A stretch of 64,000 nucleotides of DNA from Ancylobacter mangrovi (GTDB taxonomy: Bacteria > Pseudomonadota > Alphaproteobacteria > Rhizobiales > Xanthobacteraceae): contig NZ_JANTHZ010000013.1 in assembly GCF_024752355.1 (NCBI RefSeq), positions 62,001-126,000 of the forward strand, in the 5' to 3' direction. The notes under the pieces were generated by a model that saw only the letters and a list, made by a program, of their open reading frames with translations, ran no database searches and was not told where the DNA came from. Shown here piece after piece: positions 1-64,000 of the stretch. Within the stretch, counting starts at the first letter, position 1. Every line of letters begins with the position of its first letter. The translations under genes were made by a program, and so were the position numbers.

Positions 1-1215
1 CTCGTCAAGGCGGCCGACGACGAGCTTCAGCGTCTCCTCCTTGCCGCGGCGGACGACGACCACGTCGACCTCCTTGTCGACCGGCGTGTCGGCCACGATG
101 ATCGGCAGCGAGCGCATGTCCTTCACCTCGTGGCCGTCGAAGGCGACGATCACGTCGCCGGCCTTGATGCCGCCCTTGGCGGCCGGGCCGTCATCGGTGA
201 CCGAGCCGACCAGCGCGCCGTGCGGCTTGTCGAGCGACAGGCTCTCGGCGATGTCCGGCGTCACCTGCTGGATGCGCACGCCGATCCAGCCGCGCCGCGT
301 CTCGCCGAACTCCTTGAGCTGGGCGATGACCGGCGTCGCGGTGTTGGAGGGCACGGCGAAGCCGATGCCGATGGAGCCGCCCGAGGGCGAGATGATGGCA
401 GTGTTGATGCCGATCACGTCGCCGTCCATGTTGAACAGCGGGCCGCCCGAATTGCCCCGGTTGATGGCGGCGTCGGTCTGCAGGAAGTTGTCGTAGGGGC
501 CGGAGTTGATGTCGCGGTTACGGGCGGAGATGACGCCCACGGTGAGCGTGCCGCCGAGCCCGAACGGGTTGCCGATCGCCATCACCCAGTCGCCGACGCG
601 CAGCGAATCCGAATCGCCGAACTTTACTGATTTGAGCGTCTTGCCGGGCTCGGGCGTCACCTTGAGCAGGGCGAGGTCGATCTTGGTGTCGCGCCCGACC
701 AGTTCCGCCTTCAGCTTCGAGCCGTCGGCGAAGTTGGCGTAGATCTCGTCGGCGTCGGCGATGACGTGGTTGTTGGTGACGATGAGGCCGGACGGGTCGA
801 TGACGAAGCCCGAGCCGAGCGAGGAGACGCGGCGCGGCGTCTGGTCCTCGCCCTGCTGCTGCCGGCGCTTGAAGAATTCCTCGAAGAATTCCTCGAAGGG
901 CGAGCCGGGCGGCAGCTCGGGCGTGGGCACGCCGCGCGAGGGCGCGACCGTCTGCGAGGTCGAGATGTTGACGACGGCGTCCATCACCCGCTCGGCCGTG
1001 TCGGCGACCGTGTCCGGCCCCTTGGTCGACGCGGCATGGCCGGCGACCGGCATCAGGGCGAAGGCGCCCGCCGCCAGAGTGGCGGCGAGGAGGAGGGCGC
1101 CGGCGCGGCGCGGCAGGGAAAGAGGCACTGCCCGGGCGAACGCCTGCAGCGGTGCGAGGGGCGAAGCTTCGGCGTCCCGCTCGCGCCGCCCGAGACCGTG
1201 AACCCGCTTCGTCAT
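1..1215 (-). CDS. degP: Do-family periplasmic serine protease DegP (C-terminus cut by window edge)
   Basis: HtrA/DegP protease-chaperone that degrades or refolds misfolded envelope proteins in the periplasm. Only residues 1-405 lie in the window. The N-terminus carries an unusually long basic stretch before a hydrophobic signal segment (about residues 38-55). The trypsin-like domain has the full triad: His150 in VTNNHVIAD, Asp180 in KIDLALLK and Ser256 in GNSGGPLF. A first PDZ domain follows from about residue 290, including GALVGSVTDDGPAAKGGI. The second PDZ is expected beyond the edge. It is last in the hflK-hflC-DUF2065-degP order, a common Rhizobiales arrangement, with about 200 bp before it that may hold its own promoter. 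The start at 1215 is the only clear ATG before the signal segment. Confidence 0.95.
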   Translation of the reverse strand, partial: MTKRVHGLGRRERDAEASPLAPLQAFARAVPLSLPRRAGALLLAATLAAGAFALMPVAGHAASTKGPDTVADTAERVMDAVVNISTSQTVAPSRGVPTPELPPGSPFEEFFEEFFKRRQQQGEDQTPRRVSSLGSGFVIDPSGLIVTNNHVIADADEIYANFADGSKLKAELVGRDTKIDLALLKVTPEPGKTLKSVKFGDSDSLRVGDWVMAIGNPFGLGGTLTVGVISARNRDINSGPYDNFLQTDAAINRGNSGGPLFNMDGDVIGINTAIISPSGGSIGIGFAVPSNTATPVIAQLKEFGETRRGWIGVRIQQVTPDIAESLSLDKPHGALVGSVTDDGPAAKGGIKAGDVIVAFDGHEVKDMRSLPIIVADTPVDKEVDVVVVRRGKEETLKLVVGRLDE

Positions 1216-1419
1216 GCTGCCTCCTTCGCGCCGTCGCGCCGTGCCCGGCGGGCCGCCCGGTTGGCCGGGATGTGCACCACCTCAGCGGGAGACGCTTAAC
1301 CGGGACGCGGTCCGATGCAAGCCAAAACCACGCGAGGCAGACGCGACGTCAGGCCGCCGCGAAGGGCCGGCCGCGGTTCGCCCTCGCGCGCCTTCGCACC
1401 GAGGCCGTGACGGGCGTCG

Positions 1420-1605
1420 TCAGCCGCGGATCAGCCAGACGATGAGCAGTCCGATGACGGCGCCGGCCAGCCCCGTAATGCGCAAGGGCATGTCGGGAAG
1501 CTGGTCGATCGCCTCCATGGCGCGACGCACGGCACTGGGTGCCGCCGCCAGCATCAGTCCCTCGATCACCAGCACGAGGCCGAGCGCGACGACGAGATCG
1601 GCCAT
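1420..1605 (-). CDS. DUF2065 family small membrane protein
   Basis: A 61-residue protein made almost entirely of two hydrophobic segments (about residues 3-22 and 42-59) around a short charged loop with RRAMEAIDQLPD. This matches the DUF2065 family, found next to hflC and degP in alphaproteobacteria. Its biochemical role is unknown; context suggests inner-membrane protein quality control. It starts 10 bp after the hflC stop and is therefore very likely co-transcribed with hflKC. Confidence 0.85.
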   Translation of the reverse strand: MADLVVALGLVLVIEGLMLAAAPSAVRRAMEAIDQLPDMPLRITGLAGAVIGLLIVWLIRG

Positions 1606-1615
1606 GGCCCGCGCG

Positions 1616-2599
1616 TCAGTTCGCGGGGGCGGGGCTGGGCTGCGAGCCCGTCTCCGGGGCCGGCGTGGCGGCCGGTCCGGAAGCGGGTGCCGGTGCGGCG
1701 GAAGCGCTGGGCGCCGACGGCGCCCCGGTGCCCGCAGGGACCGGGTTGTTGAAGAAACGGAAGAAATCCGAATCGGGCGCCAGCAGCATCCGGGTGTCGC
1801 CGGACTTCATCGAGGCTTCGTAGGCCTGCATCGAGCGATAGAAGTCGAAGAAGTCCTTATCCTTGCTGTAGGCCTGCGCGAAGATCTCGTTGCGCTGGGC
1901 CTCGCCTTCGCCGCGCAGCTTGTCGGCGGTGGCGTTGGCCTCGGCGACGATGACGGTAGAATCGCGATCGGAGCGGGCGCGAATGGCCTGCGACGCCTCG
2001 GCGCCCTGTGCGCGGATCTCGGATGCCTCGCGCTGGCGCTCGGTCTGCATGCGCTGGAACACCGCCTGGCTGTTCGCCTCCGGCAGGTCGGCGCGGCGGA
2101 TGCGCACGTCGAGGATGTTGATGCCGAAATTCTGCGCCTCGCGGTTCACCTGGTCGCGGATGCGGCCCATCAGCGCCTCGCGCTGGTCACGCACCACCTC
2201 GATGAAGCTGGCTTCGCCCAGCACGCGGCGCAGCGCCGAGTTGAGGATGGTGGCGAGGCGCGAATTGGCGCCCTCCACCGTGCCCACCGACTGGTAGAAG
2301 CGCAGCGGATTGACGATGCGGTAGCGCGCGAAGGCGTCGACCACGAGCCGCTTCTGGTCAGCGGCGATCACTTCCTGCGAGGGATTCTCGAGGTCGAGGA
2401 TGCGCTTGTCGACCAGGATCACGCTGTCGACCAGCGGGATCTTGGCGTTGAGGCCGGGCTGCTCGATCACGCGCACCGGCTCGCCGAAGCGCAGCACCAG
2501 CGCCTGCTGGGTCTGGTAGACCTGGAACAGCGCCGAATAGAGGACGATCAGGACGGCGGCGGCGAGAATGGCGAGGATGAGGCCGATGCTGTGCTTCAT
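1616..2599 (-). CDS. hflC: Protease modulator HflC
   Basis: SPFH/band-7 membrane protein that partners HflK in a periplasm-facing cage around FtsH and restrains its proteolysis. The 327-residue product starts with one uncleaved signal-anchor (about residues 5-24), then the SPFH domain containing QQALVLRFGEPVRVIEQPGL, then a long helical region rich in Glu, Arg and Ala (AQGAEASQAIRARSDRDSTV). The last roughly 40 residues are Pro/Ala-rich and probably disordered, an extension beyond many homologues. Its ATG overlaps the hflK stop by 4 bp (ATGA), indicating translational coupling. Upstream in-frame sequence is not HflC-like, so 2599 is the start. Confidence 0.96.
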   Translation of the reverse strand: MKHSIGLILAILAAAVLIVLYSALFQVYQTQQALVLRFGEPVRVIEQPGLNAKIPLVDSVILVDKRILDLENPSQEVIAADQKRLVVDAFARYRIVNPLRFYQSVGTVEGANSRLATILNSALRRVLGEASFIEVVRDQREALMGRIRDQVNREAQNFGINILDVRIRRADLPEANSQAVFQRMQTERQREASEIRAQGAEASQAIRARSDRDSTVIVAEANATADKLRGEGEAQRNEIFAQAYSKDKDFFDFYRSMQAYEASMKSGDTRMLLAPDSDFFRFFNNPVPAGTGAPSAPSASAAPAPASGPAATPAPETGSQPSPAPAN

Positions 2600-3750
2600 T
2601 TCGCGACTCCCTGCGTGGCCGGGGCCGGCTTGGCGGAGGATGGGCTGAGCGCGCCGAGCGGCAGGTAGGGAACGACCCCGTTGCCGCTCGCCTTCTGGTC
2701 GATGATGACCTTGTCCATGCCGCCGAAGACACGTTCCATGGTTTCGAGATAGAGGCGCTGACGGGTCACTTCCGGCGCCTTCTGGTATTCGGCCAGCACG
2801 CTGAGGAAGCGCGAGGCCTGGCCGCGTGCCTCGATGACCGCGCGCTCCTTGTAGCCTTCCGCGCCCTGGGTGATGCGGGCTGCCTCGCCGCGGGCCTCGG
2901 GCACGACTCGGTTGGCGTAGGCCTGCGCCTCGTTCTGCAGGCGCTCGGCGTCGGCGCGCGCGGCTTGCACGTCGCGGAACGAGTCGATGACCTGCTGCGG
3001 CGGGTCGACCTTCTGGAGCTGGACCTGGGTGATGAGGACGCCGGACTGGTAATCGTCGAGGGTCTTCTGCATCAGCTCGTGCACGGCGGTCTCGATGTTC
3101 TGGCGCGCGCCGGTGAGGATCGGCTGGATGTTCGTGCGCCCGACCACCTCGCGCATCGCGCTCTCGGCCACCGCCTTGATGGTGCCTTCGGGATTCTGGA
3201 CGTTGAACAGGAAGTTGGCGGCGCCGATGTCCTCGGTCGAGCCGGCGGCAGCGGGCTTCACCATCCAGAACACGGCGAAATCGACGTCGACGATGTTCTC
3301 GTCGCCGGTGAGCATCAGGCTCTCCTCGGCAACGTCGCGCATGGCGGCGCCGCGACGGGGATCGTCGCCGGTGCGGATGCCGATGTCGATGCGGTTCACG
3401 CGCGTGACCTGCGGGGTCAGCACGGTCTCGATCGGGTAGGGCAGGTGGTAGTTCAGGCCGGGATTCGAGGTCGCGACGAAGCGGCCGAAGCGCAGGACCA
3501 CGCCCTGCTCGTCCGGCTCCACGCGGTAGAAGCCCGACAGCAGCCACGCGACGATGGCGAGGGCGACGACGAGGATGATGCCCTTGCCGCTGCCGAAGCC
3601 GCCCGGCATCGCACTGCGCAATTTTTCCTGGCCGCGGCGGATCAGGTCTTCGAGATCGGGAGAATTTGGTCCCGGCGATTGCGGGCCGGTGCCCCAGGGA
3701 CCGCGCGGACCGCTGCCCCACGGTCCACCGCTCTGGTTCTTCCACGACAT
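2596..3750 (-). CDS. hflK: FtsH protease activity modulator HflK
   Basis: SPFH/band-7 partner of HflC in the FtsH-HflKC membrane complex. The product (about 384 residues) opens with the typical Gly/Pro-rich cytoplasmic tail (SWKNQSGGPWGSGPRGPWG), then a single membrane anchor (KGIILVVALAIVAWLLSGFY), the band-7 domain and a helical C-terminus with GEAARITQGAEGYKERAVIEA. The reading frame stays open 22 codons further upstream, but MSWKNQ is the family-typical start and lies at 3750. A strong promoter sits about 120 bp upstream at 3865-3893. It is the first gene of the hflK-hflC-DUF2065 operon. Confidence 0.96.
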   Translation of the reverse strand: MSWKNQSGGPWGSGPRGPWGTGPQSPGPNSPDLEDLIRRGQEKLRSAMPGGFGSGKGIILVVALAIVAWLLSGFYRVEPDEQGVVLRFGRFVATSNPGLNYHLPYPIETVLTPQVTRVNRIDIGIRTGDDPRRGAAMRDVAEESLMLTGDENIVDVDFAVFWMVKPAAAGSTEDIGAANFLFNVQNPEGTIKAVAESAMREVVGRTNIQPILTGARQNIETAVHELMQKTLDDYQSGVLITQVQLQKVDPPQQVIDSFRDVQAARADAERLQNEAQAYANRVVPEARGEAARITQGAEGYKERAVIEARGQASRFLSVLAEYQKAPEVTRQRLYLETMERVFGGMDKVIIDQKASGNGVVPYLPLGALSPSSAKPAPATQGVAK

Positions 3751-3864
3751 TGCGCGGCTACTCCGTTTGCGTGCCCGATCGCCCAGGCCCGCATACGCAG
3801 AACCGTGAGACGCCACCGTGCAGATCGATTCCGCGCTCTCGTTGCGAGAAACGCGGGCGAGGGC

Positions 3865-3893
3865 GTTATAGGTGACGAGACACCGGGTTACAA
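3865..3893 (-). promoter_or_regulatory. Predicted sigma70 promoter of hflK
   Basis: Read on the minus strand: -35 TTGTAA (3893-3888), a 17-nt spacer and -10 TATAAC (3870-3865). This predicts a start near 3858 and a leader of about 108 nt before hflK. Both hexamers are close to consensus and the spacing is ideal. Confidence 0.65.
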
Positions 3894-3932
3894 CGCGCCG
3901 TCGCGTGGCGTCATATGGGAATGTACGAAATG

Positions 3933-4211
3933 TTACGCAACGGTAGACCGCACGGGCATGCTGCGTTCGCCGTGATCGGCGCCGTCGCGCATGTTGGGAG
4001 AGTTACGATAGTGGGCAAGCACATAGAGCCGTATCGCCGATGAAAGATTGCCCTGGTTCCGACCGGAATCGATGGAGGCGACGATCTCCGACAGCGTACT
4101 GCGCCGATTTGAGGCGATCTCCTTGAGCGCATCCCAGAACTGATCTTCAAGGCTTACGCTCGTCTTGTGCCCGGCAATAACGATCGATCGCTTCACCACA
4201 GGGCTCTTCAT
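3933..4211 (-). CDS. Ribbon-helix-helix domain protein (RHH_4 type)
   Basis: A 92-residue protein whose first 50 residues fit the ribbon-helix-helix fold of the RHH_4 family: a short strand (KRSIVIAGHKTSVSLE) followed by two helices (FWDALKEIASNRR and TLSEIVASID). The C-terminal tail is polar and not conserved-looking. Such proteins are usually small DNA-binding regulators; the target is unknown. Its ATG overlaps the DUF4169 stop by 4 bp, so the two are translationally coupled, a pairing seen in many Rhizobiales near fumC. The two genes are visibly less GC-rich than their neighbours. Confidence 0.8.
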   Translation of the reverse strand: MKSPVVKRSIVIAGHKTSVSLEDQFWDALKEIASNRRSTLSEIVASIDSGRNQGNLSSAIRLYVLAHYRNSPNMRDGADHGERSMPVRSTVA

Positions 4212-4396
4212 GTTTCATCCTCTCGAATTCGCCTATGGCCGTCCAGCAAGTTCGCCCGGCGCTGCTCCTGGGCAGACTCCGCCGTTTTCTGCGCCTTCGA
4301 CCGGCCAAACTCCAAACGCCTGATCGCGGCAATTTGTTCCGCAGCTTCGCGACGAAGGCGCTTGCGATGTCGATGAAGGTTGATCAGATCCGCCAT
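4208..4396 (-). CDS. DUF4169 family protein
   Basis: A 62-residue, highly charged, helical protein. It starts MADLINLHRHRKRLRREAAE and contains the family-typical FGRSKAQK and a C-terminal LDGHRR. These are the hallmarks of DUF4169, a small family of unknown function almost always beside an RHH_4 gene and fumC in alphaproteobacteria. An in-frame start 44 codons upstream exists, but that extension is Cys/Lys-rich and unlike the family, so 4396 is chosen. It is divergent from fumC. Confidence 0.82.
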   Translation of the reverse strand: MADLINLHRHRKRLRREAAEQIAAIRRLEFGRSKAQKTAESAQEQRRANLLDGHRRIREDET

Positions 4397-4856
4397 AAGT
4401 AGAATAATACCGCATCCGCCCAGATTGCTCTTCCGATATACCTCTAGTGCAGCAATTTGACCGCATACAGACTTTTTTTTGTCCGTGATTTGGTGGCCGG
4501 AGACCATTCGCCGGGTGGGCAGCCCCATCGTGAGTCGCGAATCTGTAGGTAATAGGCTTATCTCTACCTTGCGTTGCTTGAACTGCTCGGTTCAGTCTAG
4601 TCAGGTTGCGGACGGGAAGGGGTCACTTTCGCGCCGCGCAAGGCGGCGCAAGGCGTCGCGGCACGCCGGCGCCGCTCCCGGGCGCATCACGGCCTCGTGA
4701 AACGGGGTTGATATCCGCGTTTTCGGCTGGTCCGCCCACTCTCCGCAGGGCGCATTTGCGGGGCCTGCCCCGCATGCTAAACCCGGCCGCGCCCCAGGCC
4801 CTCGTGCCCGATTGGGACGGTTTTAAGGACGCGCTGATCCGAGAGGCTAAGAAATC
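4397..4856. other. 460-bp divergent intergenic region, AT-richer than surroundings
   Basis: This gap lies between DUF4169 (leftward) and fumC (rightward). It holds a run of eight T at about 4471-4478 flanked by imperfect inverted repeats (ACAGAC and GTCCGT), a stretch of visibly lower GC between about 4400 and 4600, and then normal high-GC sequence. A GAGAGG-type ribosome site precedes fumC. I see no convincing gene or RNA in it. It should carry promoters for both flanking transcripts, but I could not assign them confidently. Confidence 0.5.
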
Positions 4857-6248
4857 ATGAGCAAGACCCGCATCGAAACCGACACGTTCGGTCCCATCGA
4901 CGTGGAGGCGGACAAGTACTGGGGTGCGCAGGCTCAGCGCTCGCTCGGAAACTTCAAGATCGGCTGGGAAAAGCAGCCGCTGCCGGTGGTTCGCGCGCTC
5001 GGCGTCATCAAGCGGGCCGCGGCCGAGACCAATCTCGAGCTCGGCAGGCTCGACCCGGAGCTCGCCCGCGTCATCATCGCCGCCGCGCAGGAAGTGATGG
5101 AGGGCAAGCTCGACGCCCATTTCCCGCTCGCGGTCTGGCAGACCGGCTCGGGCACGCAGTCGAACATGAACGCCAACGAGGTCATCTCGAACCGCGCGAT
5201 CGAGATGCTGGGCGGGACGATGGGCTCCAAGAAGCCGGTCCATCCCAACGACCACGTCAATATGAGCCAGTCCTCCAACGACACCTATCCGACGGCGATG
5301 CACGTCGCCTGCGCGGAGGAGATCGTCCACCGGCTGGTCCCGGCGCTTCAGAAGCTGCGCAACGCGCTGAACGACAAGGCGCAGCAGTGGAAGGGCATCA
5401 TCAAGATCGGCCGCACCCACACCCAGGACGCCACGCCGCTCACCCTCGGCCAGGAATTCTCCGGCTACACCCAGCAGGTTGAGAACGGCATCGCCCGGAT
5501 CGAGCAGACGCTGCCCTCGCTGATGGAACTCGCCCAGGGCGGCACGGCGGTCGGCACCGGGCTCAACGCGCCGGTCGGCTTCGCGGAGAAGGTGGCGGAG
5601 CGGATCGCCGCCATCACCGGGCTTCCCTTCACCTCGGCGCCGAACAAGTTCGAGGCGCTCGCCGCCCATGACGCGATGGTGTTCTCGCACGGCGCGATCA
5701 ACACGGTGGCGGTGTCGCTGTTCAAGATCGCCAACGACATCCGCCTGCTCGGCTCCGGCCCGCGCTCGGGCCTCGGCGAACTCGCCCTGCCGGAGAATGA
5801 GCCGGGCTCCTCGATCATGCCCGGCAAGGTGAACCCCACCCAGTGCGAGGCGCTGACGCAGGTCTGTGTGCAGGTGTTCGGCAACAATGCGGCGCTCAGC
5901 TTCGCCGGCAGCCAGGGCCATTTCGAGCTCAACGTCTACAACCCGGTGATGGCCTACAACTTCCTGCAGTCGGTGCGGCTGATGGCGGACGCGGCGGTGA
6001 GCTTCACCGACAATTGCGTCGTCGGCATCGAGGCGCGCGAGGACAATATCGAGGCGGCGCTGGAGCGCTCCTTGATGCTTGTCACGGCACTGGCGCCGAA
6101 GATCGGCTACGACAACGCTGCCAAGATCGCCAAGACCGCGCACAAGAACGGCACCACGCTGCGCGAGGAAGCGGTCGGCGGCGGCTATGTGACGAATGAG
6201 GAATTCGACGCAATCGTGCGGCCGGAGAAGATGATCTCGCCCGGTTAA
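4857..6248 (+). CDS. fumC: Class II fumarate hydratase
   Basis: Converts fumarate to malate in the TCA cycle. It is an iron-independent homotetrameric class II fumarase in the cytoplasm. The 463-residue length matches FumC. The superfamily signature [11 protein letters not shown] begins at residue 317, and its serine pair carries the catalytic base (about Ser319). Other FumC blocks are present: [12 protein letters not shown] near residue 22, [13 protein letters not shown] near 100, [11 protein letters not shown] near 140 and [10 protein letters not shown] near 188. It stands alone, divergent from the DUF4169/RHH pair. Confidence 0.97.
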
Positions 6249-6291
6249 CAGGCGTTCAGCTACATGAATGACTGTTCATCTAAGTATCCGT

Positions 6292-6330
6292 AAGTTTCTA
6301 CTGGAACATTACGGAAGTTTCACTTGGTAA
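6292..6330 (+). promoter_or_regulatory. Direct repeat upstream of the Spy-like gene (putative activator site)
   Basis: Two copies of a 15-16 bp motif lie 23 bp apart (6292-6306 and 6315-6330). Both begin AAGTTTC and continue with ACT..G..AA, about 45-90 bp upstream of the secreted Spy-like protein. In-phase direct repeats about two helical turns apart are the usual binding pattern of OmpR-type response regulators. The regulator is not identified. Confidence 0.35.
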
Positions 6331-6381
6331 GTTGCCGGTCGTGCGTCAGCATCGGCCTCACTTCGAAAGGAGATGAGGCCA

Positions 6382-7230
6382 ATGAAACGCACGATCATTG
6401 CTGCTGCCGCAACAGCCCTTCTGGCGAGTGCCAGTTTTGCGGTCGCCCAGTCGAATAACGCCGAGGCCCCCAAGCCGCCGACGGCCGAACAGCGGGCGGC
6501 GAATGCCGACGCGATGGCCGATGCGCGCATCGCGGCGCTGAAGGCGGGCCTGCGGCTGACGCCGGAGCAGGAGAAGCTGTGGCCGGCGCTCGAGACCGCG
6601 CTGCACGACTACGCCAAGGAGCAGTCCGGCTGGCGCCAGGAATGGCGTGAGCAGCATCGCGACTGGCGCGAGCAGCATCAGGCGATGCGCGGGCCGGGCC
6701 GACCGGGTCCGGACGGCAAGCCGGCGCCGGGCCCCGGTGCGCCGCCTCCCGGCGCGCCCGGTCCCGACATGGGTCAGGCACCCGGCGCGGGTCCCGATGC
6801 GGGTCCCGGCCCCGGTCCCCGCATGGGCGCCGGTCCCGACGGTCCGCACGGCGACGTCGTCGCCCGGCTCGAGAAGCGGGCCGACAGCATGGTCGAACGG
6901 GGCAGGGCCCTGAAGAAGCTCGCCGATGCCGCGGAGCCGCTCTACGGCACGCTCGACCAAGGCCAGAAGTTCCGCTTCAACCTGCTGTTCCGCGAGGCGC
7001 AGCAGGGCGGCTTCGGCCACGGTCCGCACCATGGCTGGGGTCCCGGCGGGCACGGTAAGGGCTTCGCCATGATGGGCGGCCACGGCCCGTGCGGCCCGGG
7101 CATGGGCCGGGGACCCGGAATGGGGCCTGGCATGGGTCCTGGGATGGGTCCCGGCATGCACAACGGCATGGGTCCGGGCATGATGAACCCGGATGGCGGG
7201 CCGGCCGATGACGAGGGCGACACCCTCTGA
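6382..7230 (+). CDS. Spy/CpxP-like periplasmic protein with LTXXQ motif and Met/Gly-rich tail
   Basis: An exported protein of 282 residues. A signal peptide (about residues 1-23, cut near AVAQS) is followed by a helical segment with the LTXXQ signature LTPEQEKLW at residues 59-67. A Pro/Gly-rich linker of about 60 residues interrupts the helices before a second helical part (RLEKRADSMVERGRAL). The last 70 residues are dominated by Gly, Pro, Met and His, including GMGPGMGPGMGPGM. Spy/CpxP proteins are periplasmic chaperones or stress sensors. The Met/His tail suggests a metal (copper) link, which is inference. The start at 6382 is preferred because AAAGGAG sits 9 nt upstream; an earlier in-frame ATG at 6373 has no spacing. 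Confidence 0.75.
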   Translation: MKRTIIAAAATALLASASFAVAQSNNAEAPKPPTAEQRAANADAMADARIAALKAGLRLTPEQEKLWPALETALHDYAKEQSGWRQEWREQHRDWREQHQAMRGPGRPGPDGKPAPGPGAPPPGAPGPDMGQAPGAGPDAGPGPGPRMGAGPDGPHGDVVARLEKRADSMVERGRALKKLADAAEPLYGTLDQGQKFRFNLLFREAQQGGFGHGPHHGWGPGGHGKGFAMMGGHGPCGPGMGRGPGMGPGMGPGMGPGMHNGMGPGMMNPDGGPADDEGDTL

Positions 7231-7353
7231 TCGCGGCACACGGACGGGGATCGCCGCCGAGCGGCGGTCCCCTGCCGGCGGACCTTCGCCTGCCAGCTTC
7301 CTCGACGGTCGATTTGCAACGGAAAGCGCCGCCGGTTTCGACCGGCGGCGTGC

Positions 7354-7833
7354 CTATTCGCCGGCGAGGCGGACGAGGGCCTCGCCGCTGACGCGCTGCA
7401 CCGTCCATTCGTCCATCGGCACTGCGCCGATGGAGCGGTAGAAGGTGATCGCCGGCTCGTTCCAGTTCAGCACCCACCATTCGAAGCGGCCGAGGCGCTC
7501 GGCGACGCAGCGCTTCGCCAGATGGCGCATCAGCGCGGTGGCGATGCCGCGCCCGCGAAAGGCGGGGCGCACGAACAAATCCTCGAGATAAAGCCCGTGG
7601 CGGCCGCGGAAGGTCGAGTAATTGTAGAACCACAGCGCGAAGCCGGCCGGCTCGCCCTCCCATTCCGCGATGTCGCAGAAGACGCGCGGGCTCGGCCCGA
7701 ACAGGTCGCGCGCAATGTCGGCCTCGCCGGCCTCCACCTCGTGCAGCAGCTTCTCGTATTCGGCGAGCTCGCGCACGAAGGCGTGGATCAGGCCGGCATC
7801 GCCGGGACGCGCAGGACGGATAGCGAGCGACAT
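7354..7833 (-). CDS. GNAT family N-acetyltransferase
   Basis: A 159-residue GCN5-related acetyltransferase. The acetyl-CoA binding motif A is clear in LEDLFVRPAFRGRGIATALM. The C-terminal part has VLNWNEPAITFYRSIGA, a pattern seen in the diamine/polyamine acetyltransferase (SSAT-like) branch. The N-terminus starts with SLAIRPARPGDAGLIHAF, a usual GNAT opening. The substrate cannot be told from sequence. It lies 11 bp downstream of thyA on the same strand and is probably co-transcribed with it. Confidence 0.88.
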   Translation of the reverse strand: MSLAIRPARPGDAGLIHAFVRELAEYEKLLHEVEAGEADIARDLFGPSPRVFCDIAEWEGEPAGFALWFYNYSTFRGRHGLYLEDLFVRPAFRGRGIATALMRHLAKRCVAERLGRFEWWVLNWNEPAITFYRSIGAVPMDEWTVQRVSGEALVRLAGE

Positions 7834-7844
7834 GCCGTGATCCG

Positions 7845-8639
7845 TCAAACCGCCACCGGCGCCCGGATGGCGGGGTAGGGGTCGTAGGCCTCGATCGCAA
7901 TGTCCTCGAAGCGGAAGGCGAACAGGTCGTCCACCGCCGGGTTGAGCTTCAGCCTCGGCAGCGGGCGCGGCGTGCGGGCGAGCTGCTCGCGCGCCTGGTC
8001 GACATGGTTGAGATAGAGGTGCACGTCGCCGAAGGAGTGGACGAAGTCGCCCGGCTCCAGCTTCGTCACCTGCGCCACCATGTGGGTGAGCAGGGCGTAG
8101 CTCGCGATGTTGAACGGCACGCCAAGGAACACGTCGGCGGAGCGCTGGTAGAGCTGGCAGGAGAGCCGGCCGTCGGCGACGTAGAACTGGAACAGGCAGT
8201 GGCAGGGCGGCAGCGCCATCTTCGGCACGTCCGCCGGGTTCCAGGCCGAGACGATCAGCCGGCGCGAATCGGGATTGCGGCGGATGTCGGTGACGAGCTG
8301 GGCGATCTGGTCGATCACCCCGCCGCGCCCGTCGGGCCAGCTCCGCCACTGATGGCCGTAGACCGGGCCGAGATCTCCGTTCTCGTCCGCCCACTCGTCC
8401 CAGATCGAGACGCCGTTGGCCTTGAGGTAGGCGATGTTGGTATCGCCGGCGAGGAACCACAGCAGCTCGTGGACGATCGACTTCAGATGCAGCTTCTTGG
8501 TGGTGACGAGCGGGAAGCCCTTCGACAGGGCGAAGCGCATCTGGTGGCCGAACACGGAATAGGTGCCGGTGCCGGTGCGGTCGTCCTTGCGCGTGCCTTC
8601 GCGCAGGATACGTTCCAGGAGCTCGTGATATTGCCGCAT
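7845..8639 (-). CDS. thyA: Thymidylate synthase
   Basis: Makes dTMP from dUMP using methylene-tetrahydrofolate, which is oxidised to dihydrofolate; FolA, encoded about 4 kb away, recycles it. The product is 264 residues, the same length as E. coli ThyA, and the nucleophile Cys146 is in the expected PPCHCLFQF context. RKDDRTGTG near residue 17, [12 protein letters not shown] near 124 and [16 protein letters not shown] are other signature blocks. In many relatives thyA and folA are adjacent to hflKC; here they are separated. Confidence 0.98.
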
Positions 8640-8798
8640 GAGCCTCTCATGTGCCGCGCCGCTCTCGTGGTCGGGGCCGGCCGTTGGCGTTTCGACCCAC
8701 TATATATAGCGCGCAAGGGCGGGCGGCGCACGGCCACCCGCCCTTCTGTCCGGGCGTGAACCACAATTTTTTGGCGCGTGCGTCGCGTCAGAGGGACG

Positions 8799-9278
8799 TC
8801 ACTCGCACAGGGTGCTCACGCGGATGAGGCCGGACCGGGTCTCGCGCTCCACCATGCGGCAGTCCGACGCCGGGGCGCGGCGGTTCACCGCGCGCGGCAG
8901 CGGCGCGGGATAGGGCGGCACCTCGCGGTACCAGCCATTGCCGGCATAGGGGCCGTCCGCCGGCTCGGCGACGATCACCTGCCGGGGCTCGTAGGCGGGC
9001 GGCTCATCGGCCGGGGCTTCATAGGCGGGCGCTTCATAGGTCGGGGCCTCGCGCACCACCACATGCGGGGGTTGGGTCACGACATAGTCCGGCGCGTCGT
9101 AGGACGGCTCCTCGCGCACGATGACGGTGGGACCCGGCTCTGCGGGCACGGCGAGCACCGGCCCGGCGGGCTCGGTGGTGCGCACATAGACGTCCTGAGC
9201 GAGGCCGGGCGTTGCCGAGAGGGCGCACAGGCCGAGGGTAGCGGCCACGCCGCTCATCGTCAGATTGGCGATCTTCAT
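8799..9278 (-). CDS. Hypothetical secreted protein with YEAP repeats
   Basis: A 159-residue protein of unknown function. It begins with a clear signal peptide (MKIANLTMSGVAATLGLCAL, cut near GLAQDV). The mature part is rich in Pro, Glu, Tyr and Val, with short repeats (APTYEAPAYEAPADEPPAYE) that suggest an extended surface region. It ends in a more compact segment with two cysteines (ASDCRMVERETRSG and STLCE) that could form a disulfide. The frame stays open upstream, but the start at 9278 is set by the signal peptide. No family recognised. Confidence 0.6.
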   Translation of the reverse strand: MKIANLTMSGVAATLGLCALSATPGLAQDVYVRTTEPAGPVLAVPAEPGPTVIVREEPSYDAPDYVVTQPPHVVVREAPTYEAPAYEAPADEPPAYEPRQVIVAEPADGPYAGNGWYREVPPYPAPLPRAVNRRAPASDCRMVERETRSGLIRVSTLCE

Positions 9279-9500
9279 CGTTCGTCTCCGTGTCTGCTCC
9301 CCCAGACGGGACCAGAACGGCCGGCAGCGGCGGACGTTCCGCTGCGGGACGTGATCATTCTGCGGCGTTTTCGCGGCGCAGCAGGGGACATGACGTCGGG
9401 CGGTAAGGTACGGCGGTATCATCGGAACTTCGCGGCCGCGTGGTACTTGTCATCGAGGCCGGCGCCATGCGCGCCCGCCCGACGTTGAGGAGGGAGCCCG

Positions 9501-9836
9501 ATGACCGACACCGTGAAGGCCACCGACAGCACCAAGGCTCTGGCGAGCGAGTATCACCGCCTCGCCATGCATCTGAATCTTCTGGAGAAGGATGCGACCC
9601 ATCCGCTCGACTTCAAGGTCGACGCCTCCAACACCTCGCCCGCGCTGGTGCTGCGCGCCGGCCAGTCGCTGCGCAGCGCCCATTCCGACGTGAAGCTCGA
9701 CTACGAACTGATGCGGCAGATGCTGATGGAGTCGCTGCGCGCGCGGCTCACCGATCTCGACGAGAAGCTCGCCGGCACCGAGGGCGGCAAGCTGCCGATC
9801 GAGCGCCTGCAATATGGCGACCAGACCGAGGCTTGA
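9501..9836 (+). CDS. Hypothetical protein, helical
   Basis: A 111-residue cytoplasmic-looking protein with no signal peptide or membrane segment. It is probably mostly helical, with a conserved-looking core (SEYHRLAMHLNLLEKDATHP, then LDYELMRQMLMESLRARLTD). A good GGAGGGAG ribosome site lies 5-10 nt upstream of the ATG. I do not recognise the family. It lies just upstream of the tmRNA gene on the same strand and is a stand-alone gene. Confidence 0.6.
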   Translation: MTDTVKATDSTKALASEYHRLAMHLNLLEKDATHPLDFKVDASNTSPALVLRAGQSLRSAHSDVKLDYELMRQMLMESLRARLTDLDEKLAGTEGGKLPIERLQYGDQTEA

Positions 9837-9879
9837 GGCCGCCGACGCATAGGTAACTGTGCGAGAGGCGCCCGGCCCC

Positions 9880-9908
9880 TTCCAAGCGGGAGGGGGAGCG
9901 CCTATATT
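9880..9908 (+). promoter_or_regulatory. Predicted tmRNA promoter
   Basis: A -10 TATATT at 9903-9908 is preceded at 17 nt by a weak -35 TTCCAA (9880-9885). The predicted start near 9914 coincides with the first hairpin of the tmRNA precursor (GCCGGC-GCAA-GCCGGC). Confidence 0.5.
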
Positions 9909-9913
9909 CCGGG

Positions 9914-10240
9914 TGCCGGCGCAAGCCGGCTACGGCGATAAACGGTTACCGCAATAAACCTTTCGGACCCGGGGGCAGTACCCGGCGCCTCCACCCGAGC
10001 CCATCCCGCCTGCCTTTCGGCCCGGTGGGTTCCGGCGGGGGCGAAACAGGATCGACGAGGGCGTAAAGGGTAGGCTTTCGCTCGGCATGGTACCGCCGTC
10101 ATCGGACCAAACATATAGTTGCCAACGACAACTATGCTCCGGTTGCTCAGGCCGCGTGAGCGGTTTGATCTCTGGGAAATAAGTCCTTGCGGGTAGCACT
10201 GTAAGGCGGGGTTCGGAGGCACCTGGCAACAGAAGCCTCC
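9914..10240 (+). ncRNA. ssrA: tmRNA, circularly permuted two-piece alphaproteobacterial form
   Basis: Rescues stalled ribosomes and tags their products for proteolysis. The gene order is permuted: the tRNA-like acceptor piece (about 9914-9995, ending CGCCTCC plus ACC) comes first, then a roughly 40-nt spacer presumably removed in processing, then the coding piece (10037-10240, starting GGGGGCG-AAACAGG). The 7-bp acceptor stem forms between 10037-10043 and 9986-9992 with one wobble pair. The tag frame runs 10121-10156 and encodes ANDNYAPVAQAA, then TGA. The 3' part holds the conserved CACCTGGCAACAGAAGCC. The 5' and 3' limits are approximate. The sspB gene, whose product recognises this tag, follows 60 bp later. 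Confidence 0.95.
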
Positions 10241-10300
10241 ACTTTCTTTTAATCTTAGGTCCGGCTGGCGGTCGGGGCTGGAATCGGGTTCATTGCCGGC

Positions 10301-11095
10301 ATGAGCGTCGATCTGATCCGTTATGACCTTCTCGTGCAGGACGCCTTGCGCGCCGTCGTGCGCCGCGTGCTGAACGACGTCGCCCAGGACGGCCTGCCCG
10401 GCGACCATCACCTCTACATCTCCTTCGACACCTGCGCGCCCGGCGTGCGGCTTTCCCCGCGGCTGAAGGAGAAGTACCCGGAAGAGATGACGATCGTGCT
10501 CCAGCACCAGTTCTGGGACCTGATCGTCAGCGAGACGTTCTTCGAGGTCGGTCTGTCCTTCAACGGCATTCCCGAGCGGCTGCACGTGCCGTTCTCCAGC
10601 CTGAAGGGCTTCTTCGACCCGTCGGTGAAATTCGGTCTGCAGTTCGAGCCGGCACCGGACGAGGAGGAGGCCGAGGTCGAGGCGCCCCAGCCCGCGCCCG
10701 CCGCCATGCGCCCCACCTCCGTGCCGACCACGCGCGGCCCCGTTCCGGCCGCCCGGTCGTCGCAGGCGGAGGCGAAGCCCGCCAAGTCCGGCGCCCGGAG
10801 CGAGAGCGCTCCGGCTGCTTCCGGCCGTGCCGAGCCGCGTCCCGTCGCGGCGGAGACGCGGCGCTCGCGCATCGGCGAGGGCGAAGAGGCCGGGGGCGAC
10901 GTGGCGAAGGCCGAGACTTCCAAGGCCGCCGTGAAAGGCGAGGGTGCCAAGGGCGATAGTGCCAGGGCCGAGGGCGCCAAAGGCAAGGCCGCCGCCGACC
11001 AGGAACGCGCGGACGGCGCGAAGCCGGAAGCCGAGCCGGCGGGGAGCCAGTCGGGCGCCCAGGTCGTGCGGCTCGACGCGTTCCGCAAGAAATAG
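10301..11095 (+). CDS. sspB: ClpXP adaptor SspB (alphaproteobacterial type)
   Basis: Delivers ssrA-tagged polypeptides to ClpXP. The N-terminal domain (about residues 1-125) shows the SspB fold, with HLYISFDTCAPGVRLSPRLK and EMTIVLQHQFWDL. The next 120 residues are a disordered Ala/Glu/Lys/Gly-rich linker, longer and more repetitive than usual (repeats such as GEGAKGD, AEGAKGK). The protein ends in VVRLDAFRKK, the conserved ClpX-binding tail. Total length is 264 residues, against about 160-200 in many relatives. It sits directly downstream of tmRNA on the same strand, matching substrate tag with adaptor. Confidence 0.93.
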   Translation: MSVDLIRYDLLVQDALRAVVRRVLNDVAQDGLPGDHHLYISFDTCAPGVRLSPRLKEKYPEEMTIVLQHQFWDLIVSETFFEVGLSFNGIPERLHVPFSSLKGFFDPSVKFGLQFEPAPDEEEAEVEAPQPAPAAMRPTSVPTTRGPVPAARSSQAEAKPAKSGARSESAPAASGRAEPRPVAAETRRSRIGEGEEAGGDVAKAETSKAAVKGEGAKGDSARAEGAKGKAAADQERADGAKPEAEPAGSQSGAQVVRLDAFRKK

Positions 11096-11114
11096 TGCTT
11101 GAACGATTAGTGGC

Positions 11115-12392
11115 GTGAGCGACATGCGTGATGTGATCGTTGTCGGCGCCGGCGCCGCAGGTCTCGCCGCGGGCGCCCGGTTGCACCAGCGCGGGGCCGA
11201 CGTCGTCGTGCTGGAGGCGGCCGACCGCACCGGCGGGCGCGCCTTCACCGACACGACCAGTCTCGGCGTGCCGTGGGACCAGGGCTGCCACTGGCTGCAT
11301 TCGGCATCCGTCAACCCGCTGCGCGCCGCCGCCGATGAGCTCGGCCTCACCTATCTCAAGCGCGGCACGCGGCAGGCCCGGGCGACCCATCTCGGGGATC
11401 GCTGGGCGGACGAGGTCGAGCGCGAGGCGGCGTGGCGCTCGATTGACACCGCCTTCACCGCCGTCCACCGGGCCGGCGAGGAAGGGCGCGACATCGCCGC
11501 CAGCGAGGTGATGGACCCGGCCGACCCCTGGTACCGGCTGGCGCGGCACTGGATGACCCTGATGTCCGCCGCCGAGCCGGAGCGGCTCTCGACGCTCGAC
11601 TACGCCGCCTATGGCGACACGGGCGAGAACTACCCGGTCGAGCGCGGCTATGGTGCACTGGTGCAGGCCGCGGCGGCGCAGATGGCGTCCGACCTGCCGG
11701 TCGTCACCGGCTGCCCGGTGAGCCTCGTGGACTGGTCCGGCAGCGGCGTCGCGGTGGAGACGCCGCGCGGGCGGCTCCTCGCCCGGCTCGCCATCGTCGC
11801 GGTGCCGACCACGGTGATTGCGCGCGGCGGGCTGCGTTTCGCCCCGCTGCTGCCGCCCGACCTCGCCGAGGCGTTCGAGGCGCTGCCGCTCGGCGCGGCG
11901 GAGAAGGTCGCGATCCGGTTCGACGGCGACGTCTTCGGCGTCGGCCCGACCAGCTATGTCGACACGATCGACCTGCGCGATCCCGCGCGCCGGCCGATCA
12001 ATTTCGTGCTCAACCCGTTCGGCGCGCCGATGGCGATCGGTCAGCTCGGTGGCGACAATGCCGCCGGGCTCGTCGCGGCGGGCCCTCAGGCAATGGAGGA
12101 TTTCGCCATGGCCGCGCTCACCGACGCCTTCGGTGCGGATATACGTCGTCGCGTCACCGGCGTGGCGACCACCAACTGGGTTTCCAACCCGCTCATCGGC
12201 GGCGCCTATAGCTGCGCGCTGCCGGGCCTCGCGCCGCTGCGCGCCCGGCTCGGCCAGACGCTCGGCGAGCGCGTGATGTTCGCCGGCGAGGCGGTGTCGC
12301 CGCACGCCTATTCGACCGCCCACGGCGCCCACCAGACCGGCCTTGCCGCCGCCGACGCGGCGCTGGCCCAGCTCACCGGGAAAGCGGCATGA
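11115..12392 (+). CDS. FAD-dependent amine oxidase-like oxidoreductase
   Basis: A flavoprotein of the NAD(P)/FAD-dependent monoamine-oxidase superfamily. The N-terminal Rossmann fold has the dinucleotide motif VIVVGAGAAGLAAGARL, then an acidic strand end (VVLEAADRTGGRAFT) that binds FAD ribose. The C-terminal flavin-binding motif is FAGEAVSPHAYSTAHGA. The substrate is unknown. A GTG start at 11115 is used; an ATG at 11124 is an equally possible start. Its last codon overlaps the folA ATG (ATGA), so the two are coupled, although a functional link is not obvious. Confidence 0.85.
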   Translation: MSDMRDVIVVGAGAAGLAAGARLHQRGADVVVLEAADRTGGRAFTDTTSLGVPWDQGCHWLHSASVNPLRAAADELGLTYLKRGTRQARATHLGDRWADEVEREAAWRSIDTAFTAVHRAGEEGRDIAASEVMDPADPWYRLARHWMTLMSAAEPERLSTLDYAAYGDTGENYPVERGYGALVQAAAAQMASDLPVVTGCPVSLVDWSGSGVAVETPRGRLLARLAIVAVPTTVIARGGLRFAPLLPPDLAEAFEALPLGAAEKVAIRFDGDVFGVGPTSYVDTIDLRDPARRPINFVLNPFGAPMAIGQLGGDNAAGLVAAGPQAMEDFAMAALTDAFGADIRRRVTGVATTNWVSNPLIGGAYSCALPGLAPLRARLGQTLGERVMFAGEAVSPHAYSTAHGAHQTGLAAADAALAQLTGKAA

Positions 12393-12922
12393 GCGGGACC
12401 GAGAACGGCACGCCGCCGACCCTCGCCATCGTCGCGGCGATCGCCGCGAACGGGGTGATCGGGCGCGGCGACCAGCTGCCCTGGCACATTTCGGGCGATT
12501 TGAAGCGGTTCCGGGCCATCACCTGGGGCAAGCCGATCCTGATGGGGCGACGCACCTTCGACGCCATCGGCCGCCCGCTGCCGGGCCGCACCACGATCGT
12601 CATCACCCGCGACACCGGCTTCGTCACGCCCGACGGCGTGATGGTGGCGCCGACGCTCGGCGCGGCGCTGGAGAAGGCGGAGCGCGAGGCGGAGCGGATC
12701 GGCGCCGACGAGATCGTCGTGGTCGGCGGAGCGCAGATCTATGCCCAGGCGCTGCCGCTGGCGAACCGGCTGCGGCTGACCGAGGTGCACGGCACGCCGG
12801 AAGGCGATATCCACTTCCCCGATTTCGACCGGGCGCAGTGGCGCGAGGTCGCCCGCGAGGAACCGCCGCAGGGCGAGAAGGACGACTTCGCCGTCAGCTA
12901 CGTGGATTACGAGCGGGTCTGA
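12389..12922 (+). CDS. folA: Dihydrofolate reductase
   Basis: Reduces dihydrofolate to tetrahydrofolate with NADPH, regenerating the cofactor oxidised by ThyA. The 177-residue protein has the DHFR signatures: AIAANGVIGRGDQLPWHIS with the Met20-type loop, the substrate-binding acid in SGDLKRFRAIT, KPILMGRRTFDAIGRPLPGR, and VVVGGAQIYAQAL for NADPH. It is somewhat longer than E. coli FolA (159) but typical for Rhizobiales. It is translationally coupled to the upstream oxidoreductase by a 4-bp overlap. Confidence 0.96.
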   Translation: MSGTENGTPPTLAIVAAIAANGVIGRGDQLPWHISGDLKRFRAITWGKPILMGRRTFDAIGRPLPGRTTIVITRDTGFVTPDGVMVAPTLGAALEKAEREAERIGADEIVVVGGAQIYAQALPLANRLRLTEVHGTPEGDIHFPDFDRAQWREVAREEPPQGEKDDFAVSYVDYERV

Positions 12923-12934
12923 GCGGGGGCCCGC

Positions 12935-13762
12935 TCAGATCGGCCGACCCTCGATCTTGAGCGAGAGGGTCTTCTCCATGTCCTCGACCGATTCGAGGTG
13001 GGGATAGATGGCGAGCGCCCGGCGCGCGGCCTCAAGCGCATGCTTGTCGTCGCCGATCTGCTTGCAAATGATGGCGATGCCGGCCCACGCGCCGTAATGG
13101 CGCGGCTCGCGGGTGACGACCTGCTGAAGGTCCGCCAGCGAATCGGAGAAGTCTTCCTGCAGGAAGAACACCGTCGCGCGCTTGTTCCACGCTTCCAGAT
13201 GATCGGGCTCGATGCGGATCACCGCGTCGAGCAGCTCGATCGCGAGGTCGTAGTCCTTCACCTCGGTCGCAAGCGCCGCCCGGCCCATCAGCAGGTCGGC
13301 GGTGGCGCTGCCGCTCGGGGCCAGCGCGATGTCGATCCGGTCGGCGATGGCCTTGGCCGAATCCTTGTCCGGCGCCGCCTTCAGCGCCGCGAACAGGGCG
13401 TCGAGCCGCTTCTTGGGGTCGGGTTCGGCCTTGGCCTGCGCTTCCAGCCCCTTGTCCTGCTTCGCGGCGCCGGTGGTCGCGTTCTCGTCCGGCCCGTCGG
13501 GCGTGGCGACGTCGGGATTGGTGTCTTCCGGACCGGTGATCTCGGGATCGATGAGGCCGGGGTCCGCAGGCTCCTCCTCCGGCGTCACGCCGGGGGTCTG
13601 GACCTGAAGGATGCGCTCGAGGCCGGCGGCCCGGCGCGTGGCGCCATGCACCGTCGCCGGCGGCTGGTCGGCCGGCGATTGGGCGGAAAGGGCCAGTGCG
13701 GACGGGGCCGGAAGGGCGACCGGTGCCGCGGCGATCATCAGGGCAGCAAAAAGGGCGCGCAT
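12935..13762 (-). CDS. Tetratricopeptide repeat protein, probably periplasmic
   Basis: A 275-residue protein starting with a signal peptide (MRALFAALMIAAAPVALPAP). About 85 acidic, Pro-rich and probably disordered residues follow. The C-terminal half forms roughly three to four TPR units, visible as LLMGRAALATEVKDYDLAIE, AWNKRATVFFLQEDFSDSLA and AWAGIAIICKQIGDDKHALE. TPRs mediate protein contacts, so it is a likely envelope scaffold; the partner is unknown. It lies convergent to folA and downstream of rpmJ. Confidence 0.85.
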   Translation of the reverse strand: MRALFAALMIAAAPVALPAPSALALSAQSPADQPPATVHGATRRAAGLERILQVQTPGVTPEEEPADPGLIDPEITGPEDTNPDVATPDGPDENATTGAAKQDKGLEAQAKAEPDPKKRLDALFAALKAAPDKDSAKAIADRIDIALAPSGSATADLLMGRAALATEVKDYDLAIELLDAVIRIEPDHLEAWNKRATVFFLQEDFSDSLADLQQVVTREPRHYGAWAGIAIICKQIGDDKHALEAARRALAIYPHLESVEDMEKTLSLKIEGRPI

Positions 13763-13895
13763 GGCTCCAGTGTAGGAGCGATGGCGCCCTCGTCAATTCT
13801 TGGCCGGCCCAGCCGCGAAAACGTGAACGCGGCCGCCCGGAACGCCCTGCCCCGGTGGCCGGCGAACCGTCCCCGAAGCCGCTGGGCGCGAAGCC

Positions 13896-14021
13896 TCAGC
13901 CCTGGCGGGCCTTGAAGCGCTTCTGGGTCTTGTTGATGATGTAGACGCGGCCCTTGCGGCGCACCAGACGGTTGTCGCGGTGACGGCCAAGCAGCGACTT
14001 GAGGGAATTGCGGATCTTCAT
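13896..14021 (-). CDS. rpmJ: 50S ribosomal protein L36, zinc-free form
   Basis: A 41-residue basic protein of the large ribosomal subunit, starting [17 protein letters not shown] and ending with [11 protein letters not shown]. It lacks the CxxC...CxxxxH zinc-binding residues of the 37-residue form, which marks the Cys-less paralogue (YkgO type) usual in alphaproteobacteria. A strong promoter lies about 95-125 bp upstream (14116-14145). It is a single gene, unlinked to ribosomal operons. Confidence 0.95.
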
Positions 14022-14115
14022 GACACTCAACCTTCGGATCGATAGCGCCTGCGCATGAGACGGCGCCTCCATGGCCGCGCCCCGATCCGCCAGCTTGCCT
14101 GAATTCGAGGCCCGG

Positions 14116-14145
14116 CTGATAGCGGAGCGGAGGGGCTTTTGTCAA
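14116..14145 (-). promoter_or_regulatory. Predicted sigma70 promoter of rpmJ
   Basis: On the minus strand: -35 TTGACA (14145-14140, full consensus), an 18-nt spacer and -10 TATCAG (14121-14116). The -35 box overlaps the stop codon of the upstream DUF4260 gene, so rpmJ is transcribed independently. Confidence 0.65.
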
Positions 14146-14594
14146 TCCGCCGTCGGGCGATCCGCCCCGACTTTGCGGGGATTGGCGGCCTTGCCGATCA
14201 TTCCGAGATGGGTGTGGCCGAAAGCGTCGGGATATTTGAGCCCGTAGCCGAGGGCGCGGTCGAGCCCGTTATGGGCGAACCAGATCGCGGCGAGCGCCCC
14301 GAGCCACGGATCGGCGAGGAGATAGCCGGCCGCCGCGAGCAGGGTCGGGCCGATATGGGCGTGCATGGCGTTATAGAGCCGGGCGCCGGCGGCCGGGCCG
14401 GCGAGATAGCCGGCCATGGCGAGGTCGGGCGCGAGGAACAGCAGCGCGAACAGCCACCAGCTCTGCCCGAGCGCGGCATAGGCGAGCACGCCGCCGGCCA
14501 GCACCGCGAGGCCCTCCAGCCGCAGCAGCACGGCAGGCGCGCCGCGGACGGCGCCGGAGGTAGGTTCGGGCGCGGGATCGGGTGCGGCGCCCAT
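14142..14594 (-). CDS. DUF4260 family membrane protein
   Basis: A 150-residue integral membrane protein with about four hydrophobic helices, among them LEGLAVLAGGVLAYAALGQ and IGPTLLAAAGYLLADPWLGA. The C-terminus has the characteristic WFAHNGLDRALGYGLKYPDAF followed by HTHLGMIGK, typical of DUF4260. Its function is unknown; the His/Asp-rich cytoplasmic motif could be a metal or catalytic site, which is speculation. It follows rnhA by 6 bp and belongs to the ispH-thrB-rnhA run. Confidence 0.85.
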   Translation of the reverse strand: MGAAPDPAPEPTSGAVRGAPAVLLRLEGLAVLAGGVLAYAALGQSWWLFALLFLAPDLAMAGYLAGPAAGARLYNAMHAHIGPTLLAAAGYLLADPWLGALAAIWFAHNGLDRALGYGLKYPDAFGHTHLGMIGKAANPRKVGADRPTAD

Positions 14595-14600
14595 GGCGGC

Positions 14601-15113
14601 TCAGCTCCCGCCGTGGCGGCGCTTGTAGGGCGCCATGCCCTCGCGGGCGAGCTCGTCCGCGCGCTCGTTCATCGGGTCGCCGGCATGGCCCTTCACCCAG
14701 TGCCAGTGGATCTCGTGGCGGGCGATGGCCGTCTCCAGCCGCTCCCACAGATCGACGTTCTTCACCGGCTTCTTGTCGGCGGTGCGCCAGCCATTGCGCT
14801 TCCAGCCGGCGACCCACTTGGTGACGCCGTTGCGCAGATATTCGCTGTCGGTGTGGAGGTCGACCGTGCAGGGGCGCTTCAGCGCGTCGAGCGCCTCGAT
14901 CGCCGCGGTCAGCTCCATGCGGTTGTTGGTGGTGGGCGATTCGCCGCCGGAGAGTTCCTTCTGCGCGCCGGCATAGCGCAGGATAGCGCCCCAGCCGCCG
15001 GGGCCGGGATTGCCCGAGCAGGCGCCGTCGGTCCAGATCGCGACGATGCCCTTGGCGGCCTCGCGCGGGGCGTCGTCGTCGAAGACGCGCGCGGTGCCCG
15101 GGGCGGTCTTCAC
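14601..15113 (-). CDS. rnhA: Ribonuclease HI
   Basis: Degrades the RNA strand of RNA-DNA hybrids (primers, R-loops). All active-site residues are present: Asp29 in [16 protein letters not shown], Glu67 in [12 protein letters not shown], Asp89 in [10 protein letters not shown] and Asp153 in NERADELA, plus the assisting His143 in WVKGHAGD. The start is GTG at 15113, overlapping the thrB stop (GTGA), so the two are translationally coupled. With 170 residues it carries a short N-terminal extension of about 20 residues over E. coli RnhA. Confidence 0.96.
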
Positions 15114-16093
15114 GCCGCGCTCCCGGCGAGGGCGATGCCGTAGTCGCGCACGTTGCGCACCGCGCGGTGGAAGCGTAGACGGCGCAGATAGTCCTTCGGG
15201 TCGTGCGGGCGCACCAGCGCGCCGGGCGGCACGTTCAGCCAGTCGACGAGCCGGGTGAGCAGGAAGCGCAGCGCCGCGCCCCGGCACAGGAGCGTGAGGG
15301 CGTCGATCTCGGCCGGCTCCAGCGGGCGCTCGGCCTGGTAGGCGGCGAGCAGGGCGCGGCCCTTCGTCTGGTTGTAGGCGCCGTCCGGCTCGAAGCACCA
15401 GGCGTTGAGGCAGATGGCGATGTCATAGGCCAGCAAATCGTTGCAGGCGAAGTAGAAGTCGATCAGCCCCGAGAGCCTTCCGTCGGTGAAGAAGACGTTG
15501 TCCGGGAACAGGTCGGCATGGATGACGCCGGCGGGAAGCCCGGTGGGCCAGTTCGGCTCCAGCGTCGCGAGCTCGTCGGCGATGAGGGCGGCAAGGCCCG
15601 GCGCCACCGTGTCCGCGCGCGCTTCGGCCTGCTCGAACAGCGGCCGCCAGCCGGGCACGGAGAGCGCGTTGGCGCGGCGGAAAGCGGTGAAGTCGGCGCC
15701 GGCCTTGTGCAGCCCGGCGAGCGCGGTGCCGAGCGCGGCGCAATGGCCGGCGGAAGGCCGGCGCACCGAGGTGCCAACGAGGAAGGTGGCGATCGCGGCC
15801 GGGCGGCCGGCGAGCGTGCCGAGCGCGGCCCCGGCGCGGTTCTTCACCGGCTGCGGGCAGTCGATGCCGCGGCTCGCGAGGTGCTCCATCAGCCCGATGA
15901 AGAACGGCAGGTCGGCTGGGTTCACCCGCTTCTCGTAGAGAGTGAGGATGAAGCTGCCGGCCTCGGTCTGCAGCAGGTAGTTCGAGTTCTCGACGCCCTC
16001 GGCGATGCCCTTGAAGGCACGCAGGCGGCCGATCTCATAGGTGGCGAGGAAGGCTTCGAGCTCTTCCGGGGAAACGTCGGTGTAGACGGCCAT
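15110..16093 (-). CDS. thrB: Homoserine kinase, ThrB2 (choline-kinase-like) type
   Basis: Phosphorylates homoserine on the way to threonine. The 327-residue protein belongs to the aminoglycoside phosphotransferase-like fold rather than the GHMP-type ThrB of enterics. The N-terminal lobe has [20 protein letters not shown], the Brenner-type catalytic loop is [14 protein letters not shown] and the metal-binding aspartate is in [10 protein letters not shown]. An in-frame upstream ATG adds 20 low-complexity residues; [16 protein letters not shown] at 16093 is the family start. It lies 4 bp downstream of ispH and overlaps rnhA, forming an operon. Confidence 0.94.
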
Positions 16094-16097
16094 GGGA

Positions 16098-17081
16098 TTA
16101 TTCGGCGGCGTCCGGACGGAGCTGGCGGGGGAGGGGGAAGAAGACGTCCTCATGGGCGGTGTAGACGGTCTCGACCCGCACCGTGAAGCGCTCGGCGAAG
16201 GCGTCGATGATCTCCTCCACCAGCACTTCCGGCGCCGAGGCGCCGGCGGTGATGCCGAGCGAGGCGATCGAGCCGAACACGTCCCAGTCGATGTCGCCGG
16301 CGCGCTGCACCAGCAGGGCGGCGCGGCAGCCCTCGCGCTCGGCCACCTCGCGCAGGCGCTGCGAGTTGGAGGAATTCGGCGCGCCGACCACGATCATCGC
16401 CTCGACCTGCGGCGCCACCCGCTTCACCGCTTCCTGTCGGTTGGTGGTGGCGTAGCAGATGTCTTCCTTGTGCGGGGCGACCATGGAGGGAAAGCGCTCG
16501 CGCAGGATGGCGACGATCTCGGCCGTGTCGTCGAGCGAGAGCGTGGTCTGGGTGGTGAAGGCGAGGTTTCCGGGGTCGCGCGGGGCGAAGCTGCGGGCCT
16601 GCTCGGCGGTCTCGACCAGCGTGACCGCGCCGGCGGGGAGCTGGCCCATGGTGCCGATCACCTCGGGGTGGCCGGCATGGCCGATCAGCACGACCTCGCG
16701 GCCCCGCTTGAAATGGACGACCGCCTCGCGATGCACCTTGGTCACCAGCGGGCAGGTGGCGTCGATGGCGAAGAAATTGCGCTGCGCGGCCTCCTCCGGC
16801 ACCGACCGGGCGACGCCGTGGGCGGAGAAGATGACCGGCGCGCTGGTGCCGGCGGGCACCTCGTGCAGTTCCTCGACGAAGATGGCACCCTTCGCCTTCA
16901 GCCCCTCGACCACGTATTTGTTGTGCACGATCTCGTGGCGCACATAGACCGGTGGGCCGTAGATCTGCAGCGCGCGCTCGACCGCGTCGATCGCACGCAC
17001 CACGCCGGCGCAGAAGCCGCGCGGGGCGCAGAGCAGGATGCGCAGATCGGGCTTTGGGGCGGCGCTCATCATACGGTCCAT
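16098..17081 (-). CDS. ispH: 4-hydroxy-3-methylbut-2-enyl diphosphate reductase
   Basis: Last step of the MEP isoprenoid pathway: makes IPP and DMAPP from HMBPP using an iron-sulfur cluster. The three cluster cysteines are Cys24 (PRGFCAGV), Cys110 ([11 protein letters not shown]) and Cys209 ([10 protein letters not shown]). Substrate-binding histidines sit in [18 protein letters not shown] and [11 protein letters not shown], with the proton-relay Glu140. The 327-residue length is typical. Alternative starts at codons 4 and 5 exist. It is first gene of the ispH-thrB-rnhA-DUF4260 cluster. Confidence 0.97.
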
Positions 17082-17159
17082 CGGGGGTTCGCCACCGTCA
17101 TGGGTGGCGGCGCCCTCCGTGTCAAGCGCGCGCGGCGCCCCGCCGCTCCGCCGGCGCGC

Positions 17160-17771
17160 TCAGGAATTCTTGCGGAACACGCCGACCAGGTCGAGCTTCA
17201 CCTCGTCCGATACCAGCGGAACGGCGACGCCGAGGCCGAAATCGCTGCGCCTGAGCGTCGCGGTCGCGGTGAAGCCGATCTCCTCGCGCTTGCTGCGCGG
17301 GTTGATGCCGGCGCCGAACAGGCTCACCTCGAGCGTCACCGGGTGCGTCACGCCGTGCAGCGTGAGCTCGCCCTCCACGGTCGCCTTCGCCCCGTGCGGC
17401 GTCACCTTCGTGGACTTGAAGGTGGCGGACGGGAACTTCGCCACGTCGAAGAAGCCGGAGCCGCCGAGATCCTGGCCGAAGCTCTTCGAGGTGACGGCGA
17501 GGGTCGAAATCGGGATGGAGAGCTGGAGCGTCGCCGCCTGCGGCGCCTTCGGGTCGAGATTGAGCGTGCCTTCGCCCGCGCCGAACATGCCCGAGAGCGG
17601 GGAGAGGCCCAGATGGTCGACGGTCCAGATGATCTGCGTGTGGTTGGTGTCCACGCCGTAGGTGCCGCCGGAGATGCGGGCGACGTCCGCCTTGCCGGGC
17701 ATTTCCTGCGCCGCGGCCGGCATGGCGAGCCCCAGCGCGAACGCCAGCGCCAGTAGGGAGAGCGGTTTCAT
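17160..17771 (-). CDS. YceI family periplasmic protein
   Basis: A lipocalin-like secreted protein of the YceI family, whose members bind isoprenoid-type lipids; the cellular role is uncertain. A signal peptide (MKPLSLLALAFALGLAMPAA) leads into the beta-barrel, with the usual motifs GVDTNHTQIIWTVDHLGLSP, FDVAKFPSATFKST and ELTLHGVTHPVTLEV. The length of 203 residues is normal. The ATG at 17771 lies 9 nt from GGAA; another ATG two codons upstream (17777) is possible. The isoprenoid gene ispH is downstream, which may be coincidence. Confidence 0.9.
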   Translation of the reverse strand: MKPLSLLALAFALGLAMPAAAQEMPGKADVARISGGTYGVDTNHTQIIWTVDHLGLSPLSGMFGAGEGTLNLDPKAPQAATLQLSIPISTLAVTSKSFGQDLGGSGFFDVAKFPSATFKSTKVTPHGAKATVEGELTLHGVTHPVTLEVSLFGAGINPRSKREEIGFTATATLRRSDFGLGVAVPLVSDEVKLDLVGVFRKNS

Positions 17772-18118
17772 CGACATTCGTTCCGTTTCTGCCGGGCGCA
17801 GGGCGTGGCCGCCCGCGCCGCCCATGGGATCAACACGGTCGGCGCGAGGCCGATCCGTGCGCTATTTATTTCGTGAAGCGGGCGCCGCGTTGCTAAATCC
17901 TTCCTAAGCGGCGCAAATGTTCCCGGCGCGGCCGAAAGCGACAGGCGAGGCCGCCGTCGGCGCGGGGCGGTGTCTTTGCGTTTGCAGGATGGAAGCGGCG
18001 CGCCTATATTTAAGTCATCCCGGTCATCGTGAGACGGTCCGTGGCTCCGCCCCAGTCGGGCGGCGGAGCGCGTGAGACTGCTTGTCTGGCCGAACCAATC
18101 TTTGAGGAGACGCGTCCC
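17772..18118. other. Divergent intergenic region between yceI and trcR
   Basis: Some 347 bp without a gene. It contains the trcR promoter (17982-18010) and a GAGGAGACG ribosome site before trcR. An AT-richer patch at about 17862-17906 is a plausible place for a yceI promoter, but no clear hexamer pair is visible. No RNA gene seen. Confidence 0.5.
17982..18010 (+). promoter_or_regulatory. Predicted sigma70 promoter of trcR
   Basis: -35 TTGCAG (17982-17987), a 17-nt spacer and -10 TATATT (18005-18010), giving a leader of about 100 nt before trcR. Confidence 0.6.
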
Positions 18119-18823
18119 ATGGCGAACGCCCCCCTGATGCCGAAGGCCACCGCCGTGTGGCTGGTCGAGAACACCGCGCTGACGTTCGACCAGATCGCCG
18201 ACTTCTGTAAGCTTCACGTGCTCGAGGTGAAGGGCATCGCCGACGGCGAAGTCGCCCAGGGGATCAAGGGGCTCGACCCGGTAACCACCGGCCAGCTCTC
18301 GCGCGAGGAGATCGAGCGCGCCGAGCAGAACCCGAATCACCGGCTGAAGCTGCTGGAGCCGAAGGTGAAGCTGCCCGAGGCCAAGCGCCGCCGCGGCCCG
18401 CGCTACACCCCGGTCTCCAAGCGCCAGGACCGGCCGAACGCCATCCTCTGGCTGCTGCGCAACCATCCCGAGCTCAAGGACAGCCAGATCATGCGTCTGG
18501 TGGGCACCACCAAGACCACGATCGAATCGATCAAGGAGCGCACCCACTGGAACGCGGCGAACCTGACGCCGATGGACCCGGTCACGCTCGGCCTGTGCTC
18601 GCAGATCGACCTCGACATCGAGGTGCAGCGCTCCTCCAAGGACCGCCCGGCGGCCGCCGCCGGCGAGGGTGGGGCGACGCTGCTGCCCGCCGACGTCACC
18701 ACCGGCGCCGGTGCCCAGGAGCCCTTCGTGCCGGCGCAGAAGCCGCGCGAGGAGGCGATCGACCTCGAGACCGTGTTCGCCAAGCTGGGCGGCTCGCGCA
18801 AGAGCGAAGCCGAGGACGAGTGA
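18119..18823 (+). CDS. trcR: Cell-cycle transcriptional regulator TrcR (DUF1013)
   Basis: A 234-residue protein of the DUF1013/TrcR family, restricted to alphaproteobacteria and named as a cell-cycle transcriptional regulator that associates with RNA polymerase. The N-terminal two thirds are strongly family-like: LMPKATAVWLVENTALTFDQ, FCKLHVLEVKGIADGEVAQG and a helix-turn-helix-like RNHPELKDSQIMRLVGTTK. The C-terminus is a variable Ala/Gly-rich linker ending in a short conserved-looking helix (DLETVFAKLGGSRKS). The frame is open 30 codons upstream, but MANAPLMPKA with GAGGAG in front fixes the start at 18119. Confidence 0.9.
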   Translation: MANAPLMPKATAVWLVENTALTFDQIADFCKLHVLEVKGIADGEVAQGIKGLDPVTTGQLSREEIERAEQNPNHRLKLLEPKVKLPEAKRRRGPRYTPVSKRQDRPNAILWLLRNHPELKDSQIMRLVGTTKTTIESIKERTHWNAANLTPMDPVTLGLCSQIDLDIEVQRSSKDRPAAAAGEGGATLLPADVTTGAGAQEPFVPAQKPREEAIDLETVFAKLGGSRKSEAEDE

Positions 18824-18883
18824 GCCTTCCGGCTGCGGCGGGACGAGGGCTCCCGCGCGGCGGAAACGCCTTTCCGGCGGAAT

Positions 18884-18916
18884 AAAAAAGGGGCGCACCG
18901 GCGCCCCTTTTGTTTT
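18884..18916. terminator. Bidirectional intrinsic terminator between trcR and prpE
   Basis: An 11-bp perfect stem (18886-18896 with 18901-18911, AAAAGGGGCGC and complement) closes on the loop ACCG, with a T-run on one side and A-run on the other. It serves both convergent genes. Confidence 0.9.
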
Positions 18917-18962
18917 GTCCGTTCGTCTCGCGAGCGTCCGCTCCGGCGGGCCCCGCCGGCGC

Positions 18963-20906
<1,944 letters not shown>

Positions 20907-21065
20907 GGTGGCGTCTCCAGGGGACCGGTTGTTCTTCTTGTTCTAGACCCGAGAATTCCGGCCCGCGGCTGTGATTTCAAGAAGGCGGAAATGCTTACGA
21001 CCTTGGTCGATGCCGGAAATCCTGTCGGGCGGCCTGTCGTGGGGCTCGGTTCCGGAAGGGGTCCG

Positions 21066-21097
21066 AAATACAAACCGCCGGCCTGCGAGGCCGGCGG
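21066..21097 (-). terminator. Intrinsic terminator after the minus-strand YdcH gene
   Basis: A 9-bp perfect GC stem (21075-21083 with 21089-21097, loop 5 nt) is followed on the minus strand by TTTGTATTT. It lies 28 bp after the stop of the DUF465 gene. Confidence 0.8.
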
Positions 21098-21124
21098 CGG
21101 AGTTAGTTTCGCCAGGTACTCCGC

Positions 21125-21301
21125 TCAGTGGAGCGGCGAGCCTCTGAGCCGCGTGATTTCGTCCTTCAGATGAAGCTTGCGGCGTTTCAGGTCCATGACC
21201 CGGACTTCATCGGAGCCCGGTCGGGCTACTTCCTCCCGTAACTCCTTCTCGAGCGCCTGGTGGCGACGTTCCAACTCCGCAACATGCGCCTGCATGGACA
21301 T
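21125..21301 (-). CDS. YdcH family protein (DUF465), copy 1
   Basis: A 58-residue, highly charged helical protein. It has the DUF465/YdcH pattern: AHVAELERRHQALEKEL, then DLKRRKLHLKDEITRL. It probably forms a helical hairpin; the function is unknown. A GGGAGA ribosome site precedes the ATG at 21301; a second ATG two codons later is possible. It is divergent from a second DUF465 gene 200 bp away, a pair that recurs in Rhizobiales. Confidence 0.85.
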   Translation of the reverse strand: MSMQAHVAELERRHQALEKELREEVARPGSDEVRVMDLKRRKLHLKDEITRLRGSPLH

Positions 21302-21502
21302 GGACAATATCTCCCTGTCTCTGGAAGTGAACGTCATCAGTCTGTCACTTGCGGCTACCGCTGTCGACGAAACGATGCGCTGCACCGCAACACGACGGCG
21401 TGCGGGCGGCCGTATTGCGGGGCGGCGGAAGGACGGCGATACTGCGTGAAACGCCCCGGCCGGAACGGGGCGAATCGGTCGCGGTTCGAGCGTTAGGCAC
21501 AG

Positions 21503-21706
21503 ATGACGGATGAAGAACGCGAGCTTCGGGCCCTTCTGGAGCGCCTGAAGCAGGAACATCGCGATCTGGATGCAGCGATCGAGGCGCTGCACGAGATGCC
21601 GGGCAACGATCAGCTCCAGCTCGCCCGCTTCAAGAAACGCAAGCTGGCGTTGAAGGACCGGATCAGCTTCGTCGAGGACCAGATCTGCCCCGACATCATC
21701 GCCTGA
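21503..21706 (+). CDS. YdcH family protein (DUF465), copy 2
   Basis: A 67-residue paralogue of the neighbouring YdcH protein. It has the diagnostic LKQEHRDLDAAIEALHEMPG and LARFKKRKLALKDRISFVED. It is charged, helical and has no signal peptide. The two paralogues share the RRKLHLKDEI / KKRKLALKDRI core but differ elsewhere, so the duplication is old. Function unknown. Confidence 0.87.
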   Translation: MTDEERELRALLERLKQEHRDLDAAIEALHEMPGNDQLQLARFKKRKLALKDRISFVEDQICPDIIA

Positions 21707-21771
21707 GCGGCGGGGGTGCCCCGCCGGGCGGCCCCGGCGCGCGAGGCTTCATGCGCGCCGGAGCCTGATGG

Positions 21772-22257
21772 TCAGAACTGCGTGAGCAGCACGTCGGCGT
21801 TGGTCTTGTCGGCCTTGCTCGGCACGTCCTCGACATTGAGGATCAGCACCTCGCCATCGTCGACCAGCATGGAATAGCGCTTGGAGCGCACACCGAGGCC
21901 GGCGGCCGCGCCGTCGAAGTCGAGGCCGAGCGCCTTGGCGAACTCGCCATTGCCGTCCGAGAGGAACAGGATCTTGCCGCCCGCATTGGAGGCCTTCTCC
22001 CAGGCCGCCATCACGAAGGGGTCGTTGACCGCCGTCACCGCGATGGTGCTGACGCCCTTGGCGAGGATCTCGTCGGCACGGGCGATGAAGCTCGGCAGGT
22101 GGTTCTTGTGGCAGGTCGGCGTGAAGGCGCCGGGCACGGCGAACAGCACGACCTTCTTGTTCTTGAAGACCTCGTCCGTGGACTTCGGCACCGGCCCGTC
22201 GGCGGTGGCGACACGGAACGTGGCGCTGGGAAGCATGTCGCCAACCTTGATCGTCAT
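21772..22257 (-). CDS. Peroxiredoxin, Prx5 type
   Basis: A thiol peroxidase that reduces hydrogen peroxide and alkyl peroxides. The peroxidatic Cys49 lies in VPGAFTPTCHKNHLP, the Prx5 signature. The product has 161 residues. No second cysteine in the usual resolving position is apparent, so it is probably a 1-Cys or glutaredoxin/glutathione-recycled enzyme (inference). Start at 22257 (MTIKVGDMLP) follows GGAAA; an upstream in-frame ATG adds 10 residues. It lies downstream of a DsbD-N protein on the same strand, suggesting a thiol-redox pair. Confidence 0.93.
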   Translation of the reverse strand: MTIKVGDMLPSATFRVATADGPVPKSTDEVFKNKKVVLFAVPGAFTPTCHKNHLPSFIARADEILAKGVSTIAVTAVNDPFVMAAWEKASNAGGKILFLSDGNGEFAKALGLDFDGAAAGLGVRSKRYSMLVDDGEVLILNVEDVPSKADKTNADVLLTQF

Positions 22258-22408
22258 GGGCTTTTCCTTTCGACGCAATGATTTCACGCGGGTCGGCGGG
22301 CCGCGGCCGCAGGCTCCGCCCGGCCGCGATCATACGCGCGCGGCGGCGGAGCCGCACGGGCCCGCTGGCGCGGTAGCATAGTCATTTCCCGCTTCTCGGG
22401 AAGAAGCT

Positions 22409-23260
22409 TCAGTGCGTGGAAAGCGGGGCCTCGACCTCGACCGCCCGGCTGCCGTCGGTCAGGGTGAAGCGCAGCGGCGTGGTGGCGATGTCGGCGCCAT
22501 CGGGCACCCCGTCGACCGGCAGCACGAACACGATCTTGCCGTCCGGGCCGGCCTCGCGGGTGGGGAGGGGCAGCGCCCAGCTCTCGTCCGGGCCCTCGAC
22601 GAACAGATCGGCATGGTCGGCGTTCGAGGTCTTGGCCTCGATGCGGATCGACTTGTCGTCGCCCGCCTGCTCCAGCACCGCGGTCTCGATGGCCGGCGTG
22701 CCCGTCGCTCCGAGCGTGGCCGGCTTCGGCACGCTGGCGAGCGCGGCGGCGAGCGCGGGGGAGGGGGCGTCGCCGCCGGGCGGAAGGTCGAGGCTGAGGG
22801 TGGCGTTGGCCGGCTGGCAGATCTTCTCGCAGACGGCGAAGTCGAGATTGAGCTTCAGCGTCACGGGCTTGGCCGCGTCGGTCGGCGTGACCTCGATCGG
22901 GATCACGACGTCCTTCTTGTAGCCGATGGACAAGCTCCCGCCCTCGTCGAAGCGGATCGGTGCCGGCCAGAGGATCTTCACGCCGCCGACATTCTGCGAG
23001 CCCGACCAGTCGAAATGCGGGGGCACGCCGGCATCGCCCGGATAGCGCCAATAGGTCTTCCAACCCGGGGCGAGGCGGATCTCGACGCCGCCGGTCAGCG
23101 AGGTGTGGTCGGCCGGCCCGCCGATAAGGCGCACCGCCGTGCCGTCCGGCGCGGACCAGTCGGAGGCGGCTTCGGCGCGCGCGGCGCGGGTGCCGAACGG
23201 CACGAGCGCGGCGGTGGCGAACAGGGCGAGGACGATCGGAAAGCTGCGAGACATGACCAT
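22409..23260 (-). CDS. Secreted protein with DsbD N-terminal-like domain
   Basis: A 283-residue exported protein with a signal peptide (residues 1-29, cut near RAEAAS). The core resembles the periplasmic alpha domain of thiol:disulfide interchange protein DsbD, including [20 protein letters not shown] and the redox pair in [15 protein letters not shown]. It has no membrane segments, so unlike DsbD it cannot move electrons across the membrane by itself. It probably acts as a periplasmic thiol carrier or redox partner. GGGAGAGG lies 8 nt before the first ATG (23260). The peroxiredoxin is downstream. Confidence 0.85.
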
Positions 23261-23389
23261 GGCGATAGCCTCTCCCGCCGCGGCGCGAAAGTATGCGGCC
23301 CGCACTTTCGTGTGAGCCCCTCGGCGCCGCAAAGCCGGGGCCGGTGGCGCGGGGTTGAAAATGCGCCACTTGGGTTTACGCTTTCCTTC

Positions 23390-24016
23390 ATGTTGATGGG
23401 ACGAGGAAGCGACGAGGGTGCCGGCGGCGGGTCCGGCGGGACCTTCCTTGACGGACAGATGCTGGTCGCCATGCCCGGCATGCGCGACGAACGCTTCGCC
23501 CGTGCCGTGATATATCTGTGCGCGCACTCGCCCGAGGGGGCGATGGGCATCATCGTCAACCAGCCGGCAAATCACATCAATTTCACCGACCTGCTGGTGC
23601 AGCTCGACGTGATCCCGCAGGAGGAGCGCATCCACCTGCCGAACAGTGCCGGCGGGGTGAAGGTGCTGCGCGGCGGCCCGGTGGAGACCGGGCGCGGCTT
23701 CGTGCTGCACAGCGCCGACTTCTTCATCCAGGATTCGACGCTGCCGATCGACGACGGCATCTGCCTCACCGCGACGCTCGACATATTGAAGGCGATCGCG
23801 GCCGGCGGCGGGCCGGCGAGCGCGGTGCTGGCGCTGGGCTATGCCGGCTGGGCGCCGGGGCAGCTCGAGAACGAGATCCAGCAGAATGGCTGGCTGCACT
23901 GCCCGGCCGACACGGCGCTGGTGTTCGGCGCCGACACGGCGGCGAAATATGAGCGCGCCCTGCGCAAGATCGGCATCGATCCGGGCATGCTCTCCTCCGA
24001 TTCCGGTCACGCCTGA
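23390..24016 (+). CDS. YqgE/AlgH family protein
   Basis: A 208-residue member of the YqgE/AlgH (DUF179) family, widespread but of unclear function. Clear motifs: [49 protein letters not shown] and [16 protein letters not shown]. The N-terminal 15-20 residues are Gly-rich. An ATG two codons later (23396) is an alternative start. The gene is convergent with the downstream EAL protein and divergent from the DsbD-N gene. Confidence 0.92.
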
Positions 24017-24160
24017 CGCGCGCCCGGGCGGGTCACGTCCGGCAAAAAGCGCGCCGCTCGCCATGCGCGGTGGCTGGGCAGCTTCCCACGAAATGCCTTC
24101 GAACCGGGTTCCGCTCGCAAGCTCCGCATGCGTTGCGGGGAGGGCCGGAAGTCGGCCGGC

Positions 24161-27100
24161 TCAGGAAGTCGGTTTGGACTGGGCGAGGGCGGGGCTCGTC
24201 GAGGGCGCGGCGCCCGGGCCGGCGCCGGCCGATCCACCCGTGCCCCCCGGATTGCCGCCCGTCGGCTTGGAGTCCGCCGGCTTGGCGTCCGCCGTTCTGG
24301 CAGGCGCCGGGCGCGGGGGAGCGGGACGCGGCGGGGGCTGGTCGCCCCGAACGGGCGCAGCCGCCGGGGGCTGGCCGCGGACCGCGCCGGTCTTCGCCGT
24401 GGCAGCGTTCGACGGAGCGTTTGTCGCCCCATTGGGCGCGCCGCCCGCCGGGGCGCCTTCGGCCGCGCCCGGACGGACATCGGGCTGAGGCCGCGCGTTG
24501 GCCGCCGCTTCCGCTGTGGCCGCACTGGCGCCGGCCTCGGCGGGCTCGCCCGGCGCCGCGCTGCGGGTGCTCGTGCGGCTCACGCCGCGGGCGGCGGCGC
24601 GCGAGAGCTGGCGTCCGCGCTCGGACAGTGCGCGCCCGCGCTCCATCAGCGAGGGCGGCGTGCCGTCGGCGATGATGAGCTTGCGCGCTTCCTCGGCGTT
24701 CATCGGCTCGCCGAACAGTCGGCCCTGACCGAAGCGGCAGCCGAGCTTGCCGAGCGCGACCGCGGCCTGCTCGGTCTCGATCCCCTCGGCGACGATGTCC
24801 ATGCCGAGATCGTGCGCCATGTTGATGATGGTGCGCAGGATGATCGGCCGCTGCGCCTTGTTGCCGTTGCGTCCCAGCGCCTTCATGAAGGTGCGGTCGA
24901 CCTTGATGGTGTCGAAGGGGAAGCGCTGCAGATAGGCGAGCGAGGAATAGCCGGTGCCGAAATCGTCCAGCGACAGGCCGGCGCCCAGCTCGCGCATCCG
25001 GGTCAGGATCTGCGCGGCGTATTCCGGGTTCTCCATCGCCAGCGACTCGGCGAGTTCCAGCTTCAGCGTGCCGGGCGCCACCACGTTGCGGGCGAGCACC
25101 GCCTTGATGTCCTGCAGCAGGTCGTGGCGCAGCATCTGGCGGGAGGAGATGTTGACCGAGACGAAGATCGGCTCGCTGCGCGAGGCGCGCTGCCAGCCGC
25201 CGAGCTGGCGCGCCGCGCTGTCGAGCAGGAACAGGCCGAGATCGACCACCAGCCCGGTATCCTCGGCGATGGTCAGGAAGTCGTCGGGGCCGAGCGTGCC
25301 CAGGCTCGGGTGCTGCCAGCGGGCCATGGCCTCGAAGCCGGCGACGGCGCGGCTCGAAAGGTCGACCACGGGCTGGTAGACGACATTGATCTCGCCGCGC
25401 TCCAGCGCCTGGCGCAGATCCTCCTCCATGCTCAGCCGGTCGAGCTTGTGGGTGCGCATGCTCGGGCGGAACACCTCGATGCGGTCGCCGCCCACGCGCT
25501 TGGCGAAGAACATCGCCAGTTCCGCGTCCTTCAGCATCTCGCCGGGCGAGCGCTTCTGCCCGTCCGCCAGCACGAGGCCGATCGAGGCGGTGATGAAGAT
25601 CTCGCGGTCGCCGAAGGTGATGGGCGCGCGCAGCGTGCGCCGGAGCGTGTCGGCGAAGGCGGTGATGCGCTCGGGATCGCGCTCGGACAGCAGGATCAGC
25701 GCGAAATGGTCGCTGCCGAGCCGGGCCAGCGTGTCCTGCTGCTTGGTCAGGCGCATCAGCCGGCGGGCGACGGTGAGCAGGATCGAGTCGCCCGCGGGCA
25801 TGCCGAGGCTGGCATTGACCTGCTTGAAGCGGTCGAGGTCGATCATCATGATCGTCGGCTTCAGGCTCTCATCCGCGCGGGAGAGGCCGTTGGCCGAGGC
25901 CAGACGGTCAAGGAACAGCTCGCGATTGGGCAGGCCGGTCAGATTGTCGTGGACCGCGTCATAGAGCATGCGCTCCTCGGCGGTCCGGGTCTCGGTGACG
26001 TCGGACAGCGTGCCGATGCAGCGCACCACCTCGCCGTCGGTGCCGACCACCGGCCGGGCGCGCAGGTTGAACCAGAGATAGTGCCCGTCATGCGAGCGCA
26101 GGCGGAAATCCTGGTCGATGCGCCCGCGGCGCTGGTCCAGCAGCCCGTCGAGCGTGGCGCGGAAGCGGTCGCGGTCGCCGGGATGGATGATGTCGAGCCA
26201 GCCGGCGGCCTCGGTCTCCAGCGTGCCCTGCTTGAGGCCGAGAAGCTGCTCGGCCTCCGGGCTGACATGGATGCGGTCGGTGTCGACGTCCCAGTCCCAC
26301 ACCACGTCGCCCGAGCCGGCGACGGCGAGCGCGCGGCGCTCCAGCTCCTGCGCGCTGCCGGCGACCGAGCCGATGCCGGCGAAGGCGTGCTGCATGACGG
26401 TGAAGCCGATCAGCATGACGATCAGTACCAGCCCGCCCAGCAGGGCCGGGGCGACGAGGTCGTTGCCGATATAGCCCGACACCGCCATGCCGGCGGCGAT
26501 GACCCACACCACCAGCAGGAACAGGGTGGGGATGATGAGCACGGCGCGGTCGTAGCGGTGGAAGGCGAGCCACATCACCACGCCGAAGCCCATGAAGGAG
26601 ACCACCATCAGCGAGGGCCGGGCGATGCCTGCCGCCGCCGAGGGGTCGAGCAGGGCGAGGCCGACCAGCGCGGCGAGGAACACCAGCCAGCCGGCGGTGA
26701 CATGGGCGTAGCGCACATGCCATCGGTTGAGGTTGAGATAGGCGAACAGGAACACGACCAGGGTGGCGGCGAGGATGGCCTCGCCCGCCGCCCGCCAGAA
26801 CTGCTGCGCCACCGGCGATATGCCGAACACCTTCGACCAGAAGCCGAAATCGAGGCCGATATAGCCCAGCACCGCCCAGGCCAGCGCCGCCGCGGCCGGG
26901 AACATGGCGCTGCCCTTCACCACGAACAGGATGGTGAGGAACAGCGCCAGCAGGCCGGCGATGCCGATGACGATGCCGTTGTAGAGGGTGAAGGAGTTGA
27001 CCTTGTCCTTGTAGGCCTCCGGCTCCCACAGATAGAGCTGGGGCAGGTCCGCGTCGCCGAGCTCGGCGACCAGCGTCACCGTCGTGCCGGGGTCGAGCGT

Positions 27101-27541
27101 GATGAGGAACACGTCCGCGTCCGGGTCGTTCTGGCGCTCCGGCCGGAAGCCCTGGCTCGCGGTGATGTTGATGATGCGCCGGTCGCCGAGGTCGGGCCAG
27201 AGCACGCCGGAGCCGACCATGCGGTAATGCGGCGCGACGATCAGCCGGTCCACCTGCTCGTCGGTGTTGTTGGCGAGGGCGAACACCGCCCATTTGCTGC
27301 CATTGGCCCCCGGCGCGACCGCGCGCACCTCGATCCGGCGCACGATGCCGTCGGCGCCGGGAACGGTCGAGACCTGGATGCGGTCATTGTCGCTGGTGCG
27401 GCGCTCGATGGCGGGGGCGAGGTCGACCACGGCGGCGTCGAGCCGGATCGCCACCGCCTCCAGCGCGAAGCTCGGCGTGGCGGGCATCAGCAAAGCGAGG
27501 AACAGCGCCATCGCGCCCAGCACGCCGCGCACCGCGCTCAT
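24161..27541 (-). CDS. Membrane PAS-GGDEF-EAL protein, likely c-di-GMP phosphodiesterase
   Basis: A 1126-residue inner-membrane signalling protein. After a signal peptide, an extracytoplasmic sensory domain (about 25-175) precedes seven or eight membrane helices (about 180-390), an arrangement like 7TMR-DISM receptors. A PAS domain (about 400-510), a GGDEF domain and an EAL domain follow. The GGDEF signature is degraded to GSDHF (609-613) and the inhibitory RxxD is KQQD, so cyclase activity is unlikely. The EAL domain keeps its metal and catalytic residues: EAM at 737, NIS, ELAES, DDFGTGYSS from 859, KVDRTF and EGIE. The last 180 residues are a Pro/Ala/Gly-rich disordered tail. Start set by the signal peptide at 27541. 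Confidence 0.9.
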   Translation of the reverse strand: MSAVRGVLGAMALFLALLMPATPSFALEAVAIRLDAAVVDLAPAIERRTSDNDRIQVSTVPGADGIVRRIEVRAVAPGANGSKWAVFALANNTDEQVDRLIVAPHYRMVGSGVLWPDLGDRRIINITASQGFRPERQNDPDADVFLITLDPGTTVTLVAELGDADLPQLYLWEPEAYKDKVNSFTLYNGIVIGIAGLLALFLTILFVVKGSAMFPAAAALAWAVLGYIGLDFGFWSKVFGISPVAQQFWRAAGEAILAATLVVFLFAYLNLNRWHVRYAHVTAGWLVFLAALVGLALLDPSAAAGIARPSLMVVSFMGFGVVMWLAFHRYDRAVLIIPTLFLLVVWVIAAGMAVSGYIGNDLVAPALLGGLVLIVMLIGFTVMQHAFAGIGSVAGSAQELERRALAVAGSGDVVWDWDVDTDRIHVSPEAEQLLGLKQGTLETEAAGWLDIIHPGDRDRFRATLDGLLDQRRGRIDQDFRLRSHDGHYLWFNLRARPVVGTDGEVVRCIGTLSDVTETRTAEERMLYDAVHDNLTGLPNRELFLDRLASANGLSRADESLKPTIMMIDLDRFKQVNASLGMPAGDSILLTVARRLMRLTKQQDTLARLGSDHFALILLSERDPERITAFADTLRRTLRAPITFGDREIFITASIGLVLADGQKRSPGEMLKDAELAMFFAKRVGGDRIEVFRPSMRTHKLDRLSMEEDLRQALERGEINVVYQPVVDLSSRAVAGFEAMARWQHPSLGTLGPDDFLTIAEDTGLVVDLGLFLLDSAARQLGGWQRASRSEPIFVSVNISSRQMLRHDLLQDIKAVLARNVVAPGTLKLELAESLAMENPEYAAQILTRMRELGAGLSLDDFGTGYSSLAYLQRFPFDTIKVDRTFMKALGRNGNKAQRPIILRTIINMAHDLGMDIVAEGIETEQAAVALGKLGCRFGQGRLFGEPMNAEEARKLIIADGTPPSLMERGRALSERGRQLSRAAARGVSRTSTRSAAPGEPAEAGASAATAEAAANARPQPDVRPGAAEGAPAGGAPNGATNAPSNAATAKTGAVRGQPPAAAPVRGDQPPPRPAPPRPAPARTADAKPADSKPTGGNPGGTGGSAGAGPGAAPSTSPALAQSKPTS

Positions 27542-27819
27542 GTCCCGGCGCGGGGCGGGGCCCGGCGCGCCGCTACCCGCGCGGCGGCTCTCCGGCAGGT
27601 CCGGCAGAAGGGACAGGAGGCGACGGACGATGGCCAAACCGGGTCCTCTGGTCTTGTGCGTGGGCCGCGCTCGCCGGCTCCCCTCGGCGATGCGGGGAGA
27701 TGAGTAGCGGTGCGCGGCGGCCTGGGCAAGGCGGGCGGACGATTCCTCCCGAGGATCGGGTGCCTGGAATGTCGAGGCGGGCACAATCAGGCCCAATCGT
27801 GAAGCATTTGCGGCGGACC

Positions 27820-28932
27820 TTACATGGTGGCGGAGGCGGTCCATGCCTTTGCACGGTTTTCCGCTTCGGTGCGCTGCTCGGGCGAAAGCGCGGCGACCAT
27901 CTTGTCGAGCATCGGGTCGTCGAGCTTCTGCGCCTTGGCCATCATGTGCCAGGCGGCGGCGGCGACCTTGTCCTCCGGCACGCCGCGCCCGGCCGAGAGG
28001 ATGCGGGCATAGCGGTTCTCGGCGATGGCGTTGCCGGCGAGCGCCGCCTTGCGGAACAGGCCGGCCGCGCGCTCCTCGTCCTTGGGAACGCCGGTGCCGT
28101 TGAACACCATGATGGCGAGCTCGGTGGTCGCGACCACATTGCCGAGGTCGGAGGCGCGCAGCAGCAGGCGGGCGCTTTCCAGCGGGTCCTTCGGCACGCC
28201 GTTGCCGTCGCGATAGAGGATGGCGAGCGCGTAAAGCGCGTCCGGCTGGTCCTCGTCGGCGGCGCGGCGGAACCAGTCCGCGGCCATGGCCGGCTCCTTG
28301 GGCGCCACCAGGCCCTGCAGGTAGACCAGGCCGAGATTGTAGGCCGCCTCCGCATTGCCCTTCTCTGCCGCCTTGCGGAACAGCTCCACCGCCTCGTCCT
28401 TCTGCTGGGTCGAGGAGGACTGCATCTTGATCGAGCCGAGCGCGAACAGGGCGTCGGGATTGCCCTTGGCGGCGGCGGCCTCGAACCAGGCGCGCGCGGC
28501 GGTCGAATCCTGGCGCACGCCGTAGCCGATCGAGAGCAACTGCCCGGCGAGCACCATCGCCACCGGGTCGTCCGAGGCGTTGGCGCGCTTCACGGCAAGA
28601 TCGAGCGCGGTCTTGAAATGCCCGCGCTGGTAGGCGCCATAGGCAGTATCGGTCTTTTCCTGGCCAGCCTTCTGCTGGCCGGCCTTGGCGTCGCCGGCCG
28701 CGCCTTTCTTCGCCGAATCCTTGCCGGCCTCTGCCCTGCCGGGCTTGTCGAGCGAGATGGAGGCGGGGGCCTTGGTCGGAGTCGCACCAGTGATCGGGCC
28801 GAACGAGTCGACGCCCGGCGCCTGCGCCCATGCGGCGGGGGCCGCGAGGCCGGCGAGCGCGAGCAAGGCGAGCCCGGCGGCGGTGCGGCGGGCCGGGTTC
28901 CGGGCCGTGTGGTGGCGCGGTGCCGCCATCAT
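27820..28932 (-). CDS. Secreted Sel1/TPR-repeat protein
   Basis: A 370-residue exported protein. A signal peptide (about residues 1-37, cut near AAWAQAP) and a Lys/Ala/Gln-rich linker lead into about six Sel1-like repeats, e.g. YNLGLVYLQGLVAPKEPAMA and YALAILYRDGNGVPKDPLES. Sel1 repeats form alpha-solenoids for protein binding; the partner is unknown. The double ATG start overlaps the stop of the ThiE-like gene (ATGATGA region), indicating coupling. Confidence 0.88.
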   Translation of the reverse strand: MMAAPRHHTARNPARRTAAGLALLALAGLAAPAAWAQAPGVDSFGPITGATPTKAPASISLDKPGRAEAGKDSAKKGAAGDAKAGQQKAGQEKTDTAYGAYQRGHFKTALDLAVKRANASDDPVAMVLAGQLLSIGYGVRQDSTAARAWFEAAAAKGNPDALFALGSIKMQSSSTQQKDEAVELFRKAAEKGNAEAAYNLGLVYLQGLVAPKEPAMAADWFRRAADEDQPDALYALAILYRDGNGVPKDPLESARLLLRASDLGNVVATTELAIMVFNGTGVPKDEERAAGLFRKAALAGNAIAENRYARILSAGRGVPEDKVAAAAWHMMAKAQKLDDPMLDKMVAALSPEQRTEAENRAKAWTASATM

Positions 28933-29651
28933 CCCGCCCCGGCGCCGGTCGCCATCGCCCCGCCGAGGCCGGCGGCGAGGGCGCGCGCCCCCTCGACCGG
29001 ATCGTCGAGCACGAGGCCGTCCACGGCGACGAAGTCGACGCCGGCGGCCACGAGCGCGGCGACCTCCTCCAGCGTGGCGGCATAGGCGACGCAGGGCGGC
29101 TCGAAGAGATGGGCCCACCACTGGGCGCGCTCGAGCGTGGCGTCGAAGGCGGGCCGGCGCCCGCTCGCGTCGGGTTCGCCGAACATCACATAGTCCGCGG
29201 TCTCGCCCGCGGTCATGGCATCGTGCCGGCTGCGCAGGCCGCCGACGCCGGCAATGCCGTCCGGGCGCAGGGCCGGCAGCGCCGCCCGCAGCGCGTCGGG
29301 ACCGTCGAGATGGGCGCCGTCCGCACCGAGCGCGCCGGCCAGCGCGGTGTTGCCCTCGACGAGGCAGGCGGCGCCGATCGCATGGGCGGCCTCGACCAGC
29401 GGGCGCAGCCGCTCGGACGATGCCTCGCCGTCGGCCGCGCCGGTGCGCAGGAGCACGGCGGCGATGTCCACCGCGCCACCGGCACGGGTGAGGGTATCGG
29501 CGAGCCGCGCGATTTCCTCCGCCGCGCCGGTCACGGGCACGAGCAGATAGAGGCGGGGGGCGGTCGGTTGGGGTTCCGTTCGGGATCGGGCCATGTTCGA
29601 GCCATGTCGCAGGATGGCGGCGAAAGCGCGGCGCTGTCGCACGGTCTTCAT
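28929..29651 (-). CDS. Diverged thiamine-phosphate synthase-like (ThiE/TenI) protein
   Basis: A 240-residue TIM-barrel protein related to ThiE/TenI. Recognisable remnants are LYLLVPVTG, GADGAHLDGPDALRAAL (ThiE: DGVHLGQ), LRSRHDAMTAGETADYVMFG and GVDFVAVDGLVLDD. However the Gln-Leu-Arg phosphate-binding strand and the usual C-terminal GGI phosphate loop are not evident, so thiamine-phosphate synthase activity is doubtful. A later ATG (29594, MARSRTEPQ) is a possible start. It is coupled to the downstream Sel1 gene by 4 bp, a pairing that suggests an unrelated role. Confidence 0.7.
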   Translation of the reverse strand: MKTVRQRRAFAAILRHGSNMARSRTEPQPTAPRLYLLVPVTGAAEEIARLADTLTRAGGAVDIAAVLLRTGAADGEASSERLRPLVEAAHAIGAACLVEGNTALAGALGADGAHLDGPDALRAALPALRPDGIAGVGGLRSRHDAMTAGETADYVMFGEPDASGRRPAFDATLERAQWWAHLFEPPCVAYAATLEEVAALVAAGVDFVAVDGLVLDDPVEGARALAAGLGGAMATGAGAG

Positions 29652-29855
29652 CTAGCCGCCGATGGCGCGAGGGTCCAGCGCCCCGAACGCGCCGCGCGCG
29701 GCGCAGGCCCCGCGCGGGCCGCTCAATCCCGCGCGAGCCGGCCCGGCCGGGCGCTTCACCGCGGCCGTGGAGAGGTGGTAGACATCGACCGCCAAGATTC
29801 CTGGCGCGCCCCTCGGCCGGCCTGTCGTCGGCCGGCGACGCCTTTCGGGGGAAAC

Positions 29856-32342
29856 ATGCCCAGCCACAGCGTTCGCTTCGCCACTTGCGCGGCGGTCCTG
29901 ACGACCGCCGCCGCGCTTACTCTCGCCCCGGCCCTCGCCCAGCAGCCCGCCGCCACCCCGCCCGCACAGGCCGCCGCACCCGCCGATGCCGCCGGCTCGG
30001 CGGTTCCGGCCGCGCTGGCCTGGCCGAAGACCTTCGCCTATGGGGACGAGCAGCTCGAGCTCTACCAGCCGCTGATCGAGGCGTGGGACGGCGACCAGCT
30101 CACCGGCCGCGCCGCCGTCGCCATCGGCAAGAAGGACGGCACGCCGACCTACGGCATCGCCCATTTCACCGCCCGGGTCGCGGTCGACAAGCCGGCGAAG
30201 ATCGCCCAGCTCGGCAACATCGCCATCACCAAGGTGGACGTGCCCACCGACACTTCGCAGGACGTCGCGGTGCGCAGCGCGCTGGAGGCGCACATTCCCC
30301 CGGAGGGGATGACGGTCGCGCTCGACCACCTGCTCACCAGCTACGCCGCCGCAAAGAATCTCAGCAAGGAGATGACCGAGCCGGTCGACAACACGCCGCC
30401 CAGGATCATCTTCGCCGACAAGCCGACGCTGCTGGTGCTGGTCGCCGGCAAGCCGGTGCTGCACGCGATCGACGGCGTGGCCGGCTTCCAGCGGGTGGTC
30501 AACACCCACCCGCTGGTCCTGGTCGACACCGCCGGCGCCTTCCACCTGCAGGCGGCCGGCACCTGGTACGAGGCGAAGTCGATCGACGGGCCGTGGGTCG
30601 TCACCCCCGCACCGAGCCCCTCGCTGGAGGCGGCCGGGAGTATGGCGACCTATGAGGAATCGGCCGAGACCATGATGCCGGCCAACGGCCAGAAGCCCGC
30701 CGTGCCGCCGGCCGTCGTCTCCTCCACCAGCCCGACCGAGCTCGTCGTCACCGCCGGCGCGGCGCAGATGGTGCCGGTGGACGGCACCTCGCTGCTGCGC
30801 ATGGCCAATGCCGACCACGCGGTGCTGATGGATCCCTCGAACAACCAGTATTACGTGCTGGTCTCCGGGCGCTGGTTCCGCGGCGCGGGGCTGAGCGGGC
30901 CGTGGACCTACGTCCCCGGCACCAGCCTGCCTGCCGACTTCGCCAAGATCTCGCCGAAGGACCCGGTCGCCAACGCGCTGGTGGCGGTGCCCGGCACCCC
31001 GCAGGCCAAGGAGGCGGCGATTGCGGCGACCGTGCCGCAGACCGCGACCATCTCGCGCGACACCCAGCTCACCGTCCAGTACGACGGCGGCTCGCCGAAA
31101 TTCGTGCCGATCAAGGGCACCACGCTCAGCTATGCCGAGAACACCCGCACCCCGGTGATCATGCTCGACCCGACGCGCTACTACGCGCTGTTCCAGGGCG
31201 CGTGGTTCGTCGCCGGCGCGCCGGAAGGGCCGTGGTTCGTCTCCGCCGTGGTGCCGGCGGCGATCTACACCATCCCGGTCACCTCGCCGCTGCATTACGT
31301 GACCTATGTGCGGGTCTACGCGTCGACGCCGGAAGTGGTCACGGTCGGCTACACGCCCGGCTATATGGGCGTCGCCATCGCGCCGGACGGCACGGTGGTC
31401 TACGGCACCGGCTATGAGTGCCTCGGCTATGTCGGCACCTACTGGTACGGCTGCCCGGCGACCTATGGCTACAACGCCGCCTTCGGCTGGGTCGGCGGCT
31501 TCGCCTTCGGCTTCGCCGCCGCCTATGACTGGGGTGCGTGGGGTCCCTACTGGGGTCCGTATTGGGGCCGCGGCCCGTGGGGCGGCCCGTGGGCCGGCGT
31601 CAACGTCAACCGGACCAACATCTATGGCCGCTGGGGCGGCAGCGCGACCGTGACCCATGCCTGGGGCTACAATCCCTGGACCGGGGCGGAAGGCGCGGGC
31701 AACGCGATTTCCGGCGTCACCGGGCGCGGCACCGCGTTCCAGGGCCGCTCGGGCGCCGCCTTCAACCCGTGGAACGGCAATTACGGCGCCGGGCGCGAGG
31801 GCAGCTACTACAACCCGGCCACCGGCGCGCGTGGCGCGGCCCGCTCGGGTGTGGTCGGCAATGTCGACAACGGCAACTTCGCTGCCGGCCGCCAGTCGGC
31901 CAACTTCAACCCGACCACCGGCTTCGGCCATGCCTCCGAGACTGGCGTCACCCGCGACAACGGGCAGCTCAACGTGGACAGCCGCGGCGTCGCCGGCAAC
32001 GCCCGCACCGGCAACGGCGTGGCGTGGAACAACGGCAACATCTACACCGACCACGACGGCAGCATTCACCAGTATGACGGGGCCAATGGCTGGGAGCATC
32101 GCGACGGCAACAACTGGCGCGCCGACGCCGACCAGGGCCAGATCGACCGGCTGAACCAGCAGCGCAGCTTCCAGCAGCTCGGCGATCAGCGGGTCGACAA
32201 CTTCGCCCGTTCCGGCGGCTTCGACGACTTCCGCGGCGGCGGCGGTGGTGGCTTCGGCGGCTTCCACGGTGGCGGTTTCCACGGCGGCGGCTTTGGTGGC
32301 GGCGGGTTCGGCGGTTTCCATGGCGGCGGCTTCCGCCGCTGA
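29856..32342 (+). CDS. Large secreted protein with Gly-rich tail (carbohydrate-binding V/XII-like annotation in relatives)
   Basis: An 828-residue exported protein of unknown function. A signal peptide (cut near ALAQQP) precedes a long beta-rich region with repeated blocks around Tyr/Trp-Phe-Gly-Pro-Trp (TWYEAKSIDGPWVV, GRWFRGAGLSGPWTYV, GAWFVAGAPEGPWFV). A Trp/Tyr/Gly-rich segment (about 530-590) and Asn/Gly/Thr repeats with NPxTG follow (YNPATGARG, FNPTTGFGH). The end is almost pure Gly/Phe/His. Rhizobiales relatives are labelled carbohydrate-binding family V/XII, but no enzyme domain is visible. It is monocistronic with a terminator downstream. Confidence 0.75.
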   Translation: MPSHSVRFATCAAVLTTAAALTLAPALAQQPAATPPAQAAAPADAAGSAVPAALAWPKTFAYGDEQLELYQPLIEAWDGDQLTGRAAVAIGKKDGTPTYGIAHFTARVAVDKPAKIAQLGNIAITKVDVPTDTSQDVAVRSALEAHIPPEGMTVALDHLLTSYAAAKNLSKEMTEPVDNTPPRIIFADKPTLLVLVAGKPVLHAIDGVAGFQRVVNTHPLVLVDTAGAFHLQAAGTWYEAKSIDGPWVVTPAPSPSLEAAGSMATYEESAETMMPANGQKPAVPPAVVSSTSPTELVVTAGAAQMVPVDGTSLLRMANADHAVLMDPSNNQYYVLVSGRWFRGAGLSGPWTYVPGTSLPADFAKISPKDPVANALVAVPGTPQAKEAAIAATVPQTATISRDTQLTVQYDGGSPKFVPIKGTTLSYAENTRTPVIMLDPTRYYALFQGAWFVAGAPEGPWFVSAVVPAAIYTIPVTSPLHYVTYVRVYASTPEVVTVGYTPGYMGVAIAPDGTVVYGTGYECLGYVGTYWYGCPATYGYNAAFGWVGGFAFGFAAAYDWGAWGPYWGPYWGRGPWGGPWAGVNVNRTNIYGRWGGSATVTHAWGYNPWTGAEGAGNAISGVTGRGTAFQGRSGAAFNPWNGNYGAGREGSYYNPATGARGAARSGVVGNVDNGNFAAGRQSANFNPTTGFGHASETGVTRDNGQLNVDSRGVAGNARTGNGVAWNNGNIYTDHDGSIHQYDGANGWEHRDGNNWRADADQGQIDRLNQQRSFQQLGDQRVDNFARSGGFDDFRGGGGGGFGGFHGGGFHGGGFGGGGFGGFHGGGFRR

Positions 32343-32469
32343 GGCGGGCGCCGGCTCGCGCCGGGTGGAGGCCTGAAGACGACGATCCGACGCCTGCCCG
32401 GTGACGTGATGTCCATCGGGCGGGCGCCGGGTCCTCCTACCTGCGCCCGTGACGGCGCGACGCTTTGAT

Positions 32470-32494
32470 CCCCGGCGCCCGCGCCGGGGATTTT
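32470..32494 (+). terminator. Intrinsic terminator of the Gly-rich secreted protein gene
   Basis: A 9-bp GC stem (32470-32478 with 32481-32489) is followed by ATTTTC. It lies about 130 bp after the stop codon. Confidence 0.75.
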
Positions 32495-32530
32495 CGTTCG
32501 GAGCCGTGATGTGCCGGGAGTGCCGGCCGC

Positions 32531-33373
32531 CTAGCCCATCTTGCCGGTGACGTAGCGCGCGGTGCGCTCGTCGGCGGGGGTGGCGAACAGGGTCTGCGTC
32601 GGTCCGAACTCGATCAGCTCGCCGAGATAGAGGAACGCCGTGTAGTCGGCGATGCGCGCGGCCTGCTGAAGGTTGTGGGTGACGATGACGATGGTGCTGA
32701 CCGCCTTCAGCCCCTCGATCGTCTCCTCGATCTTCGCCGTCGAGATCGGGTCGAGCGCCGAGCACGGCTCGTCGAGCAGGATCACCTCCGGGCGCACCGC
32801 CGTGGTGCGGGCGAGGCACAGGCGCTGCTGCTGGCCGCCGGAAAGGCTCAGCGCGCTGTGGCCGAGGATGTCGCGCACCTCCTCCCACAGCGCGGCCCGG
32901 CGCAGCGCGTCCTCCACCCGGGCGTCGAGCTCGGAGGGCGCGAGCTCCTCGTTGAGCCGCATGCCGATGGCGACATTGTCGTAGATCGACATCGGGAAGG
33001 GGGAGGGCTTCTGCGTCACCATGCCCACGCGCCGGCGCAGCGTCAGCACGTCGACATGCTCGGCGAGGATGTTCTCGCCGTCGAGCAGCACCTCGCCCTC
33101 GGCGCGCTGGTCCTCGTAAAGATCGGGCATGCGGTTGAAGACGCGCAGCAGCGTGGACTTGCCGCAGCCGGACGGGCCGATCAGCGCCGTGACGCGGTTG
33201 GCATGGATCGGCAGCGAGACGTCGTTCAGCGCCAGCGTGTCGCCATACCGGAAGCTGACATGGCGCACCTCCAGCTTGACGGTCGAGGGCCGGGGCGTGC
33301 CGGCCGAGCCGCCGGCGAGGTTCTCGACCTCGAAGCCGATATGCGGTGGGCCACCCCTCAGCGCGTGTCGCAC
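32531..33373 (-). CDS. pstB: Phosphate ABC transporter ATP-binding protein PstB (orphan)
   Basis: A 280-residue ABC ATPase closest to PstB. It has Walker [10 protein letters not shown], the PstB-typical [21 protein letters not shown]-loop [19 protein letters not shown], signature LSGGQQQR and Walker [17 protein letters not shown]. The N-terminus has about 30 extra residues. The start is GTG at 33373, about 9 nt after GGGGAG. The pstS, pstC, pstA and phoU genes are absent here, so it either serves a permease encoded elsewhere or is a stand-alone paralogue. It is separated from fba by a terminator. Confidence 0.88.
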
Positions 33374-33483
33374 GGCCCGTTCTCCCCTCTGGCTGAAGAA
33401 AAGGCTAGGGGAGGAGCTTGGGTGCCGTCTTGCGTAAGATCAAGCGGCAGACGCGGTTTTTTGCAGGAAGTACCTGAGCCGGC

Positions 33484-33517
33484 AAAGAATAAAGGCGCCA
33501 CCCGCGGGCGGCGCCTT
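33484..33517 (-). terminator. Intrinsic terminator downstream of fba
   Basis: An 8-bp stem AAGGCGCC (33492-33499 with 33510-33517) is followed on the minus strand by TTTATTCTTT. It lies 27 bp after the fba stop and separates the glycolytic genes from pstB. Confidence 0.8.
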
Positions 33518-33543
33518 CGATGTTTTCGCGATGGCCGCGCGGA

Positions 33544-34569
33544 TCAGGCGGCTTTCTTCTGCTCGACCTCTTCGCTCCACTGCCCGAGCGCGGCGAGATA
33601 GTTCATCTTCGCGCGGTGGGTGAAGGCGGCCTGGCCGGCGGCGACGTTCTCCGGCTTGCCCGACCACGCCTTCTGCGGCGCGGCCTGGAGGGCGCGGCCA
33701 TAGGAGAAGGTGAGGTTCCACGGCAGCCCGCCGGCGCGGATCATGGCGTCGAGATGGGCGGTCGCCTCCTCGTCCGACTGGCCGCCGGAGAGGAACGCCA
33801 CGCTCGGGATCGCCGACGGCACGCAGTTCTTCAGGCAGCGGATGGTCTTCTCGGCCACCTCGGCGACCGGCGCCTGCTTGGCGGACTTCTTGCCGGCGAT
33901 CACCATGTTGGGCTTGAGCACCGTGCCCTCGAGCTTCACGCGGCCGTAGAAGAGCTGCTGGAACACTTCCTTCAGCACCCACTCCGTGACCTCGTAGCAG
34001 CGGTCGATGTCGTGGTCGCCATCCATCAGCACTTCCGGCTCGACGATCGGCACGATGCCGGCCGCCTGGGCGAGCGCGGCGTAGCGCGCCAGCGCCTGCG
34101 CGTTGGCGATGATCGAGGTGTAGCTGGGAATGTGCGAGCCGATGTCGATCACCGCGCGCCACTTCGCGAAGCGGGCGCCGAGGTCGTAATATTCCTTGAA
34201 GCGCTCGCCGAGGCCGTCGAGCCCCTCGGTGATGGTCTCGCCGGGGCAGCCCGGCTGCGGCTTGGCGCCGAGGTCGACCTTGATGCCGGGAATGGAGCCG
34301 GCATTCTCGATCAACTGGACCAGGGTCGTGCCGTCCACCGCCTTCTGGCGGATGGTCTCGTCGAACAGGATGACGCCGGAGATGTATTTCGACATCGCCT
34401 CGTCCGACCGGAACAGCATCTCGCGATAGTCGCGCCGGTTCTCGAAGGTCGATTCGACGCCGATCGCGTCGAAGCGCTTCTTGATCGTGCTTGAACTCTC
34501 GTCGGCGGCGAGGATTCCCTTGCCGCCCGCCGCCAATTTATACGCAACCTCTTCGAGGCTAGCCGTCAT
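33544..34569 (-). CDS. fba: Class I fructose-bisphosphate aldolase
   Basis: Schiff-base aldolase that splits fructose-1,6-bisphosphate in glycolysis or runs in reverse in gluconeogenesis. The 341-residue protein matches the eukaryote-like class I family: KGILAADESSSTIKKRF near residue 18, the lysine region VLKPNMVIAGKK, EPEVLMDGDHD and FLSGGQSDEEAT. No metal-binding class II motifs are present. It is last gene of tkt-gap-pgk-fba, separated from pgk by a hairpin-containing 129-bp gap, so it may also have its own transcript. Confidence 0.96.
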   Translation of the reverse strand: MTASLEEVAYKLAAGGKGILAADESSSTIKKRFDAIGVESTFENRRDYREMLFRSDEAMSKYISGVILFDETIRQKAVDGTTLVQLIENAGSIPGIKVDLGAKPQPGCPGETITEGLDGLGERFKEYYDLGARFAKWRAVIDIGSHIPSYTSIIANAQALARYAALAQAAGIVPIVEPEVLMDGDHDIDRCYEVTEWVLKEVFQQLFYGRVKLEGTVLKPNMVIAGKKSAKQAPVAEVAEKTIRCLKNCVPSAIPSVAFLSGGQSDEEATAHLDAMIRAGGLPWNLTFSYGRALQAAPQKAWSGKPENVAAGQAAFTHRAKMNYLAALGQWSEEVEQKKAA

Positions 34570-34597
34570 CTCTCTCTCCCGCGCGAAACAGATGGAC

Positions 34598-34630
34598 CCG
34601 GCCCCGCAGCCTGGTTTCCGACGGGGCCGG
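34598..34630. repeat. Perfect inverted repeat between pgk and fba
   Basis: CCGGCCCCG (34598-34606) and its complement (34622-34630) form a 9-bp stem with a 15-nt loop. It lies in the 129-bp pgk-fba gap. There is no T-run directly after it, so it may act as an mRNA stabiliser or processing site rather than a terminator. Confidence 0.55.
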
Positions 34631-34698
34631 ACCGATTGGAGTGTAGCATCCGGGGGCGGGATGTCTCGATCCTCGAGCCGTCCCGACCCCGATGGGCC

Positions 34699-35898
34699 TC
34701 AGCGCCTGAGCGCCTCGACCCCCGGCAGTGCCTTGCCCTCGAGCCATTCGAGGAAGGCGCCGCCAGCGGTGGACACGTAGGTAAAGTGCCCGGCGACGCC
34801 CGCATGGTTCAGCGCCGCCACCGTGTCGCCGCCGCCGGCGACCGACAGCAGCTTGCCCGCATCGGTGAGTTCGGCCGCCGCCTTGGCCACCGCGACCGTC
34901 GCGGTGTCGAAGGGCGGCAGCTCGAACGCACCGAACGGGCCGTTCCAGACCACGGTCTTCGCCGTGTTGAGCCGTTCGATGACCTTCCCGACCGAGGCCG
35001 GGCCGGCGTCGAGCATCATCTCGTCGGCCTTGATGTCGTCGACCGAGGCCACGCGATGGGGCGCGTTGGCCTTGAACTCGGTCGCCGCCAGCGCGTCGAC
35101 CGGCAGCACCACCTCGCAGCCGGCCGCCTTGGCCTTGTCGAGGATCTCCAGCGCCGTCGGCGCGAGGTCGTGCTCGCACAGCGACTTGCCGACGTCCTTG
35201 CCCTGCGCCGCCAGGAAGGTGTTGGCCATGCCGCCGCCGATGACGAGGATGTCGACCTTGGCGACGAGGTTGCCGAGCAGCTCCAGCTTCGACGACACCT
35301 TGGCACCGCCGACCACCGCCAGCACCGGCCGCTCCGGTGCTTCCAGCGCCTTGGCCAGCGCCTCGATCTCCTCCTGCATGCAGCGGCCGGCATAGGCCGG
35401 CAGGCGATGCGCGAGGCCCTCGGTCGAGGCGTGGGCACGGTGGGCGGTGGCGAAGGCGTCGTTGACGTAGAGATCGCCGAGCGCCGCCAGGGCGGCGACG
35501 AAGTCGGGATCGTTCTTCTCTTCCCGCTTGTCGAAACGGGTGTTCTCCAGCAGCAGCACGTCGCCCGGCTGGAGCGCGGCGACGGCGGCCTCGGCGACCG
35601 GGCCGATGGTGGCCGGGCAGAAGGCGACCTTGCGGCCGAGCCGGGAGGCGACCTCGCCGGCGATGGGCGCCAGCGACAGCGCCGGGTCCTCGCCCTTGGG
35701 CCGGCCGAAATGGGCCAGCAGGATCACCTTGCCGCCCTTGTCCGAAATCTCGCGGATGGTGGGCAGCACGGCCTGGATGCGGGTGTCGTCGGTGACTTTT
35801 CCGTTCTCGACCGGGACGTTCAGATCGACGCGCACGAGCACGCGCCGGTTCGCGACGTCGGCGTCGTCGAGGGTGCGGAAGGCGGAAGCCTCGCTCAT
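34699..35898 (-). CDS. pgk: Phosphoglycerate kinase
   Basis: Transfers the phosphate of 1,3-bisphosphoglycerate to ADP. The 399-residue protein has the usual two-domain layout: [20 protein letters not shown] near residue 17, HFGRPKG near 62, [19 protein letters not shown] near 165 and the nucleotide-binding [15 protein letters not shown] at the C-terminus. An in-frame ATG 26 codons upstream exists, but [15 protein letters not shown] with a GGGAG site at 35898 is the family start. It lies 78 bp downstream of gap. Confidence 0.97.
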
Positions 35899-35937
35899 GG
35901 GGCACTCTCCCTCGGATAAGTTGATCTTGATACGAAA

Positions 35938-35968
35938 CGGCCGGATCTCCCAGGGGAAGGTCCGGCCG
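35938..35968. repeat. Inverted repeat between gap and pgk
   Basis: CGGCCGGA (35938-35945) and its complement (35961-35968) flank a 15-nt loop; on the minus strand the stem is followed by TTTCG. It sits 9 bp after the gap stop, in the 78-bp space before pgk. Stem and loop sizes resemble the pgk-fba hairpin. Confidence 0.5.
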
Positions 35969-35976
35969 GAATGCAC

Positions 35977-36987
35977 TCAGATCAGCTTGCCGAGGGCGAC
36001 CGCCGTGTCGGACATGCGGTTCGAGAAGCCCCACTCATTGTCGTACCAGGACAGCACGCGCACGAAGGTGCCTTCCAGTACCTTGGTCTGGTCGAGATGG
36101 AAGATCGACGAGCGCGGGTCGTGGTTGAAGTCGGAAGAGACGTTCGGCTGGTCGGTGGTGCCGAGGATGCCCTTGAGCGGGCCGTCGGCGGCGGCGGCCT
36201 TGATCGCCGCGTTGACCTCGTCCTTCGTCACCGGCTTCTTGGCCACGAACTTGAAGTCGACCACCGAGACGTTGGGCGTCGGCACGCGGATCGAGGTGCC
36301 GTCGAGCTTGCCGGCGAGCTCCGGCAGCACGAGGCCGACCGCCTTGGCGGCGCCGGTGGTGGTCGGGATCATCGACAGCGCCGCGGCGCGGGCGCGGTAG
36401 AGGTCCTTGTGGAAGGTGTCGAGCGTCGGCTGGTCGCCGGTGTAGGAGTGGATCGTCGTCATGAAGCCGTGATCGATGCCGATGGCATCGTTCAGCACCT
36501 TGGCCACCGGCCCGAGGCAGTTGGTGGTGCAGGAGGCGTTGGAGACGACGAGGTGGTCCTTGGTCAGCTTGTCGTGGTTCACGCCGTAGACGACGGTGAG
36601 GTCGGCGCCCTCCGAGGGGGCGGAGACCAGCACCCGCTTGGCGCCGGCGGTCAGGTGCGCGGCGGCCTTGTCGCGGGCGGTGAAGATGCCGGTGCACTCC
36701 AGGGCGATGTCCACGCCGAGCGCCGCGTGCGGCAGCTCCGCGGGATTGCGCACCGCCGTCACCTTGATCGGGCCGCGGCCCACATCGATGGTGTCGCCGT
36801 CGACCTTCACCTCGCCGGGAAAGCGGCCGTGCACACTGTCGAACCGGAAGAGATGCGCGTTGGTCTCGACCGGTCCCAAGTCGTTGATAGCAACGACCTC
36901 GATGTCGGTGCGCCCCGACTCGATGATGGCCCGCAGAACGTTGCGGCCGATGCGACCGAAGCCGTTGATGGCAACCTTGAGCGTCAT
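35977..36987 (-). CDS. gap: Type I glyceraldehyde-3-phosphate dehydrogenase
   Basis: Oxidises glyceraldehyde-3-phosphate to 1,3-bisphosphoglycerate. The 336-residue protein has the Rossmann motif [14 protein letters not shown] near residue 7, catalytic Cys153 in [12 protein letters not shown] and [14 protein letters not shown] near the C-terminus. The cofactor-selecting loop reads [13 protein letters not shown]; use of NAD or NADP is not certain from this. An upstream in-frame ATG adds 28 non-conserved residues; 36987 is the family start. Confidence 0.97.
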
Positions 36988-37145
36988 ACGTTTAATTCCC
37001 CAGGTGAGCTTTCTCATCACGATCCGCGCGTGCGCCTCATAGCGCGGCGGACGTTGGGACACCAGTCGCACATTCTACTGATGCCCCCTGGGGGCGGGTC
37101 TGGCGCATTTCCCATGCGCCAGACGCATAGCTGAAAGGGCTCGAA

Positions 37146-39137
37146 TCAGCGCCCCAGGCGGCTCAGCGCGGTCTGCACGACGCCGTCCACGGTAATGCCG
37201 AAATGGGCGAAAACCTGGGGCGCCGGGCCCGAGGCGCCGAAGCCGGTCATGCCCACGAAGGCGGCGTCGGAGCCGACGATCGCGTCCCAGCCCTGCCGGA
37301 TCGCCGCCTCGATGGCGACCTTCACCGGCGCCTTGCCGACGACCTGGCGGCGGCTCTCCTCCGGCTGGTTCATGAACAGCTCGAAGCAGGGGACGCTGAC
37401 CACGCGGGTCGGCACACCCTGTTCCTCCAGCACGTCGCGCGCGGCCATGGCGAGCGAGACTTCCGAGCCCGAGGCGAAGAGCGAGACCTGCGCCTCCTCG
37501 GAAGCCGAGGCGAGCTCGTAGGCGCCCTTGGCGGTGCGGCAGCGCTCGCTCGAATCGGTGCGCAGCAGCGGCAGGTTCTGGCGGGTGAGGGCGAGCACGC
37601 TCGGCCCGGTTTTGTGCTCCAGCGCCAGCTTCCAGGCCTCCGCCGTCTCCACCGTGTCGCAGGGGCGGAAGACGAGCAGGTTCGGGATCGCCCGCAGCGC
37701 GGCGATCTGCTCCACCGGCTGGTGGGTGGGGCCGTCCTCGCCGACGCCGATCGAATCGTGGGTGAACACGTAGGTCACGCGCACGCCCATCAGCGCCGCG
37801 AGGCGGATCGAGGGCCGGCAATAGTCGGAGAACACCAGGAAGGTGCCGCCATAGGGGATGAAGCCGCCATGCAGGGCGATGCCGTTCATCGCCGCCGCCA
37901 TGCCGTGCTCGCGGATACCCCAGTTGACGTAGCGCCCGTCATAGGCGGGAGGCACCACGTCGACCGAGGTGGCCTTGGTCTTGGTGTTGTTGGAATGGGT
38001 GAGGTCGGCCGAGCCGCCCACCATCTCCGGCAGTGCGGCGGTCAGCGCCTCCAGCACGATCTCCGAGGACTTGCGGGTGGCGACGGCGCCGCCGTCGGCG
38101 CGGGCCTTGGTGATGACGTTAGCCAGCACGTCGCCCATCTTGGAGGGCAACTCGCCGCGCACCCGGCGCTCGAACTCGGCGCGCTTGTCAAGCTCGGCGT
38201 CCTTCAGGCGCTGGCTCCAGCTCTTGTGCGCCTGGCGCGAGCGCAGGCCGGCGAGGCGCCACGCGTCGAGGATCTCGCTCGGGATCACGAACGGCTCGTA
38301 TTCCCAGTTCAGCGCCGCACGGGCGCCGGCGATCTCGGCGGCGCCGAGCGGCGAGCCATGCACGGCGTTGGTGCCGGATTTGGTCGGCGCGCCGTAGCCG
38401 ATGGTGGTACGGCAGGCGATCAGCGAGGGCTTGTCGGTGGTCTTGGCGTGCTCGAGCGCGGCGAGGATGGCGTCGGGGTCGTGCCCGTCGATCCGGGTCG
38501 CCTCCCAGCCCGAGGCCTCGAAGCGGGCGAGCTGGTCGGTGGCCACCGACAGGCTGGTCGCGCCGTCGATGGTGATGTGGTTGTCGTCCCACAGCACGAT
38601 CAGCTTGGAGAGCTTCTGGCGGCCGGCGATCTCGATCGCCTCCTCCGAGATGCCTTCCATCAGGCAGCCGTCGCCGCAGATCACATAGGTGTGGTGGTCG
38701 ACGAGGTCGGCGCCGAACTGGGCGGCCAGCATGCGCTCGGCGAGCGCGAAGCCGACCGAGTTGGCGAGGCCCTGGCCGAGCGGGCCGGTGGTGGTCTCGA
38801 CGCCGACCGTGTGGCCGTATTCGGGATGGCCGGGGGTCTTCGAGCCGAGCTGGCGGAAGTGCTTGATGTCGTCGATCGTCATCCCCTCGTAGCCGACGAG
38901 GTAGAGCAGCGAGTAGAGCAGCATCGAGCCGTGGCCGGCCGAGAGGATGAAGCGGTCGCGATCCGGCCAGTGCGGGTCGGTGGGATCGAATTTCAGCACC
39001 TTGCCGAACAGCACGGTGGCGACGTCCGCCATGCCCATGGGCATGCCCGGATGGCCGGAATTGGCGGCTTCGACGGCGTCCATGGCCAGCGCCCGGATGG
39101 CGTTGGCCATGCGATCATGCTTTTCGCGGTTCGACAT
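37146..39137 (-). CDS. tkt: Transketolase
   Basis: TPP enzyme of the pentose phosphate (and Calvin) cycle that moves two-carbon ketol units. The 663-residue protein shows [20 protein letters not shown] near residue 24, the TPP-binding [13 protein letters not shown]...DDNHITIDG, the pyrimidine domain with [20 protein letters not shown], and the C-terminal FGASGPAP. It heads the tkt-gap-pgk-fba series, the order also seen in cbb operons of autotrophs; no RuBisCO or phosphoribulokinase lies in the window. A promoter with a leader of about 250 nt is predicted upstream. Confidence 0.97.
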
Positions 39138-39393
39138 GAGGACCGATGTCTCCGAAGGGATCGCGTTGCTCTTGGGCGATGTGTCTGGGGCGTTTGGGCG
39201 AATGGTCTGGCGAATGGTTCGGCGTCGAGGCTTGCTGGACGGTGATCGTTCCGGGCGAGCCTCACTCGCCGAGGCTTGTTGGTGGGCCGCCGGGGCCCGT
39301 CGGGGCTCCTGGCTCCGGGGCTCCTGGCTCGAGGCATGCGGCCCGCCGGCGCCTCACCCCACATCCCGCAGTGCGGCAGCGACGGGCGGGCGA

Positions 39394-39421
39394 GTGATAT
39401 CACCCCGCCGCGCCGTGTCAA
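39394..39421 (-). promoter_or_regulatory. Predicted tkt promoter with palindrome over the -10 box
   Basis: On the minus strand: -35 TTGACA (39421-39416, full consensus), a 16-nt spacer and -10 TATCAC (39399-39394). The -10 is half of the perfect palindrome GTGATATCAC, a possible operator. The predicted leader before tkt is about 250 nt. Confidence 0.5.
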
Positions 39422-39500
39422 AGCCGGGGATGTCACAAGCCTGGGGGCGAAGATCGGGCGCGGATCGGCGGCCTGCGCGCGCGGCCGGGCCGCCGCGCGG

Positions 39501-39529
39501 TTGACGCTGGCGGGACGGGCAGGCTCAAT
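39501..39529 (+). promoter_or_regulatory. Predicted promoter of DUF4164-zapA
   Basis: -35 TTGACG (39501-39506), a 17-nt spacer and -10 CTCAAT (39524-39529), about 130 bp before the DUF4164 start. Confidence 0.45.
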
Positions 39530-39660
39530 GTCGCCGGAATCGGGTGCGAAACCATCCGTTTGCGTTGCGCCTGCGCGTTCCGTCCGCGACGCCTCCGCCC
39601 GGGGGCGCGCCGGGCAAGGGCAGGCGCGGGGCGGGGGAACGTCTTTCGGAGCTATTGCCC

Positions 39661-39957
39661 ATGAATCAGCCGGCTGCGGGCGAATCCACGGCCCTCGACG
39701 CCGCGCTCAAGCGTTTCGATGCGGCCCTTGGAACCCTCGAGTCGGCGATTGAACGCCGGCTGGAGGTGGAGCGGCAGGAGGCGGCGCTGTCGCAGCAGGT
39801 GCATGTGCTCAGCATCGACCGCTCGCGCCTCGCCGACCAGCTCGACGACGCGCAGACGCGCGCCGAGCGGATGGAGAGCGCGACCGACGAGGTTTCGCGC
39901 CGGCTCGGCAGCGCCATGGAAACCATCCGCGCGGTGCTCGCCGCGCATGAACGCTGA
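39661..39957 (+). CDS. DUF4164 family coiled-coil protein
   Basis: A 98-residue helical protein with heptad-like spacing across nearly its whole length (ALDAALKRFDAALGTLESAI and LSIDRSRLADQLDDAQTRAE). This matches the small DUF4164 family regularly found immediately before zapA in Rhizobiales. Its position suggests a role with ZapA in Z-ring organisation, which is inference. It starts with ATG at 39661 and lies 7 bp from zapA. Confidence 0.8.
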   Translation: MNQPAAGESTALDAALKRFDAALGTLESAIERRLEVERQEAALSQQVHVLSIDRSRLADQLDDAQTRAERMESATDEVSRRLGSAMETIRAVLAAHER

Positions 39958-39964
39958 GGGGCGG

Positions 39965-40348
39965 ATGGCACAGGTCACGGTCACCATCGGCGGACGCGCC
40001 TATCGCATGGCCTGCGACGACGGGCAGGAGGACCACCTCACCCGTCTCGGCACCGAGGTCGACGCGCGTATCGACCAGCTTCGCGCCGCCTTCGGCGAGA
40101 TCGGCGACCAGCGGCTCAGCGTGATGGCCGCCATCACGCTCGCCGACGAACTGTCCGAGGTCCGCCGCCGGCTCGGCGAGGCCGAGCGCAACGCCAGCGC
40201 CGAGCGCGAGGCGCGCGACGAGGCGGCGCGCCAGCTCGGCCGGGTCGAAGCCTCGCTCGCGAGCACGGTGGTCTCCGCCGCCGAGCGCCTGGAGCAGCTC
40301 GCCCGCGAGCTCGGGCCGAGCCCGTCCGGCGGCGTGGGCATGGGCTAG
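39965..40348 (+). CDS. zapA: Cell division protein ZapA
   Basis: Binds FtsZ and promotes bundling of the division ring. The 127-residue protein has the ZapA beta-strand start (QVTVTIGGRAYRMACDDGQE) with EDHLTRLGTEVDARIDQLR, then a long coiled coil (about residues 40-110) for dimerisation. In many alphaproteobacteria 6S RNA follows zapA directly; here the following 130 bp contain no such RNA, and 6S lies upstream of the 5-formyl-THF cyclo-ligase gene at 49178. Confidence 0.92.
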   Translation: MAQVTVTIGGRAYRMACDDGQEDHLTRLGTEVDARIDQLRAAFGEIGDQRLSVMAAITLADELSEVRRRLGEAERNASAEREARDEAARQLGRVEASLASTVVSAAERLEQLARELGPSPSGGVGMG

Positions 40349-40478
40349 GCGCTCCGCCCGCCACGCTCCGCGGGCGCGCCGGCCTTGACGCCATGCCGGC
40401 CGGAGGGCAGGAGGAAGGCCATGCCCATTCCTCGCGGCCGGCCCGTGCCGCCGCCCTCGCATCCGCCGGAAACCTTCC

Positions 40479-41267
40479 ATGATCCGCTCTCCGCTCATCA
40501 CCGTCATGGTGCAGGCCGTCCGCAAGGCCGGCCGCTCGCTCGTCCGCGACTTCGGCGAGGTCGAAAATCTCCAGGTCTCGCTGAAGGGGCCGGCGAACTT
40601 CGTGTCCAACGCCGACCGCAAGGCCGAGCGCATCCTGCATGAGGAGCTCGCCAAGGCGCGGCCGGGCTTCGGCTTCATCATGGAGGAGAGCGGCGAGGTC
40701 GACGGCACCGACGACAGCCACCGCTGGATCATCGACCCGCTCGACGGCACCACCAACTTCCTGCACGGCATCCCGCTGTTCGCGATCTCGGTCGGGCTGG
40801 CGCGGGACGGCGTGCCGATCGCGGGCGTGATCTACAATCCGATCGCCGACGAACTCTATGTCGCGGAGAAGGGCGCCGGCGCCTTCCTCAACGAGCGGCG
40901 CATCCGCGTCGCCGCCCGCACCCGGCTCGCCGACGCCGTCGTTTGCTGCGGCATGCCGCATATGGGACGGGGCGGCACCGACCAGTTCGGGCGCGAATAT
41001 GCCGCGCTGGCGCCGGGCGTCGCGGGGCTGCGCCGCACCGGCTCGGCGGCGACCGATCTCGCCTGGGTGGCGGCCGGCCGGTTCGACGGTTTCTGGGAGC
41101 GCAACCTCAGCCCGTGGGACATGGCCGCCGGTATCGTGCTGATCCGCGAGGCGGGCGGCTATGTCAGCGATCTCGACGACAGCGACAAGATGCTGGCCAA
41201 GGGCGACATCATCGCCGGCAACGAGACGATCCGCCGCGACCTGCTGGCGGCGCTGCGCAAAGCCTGA
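40479..41267 (+). CDS. suhB: Inositol monophosphatase family protein (SuhB)
   Basis: A Mg-dependent sugar-phosphate phosphatase of the IMPase/SuhB family, 262 residues. Metal ligands are conserved: Glu70 in FIMEESGEVDG, Asp86 and Asp89 in WIIDPLDGTTNFLHGIP, and the C-terminal aspartate in LSPWDMAAGIVLIREAGG. SuhB in enterics also binds RNA polymerase in rRNA antitermination; whether this holds here is unknown. Confidence 0.94.
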   Translation: MIRSPLITVMVQAVRKAGRSLVRDFGEVENLQVSLKGPANFVSNADRKAERILHEELAKARPGFGFIMEESGEVDGTDDSHRWIIDPLDGTTNFLHGIPLFAISVGLARDGVPIAGVIYNPIADELYVAEKGAGAFLNERRIRVAARTRLADAVVCCGMPHMGRGGTDQFGREYAALAPGVAGLRRTGSAATDLAWVAAGRFDGFWERNLSPWDMAAGIVLIREAGGYVSDLDDSDKMLAKGDIIAGNETIRRDLLAALRKA

Positions 41268-41375
41268 CGACAAAAGGGAAATCCCGCATTCCATTTCCCT
41301 CTCGCTGTGGCATAGTCCGGCGCAAGGGCGGCGTCGCAGGCTAGGCGCCTGCGATTGAAGGAGATGGCCAGGGGC

Positions 41376-42449
41376 ATGGATGCGACGGATCCCTTTCACA
41401 AGCTTTCATCGCCCAGGATCTTCCTGGTGCGGATGTTCGTCTTTGTGCTCCTGTGCGTGGCGTTGGCCTCCGTGCTCTACCAGCAGATCTGGTCGGCCTT
41501 CCTCAACAATCCGGGCCTGAACGGCGTCATCTTCGGCGTGCTGTTCATCGGCACGATCTTCGCCTTCCGTCAGGTCATGCGGCTGCTGCCCGAGGTCGAG
41601 TGGGTGAACAGCTTCCGCCTCGCCGATCCGGGCCTGGAGGTGCGCCGCGCGCCGCGCCTGCTGGCGCCGATGGCGTCGCTGCTGGGCGACCGGGTCGGGC
41701 GCATGGCGATCTCGCAGATGACCATGCGGGGCATCCTGGAATCGATCGGCACCCGGCTCGACGAGGCGCGCGACCTGCTGCGCTACCTCACCGGCCTGCT
41801 GGTCTTCCTCGGCCTGCTCGGCACCTTCTGGGGCCTTCTCGAGACGGTGGGCTCGATCGGCCGCGTCATCGGCTCGCTGAGCGTGGGGCCGGAATCGGGC
41901 TCGGTGCTCGACACGTTGAAATCGGGCCTCGCCGCGCCGCTGGGCGGCATGGGCATCGCCTTCTCGTCCTCGCTGTTCGGCCTCGCCGGCTCGCTGGTGC
42001 TCGGCTTCCTCGACCTGCAGGCCGGGCAGGCGCAGAACCGCTTCTACACCGACCTCGAGGACTGGCTCTCCACCACGGTGGAGGACCTCGGCGCCGACGT
42101 GGCGCGCAGCAGGCCCGCCCCGGTGCCGGTGCCGCCGACCTACATGCCCCCGCCTCCGGCCCCGCCGCCGGCGCTGGTGGCCCCGGCCGGCCTCCTGCCG
42201 CCGCCCGATTTCGCCCAGCTCACCGAGGCCATCGCCCGGCTCGACCGGACCATGACCGAGGCCGGCTCGCAGCGCGTCACCACCGCCATGGCCCATCTCG
42301 CCGAGAGCCTGCAGGGGCTGGTGCAGCACATGCGCGGCGAGCAGCAGATGGTGCGTGACTGGGTGGAGGCGCAGGCCGAGCAGCAGAAGGACGTGAAGAA
42401 GCTTCTGGAGCGCCTCAACGAGACGCTGGCGAACCGCGAGCGGGCCTGA
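41376..42449 (+). CDS. MotA/TolQ/ExbB-like proton-channel membrane protein
   Basis: A 357-residue inner-membrane protein, not a flagellar MotA by length or context. It has hydrophobic helices near residues 20-38 and 50-66 and a MotA/TolQ-type pair at about 135-155 and 185-215 (LLVFLGLLGTFWGLLETVGS and GMGIAFSSSLFGLAGSLVLG), the channel motif of the superfamily. The cytoplasmic C-terminus is Pro-rich then coiled-coil. AAGGAG lies 12 nt before the ATG at 41376; earlier in-frame starts (TTG 41355, ATG 41364) are less well placed. Its stop overlaps the MotB-like partner by 1 bp, so they form one complex. Confidence 0.85.
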   Translation: MDATDPFHKLSSPRIFLVRMFVFVLLCVALASVLYQQIWSAFLNNPGLNGVIFGVLFIGTIFAFRQVMRLLPEVEWVNSFRLADPGLEVRRAPRLLAPMASLLGDRVGRMAISQMTMRGILESIGTRLDEARDLLRYLTGLLVFLGLLGTFWGLLETVGSIGRVIGSLSVGPESGSVLDTLKSGLAAPLGGMGIAFSSSLFGLAGSLVLGFLDLQAGQAQNRFYTDLEDWLSTTVEDLGADVARSRPAPVPVPPTYMPPPPAPPPALVAPAGLLPPPDFAQLTEAIARLDRTMTEAGSQRVTTAMAHLAESLQGLVQHMRGEQQMVRDWVEAQAEQQKDVKKLLERLNETLANRERA

Positions 42450-43483
42450 TGGCACTCGGACGCTCCCGCCGCGGCGATCGCCACATCGACTACTGGCCCG
42501 GCTTCGTCGACGCGCTGTCGACGCTGCTGCTGGTCTTCGTCTTCCTGCTGTCGGTGTTCGTGCTTGCCCAGTTCGTGCTGACGCAAGAGATCGGCTCCAA
42601 GGACGACGCCATGGCGCGGCTGCAGCAGCAGATCCGCGAACTCACCGACCTGCTGGCGCTGGAGCGCGCCAGCGACGCCGATTCCGAAAGCCAGATCGGC
42701 ACGCTGAAGGCCAGCCTCGCCCAGCTCCAGCAGGAGCGCGACACGCTGCGCGACGCCGCCTCCGCGCTGGCGACGCCGGACCAGATCGCCGAGGCCGAGA
42801 ACCGCAACAGCGAGCTCGCCCGCCAGCTCGGCCAGGAGAAGGATGCGACCGCCCAGGCCGCGGCGCAGATCGCCCTGCTCAACCAGCAGATCGCCGCGCT
42901 GCGCCGGCAGATCGCGGCGCTGGAGGAAGCGCTCGACATCTCCGAGAAGAAGGACAAGGAGAGCCAGACCCGCCTCGCCGATCTCGGCCGCCGGCTCAAC
43001 GTCGCGCTGGCGCAGCGCGTGCAGGAGCTGACGCGCTACCGCTCCGAGTTCTTCGGCCGGCTGAGCGCGATCCTCGGCAACCGCCCGGATATCCGCGTGG
43101 TGGGCGACCGCTTCGTGATGCAGTCCGAGATCTTCTTCGACCGCGCCTCGGCGGACCTTCGGTCCGGGGCGATGCCCGCGCTCGACGATATCGCCCGCAC
43201 GCTGGTGGCGCTCGAGAAGGAGATCCCCGACGACCTCCCGTGGGTGCTGCGCGTGGACGGCCACACCGACGACCGCCCGATCCAGACGCCGCAATACCCG
43301 TCGAACTGGGAGCTCTCGGCCGCCCGCGCGATCGCGGTGGTGCAGTATCTCGCCGCCCATGGCGTCTCGCCCAAGCACCTCGTCGCCGCCGGTTTCGGCG
43401 AGTACCAGCCGATCGACACCGCCGACACCGACGACGCGCGCGCCCGCAACCGCCGGATCGAGCTCAAGCTCACCGAGAGATGA
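42449..43483 (+). CDS. MotB-like OmpA-domain stator protein
   Basis: A 344-residue partner of the preceding channel protein. A single N-terminal membrane helix has the MotB signature around Asp21 (YWPGFVDALSTLLLVFVFLL), the likely proton-binding residue. A long coiled coil (about 45-185) with repeated Gln/Leu/Ala heptads follows, then a periplasmic OmpA/MotB peptidoglycan-binding domain (LRVDGHTDDRPIQ and ELSAARAIAVVQYL, ending NRRIELKLTER). The coiled coil is much longer than in flagellar MotB. Conserved Rhizobiales pair of unknown job, presumably a force-transducing cell-envelope motor. Confidence 0.88.
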   Translation: MALGRSRRGDRHIDYWPGFVDALSTLLLVFVFLLSVFVLAQFVLTQEIGSKDDAMARLQQQIRELTDLLALERASDADSESQIGTLKASLAQLQQERDTLRDAASALATPDQIAEAENRNSELARQLGQEKDATAQAAAQIALLNQQIAALRRQIAALEEALDISEKKDKESQTRLADLGRRLNVALAQRVQELTRYRSEFFGRLSAILGNRPDIRVVGDRFVMQSEIFFDRASADLRSGAMPALDDIARTLVALEKEIPDDLPWVLRVDGHTDDRPIQTPQYPSNWELSAARAIAVVQYLAAHGVSPKHLVAAGFGEYQPIDTADTDDARARNRRIELKLTER

Positions 43484-43493
43484 GCCGGCGGCG

Positions 43494-43970
43494 ATGACGG
43501 AGCGCCCCGCTGCCCGGCTCGCACCCTTCGAGTGGGGCCGCATGCCGGCCATGGCGGACCTCTGGGTCGAGGCGTGGCAGGAGACCATTCCGGAGATCGA
43601 CTTCGAATCGCGGCGCGGCTGGCTGCTCCACCGCCTCGGCACGCTGATCGACGAGGGCGCGGTGATCGATCTCGCGGTGACGGACGACGAGGCGGCGCGG
43701 CTGCTCGGCTTCGTCTCGGTCGATCCGCGCACCGGCTATGTCGACCAGCTCGTGGTGCATCCCGACCATTGGGGCGAGGGCGTCGCCCGCCAGCTCGTCG
43801 CGGCCGCGGAAGCGCGCACGCGCAAGGGTCTGTCGCTCGACGTCAATGAGGAGAACGAGCGCGCGGTGCGCTTCTACGAGCGCGCCGGCTTCAACGTCGT
43901 CGGCCACGGGGTAAACGCGACCTCGGGCCGGCCGACGCTGAAGATGGAGCGGCCGCCGCGCCGGGCGTGA
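43494..43970 (+). CDS. GNAT family N-acetyltransferase
   Basis: A 158-residue GNAT enzyme. Motif A for acetyl-CoA is YVDQLVVHPDHWGEGVARQL and motif B is SLDVNEENERAVRFYERAGF. The acceptor substrate cannot be inferred. It begins 11 bp after the MotB-like gene and may share its transcript. It is convergent with the ABC exporter gene. Confidence 0.9.
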   Translation: MTERPAARLAPFEWGRMPAMADLWVEAWQETIPEIDFESRRGWLLHRLGTLIDEGAVIDLAVTDDEAARLLGFVSVDPRTGYVDQLVVHPDHWGEGVARQLVAAAEARTRKGLSLDVNEENERAVRFYERAGFNVVGHGVNATSGRPTLKMERPPRRA

Positions 43971-44019
43971 AGGGCGGCCGGCCGGAGAGGCCGGGCTCGC
44001 GCGTCAGCCGCCATTGCCC

Positions 44020-45861
<1,842 letters not shown>

Positions 45862-45962
45862 GTCTCGGTTATAGAGCCGCTCGGATTTCCGGCAGGATCG
45901 TTTTTGAGATCGCCGCATGGTTCCCGGAAGGGACCAGCCGTGCGGCGGCGAGGATGCTACCC

Positions 45963-46187
45963 ATGAAGAGCGACATCCATCCCGACTACCACTTCGTCAA
46001 GGTGGTGATGACGGACGGCACCGAGTACACGACCCGCACGACCTGGGGCAAGGAGGGCGACGTCCTCCAGCTCGACATCGATGCGAAGTCCCACCCGGCC
46101 TGGACGGGCGGTTCGACCCAGCTTCTTGATCGCGGCGGCCGCGTGTCCCGCTTCCAGAAGAAGTTTGCAGGCTTTCTAAAGTCCTGA
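45963..46187 (+). CDS. rpmE: 50S ribosomal protein L31, zinc-free form
   Basis: A 74-residue large-subunit protein ([20 protein letters not shown] at the start, [20 protein letters not shown] near the end). The four zinc-binding cysteines of the type A protein are all absent, as in many alphaproteobacteria. The rpmJ product in this window also lacks its zinc ligands. It is followed by a strong terminator. Divergent from the ABC exporter. Confidence 0.95.
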
Positions 46188-46255
46188 CGAGCCTTCCGAA
46201 GCGGCAGGTGCGGGCCTCGCCCGCGCCATTCGGCCGCGCCGCGATGGACGATCAA

Positions 46256-46290
46256 CCCTCGGTGAGGCGGCCGCCTCAGCGAGGGTTTTT
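46256..46290 (+). terminator. Intrinsic terminator of rpmE
   Basis: A long stem (46256-46270 with 46271-46285, one G-G mismatch) is followed by TTTTT at 46286-46290. Confidence 0.88.
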
Positions 46291-46350
46291 GTTCGTCGGG
46301 ACTGCGGAAAGGGGTCGCCGGCGGATCGTCCGGCCGGTCCCGCGCGCGCG

Positions 46351-46854
46351 TCAGCCGCTCTCTAAGCTGGAGCGCAGCCGCCGGATATGGCCGGCCACGG
46401 CGTTGTCCGAGGGAGCTTCCGGCGCCGCGAGGCCGGCATCGAGCCGGACGATGCGCGCCTGCAGCGTGTGGCTGCGCTCGACCAGCGCGCGCAGGCTCTC
46501 GGGCAGCGCGGTCTCCTGCTCCTCGTCGCGCGGCGAGCCCAGAAGGTCGATCTTCGCCGCCTCGCGCCGCGCCGTCTCCACCGACATGTCGCCCTCGGCC
46601 ACCGCCCGTTGCAGCAGCAGCCAGGAGGCGAGCTGCATCAGCCGGGTGGAGAGCTTGAGGCTCTGCTGGGCATAGGCGTTGAGCGCGGTGCGGTCGAGCG
46701 CGCGGCTCTCGGCGCGCCCGCTGCCGTCGAGATAGGCCGCGGCCTCGTCGACCAGCGCCATGCCTTCGGTGAACAGCGTCTCGAACGCCGCCGAATCGAG
46801 GCGGCGCGCGGCGAGGTTCACCGGCTGCCGCTCATTCCTGTCCGCGTGTCCCAT
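46351..46854 (-). CDS. rcdA: RcdA-type protease adaptor (DUF1465)
   Basis: A 167-residue helical protein of the DUF1465 family, which includes Caulobacter RcdA, a ClpXP accessory factor needed for cell-cycle proteolysis of CtrA. Family-like segments are FETLFTEGMALVDEAAAYLD, QQSLKLSTRLMQLASWLLLQ (the three-helix core) and EAAKIDLL. The C-terminal tail is variable. The frame is open 15 codons upstream, but MGHADRNERQ at 46854 with AGG close by is preferred. A perfect CtrA box lies about 220 bp upstream, with a candidate sRNA and its terminator in between. Confidence 0.75.
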   Translation of the reverse strand: MGHADRNERQPVNLAARRLDSAAFETLFTEGMALVDEAAAYLDGSGRAESRALDRTALNAYAQQSLKLSTRLMQLASWLLLQRAVAEGDMSVETARREAAKIDLLGSPRDEEQETALPESLRALVERSHTLQARIVRLDAGLAAPEAPSDNAVAGHIRRLRSSLESG

Positions 46855-46960
46855 CCTGCCGTCCCGACGACTGATCGCGCCACGAGGCGCCAGCACCAAG
46901 CCTGTCGCGCAGATGAGCCCGGCTGTCCAGCCATGCCAAGCCCCGCGGCGGCGGACCGCA

Positions 46961-46989
46961 CAAAAAAGAGCCGCCCGGAGGGGCGGCTC
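46961..46989 (-). terminator. Strong minus-strand intrinsic terminator
   Basis: A 9-bp perfect stem (46968-46976 with 46981-46989), tetraloop, then TTTTTTG on the minus strand. No protein gene ends nearby on this strand except the cupin gene 220 bp away, so it most likely ends the candidate sRNA. Confidence 0.85.
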
Positions 46990-47053
46990 GAAAGTCTAGA
47001 CAGGGATGCGTCAAACAGAGTGGACAGGGGCCACTCACGGCCAAAATCGACCG
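46961..47053 (-). ncRNA. Candidate CtrA-activated small RNA
   Basis: Predicted, not homology-based. From a start near 47053 (set by the -10 TATTAC at 47065-47060), the minus-strand transcript would be about 90 nt. It contains a hairpin GAGTGG-loop-CCACTC (47036-47018) with loop CCCCUGU, a single-stranded middle, and a terminator hairpin with a 9-bp stem (46989-46968), loop CUCC and six U. Both loops are C-rich and could pair with Shine-Dalgarno sequences, a common targeting style of alphaproteobacterial sRNAs. The promoter region has a perfect CtrA box. The transcript ends before rcdA, so it is not simply the rcdA leader. No reading frame of note. Confidence 0.5.
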
Positions 47054-47059
47054 CTACCA

Positions 47060-47091
47060 GTAATAGATCGGAAAGCTTAATGCGCAGTTAA
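47060..47091 (-). promoter_or_regulatory. CtrA box (TTAA-N7-TTAA) with downstream -10
   Basis: A perfect full CtrA site at 47077-47091. On the minus strand its centre occupies the -35 position, 17 nt before -10 TATTAC (47065-47060). This is the usual geometry of CtrA-activated promoters. Confidence 0.6.
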
Positions 47092-47209
47092 GGCGGGCAG
47101 CCGCGTGCCGATGCCGGCACGCAGGCAGATGCCCGGCGCAAGAGGCGCCCGGATATTCGCCGAATACTTGGCCCGCGCCGGGCGGGGGCGGGCGGGGACG
47201 CCCGGCCGC

Positions 47210-47605
47210 TCAGCCGCCGTACTGCGCGTCGCTGACATGCTCCATCCAGTCGACCGCCTTGCCGTCCAGCTTCTCCTGGATGGCGATATGCGTCATCGCC
47301 GTGGCCGGGCCGGCCCCGTGCCAGTGCTTCTCGCCGGGCGGAAACCAGACCACGTCGCCGGGGCGGATCTCTTCGACCGGGCCGCCCTCGCGCTGCACGC
47401 GCCCGACGCCCGCAGTGACGACGAGCGTCTGGCCGAGCGGATGGGTGTGCCAGGCGGTGCGGGCGCCGGGCTCGAAGGTGACGGCGGCGCCGGCCACCCG
47501 GGCCGGGTCCGACGCGTCGAATAGCGGGTCGATCCGCACCTCGCCGGTGAACCATTCTGAGGGGCCCTTGCGGGAGGCCTGATCGCCCGCGCGCTGGATA
47601 TTCAT
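47210..47605 (-). CDS. Cupin domain protein
   Basis: A 131-residue single-domain cupin. Motif 1 is [20 protein letters not shown] (His-x-His metal ligands) and motif 2 is [18 protein letters not shown]. The C-terminal [19 protein letters not shown] is typical of the small cupins annotated as quercetin-dioxygenase-like or carboxymuconolactone-decarboxylase-associated. Substrate unknown. It is single, downstream of DUF1192 on the same strand. Confidence 0.9.
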
Positions 47606-47690
47606 GGGTCTTCCTTTCAGGTGTGACGGCCCGGGCACGTGGCCGGCGCGGGTGCTGCGTCGCGCCGTGCGTGTCGCCCGGGCGGGCAGC

Positions 47691-47897
47691 CTATCGCTTG
47701 AAGAAGGTGTCCGCCGCCGTGCGCGAGGCGCGCTTCGATTCCAGCGTGCGCCGCAGGCGCTCGATCTCGGACTGGAGCGCGCCGATGCGCTCCTCGATCT
47801 CGGCTTCCGACAGGGCGGAGAGGTCGGTGCCGAGCTCGTGGGTCGCCGGCTTCTTCGCCGGGGGCGCTCCGAAGAGGTCGTCCGCATCGATCGCCAT
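47691..47897 (-). CDS. DUF1192 family small coiled-coil protein
   Basis: A 68-residue protein with the DUF1192 pattern: [20 protein letters not shown], then a helix [20 protein letters not shown] predicted to form a coiled coil, ending in ADTFFKR. Function unknown. The start at 47897 lies 6 nt from GGAGG; an upstream ATG (47903) touches the ribosome site. It is divergent from a quinone oxidoreductase, its usual neighbour in Rhizobiales. Confidence 0.85.
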
Positions 47898-48011
47898 GGT
47901 CATCCTCCGTCTTGCCGGCACTGCCGGGCGATCCTATTCCCGGCCGGGCGCGGTTGCCAGTCACGGCCCGCTGGCCTACGAAGCCGGCACGAACGCTTTG
48001 CCGCGAAGAGG

Positions 48012-49022
48012 ATGGATGCCGTGACCGATCTGCCCGCCACCATGACCGCCATCGGCCTGCCGACCCCCGGCGGCCCGGAAGCCCTGGTCCCCGAGCAGCG
48101 CCCGGTGCCCGCCCCCGGCGTCGGCGAGATCCTGGTCAAGGTCGCGGGCGCGGGCGTGAACCGGCCCGACGTGATGCAGCGCAAGGGGCTCTACCCGCCG
48201 CCGCCCGGCGCCTCCGACATTCCCGGGCTGGAGATCGCCGGCGAGATCGTCGCCCTCGGCGAGGGCGTGAGCGGCTGGAAGACGGGCGACAAGGTGTGCG
48301 CGCTTGTCTCCGGCGGCGGCTATGCGCAGTACTGCCTCGCCGATGCCGGCTCGGCGCTGCCGGTGCCGGCCGGGCTCTCCATGGTCGAGGCAGCGGCGCT
48401 GCCGGAGACCTTCTTCACCGTGTGGACCAACGTGTTCGACCTCGCCGGGCTGAAGGCGGGCGAAACCTTCCTGGTGCATGGCGGCACCTCGGGCATCGGC
48501 ACCACGGCGATCCAGCTCGCCAAGGCGTTCGGCGCCACCGTGTTCGCCACCGCCGGCAGCGCCGAGAAGTGCGACGTCTGCCGCAAGCTCGGCGCCGACT
48601 ACGCCATCGACTACAAGACCGAGGACTTCGTCGCCGTGGTGAAGGAGAAGACCGGAGGCAAGGGCGTCAACGTCATCCTCGACATGGTCGGCGGCTCCTA
48701 CATCGCGCGCAACTACGAGGCCGCCGCCCCGCTCGGGCGCATCGTGCAGATCGCCTTCATGGAAGGCTCGAAGGTGCAGATCGACTATATGCGCCTGATG
48801 CTGAAGCGCCTCTCGCACATGGGCTCGACGCTGCGCTCGCGTCCCAAGGCGGAGAAGGCGGCCATCGCCGTCTCGCTGAAGGAGAAGGTCTGGCCGCTGA
48901 TCGCGGCTGGCACCGTCAAGCCGGTGATGGACCAGGTGTTCCCCCTCGAGGAAGCCAGCAAGGCCCATGCCCGCATGGAGACCAGCGCGCATATCGGCAA
49001 GATCGTGCTGAAGGTGGGCTGA
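48012..49022 (+). CDS. NAD(P)H-quinone oxidoreductase (zinc-independent MDR family)
   Basis: A 336-residue medium-chain dehydrogenase/reductase of the quinone oxidoreductase (QOR/PIG3-like) branch. Typical motifs: VAGAGVNRPDVMQRKGLYPPP, PGLEIAGEIVALGEGVSGWK, the nucleotide-binding LVHGGTSGIGTTAIQLAKAF and GADYAIDYKTEDF. Structural and catalytic zinc ligands of alcohol dehydrogenases are missing. The ATG at 48012 follows AAGAGG with no spacing; a GTG at 48021 is nine bases further on and may be the true start. Confidence 0.9.
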   Translation: MDAVTDLPATMTAIGLPTPGGPEALVPEQRPVPAPGVGEILVKVAGAGVNRPDVMQRKGLYPPPPGASDIPGLEIAGEIVALGEGVSGWKTGDKVCALVSGGGYAQYCLADAGSALPVPAGLSMVEAAALPETFFTVWTNVFDLAGLKAGETFLVHGGTSGIGTTAIQLAKAFGATVFATAGSAEKCDVCRKLGADYAIDYKTEDFVAVVKEKTGGKGVNVILDMVGGSYIARNYEAAAPLGRIVQIAFMEGSKVQIDYMRLMLKRLSHMGSTLRSRPKAEKAAIAVSLKEKVWPLIAAGTVKPVMDQVFPLEEASKAHARMETSAHIGKIVLKVG

Positions 49023-49143
49023 GCGCGGCCAAGGTCGGCCAAAAGTGGCCGGGCATGACCGAGGATGGACGGGTGCGACGACGTGGCGCCGGGCGGCTCT
49101 CCTGCCGTTGCGGGCGGATGCGGTGCACATCGTGCACGACCCT

Positions 49144-49172
49144 CTGGCAAAACGCCCCGCGACGTCCTAGAT
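49144..49172 (+). promoter_or_regulatory. Promoter of 6S RNA
   Basis: -35 CTGGCA (49144-49149), a 17-nt spacer and -10 CTAGAT (49167-49172). The predicted start falls on the first base of the 6S closing stem at 49178. Confidence 0.75.
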
Positions 49173-49177
49173 TTGTC

Positions 49178-49337
49178 GTGCGGGGCTGCGAGGCTCGTCA
49201 GGAGAACATATTCCCCGGGGCCTTATCGATCTCAAAGGGAGCTGTCCCTGACTGGACCCCTGGGTCCGGATAAACGGCGCCCACCTACGTTGTAGGTTCC
49301 CGGGATCGATCATCCAACGGCCATCGCGGCTCCGCAC
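49178..49337 (+). ncRNA. ssrS: 6S RNA
   Basis: A regulatory RNA that binds sigma70 RNA polymerase by mimicking an open promoter. The ends pair perfectly: 49178-49190 (GTGCGGGGCTGCG) with 49325-49337 form 13 bp including two G-U pairs. They enclose exactly 160 nt, the usual 6S length. The internal sequence contains the alphaproteobacterial-like blocks GGCGCCCACCTACGTTGTAG and TTCCCGGGATCGAT. The 5-formyl-THF cyclo-ligase gene, the classical downstream partner of ssrS, starts 12 bp after the RNA. Confidence 0.88.
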
Positions 49338-49349
49338 AGTTCATTCATT

Positions 49350-49952
49350 ATGTCCGAAAGTAACGCGCTCACCGACAAGGCCAGCCTCCGCTCCGTCGCC
49401 CTGGGACGGCGGGCGGCGCTCGACCCGTCGGCGCGCGAGGTCGCGGCTGCGGCCGCCGCCCGCTTCGCCCTGAAATGGCTGGGCGACGTCTCCGGCGAGA
49501 CGGTCTCCGTCTTCACCCCCATCGGCACCGAAATCTCGACCGACCCGCTGGTGCGCGGCCTGCGCGCCGCGGGCGCCGCCATCGCGCTGCCGGTGGTGAT
49601 CGCCAAGAACAAGCCGCTCTCCTTCCGGCTGTGGGAGGAGGGCGTCGAGCTGGTGCCGAGCGCGGGGCCCGGGTTGATCGTCATTCCCGCCCCGCCGGAC
49701 GGCGCGCGGATCGTCGAGCCGGACGTGCTGGTCGTTCCGCTCGCGGCCTTCGACGCGCACGGGCACCGGCTGGGCTACGGCGCCGGCTTCTACGACCGCA
49801 CCCTCGCCGGGCTGCGGCGGGCCAAGCGCATCGAGGCGATCGGCTATGCCTTCTCGGTGCAGCAGCTTCCCGCCGTGCCGGCGGAACCCCATGACGAACG
49901 CCTCGATGCCATCGCTACCGATGCCGGCATCATCTGCCCGGCGGAGGATTAG
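49350..49952 (+). CDS. fau: 5-formyltetrahydrofolate cyclo-ligase
   Basis: Converts 5-formyl-THF to 5,10-methenyl-THF with ATP, in folate salvage. The 200-residue protein shows LRSVALGRRAALDPSAREVA at the N-terminus, the phosphate-binding basic loop, VVPLAAFDAHGHRLGYGAGF and YDRTLAGLR. Start 12 bp after 6S RNA; in other bacteria ssrS and this gene are co-transcribed and processed. Followed after 3 bp by the YmdB-type gene. Confidence 0.95.
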   Translation: MSESNALTDKASLRSVALGRRAALDPSAREVAAAAAARFALKWLGDVSGETVSVFTPIGTEISTDPLVRGLRAAGAAIALPVVIAKNKPLSFRLWEEGVELVPSAGPGLIVIPAPPDGARIVEPDVLVVPLAAFDAHGHRLGYGAGFYDRTLAGLRRAKRIEAIGYAFSVQQLPAVPAEPHDERLDAIATDAGIICPAED

Positions 49953-49955
49953 TGC

Positions 49956-50771
49956 ATGCGCCTGCTTTTTCTCGGCGATGTCGTCGGCCGGCCGGGACGG
50001 CAGGTCGTGCTCGACCACCTGCCGCGCCTGCGCGAGGCATGGACGCTCGATTTCGTGGTGGTGAACGGCGAGAACGCGGCCGGCGGCTTCGGCATCACCG
50101 AGGCGATCCATGACGACCTGGTCGAGGCGGGCGCCGACGTCGTCACGCTCGGCAACCATTCCTTCGATCAGCGCGAGGCGCTCGTCTTCATCGAGCGCGC
50201 ACCACGGCTGATCCGCCCCGCCAACTATCCCGCCGGCACGCCGGGGCGCGGGGCGGCGCTGGTGGAGGCGCGCGGCGGCGAGCGGGTGCTGGTCGTCAAC
50301 ATGATGGGCCGCGCCTTCATGGACCCGATGGACGATCCCTTCGCCGCCATCGACCGCGAGCTGGAGGCCGGTCCGCTCGGCCTCGTCGCGGACGCGGTGA
50401 TCGTCGACTTCCACGCCGAGACCACCAGCGAGAAACAGGCCTTCGGCCATTGGTGCGACGGGCGCGCCAGCCTCGTCATCGGCACCCATACCCATGTCCC
50501 GACCTCCGACCACCGCATCCTGCCGGGCGGCACCGCATTCATGACCGATGTCGGCATGTGCGGCTGCTATGACGGGGTCATCGGCATGGACAAGGAGGAG
50601 CCGCTGCGCCGCTTCACCCGCAAGATCGGCTCCTCGCGCTTCGAGCCGGCGATGGGCGAGGGCACGCTGTCGGGCCTCGCGGTGGAGACGGACGGGGCGG
50701 GCCAAGCGATCAAGATCGCGCCGGTGCGCATCGGCGGTTCGCTGCAGCCGGCGCTGCCGGATTTCTGGTGA
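49956..50771 (+). CDS. YmdB family metallophosphoesterase (TIGR00282)
   Basis: A 271-residue calcineurin-like phosphodiesterase of the YmdB family, whose characterised Bacillus member hydrolyses 2',3'-cyclic nucleotides. Metal ligands are all present: Asp8 (FLGDVVGRPGR), Glu39-Asn40 (VVNGENAAGG), Asn67-His68 (TLGNHSFDQ), a His in VDFHAETTSE and GTHTHVPTSDH. It follows the folate gene by 3 bp and is likely in the same transcript. Confidence 0.93.
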   Translation: MRLLFLGDVVGRPGRQVVLDHLPRLREAWTLDFVVVNGENAAGGFGITEAIHDDLVEAGADVVTLGNHSFDQREALVFIERAPRLIRPANYPAGTPGRGAALVEARGGERVLVVNMMGRAFMDPMDDPFAAIDRELEAGPLGLVADAVIVDFHAETTSEKQAFGHWCDGRASLVIGTHTHVPTSDHRILPGGTAFMTDVGMCGCYDGVIGMDKEEPLRRFTRKIGSSRFEPAMGEGTLSGLAVETDGAGQAIKIAPVRIGGSLQPALPDFW

Positions 50772-50804
50772 CCCTTGCCGCCACCGGCGGGCAGGGCGTC
50801 GCGA

Positions 50805-51851
50805 ATGCTGGGTGCCGTGATGATGCCGACCGGCCGAATTCCGCTCGCCATCCTTCTGGCCGCGCTCCTCACGGTTGCGGGCGCGCTGGCGGCGCGCGCC
50901 GCTGACGACGTTCCCGTCGGGGTGAGAAGCTTCGACGTCGGGGTGCCCGAGCGCGGCGCGCCGGTGACGGTGGAGCTGTGGTATCCGGCCGCGCCGGGCG
51001 GGACGATCGAGGCCTATGGCGCGTCGCCGCTCTTCGTCGGGGTGAAGGCCGTGCGCGATGCGCCGGTCGCGGCGGGGCGCTTTCCGCTCGTGCTGCTGGC
51101 GCATGGCGGGCTGCGCTCGAACCCTTCTCTCGCCGGCTGGATTGCTGCGCGTCTCGCCGGTGCGGGGCGCATCGTCGTCAGCGTGCACCCTCCCGCGCTC
51201 GGGCCGCGGCAGGCGGGCGAGGCGGTCGACGAGTTCCGGCTGCGGCCGGCGGATCTGCGCGCGGCACTCTCCGCCGCCGAGGCGCTGCCGGAAGTCGCCG
51301 CCCATCGCGTACCGGGCAAGGTGGGGGCGGTCGGCTTCTTTCTCGGCGGCACCTCGGTGCTGGCGCTCGCCGGCGCGCGTTTCGACGTCGGTCACCTTCG
51401 TGCCGCCTGCGATACGCCGGCGCGCGGGCCGGACTGCCGCTGGTTCGCGGCCTCGGGCATCGACCTGCACCGGGCGGTGGACGAGGCTTTCGGGACGGAC
51501 CGGACTGACCCGCGCATCGGCGCCATGGTCGCGGTCGATCCCGAGTTGATGGACGCCTTCGACCCGGCGAGCCTTGCGGCGATCGCCGTTCCGGTGACGC
51601 TGCTGCGTCTCGCCGCGGATAGCCCGTCGCCGCAGCCGGCGCTCATCCCCGGCGCCCACGCGGAGACGATCGCGGATGCCGACGCCTTCACCGCCTTCGG
51701 CGCCTGCACCGGGCGGGCGGCGGCGATCCTGAAGCAGGAGGGCGAGGACGAGGCGATCTGCCGCGAAGGCGCCCGGCCGCGCGCCGTTCTCCAGGCGGAG
51801 ATCGCCGCGCGGATCGAAGAGGGGCTGGCGCGCGGGGCGGGCGCGCCCTGA
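50805..51851 (+). CDS. Secreted alpha/beta hydrolase-fold protein lacking the nucleophile serine
   Basis: A 348-residue exported protein (hydrophobic signal [19 protein letters not shown]). The overall layout resembles the dienelactone-hydrolase/PAF-acetylhydrolase-like branch: LWYPAAPGG, the oxyanion HGGLRSNPS and the helix after the elbow. However the nucleophile elbow reads [10 protein letters not shown], with Phe (codon TTT) where Ser or Cys is expected; TCT would restore Ser. The possible catalytic His is in GAHAET. It may be inactive or a binding protein, or the base may be wrong. The start is uncertain among ATGs at 50805, 50820 and 50823. Confidence 0.75.
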
Positions 51852-51973
51852 GGGGCGACGCACGCGGCCCGGCTTTACGCGCGCACGCCCTGTCGCCTAT
51901 AAGCCGGCACTCAGTTTTCCGGAATTCAGACGCGGCAGGCCAGGGCGCCCGGCCGCGCGACGTGGAGGCGGCC

Positions 51974-52720
51974 ATGGCCGGGCATTCGCAGTTCAAGAAC
52001 ATCATGCACCGCAAGGGCAAGCAGGACGCGGTGCGCTCCAAGCTGTTCTCCAAGCTCGCGCGCGAGATCACGGTCGCGGCGAAGCTCGGCATGCCGGACC
52101 CGGCGATGAACCCGCGCCTGCGCGCGGCGGTGCTGGCGGCCCGCGCCGAGAACATGCCCAAGGACAATATCGACCGCGCCATCAAGAAGGCGGCCGGCGG
52201 CGACGCGGAGACCTATGACGAGATCCGCTACGAGGGCTACGGGCCGGGCGGCGTCGCCGTCATCGTCGAGGCGCTGACCGACAACCGCAACCGCACCGCC
52301 TCGGAGGTGCGCTCCTACTTCACCAAGTCCGGCGGCTCGCTGGCGGAGACGGGCGCCGTCGCCTTCATGTTCGACCGTGTCGGCGTGGTGGAGTTCGACG
52401 CCGACAAGGCTTCCGCCGACGACATGCTGGAAGCGGCCATCGAGGCGGGCGCCGACGACGTCTCCTCGAGTGAGGACGGCCACGAGGTGGTGTGCTCGAT
52501 GGAGAATCTGCACGAGGTCGCCGGCGCGCTGGAAGCCAAGTTCGGCGAGCCGCGCAAGTCGGCGCTGGTCTGGCGTCCGCAGAATACGGTGGCGGTGGAC
52601 GACGAGGTGGCGGAGAAGCTGATCCGGCTCGTCGACAACCTCAACGACAATGACGACGTGCAGAACGTCTACGCCAATTTCGAGATCTCGGACGAGATGA
52701 TCGCCAAGATGAGCGCCTGA
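51974..52720 (+). CDS. YebC/PmpR family protein
   Basis: A 248-residue conserved cytoplasmic protein of the YebC family, members of which act as DNA-binding regulators or, as shown recently, as helpers of polyproline translation. It starts [20 protein letters not shown] and has [19 protein letters not shown] and [20 protein letters not shown]. It commonly precedes ruvC in alphaproteobacteria; here four transport/oxidoreductase genes are interposed. Its stop codon is inside the first unit of a tandem repeat. Confidence 0.95.
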
Positions 52721-52832
52721 GCGCTCATCTTCAGCGAAGACATTCTGAGCGCCTGAGCGCTCATCGTCAGCGAGGACATCCGAGCGCGTGAGCGCTCCTC
52801 CTTCCGCGAGGACCCTGAGCGTCGCCTTCAGC
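52711..52832. repeat. Tandem array of about 35-bp hairpin-containing repeats
   Basis: Units start at 52711, 52747, 52782 and (partial) 52816, with lengths 36, 35 and 34. Each full unit begins GAGCGC(C/G)TGAGCGCTC, itself an inverted repeat, and continues with a conserved TC..CAGCGA.GAC-like half. The first unit contains the last codons of yebC and the array ends at the stop of the opposite TauE/SafE gene. Confidence 0.85.
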
Positions 52833-53574
52833 GTCCCAGTAGCGTGTCGAACACCGGCAGGCTGAGTAGCAGCGCGAGGGTGATGATCCAGTAGGCGATG
52901 AAGCGGAAGTTCCGGTCCGAGGTGCCGCGAAAGGCCCGGGCGCCGAGGAACAGGCCGGCGGCATAGGCCGGCCCGAGCACCAGCACCAGCCAGCCGACCT
53001 CGCGCGTCAGCATTCCGTTGGCGGCATAGGCGGTGGCGCTGGCGACCGTGACCAGCGCAAAGAAGCCGAACATGTTCGCCCGCACCAGCGCCGGCGGCTG
53101 GTTGCTGCCGAGCCAGTAGGCGACGAGGGGAGGGCCGGACATCTGCGCCGCACCGCCGAGCACGCCGGCGAAGGCGCCGAGCGCCAGCTTGGAGGGCAGC
53201 CGCTGCTGCCCCGAATGGCGCCATCCGGCCATCACCGGCGCCAGCATGGCAAGGCCGAGCCCGGCCAGCGCCCAGCGCAGCGCCAGCGGGTCGGCATGCC
53301 TGAGGATGGCGACGCCGGCCGGCACGGCGACGACCGCGCCGATGGCGAGCGGGGCGACCTGGCGCCACACGCAGTCACGGAACGCCCGGATGACGAAGGG
53401 CAGGGTGAGCGCGGTGTCGACGATGAGCAGCGTCGGCGCCGAGACCCGCGGCCCGTAGGCGGCACTGATCAGCGGCACGAAGATCAGCGCGCCGCCGAAG
53501 CCGGCAAAGCCACGTGTCGTTCCCGCGACCAGCGCGGTAAGAAGGGCTCCGGCGAGAACCGGATCGAAGCTCAT
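52828..53574 (-). CDS. TauE/SafE family membrane transporter
   Basis: A 248-residue integral membrane protein of the TSUP (sulfite/sulfoacetate exporter) family. Its two repeated halves start with GTTRGFAGFGGALIFVPLIS and GAFAGVLGGAAQMSGPPLVA, the family signatures, with about eight helices in total. The substrate is not known, probably a small organic or sulfur anion. The start at 53574 (MSFDPVLAGA) is preferred over upstream in-frame ATGs that add a hydrophilic extension. Convergent with yebC. Confidence 0.9.
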   Translation of the reverse strand: MSFDPVLAGALLTALVAGTTRGFAGFGGALIFVPLISAAYGPRVSAPTLLIVDTALTLPFVIRAFRDCVWRQVAPLAIGAVVAVPAGVAILRHADPLALRWALAGLGLAMLAPVMAGWRHSGQQRLPSKLALGAFAGVLGGAAQMSGPPLVAYWLGSNQPPALVRANMFGFFALVTVASATAYAANGMLTREVGWLVLVLGPAYAAGLFLGARAFRGTSDRNFRFIAYWIITLALLLSLPVFDTLLGR

Positions 53575-53795
53575 GGGAAGACCGATGTAAAGGCGCATGC
53601 CCGCAGGGCGCGGTGCCGTCAGGTGGTAGTCCCGCCGGTCCGGCGCGTCAATGCGAGCTTCCATCGGCTTTCGTGAACGGGCTTATCGGCAAAACTCGTT
53701 TGCGAACAAAGATCGCTCGCGCCACATTCGTCTCAACTTTGCCGCCGCTGCGGCACCACCCTTCGAATTGGCCGCCGAGCGGCCGGATGTGATCA

Positions 53796-54725
53796 ATGCA
53801 GAAGCCTCTTGCTCCGCGCGCGACCGGCGCCGCCGACGCCGCGCCTCTCAACGGGCGCCTCGTCGGCTATGGCTGCGCGCTCCTTGCCGTCACCATCTGG
53901 GGCGCGTGGATCGTCTCGACCCGCCACGCCGTGCATGGCCACCTGCCGCCGGCCACGGTCGGCTGGCTGCGCTTCATCGTGCCGGCCACCATGCTCGCCC
54001 CAGCCTGGCTGAGGGTCGGCCCGTGGCCCAAGCGCGGCCTGGTGCCGTTTCTTTTCTGCTTCTTCGGCGCCGGCGGCATCTTCTTCCTCGTCGTCGCCAA
54101 TGCGATGCGCTTCGTGCCGGCGGCCGATGTCGGCCCGCTGCTGCCGGGCACCATGCCGCTCGTGGTGGCGGTGATCTCGGTGCTGGTGTTCCGCGAATGG
54201 CTCGGCACGGCGCGGGCGGTCGGCTTCATCTGCATCGCGCTCGGCGTGGTGACGCTGAGCGGGCGCGGCCTGTTCGAGCCCGAGGACGGTGCCTGGCGCG
54301 GCCATCTGCTGCTGCTGTGCGGGGCGACGATGTGGGCGGGCTACACGCTCGCCTTCCGCCGCACCGGAATGAAGGCGACCGAGGTGGTGGGGCTGATCGG
54401 CCTGTGGTCGGTGCTGATCCTCACCCCCACCGGCCTGCCCGGCGTGGTGACGGCGGTGCGCGAGGGCTACGGCGCCGAGGTGCTGTTCCAGTTGCTGATG
54501 CAGGGCCTGCTCTCGGGCGTGGTGGCGCTGGTCGCCTTCGGCATCGCCATCGAGCGGCTCGGCTCCTCGCGCGCGGCGGCGTTCACCGGCCTCGTGCCCG
54601 CGCTCGCCGCGCTCATCGCGGTGCCGGTACTGGGCGAGCATCCCGACACGGCGGCGATCATCGGCGTCATAGGCACCGGGGTCGGGGTGGCGCTGGCGAG
54701 CGGGGCGTTCAGCCGGTCCCGCTAG
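53796..54725 (+). CDS. EamA/DMT family transporter
   Basis: A 309-residue membrane protein with about ten helices in two EamA repeats (e.g. LLAVTIWGAWIVSTRHAVHG and GHLLLLCGATMWAGYTLAFR). Members export amino acids or metabolites; substrate unknown. It ends on the same CTAG palindrome as the LysR gene on the opposite strand, so the two stop codons overlap by 2 bp. Confidence 0.9.
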   Translation: MQKPLAPRATGAADAAPLNGRLVGYGCALLAVTIWGAWIVSTRHAVHGHLPPATVGWLRFIVPATMLAPAWLRVGPWPKRGLVPFLFCFFGAGGIFFLVVANAMRFVPAADVGPLLPGTMPLVVAVISVLVFREWLGTARAVGFICIALGVVTLSGRGLFEPEDGAWRGHLLLLCGATMWAGYTLAFRRTGMKATEVVGLIGLWSVLILTPTGLPGVVTAVREGYGAEVLFQLLMQGLLSGVVALVAFGIAIERLGSSRAAAFTGLVPALAALIAVPVLGEHPDTAAIIGVIGTGVGVALASGAFSRSR

Positions 54726-55639
54726 ACGGCGCCGGCATTCCCGCTCCGTGCGTTGCGGGCGCGCACGAAGTCGAGGAAGACCCGCAGCGCGACCGGCATG
54801 TGGCGCCGGCTCGGATAGTAGAGGAACGGTCCCTCGAAGGGCGGGCACCAGTCCTCCAGCAGCGAGACCAGTTCGCCGCGCGCGACGGCGGGGGCGGCGA
54901 ACTCGCTGAAATTCATGCCGATGCCGATGCCGTCGATGGTGGCGCGGATCATCATGTCCGAATTGTTGCTAATGAACGGCCCGCGCGGCTCGATCATCAG
55001 CGTGCGGCCGTCCTTCTCGAATTCCCAGGGCCGCACCGCGCCGCCGGCGAAGCGCAGCAGGATGCAGCGGTGCGCGAGCAGGTCGTGCGGCGTCGAGGGC
55101 ACGCCGTGGCGCTCCAGATACGAGGGCGAGGCATAGACGCCATAGCGCTGCGGCGGGCCGAGCGGCACCGCGATCATGTCCTGCGCCAGGCTTTCCCCAT
55201 AGCGCGCGCCGGCGTCGAAGCCGGCCTCGATCACGTCGACGAGGCGCTCCTCCAGATGCACTTCCAGAGTGAGGTCGGGATAGGCGGCGAGGAATTCCGC
55301 CAGCATCGGCGCCAGCACCAGCCGCGCCACCGGCCCGGGGACGTTGAGCCGCAACAGGCCGCCCGGGCTGTCGCGGAAGCTGTTCACCTCGTCCAGCGCC
55401 TCGCCGAGTTCGTCCAGCATCGGGTTCAGCCGCTCATAGAGCCGCCGGCCCGGCTCGGTCAGCGTGACGCTGCGGGTGGTGCGGTTGAGAAGGCGCACGC
55501 CAAGCTGGTGCTCCAACCGCTTCATGGATTCGCTCAAGGTCGAGGCCGAGACGCCCCGCTCCTTGGCGGCGCGGCGGAAGCTGCGGTGGCGCGCGACGGC
55601 GGCGAAGGCGTCCAGCAATGCGAGATCGGCAGAATGCAT
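54722..55639 (-). CDS. LysR family transcriptional regulator
   Basis: A 305-residue regulator. The N-terminal winged helix-turn-helix is clear (ALLDAFAAVARHRSFRRAAK, then GVSASTLSESMKRLEHQLGV), followed by the periplasmic-binding-like effector domain (LRLNVPGPVARLVLAPML). It probably controls the divergent aldo/keto reductase gene. The start at 55639 follows GGAAA by 8 nt; an upstream ATG at 55663 would add 8 residues. A T-N11-A LysR box lies between the genes. Confidence 0.92.
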   Translation of the reverse strand: MHSADLALLDAFAAVARHRSFRRAAKERGVSASTLSESMKRLEHQLGVRLLNRTTRSVTLTEPGRRLYERLNPMLDELGEALDEVNSFRDSPGGLLRLNVPGPVARLVLAPMLAEFLAAYPDLTLEVHLEERLVDVIEAGFDAGARYGESLAQDMIAVPLGPPQRYGVYASPSYLERHGVPSTPHDLLAHRCILLRFAGGAVRPWEFEKDGRTLMIEPRGPFISNNSDMMIRATIDGIGIGMNFSEFAAPAVARGELVSLLEDWCPPFEGPFLYYPSRRHMPVALRVFLDFVRARNARSGNAGAV

Positions 55640-55666
55640 TGTGCGGATTTCCGAACGGTTCATTCA

Positions 55667-55683
55667 GATAAGAATAGATTATC
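55667..55683. promoter_or_regulatory. LysR-type operator
   Basis: GATAA-N7-TTATC, a palindrome with T-N11-A spacing, in the divergent space between the LysR gene and the aldo/keto reductase. It is likely the regulator's recognition site. Confidence 0.55.
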
Positions 55684-55753
55684 GAACAGGTTCCCCCGCG
55701 CCATATCTGTCCCATCCCGCCGGGACTGCCGGCGGCCGCGATGGAGACGCATC

Positions 55754-56758
<1,005 letters not shown>

Positions 56759-56762
56759 GGCG

Positions 56763-57245
56763 CTACAGCCGCACCAGGTCGGTGTGGCCGAAGCCCTTCG
56801 AGTAGTCGAGCAGCGAGATCACGCTCGGCGTGACGCGGAAGATGCGGATGTCGTCCGGGCTCGGGCGGACGATCGGCACCGGGGCTGGCGCGTCGGCATA
56901 GGCGGCGATCATCGCCGTGATCACCCGCTCGGCCTCGGCGCGGTCCTCGACGGTGTGCGCATGGCCGGCCAGCGACAGCGCGCTGATGGCCATGATGTCG
57001 GCCGTGTCGTGGTCGATGGTGAGCGAGACGCGGTCGTCGCGGGCGATGTTGGCCGCCTTCTGGCTATCGAGCGCGCACAGGAAGTAGATCGCCAGCCCGA
57101 CATGCACATAGCCGACCGTCGTCGCCTGCGGCCAGCCGTCCGGCCGCAGCGTGGCGACGGTGCAGATGCGGTGCGTGTCCAGCACCTTCAGGATCTTCTC
57201 GCGCAGAAGCGGGTCGATCTTCCCGCCGTCGGTCGTCGCGTTCAT
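56763..57245 (-). CDS. Pyridoxamine 5'-phosphate oxidase family flavoprotein
   Basis: A 160-residue split-barrel protein that binds FMN or a related cofactor. The family opening is REKILKVLDTHRICTVATLR, followed by GWPQATTVGYVHVGLAIYFL. It is too short and diverged for PdxH, so it is probably a general flavin reductase or cofactor-F420-like binding protein of unknown substrate. The start at 57245 is the ATG after GGGGGTGA; the frame is open further upstream. It is convergent with the aldo/keto reductase, 4 bp apart. Confidence 0.85.
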   Translation of the reverse strand: MNATTDGGKIDPLLREKILKVLDTHRICTVATLRPDGWPQATTVGYVHVGLAIYFLCALDSQKAANIARDDRVSLTIDHDTADIMAISALSLAGHAHTVEDRAEAERVITAMIAAYADAPAPVPIVRPSPDDIRIFRVTPSVISLLDYSKGFGHTDLVRL

Positions 57246-57332
57246 CGCCGTCACCCCCGAGGGACCGGAGGCGCCAGCATGCGCCCGGCGCAGCGTCACG
57301 GTCTTGACCGGCGTCAACGGGCGTCGGCGATA

Positions 57333-57347
57333 TCAACCTTGCGTTAA
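57333..57347. promoter_or_regulatory. Imperfect CtrA-like site upstream of ruvC
   Basis: TCAA-N7-TTAA, one mismatch from the CtrA consensus, about 75 bp before ruvC and 90 bp before the PNPOx-family gene. Chance occurrence cannot be excluded. Confidence 0.25.
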
Positions 57348-57422
57348 CCATAACCGGCCGGCGGGCGGGCCGGCGGCGCCCGCGGCCTTCACGTTCGTCC
57401 TTTGTTCGGGTACGCCGATGAT

Positions 57423-57938
57423 ATGGCGCCACCTGCGATTCGCATCCTCGGGCTCGACCCCGGCCTCCGCCGCACCGGATGGGGGGTGATCGAGGCCGCC
57501 GGGACTCGATTGACCTTCGTCGCCTGCGGCACGGTGCTGCCGCCGGAGGAGGGCGGGCTCGCGGACCGCCTCGCCGCGCTCCATACCGAGCTCGCGCGCG
57601 TGCTCTCCGCCTATCGCCCGGACGAGGCGGCGGTGGAGGAGACCTTCGTCAACGTCAACCCGGCCTCGACGCTGAAGCTCGGCCAGGCGCGCGGCGTGGT
57701 GATGCTCACCCCGGCCCTTGCCGGCGTGCCGGTGTCGGAATATGCCGCGTTGCTGGTGAAGAAGACCGTGGTCGGCGCCGGCCGGGCCGAGAAGGCGCAG
57801 ATCCGCATGATGATGAAGGTGCTGCTGCCGCAGGCCGATTTCGAGACCGACGACGCCGCCGACGCGCTTGCGGTGGCGGTCACCCACGCCCAGCATAGGG
57901 GCATGGCGCAGATGAAGGCCCGGATGGCGGCGCGATGA
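57423..57938 (+). CDS. ruvC: Crossover junction endodeoxyribonuclease RuvC
   Basis: Resolves Holliday junctions. The four acidic active-site residues are visible: Asp12 ([14 protein letters not shown]), Glu72 ([12 protein letters not shown]), Asp144 and Asp147 ([14 protein letters not shown]). Length 171 residues is typical. ATG at 57423. It overlaps ruvA by 4 bp (ATGA), so translation is coupled. Confidence 0.97.
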
Positions 57939-58552
57939 TCGGCAAGCTGAAGGGCGTGGTCGATACCTATGGCGAGGATCACGTCATCCTCGACGTGCAT
58001 GGGGTGGGCTATCTCGTGCACTGCTCCGGGCGCACGCTGCAGGCGCTGCCGCCGGCGGGCGAGGCGGCGACGCTGTTCATCGAGACCTTCGTGCGCGAGG
58101 ACATGATCCGGCTCTACGGCTTCATCTCCAAGGCCGAGAAATCCTGGTTCATCCTGCTTCAGAACGTGCAGGGGGTCGGCTCCAAGGTGGCGCTCAACGT
58201 GCTCTCCACCCTCTCGCCCTCCGAGCTCGCCAATGCGGTGGCGATGGGCGACCGGGCGATGGTGGCGCGTGCCAACGGCGTCGGGCCGAAGGTCGCCGCG
58301 CGCATCGTCGCCGAGCTCAAGGACAAGGCGCCGGGCTTTGCCGACGTCGACCCCGCGCTGGCCCAGCTCGCCGGGCAGATCGAGGAGCGTAGCGCCCCCG
58401 CGCCGGTGAGCGACGCGGTCTCGGCGCTGGTCAATCTCGGCTACGCGCAGATCCAGGCCAGCGCCGCCGTGGCGGCCGCGCTGCGCGAGGCGGGGGAGGG
58501 GGCCGACGCCGCCCGGCTGATCCGGCTCGGGCTGAAGGAGCTGGCGCGATGA
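57935..58552 (+). CDS. ruvA: Holliday junction DNA helicase subunit RuvA
   Basis: Tetrameric junction-binding partner of the RuvB motor. The 205-residue protein begins [20 protein letters not shown] and has two helix-hairpin-helix motifs ([18 protein letters not shown] and [18 protein letters not shown]), a flexible linker and the RuvB-contacting C-terminal domain ([20 protein letters not shown]). It overlaps both ruvC and the following membrane gene by 4 bp. Confidence 0.97.
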
Positions 58553-58998
58553 TGCTGCGCCTGCTCTCGCGCCTGCGCGGCGCCGACCGGCGCGAGCCGG
58601 CCGTTTGGCCGTGGCCGTCGCGTATCCCGGCCATGATCTTCGCCTATGGCGGCGCGATCATCGCCGTTCTGATGATCGAGCGCCTGATGCACAGCCTCAT
58701 GTCGGCCAACTACGCCGCCATCGCGGTGGTGCCGGGCGGGCTGGCGGCGGGGATCTGCGCCTTCGCGCTGTCCTTCACGCCGCGCTCGCGGCTGTTCGTG
58801 CTCGTGGCCGTGCTCGTGGTGTCGCTGCTGCCGCTCGCCGTGGTCTTCCTGTCGATCGATTTCAAGGAATACGAAGCGCTGTTCGAACACCGCGCCATCA
58901 TCCTCGCGCCGATCTTCGCGGCGACGATCGTGATCGTCACCGGCGCGCTGATCGTCGGCGGCGTGTTTCCCTCGCGTCGCGGGAGCCCGCCGGCATGA
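58549..58998 (+). CDS. Hypothetical membrane protein between ruvA and ruvB
   Basis: A 149-residue protein with about four hydrophobic helices (e.g. [37 protein letters not shown] and [20 protein letters not shown]) and a basic N-terminus. No recognised family. It is translationally locked into the ruv operon: it overlaps ruvA and ruvB by 4 bp each (ATGA at both ends). It has no obvious link to recombination. Confidence 0.8.
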
Positions 58999-60032
58999 AC
59001 ACCAAGCGCCTCATCACGCCCGACAAGCGCGAGGAGGATCTCGCGGAGGCGACGCTGCGCCCGCAGACGCTGGCCGATTTCGTCGGGCAGGAGCAGGCGC
59101 GCGCCAATCTCGACGTGTTCATCAAGGCGGCGAAGGCGCGCGGCGAGGCGCTCGACCACGTACTGTTCGTCGGCCCGCCCGGGCTCGGCAAGACGACGCT
59201 GGCGCAGATCGTGGCGCGCGAGTTGGGCGTCGGCTTCCGCTCCACCTCCGGCCCGGTGATCGCCAAGGCGGGCGACCTCGCGGCGCTGCTGACCAATCTC
59301 GAGGAGGGCGACGTCCTCTTCATCGACGAGATTCACCGCCTCAACCCGGCGGTGGAGGAAATCCTCTATCCGGCGATGGAGGACTATGAGCTCGACCTCA
59401 TCATCGGCGAGGGGCCGGCGGCGCGCTCGGTGAAGATCCAGCTCTCCAAATTCACGCTGGTCGGCGCCACCACGCGCTCGGGGCTGCTGACCACGCCGCT
59501 GCGCGACCGCTTCGGAATCCCGGTGCGGCTCAATTTTTACACCGTGGACGAATTGGAGCTGGTGGTCTCGCGCGGTGCGCGGGTATTCGGCATCCCGATC
59601 TCGAAGGACGGCGCGCGCGAGATCGCCCGCCGTGCGCGCGGCACGCCGCGCATCGCCGGGCGGCTGCTGCGCCGGGTGCGTGACTTCGCGCTGGTCGCCG
59701 GCCGCGAGGTGATCGACCGCGCCGCCGCGGACCATGCGCTCGGGCATCTCGAGGTCGACGCCGCCGGGCTCGACCAGATGGATAGGCGCTACCTCACCGT
59801 GGTCGCGGTGAACTATGGCGGCGGGCCGGTCGGGGTCGAGACCATCGCGGCGGCGCTGTCCGAGCCGCGCGACGCGATCGAGGAGATCATCGAGCCCTAT
59901 CTGGTGCAGCAGGGCTTCATCCAGCGCACCCCGCGCGGGCGCATGCTGACGGCCCATGCGTTCAAGCATCTCGGCCTCGCCGTGCCGACCAGCACCAACC
60001 AGATGCCGCTCTTCGACGACGGCGACGAATGA
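58995..60032 (+). CDS. ruvB: Holliday junction branch-migration motor RuvB
   Basis: AAA+ ATPase that pumps DNA through RuvA-bound junctions. The 345-residue protein has Walker [18 protein letters not shown], Walker [18 protein letters not shown], sensor 1 [20 protein letters not shown] and sensor 2 [17 protein letters not shown]. The C-terminal winged helix ([16 protein letters not shown]) is complete. It overlaps the upstream membrane gene by 4 bp. Confidence 0.98.
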
Positions 60033-60081
60033 CGCGCACGGGGCGGCGTGCATCGGCGCAATCGACGCGGATCGCGCGGTG

Positions 60082-60100
60082 ATGTAAGTGCCATTCACAT
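60082..60100. promoter_or_regulatory. TetR operator copy 1, at the regulator's own start
   Basis: The imperfect 19-bp palindrome ATGTAAGTGCCATTCACAT overlaps the start codon of the TetR gene. It shares 15 of 19 bases with the copy upstream of the DUF2852 gene, suggesting autoregulation. Confidence 0.55.
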
Positions 60101-60731
60101 GAGCTGGTCGAGAAACGGCGAATCCCGCGGCTATCATCACGGCAACCTGCGGGAAGCCCTGATGAAGGCGGCGCTCGAGCTGATCGCGGAGAAAGGCACG
60201 GCAGGCGCCACCTTCGCCGAGGCGGCGCGGCGCGCCGGCGTCAGCCCCGCCGCGCCCTACCGCCATTTCCGCGACCGCGACGAATTGCTGGCGGCGGTGG
60301 CGACGGAAGGCTTCGAGCGCTTCGCCGCGGCGTTGCAGGCGTCGTGGGGCGAGGGCCGGCCGACCCCGGTCGAAGCCTATGAGCGCATGGGCCGGGCCTA
60401 TCTCGACTTCGCCCGCACCCACCCTGCCGACTACGTCGCCATGTTCGAATCCGGCCTGTCGGCCGAGGCGCATCCGGCGCTGGCGCAGGCGAGCCAGGAC
60501 GCGTTCGGGGTGCTGCGCGCGGCGGCCGACGTGCTGGTCGCCTCGATGCCGGGGCAGGGGCGCCCGCCGGCGCTGATGGTGGCGCTGCACACCTGGGCGC
60601 TCGCCCATGGCGTCGCCTCGCTGTTCGGTCGCGCGGACGGGGCGCGGCGCAAGCTGCCCATGTCGCCCGAAGAGCTGCTGGAAGCGGCCTTCCTGGTCTA
60701 TCTGAAGGGCCTCGGCGCCCCGACAAACTGA
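60099..60731 (+). CDS. TetR/AcrR family transcriptional regulator
   Basis: A 210-residue one-component repressor. The N-terminal HTH is EAARRAGVSPAAPYRHFRDR, preceded by GYHHGNLREALMKAALELIA, the opening of the WHG-domain (TetR_C_33-like) subgroup. The C-terminal ligand domain is helical with TWALAHGVASLFG. The ligand is unknown. It likely controls itself and the downstream DUF2852 gene through two matching operators. Confidence 0.9.
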   Translation: MSWSRNGESRGYHHGNLREALMKAALELIAEKGTAGATFAEAARRAGVSPAAPYRHFRDRDELLAAVATEGFERFAAALQASWGEGRPTPVEAYERMGRAYLDFARTHPADYVAMFESGLSAEAHPALAQASQDAFGVLRAAADVLVASMPGQGRPPALMVALHTWALAHGVASLFGRADGARRKLPMSPEELLEAAFLVYLKGLGAPTN

Positions 60732-60760
60732 GCCGTCCGCGAAATCGGAAGGGGCGATCC

Positions 60761-60807
60761 TTGACAACGAGCCGGGCCGTCTCTACCTATGTAAATGTGA
60801 TTAACAT
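60761..60807 (+). promoter_or_regulatory. Promoter of the DUF2852 gene with overlapping TetR operator copy 2
   Basis: -35 TTGACA (60761-60766) is followed after 17 nt by a poor -10 TACCTA (60784-60789). The operator-like 19-mer ATGTAAATGTGATTAACAT (60789-60807) starts at the -10 and covers the start region, an ideal position for repression. Confidence 0.55.
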
Positions 60808-60826
60808 TAACCCAGGAACGGATGCC

Positions 60827-61276
60827 ATGGAGCTCGCACAGAAGCTCGACTACTACGGCAAGCCCGCCTGGATCGCACTCACGGTCCTCGGCTTCATGGC
60901 CTGGTGGCCCCTGGGTCTGGCGATCCTGGCTTTCACCATAGGGAGTGGACGGATGTTTTGTGGCGGCAGGCGCGGCTTCGGCCGCTGGCAGGAAGACGGC
61001 GCGGAGATGATGCGCAGCGCATTTGGCGGCCGCTGCGGCCGGCGCGGCGGCTTCGCCTCGAGCGGCAATCGCGCCTTCGACGAGTATCGCGAGGAGACGC
61101 TGCGCCGCCTCGAGGACGAACAGAAGGACTTCCGGGACTTCCTGGACCGTCTGCGCCAGGCCAAGGACAAGGCCGAGTTCGACCAGTTCATGACCGAGCG
61201 CCGCGACCGTCCCACGCCGCCCCCCTCGGACGTGCCCCCGTCCCAGCCCTGGAACCAGCCCCAGAACGGGGGCTGA
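60827..61276 (+). CDS. DUF2852 family membrane-anchored protein
   Basis: A 149-residue protein with one or two N-terminal hydrophobic helices (KPAWIALTVLGFMAWWPLGLA), a Gly/Arg-rich linker and a charged helical segment (YREETLRRLEDEQKDFRDFL, DRLRQAKDKAEFDQFM) followed by a Pro-rich tail. This is the DUF2852 pattern, common in Rhizobiales and often under TetR control. Function unknown. Own promoter with TetR operator; terminator downstream. Confidence 0.85.
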   Translation: MELAQKLDYYGKPAWIALTVLGFMAWWPLGLAILAFTIGSGRMFCGGRRGFGRWQEDGAEMMRSAFGGRCGRRGGFASSGNRAFDEYREETLRRLEDEQKDFRDFLDRLRQAKDKAEFDQFMTERRDRPTPPPSDVPPSQPWNQPQNGG

Positions 61277-61308
61277 CCATCCGGCGCTGACCTCCACGCC
61301 TGATCGAG

Positions 61309-61337
61309 ACGGCCCGGCCCTGCGCCGGGCCGTTTTC
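61309..61337 (+). terminator. Intrinsic terminator of the DUF2852 gene
   Basis: A 9-bp GC stem (61309-61317 with 61325-61333) is followed by TTTC, 32 bp after the stop. Confidence 0.8.
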
Positions 61338-61411
61338 TTTGTCGCCACGGCGGGACGGGACCCGCGCGGGCTTTGTTCACAACGCGGCCGCGCTCGGCTA
61401 TGAGGGCGACT

Positions 61412-61951
61412 ATGAACGAGCGCCCCGAACCGCTGTCGCCGGACGTCCTGAAGGCCGATCCGTTCCTGCACCTCGCCGGCCGGCTGGTGCCGGGCGGGCA
61501 TGTGCTGCCGGTCCGCGTCTATTACGAGGACACGGATTTCTCCGGCATCGTCTACCACGCCAACTACCTGAAGTTCATGGAACGCGCCCGCTCCGACCAT
61601 CTGCGGCTGATCGGCGTGGTGCAGGGCGATCTGTTCGGCGAGGCGCTGGCCGAGGCGCCGGGCTTCGCCTTCGTGGTGCGCTCGATGGATCTCCAGTTCG
61701 TGCGCCCGGCCCGCATCGACGACGTGCTGGAGATCCACACCGCCCCGCTCGAGGTGGCGGGCGCCTCGATCACGCTGCAGCAGAAGGTGATGCGCGGCAC
61801 GGAATTGCTGGTCGAGGGCAAGGTGAAGGTCGCCTTCGTCTCCCAGGGCCGGGCCCGGCGCATCCCCGACGCGCTGCGCCTCGCCATGAAGGCGGCGCAG
61901 GAGGAGGCGCCGAGGGACGGCGCCGCAACGGACGGGGCTCCGCGCGGCTAG
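61412..61951 (+). CDS. ybgC: Tol-Pal-associated acyl-CoA thioesterase YbgC
   Basis: A 179-residue hot-dog thioesterase. The catalytic Asp-containing YYEDTDFSGIVYHANYLKF is the YbgC signature, followed by RLIGVVQGDLF and the barrel strand MDLQFVRPARIDDVLEI. It acts on acyl-CoA or acyl-ACP and is encoded with tol-pal in most proteobacteria. GAGGG lies 5 nt before the ATG at 61412; an ATG four codons upstream is less likely. A 20-residue C-terminal extension is non-conserved. Confidence 0.93.
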   Translation: MNERPEPLSPDVLKADPFLHLAGRLVPGGHVLPVRVYYEDTDFSGIVYHANYLKFMERARSDHLRLIGVVQGDLFGEALAEAPGFAFVVRSMDLQFVRPARIDDVLEIHTAPLEVAGASITLQQKVMRGTELLVEGKVKVAFVSQGRARRIPDALRLAMKAAQEEAPRDGAATDGAPRG

Positions 61952-62230
61952 GGAGCACCGGCGCGGGCCCGCCGCTGTTGCGAGGCGGTCACGCTAACGG
62001 TGCATTAACCTTGTCGATTGCTTAATCGGGTCGGCGCAACCCTTTGCACGCCCTAGTTTCGTCGGATTCGCCGTCGAACACGGGCGGACGGAAAGAGGGC
62101 GGCATGGACCCAGGACACCGCGTCCGGGCCGGTTCGCCCTGCTGGAAATTGCCGCAGGGCGTTGCCGCGTCGTGCTTTCCGGCCGTCCATCCGGGCGTGG
62201 CCGGCCTATCGTGCTGAGGTTAACACACAC

Positions 62231-62944
62231 ATGAATCCTGCCGATGTGGCGCAGACCGCCATGGCAGCCCCAACCGCGGATCTGACGCTGATCGGGCTGT
62301 TCCTCCAGGCCAGCATCGTCGTGAAGATCATCATGGTCGGGCTGATCCTCGCCTCGGTCTGGGTGTGGGCGATCATCATCGACAAGACGATCCTGTTCGG
62401 CCGCATGAAGCGCCAGATGGACCGTTTCGAGTCGACCTTCTGGTCCGGCCAGAGCCTCGAGGAGCTCTACCGATCGCTCGCCTCGCGGCCGAACCACGCC
62501 ATGGCCGCCATCTTCGTCGCCGCGATGCGGGAGTGGAAACGCTCCTATGAAGGCGGGGCGCGCTCCTTCTCCGGGCTCACCCAGCGTCTCGACAAGGTGA
62601 TGGACGTGACCATCACCCGCGAGGTCGAGCGGCTGGAGCGCGGGCTGCTGGTGCTGGCGACGGTCGGTTCGGCGGGTCCGTTCATCGGCCTGTTCGGCAC
62701 GGTGGTCGGCATCATGACCAGCTTCCAGTCGATCGCCGCGTCGAAGAACACCAGCCTCGCGGTGGTGGCGCCGGGCATCGCAGAAGCCCTGTTTGCGACA
62801 GCGATCGGCCTTTTCGCCGCCATCCCGGCGACGATTTTCTATAACAAGTTCGTTTCCCAGGTTAATCGACAGGCGCTGAGGCTGGAAGGTTTCGCGGACG
62901 AGTTCTCGGCCATCCTGTCCCGGCAGATCGACGAGCGGGGCTGA
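62231..62944 (+). CDS. tolQ: Tol-Pal system protein TolQ
   Basis: An inner-membrane proton-channel subunit of the Tol-Pal envelope-constriction machine. The 237-residue protein has three membrane helices, one at about 20-45 and two at about 140-160 and 175-200 (LATVGSAGPFIGLFGTVVGI and APGIAEALFATAIGLFAAIP), the TolQ/ExbB signature. The 280-bp gap before it has no gene; it holds the tol promoter, not assigned with confidence. tolR follows after 3 bp. Confidence 0.96.
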   Translation: MNPADVAQTAMAAPTADLTLIGLFLQASIVVKIIMVGLILASVWVWAIIIDKTILFGRMKRQMDRFESTFWSGQSLEELYRSLASRPNHAMAAIFVAAMREWKRSYEGGARSFSGLTQRLDKVMDVTITREVERLERGLLVLATVGSAGPFIGLFGTVVGIMTSFQSIAASKNTSLAVVAPGIAEALFATAIGLFAAIPATIFYNKFVSQVNRQALRLEGFADEFSAILSRQIDERG

Positions 62945-62947
62945 CGA

Positions 62948-63400
62948 ATGGGGATGTCCGCAGGAGGCGGAGGCGGCTGGACGTCGCGGCGCTCGCGCCG
63001 GCGCGGCGGCGGCGGCGTCATGTCCGAGATCAACGTCACGCCCATGGTCGACGTGATGCTGGTGCTGCTCATCATCTTCATGGTGGCGGCGCCCATGCTC
63101 ACCGTGGGCGTGCCGCTCGACCTGCCGCAGACGCAGGCGCAGGCGGTGCCCCAGGACAACGAGCCGCTGGTGGTCAACATCACCAAGGACGGCAAGGTCT
63201 ATCTCCAGGACACGGAGATCGCGGTCGACGAGCTGGTTCCCAAGCTGCAGGCCATCGGCAAGGCGGGCTATGAGGAGCGCATCTTCGTGCGCGCCGACAA
63301 GAGCCTCGACTACGGCACCGTGATGCGCGTCATGGGCCGCCTGTCCGGTGCCGGCTTCAAGCACGTCGCCCTGGTTTCCGAAGTCGAGCAGGGGAGCTGA
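62948..63400 (+). CDS. tolR: Tol-Pal system protein TolR
   Basis: Proton-coupling partner of TolQ (ExbD/TolR family), 150 residues. The single membrane helix contains the essential Asp of the family (INVTPMVDVMLVLLIIFMV), followed by the periplasmic domain (YGTVMRVMGRLSGAGFKHVA). It has a Gly/Arg-rich cytoplasmic start; an ATG two codons on is another possible start. It lies 3 bp after tolQ and before tolA. Confidence 0.96.
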   Translation: MGMSAGGGGGWTSRRSRRRGGGGVMSEINVTPMVDVMLVLLIIFMVAAPMLTVGVPLDLPQTQAQAVPQDNEPLVVNITKDGKVYLQDTEIAVDELVPKLQAIGKAGYEERIFVRADKSLDYGTVMRVMGRLSGAGFKHVALVSEVEQGS

Positions 63401-63403
63401 GCC

Positions 63404-64000
63404 ATGCGCGTCGGCATCGTCTCTTCGACCGCCCTTCATCTCGGCATCATCGGCTTCATGGTGATCTCGTTCGCCTCGCCCTCGCCCTTCGAGGTGCCGC
63501 CGAGCGAGGCCATGCCGATCGACATCATCTCCGACGCGGAGATGAGCCAGATGATGGCCGGCAAGAAGGACGCGCCGCGCAAGGAAAACCCCAAGCCGGT
63601 GGTCGAGAAGGTCGAGGACAAGCCGAAGCCGGCCGAGAATCTCGAGGCCAAGGTCGAGGACAAGCCGGAGATCAAGGCGAGCCGCGAGGCCGCCGCCCCG
63701 CCGCCCCCGCCGCAGGAGCAGGCCAAGCCCGCCGAGCAGAAGCCCCCGGCCGAGAAGGCCGAGGCCAAGCCCGAGCCGGCGCCGCCGAAGGACGCGGAAT
63801 CGCTCGCCGCCAAGCCGCCCGAGCCCAAGCAGGAGCAGCAGCCCAAGCCCGAGGAGACCGCGCAGGCGGCCCCCGCGCCGGTGCCGCCGAGCAAGCCGAA
63901 GAACATCCCGCCCAAGGTGGTGCAGGCGCCGCCGAAGGACCAGAAGGAGTTCAACCCGAACGACATCGCCGCGCTGCTGAACAAGCAGGACGCGCGCCGC
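63404..64000 (+). CDS. tolA: TolA-like cell envelope protein (C-terminus beyond window)
   Basis: The periplasm-spanning bridge from TolQR to Pal/TolB. 199 codons are visible: an N-terminal membrane anchor (HLGIIGFMVISFASP) and a long Lys/Glu/Ala/Pro-rich region with repeats such as KPAEQKPPAEKAEAKPEPAP, typical of the TolA domain II region. The C-terminal Pal/pore-binding domain would lie beyond base 64000, with tolB and pal presumably after it. The frame is open at the window edge. Confidence 0.9.
   Translation, partial: MRVGIVSSTALHLGIIGFMVISFASPSPFEVPPSEAMPIDIISDAEMSQMMAGKKDAPRKENPKPVVEKVEDKPKPAENLEAKVEDKPEIKASREAAAPPPPPQEQAKPAEQKPPAEKAEAKPEPAPPKDAESLAAKPPEPKQEQQPKPEETAQAAPAPVPPSKPKNIPPKVVQAPPKDQKEFNPNDIAALLNKQDARR

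Follow-up and report, generated by a model that had tools for sequence, protein, structure and literature searches.

CtrA governs the cell cycle and differentiation across the Alphaproteobacteria. The small RNA (sRNA) BjrC1505 is reported to have been detected in B. japonicum. Several other described RNAs bear comparison with the locus reported here. In the alphaR8/suhB family (RF00519, with MmgR and SisA-D), a 10-mer (UUUCCUCCCU) pairs with mRNAs ahead of their start codons and thereby represses them, anti-Shine-Dalgarno pairing has been shown for SisA, and the sisA-D promoters are described as having no common motif, as far as the available part of PMC12559287 goes. EcpR1 of Sinorhizobium, in the excerpts at hand, is encoded downstream of divK-pleD, carries the loop UCCGCCGCAUCU, and is subject to stringent control, and GspR is there reported to be conserved in Sinorhizobium/Ensifer; both act on cell-cycle mRNAs. 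In Caulobacter, the RNA CcnA, whose gene lies at the replication origin, is linked to CtrA and has a CCCC loop (accessible text of PMC8959179). Also in Caulobacter, full CtrA motifs with their 5' base near -35 belong to promoters whose activity tracks CtrA at the predivisional stage, the motif of ctrA P2 having its 5' base at -39, and rcdA is named together with six non-coding RNAs among the CtrA-linked promoters (available sections of PMC4287350). CtrA control of rcdA has been predicted or tested in several species, according to the portions available of PMC2877005, PMC3616915, PMC4433202, PMC10469942, and PMC4287350.

The locus that we compare with these systems lies in a 64-kb stretch of Ancylobacter mangrovi DNA, the whole of which was analysed and is referred to below as the window. 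Its minus-strand segment 46961-47098 matches Rfam RF02356 (BjrC1505) over the full length of the model (positions 1-140; 101.4 bits; E 2e-18; gathering threshold 50), promoter included, and is the one RF02356 match in the host genome. The locus agrees with the family along the entire model, in structure as well as in sequence; it is with near certainty a BjrC1505 member and, judged on these two grounds, a genuine gene for an sRNA whose family already has a name. By BLASTN, the window aligns with three named Ancylobacter loci (L110, L120, L166) over 5.3-5.9 kb at about 84% and with a further locus, L190, over 3.6 kb at 85.2%, as would be expected of an Ancylobacter. A preliminary description of this DNA had proposed a candidate sRNA of about 90 nt from a CtrA box and the neighboring rcdA, to be checked by an Rfam search and by covariation of its hairpins in relatives; the predicted RNA, the conserved box, and the adjoining DUF1465 gene have all held up, the search and the covariation both came out in its favor, and the family name, absent from that description, can now be supplied. 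In the alignment to RF02356, the box occupies positions 8-22 of the model; with the predicted start at box+38, the first ~45 positions of the model are therefore probably promoter.

Three points are new as far as our literature search goes: that the CtrA box is conserved, that the sRNA is coupled to rcdA, and that the Rfam model probably includes a promoter. One open paper was found that names the BjrC1505 family (as a table entry), with neither the CtrA box nor the rcdA linkage in it, and searches with the core sequences and RF02356 found no further paper. An sRNA between box and rcdA is not mentioned in the available main-text portions of the literature on rcdA, CtrA, and sRNAs; the original paper on BjrC1505, Madhugiri et al. 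2012, may hold part of this.

The CtrA box (47077-47091, minus strand, reading TTAACTGCGCATTAA) is, as the preliminary description had it, a perfect TTAA-N7-TTAA, the sole one in the window, and none arose in 100 shuffles. The -10-like TATTAC at 47060-47065 (minus) is also present as claimed, its first base lying 19 nt from the box centre (47084) by our count on the sequence and not the 17 nt given earlier. A TATNA element at box+26 to box+30 in relatives places the start near box+38, i.e., at 47053, the same position at which the 5' end had been put before. The 5' base of the box would thus precede the predicted start by 38 nt, and in Caulobacter a full TTAA-N7-TTAA near -35 is typical of promoters activated by CtrA, as the accessible text of PMC4287350 describes it. 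A sigma-70 consensus scan of 46800-47700 found no promoter, which counts against the explanation that we prefer. The host genome encodes CtrA (L377; NF045991, 418 bits against a cut-off of 350) and also ChpT. From the sequence, we hold it very probable that the sRNA is CtrA-activated. At the host ctrA gene itself, the best CtrA box in the 300 nt upstream of the start has at most 5/8 letters; CtrA autoregulation is common elsewhere.

Conservation was followed in 218 loci, of which L001-L100 were obtained via the Rfam model and L101-L218 (from named genomes) via a core-plus-terminator pattern only; 212 of these yielded 214 occurrences, the loci L040, L050, L058, L059, L060, and L077 having no core-plus-terminator hit and being excluded from the box and synteny counts. 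The best upstream TTAA-N7-TTAA agreed at 8/8 letters in 114 occurrences, at 7/8 in 95, and at 6/8 in 3, with 2 cut by the locus end. Among 92 dereplicated sequences, from which four further occurrences with cut upstream sequence were excluded, the corresponding counts were 53, 37, and 2, i.e., at least 7/8 letters in 90 of 92, a level reached by 3.0% of mononucleotide shuffles; the box is in none of the search patterns, and its conservation in L001-L100 is partly selection, since the RF02356 model includes it. In the same 92 sequences, the box columns carry 1.19-2.0 bits. Of the spacer columns, the first, with the C of TTAAC, has 1.0 and the remaining six have 0.03-0.35; the twelve columns 5' of the box reach at most 0.3. 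At 7/8 or better, the spacing control over the 214 occurrences is not clean (N7 209, N6 95, N10 51, N9 43, N4 29, N5 27, N8 23); for perfect 8/8 boxes, the counts are 114 for N7, 3 for N6, 5 for N10, 2 for N5, and 0 for each of N9, N4, and N8. The preliminary description had made the element stand or fall with conservation of box and hairpins in relatives, and it stands, through the box figure just given and through stems that covary.

The predicted sRNA, about 92 nt with its start taken from the box and -10 and its end from the terminator (46961-47053, minus; 93 nt when read from 47053 to 46961), forms four hairpins, the fold having an energy of -39.6 kcal/mol (z -4.66; 0/200 shuffles as good). 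Stem-loop 1 (47038-47053), stem-loop 2 (47018-47036; GAGTGG-CCCCTGT-CCACTC), and the intrinsic terminator (46962-46989; 9-bp stem 46989-46968, loop CTCC, then U6), all on the minus strand, covary in 60 representatives, hand-chosen from the 92, and the terminator is the only terminator-like site within 46800-47700. Stem-loop 2 with its CCCCUGU loop and the terminator with its CUCC loop and U6 had been recognized previously; the 5' hairpin (47053-47038) and the core (TTTGACGCATCCCTGTC) had been missed. Pairing cells amount to 96.8% in the 60 relatives, with two-sided changes in 12 of 24 pairs (shuffle mean 3.9; slid controls 3-6). Around the core, three of four pairs are invariant and one varies on one side only, so sequence rather than pairing may be what is kept there.

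The core itself, at 46999-47015 (minus; UUUGACGCAUCCCUGUC in the host, UUUGACGCCUCCCUGUU in the family), is the candidate seed. Its conservation is quoted from L001-L100 only, because the search pattern fixed the core of L101-L218; among these hundred, several genomes being present twice, the 17-nt core is unchanged in 78, with one difference in 10, two in 11, and six in 1. The host core shows the family sequence with two differences (CAUCCCUGUC), as do five congeners fetched; this form (GACGCAUCCCUGUC) recurs at the loci of A. amanitiformis and A. radicis, and the A. defluvii core keeps CCUCCC. The host seed, CAUCCC, is less Shine-Dalgarno-like than the CCUCCC of the family, a point against the preferred explanation. 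The C-rich loop of stem-loop 2, earlier put forward as the active part, is rejected as a family-wide seed because it varies: most members have CUCCUGU and Mesorhizobium-type members another sequence, and the most conserved part is the CCUCCC core.

In layout, the family resembles alphaR8, which likewise has a CCUCCCU-type core between a weak hairpin and the terminator, and the conserved BjrC1505 core resembles the anti-Shine-Dalgarno seed proven for alphaR8 in the part of the literature available; from a core layout with proven repression, an anti-Shine-Dalgarno repressor, here timed by CtrA, is therefore to be expected. Taken as a whole, the explanation that we find best, and hold reasonably likely, is that of a CtrA-driven BjrC1505 sRNA that represses in trans by anti-Shine-Dalgarno pairing. 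Phosphorylated CtrA would bind the full box, which spans the -35 region, and turn the promoter on when CtrA is high, i.e., by analogy with Caulobacter, at the predivisional stage. RNA polymerase would then make an RNA of ~92 nt, stopping at its own terminator before rcdA, and the exposed CCUCCC-type core (CAUCCC in the host) would, as in alphaR8, pair in trans near the Shine-Dalgarno regions of target mRNAs and lower their translation. Since the sRNA gene heads rcdA, the RNA would most likely serve the same period of CtrA activity as RcdA.

The neighborhood of the RNA bears on the strongest alternative. In the host, the promoter is preceded by a cupin gene (47210-47605, minus; Pfam Cupin_2), and the RNA is followed by rcdA (46351-46854, minus, from an ATG, a TTG start at 46899 being possible), beyond which, in many relatives by tblastn synteny, lies rpmE for ribosomal protein L31 (45963-46187, plus; PF01197). 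For the DUF1465/RcdA gene, the DUF1465 part of the earlier assignment is upheld (PF07323, 155.4 bits; cut-off 25), whereas the NCBIfam RcdA score of 161.3 bits falls below its cut-off of 170, and the name RcdA therefore rests on PF07323 and position. The element could be mainly an rcdA 5' leader, through which CtrA drives rcdA, with the terminator setting how much read-through occurs and the short RNA arising as a by-product or as a second product. This would agree with rcdA following the RNA in the same direction in 193 of 214 occurrences (and never in another orientation), with the failure to find a second CtrA box between terminator and rcdA in the host genome, and with the predicted or tested CtrA control of rcdA reported in the available texts cited above. 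We nevertheless hold it unlikely, on four counts: (i) the 21 occurrences without an rcdA detected beside them (i.e., without a tblastn hit to ten RcdA queries, which diverged copies can escape; 7 have at most 800 nt of downstream sequence and 14 have more) all keep a box of at least 7/8; (ii) box, core, and terminator are kept in three genomes, G238, G365, and G462, with loci resembling named Sneathiella ones, where rcdA is 41-45 kb off on the same contig; (iii) a second box of at least 7/8, seemingly that of rcdA itself, stands between terminator and rcdA in 75 of the 193 linked occurrences (28/82 dereplicated), as compared with 3/192 shuffled gaps; and (iv) the core is conserved more strictly than a metering hairpin needs.

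Perfect second boxes are found mostly in Mesorhizobium, Phyllobacterium, Chelativorans, and similar loci, and the second box at L055 belongs to a tandem RNA copy. Because the second box is present in the 75 linked occurrences and was not detected in the host, some lineages seem to have separate CtrA promoters for sRNA and rcdA; in other lineages, rcdA may be served by read-through or another promoter. Given these second boxes and the box kept in all 21 occurrences without a detected rcdA, the RNA seems to form an independent unit, and a trans-acting sRNA that functions autonomously, as we propose, is the probable case. Tandem BjrC1505 copies were seen at L055 and L211, each copy with its own TTAA-N7-TTAA box, and the BjrC1505 match at L041, over cut-off and with a perfect box, comes from genome G198, which gives no match to PF07323.

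Across the 198 genomes of the host's family, RF02356 was matched at E <=0.001 in 173 and over cut-off in 172, and across 385 genomes drawn from the class in 40 and 17, respectively, the genome surveys having used stricter filters or a loose first look by which weak matches can be lost. The core-plus-terminator pattern found at least 118 stretches in named genomes; among the matches listed are Mesorhizobium, Phyllobacterium, Roseibium, Stappia, Bosea, Devosia, Hyphomicrobium, Parvibaculum, Sneathiella, and one Brucella species. The 14 control genomes gave no RF02356 match; Caulobacter vibrioides, which has rcdA, is one of them. In the 198 family genomes, by a table compiled by hand with five genomes assigned by elimination, sRNA (over cut-off) and rcdA are both present in 172, rcdA without the sRNA in 6, neither in 20, and the sRNA alone in 0; G116, one of the 20 lacking rcdA, has a sub-threshold RNA match. 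The six genomes with rcdA only have weak RcdA matches (E 5e-23 to 1e-4, most others being near 1e-55) and still have rcdA near rpmE, with no core found within their 3.3-kb loci; weak RcdA occurs also in two sRNA-bearing genomes, G090 (1.6e-29) and G126 (1.3e-5), both incomplete assemblies. In three of the six (L219, L221, L224), a 7/8 CtrA-like box lies ~275 nt upstream of the diverged rcdA. Class-wide, rcdA is present in 35 of the 40 genomes with the sRNA at E <=0.001 and in 16 of the 17 over cut-off, and 105 of 140 rcdA genomes are without an RF02356 match at E <=0.001 under strict filters. The coupling is thus one-sided, i.e., the RNA is rarely without rcdA and rcdA often without the RNA, which is therefore not needed for RcdA as such. 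Co-deletion of sRNA and rcdA is explained by linkage alone; that the RNA is lost next to a diverged rcdA would be consistent with relaxed control of CtrA turnover.

The likeness to alphaR8 raises a second alternative, namely that the RNA is a diverged alphaR8 (RF00519: MmgR, SisA-D) paralogue with the same role and overlapping targets, placed under the control of CtrA. The common layout (CCUCCCU core, ACUU, GC-rich terminator), RF00519 matches below threshold at the BjrC1505 loci of 2/13 genomes (29.6 bits in the host and 30.9), and seed-matching sites that suit both RNAs would speak for it; we regard it as improbable in view of the shortfall of 29.6 bits against a threshold of 41, the absence of the alphaR8 10-mer from the 93-nt RNA, and the separate alphaR8 genes present in 13/13 genomes tested. 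BjrC1505 also keeps a CtrA box, whereas the sisA-D promoters are without a shared motif in the available text on them. In the host, three alphaR8 genes over cut-off lie within 1.2 kb on contig C3 (16733-17901; L355, L358, L366), outside the window, and in the congener G022 three likewise share a contig, lying within 1.4 kb.

Candidate targets of the sRNA that we propose were sought as seed-matching sites (ACAGGGAGG-N2-10-ATG), listed in 20 genomes; all 58 distinct sites of 11 genomes were fetched, together with one further site each from G000 and G022, which were not counted. ORFs of at least 60 aa stood at 51 of the 58 sites, and 17 of these encode periplasmic solute-binding proteins (by Pfam, with 25/60 families listed, and by reading of the ORFs; L228, L233-L235, L246, L247, L251, L259-L261, L269, L271, L273, L274, L280-L282). 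A control with one letter changed (ACAAGGAGG) gave 60 rows, 59 distinct sites, all of which were fetched, and 38 ORFs in the same 11 genomes, 4 of them solute-binding (3 by Pfam, with 25/47 families listed, and 1 by reading); the enrichment (17/51 vs 4/38; Fisher p 0.013) was noticed post hoc. We do not claim solute-binding proteins as BjrC1505 targets, because these 17 sites fit alphaR8 better (mean pairing -24.9 vs -20.5 for BjrC1505): 16 of them read ACAGGGAGGA, which suits alphaR8, and BjrC1505 pairs with them more weakly than with the other 41 sites (-22.9). Pairing of the core with the host ctrA and rcdA leaders was not above shuffles, 34% and 16% of which were as good, and both leaders are rejected as core targets in the host.

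That the RNA is a trans-acting anti-Shine-Dalgarno sRNA whose box serves repression or another regulator, CtrA not being its activator, is a further reading that we doubt strongly: in its favor, the Hyphomonas neptunium rcdA is not CtrA-regulated (available part of PMC7200025, in a statement covering rcdA alone), yet the full motif, the 7-nt spacing, and the activator position, together with a genome encoding CtrA and ChpT, argue for activation. Identity with EcpR1, a relation raised in the preliminary description, is rejected, as EcpR1 stands at another locus (divK-pleD, against cupin and rcdA here) and its loop is absent from the 93-nt RNA; GspR, by its description as a Sinorhizobium/Ensifer RNA, is rejected as the same RNA. 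CcnA, compared by description in the accessible text, shares with this locus the CtrA link and the CCCC loop, and differs in being encoded at the replication origin; the CCCC loop of the locus is itself not conserved in the BjrC1505 family.

A broader reading of the CtrA-driven sRNA is tentative, and we would not yet expect it to hold: BjrC1505 might be an RNA arm, of ancient origin, within the module for CtrA proteolysis, in which a CtrA promoter heading rcdA would yield a trans-acting anti-Shine-Dalgarno RNA during the period when RcdA is made, such that CtrA would set up its own removal and silence a set of mRNAs. Present in many alphaproteobacterial genera and without a match in Caulobacter, such an arm would hence have escaped study, and some CtrA sites assigned to rcdA might partly be BjrC1505 sites. 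Through a deeply conserved sRNA that has a full CtrA box as its promoter and is mostly kept ahead of rcdA, a named and functionally unstudied Rfam family would gain a regulator, a timing, and a circuit; an RNA output of CtrA would become testable in genera beyond Caulobacter; and the RF02356 model, in which the first third appears to be promoter, would be corrected, with a bearing on the CtrA sites so far assigned to rcdA.

Two further RNA genes were seen in the window. A two-piece alphaproteobacterial tmRNA lies at 9876-10250 (plus; RF01849, 300 bits; ARAGORN tag ANDNYAPVAQAA). A 6S RNA (RF00013, 88 bits) lies at 49180-49336 (plus), just upstream of the ORF 49350-49952, which we take to encode 5-formyltetrahydrofolate cyclo-ligase; the gene for this enzyme is also the neighbor of the E. 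coli 6S RNA.
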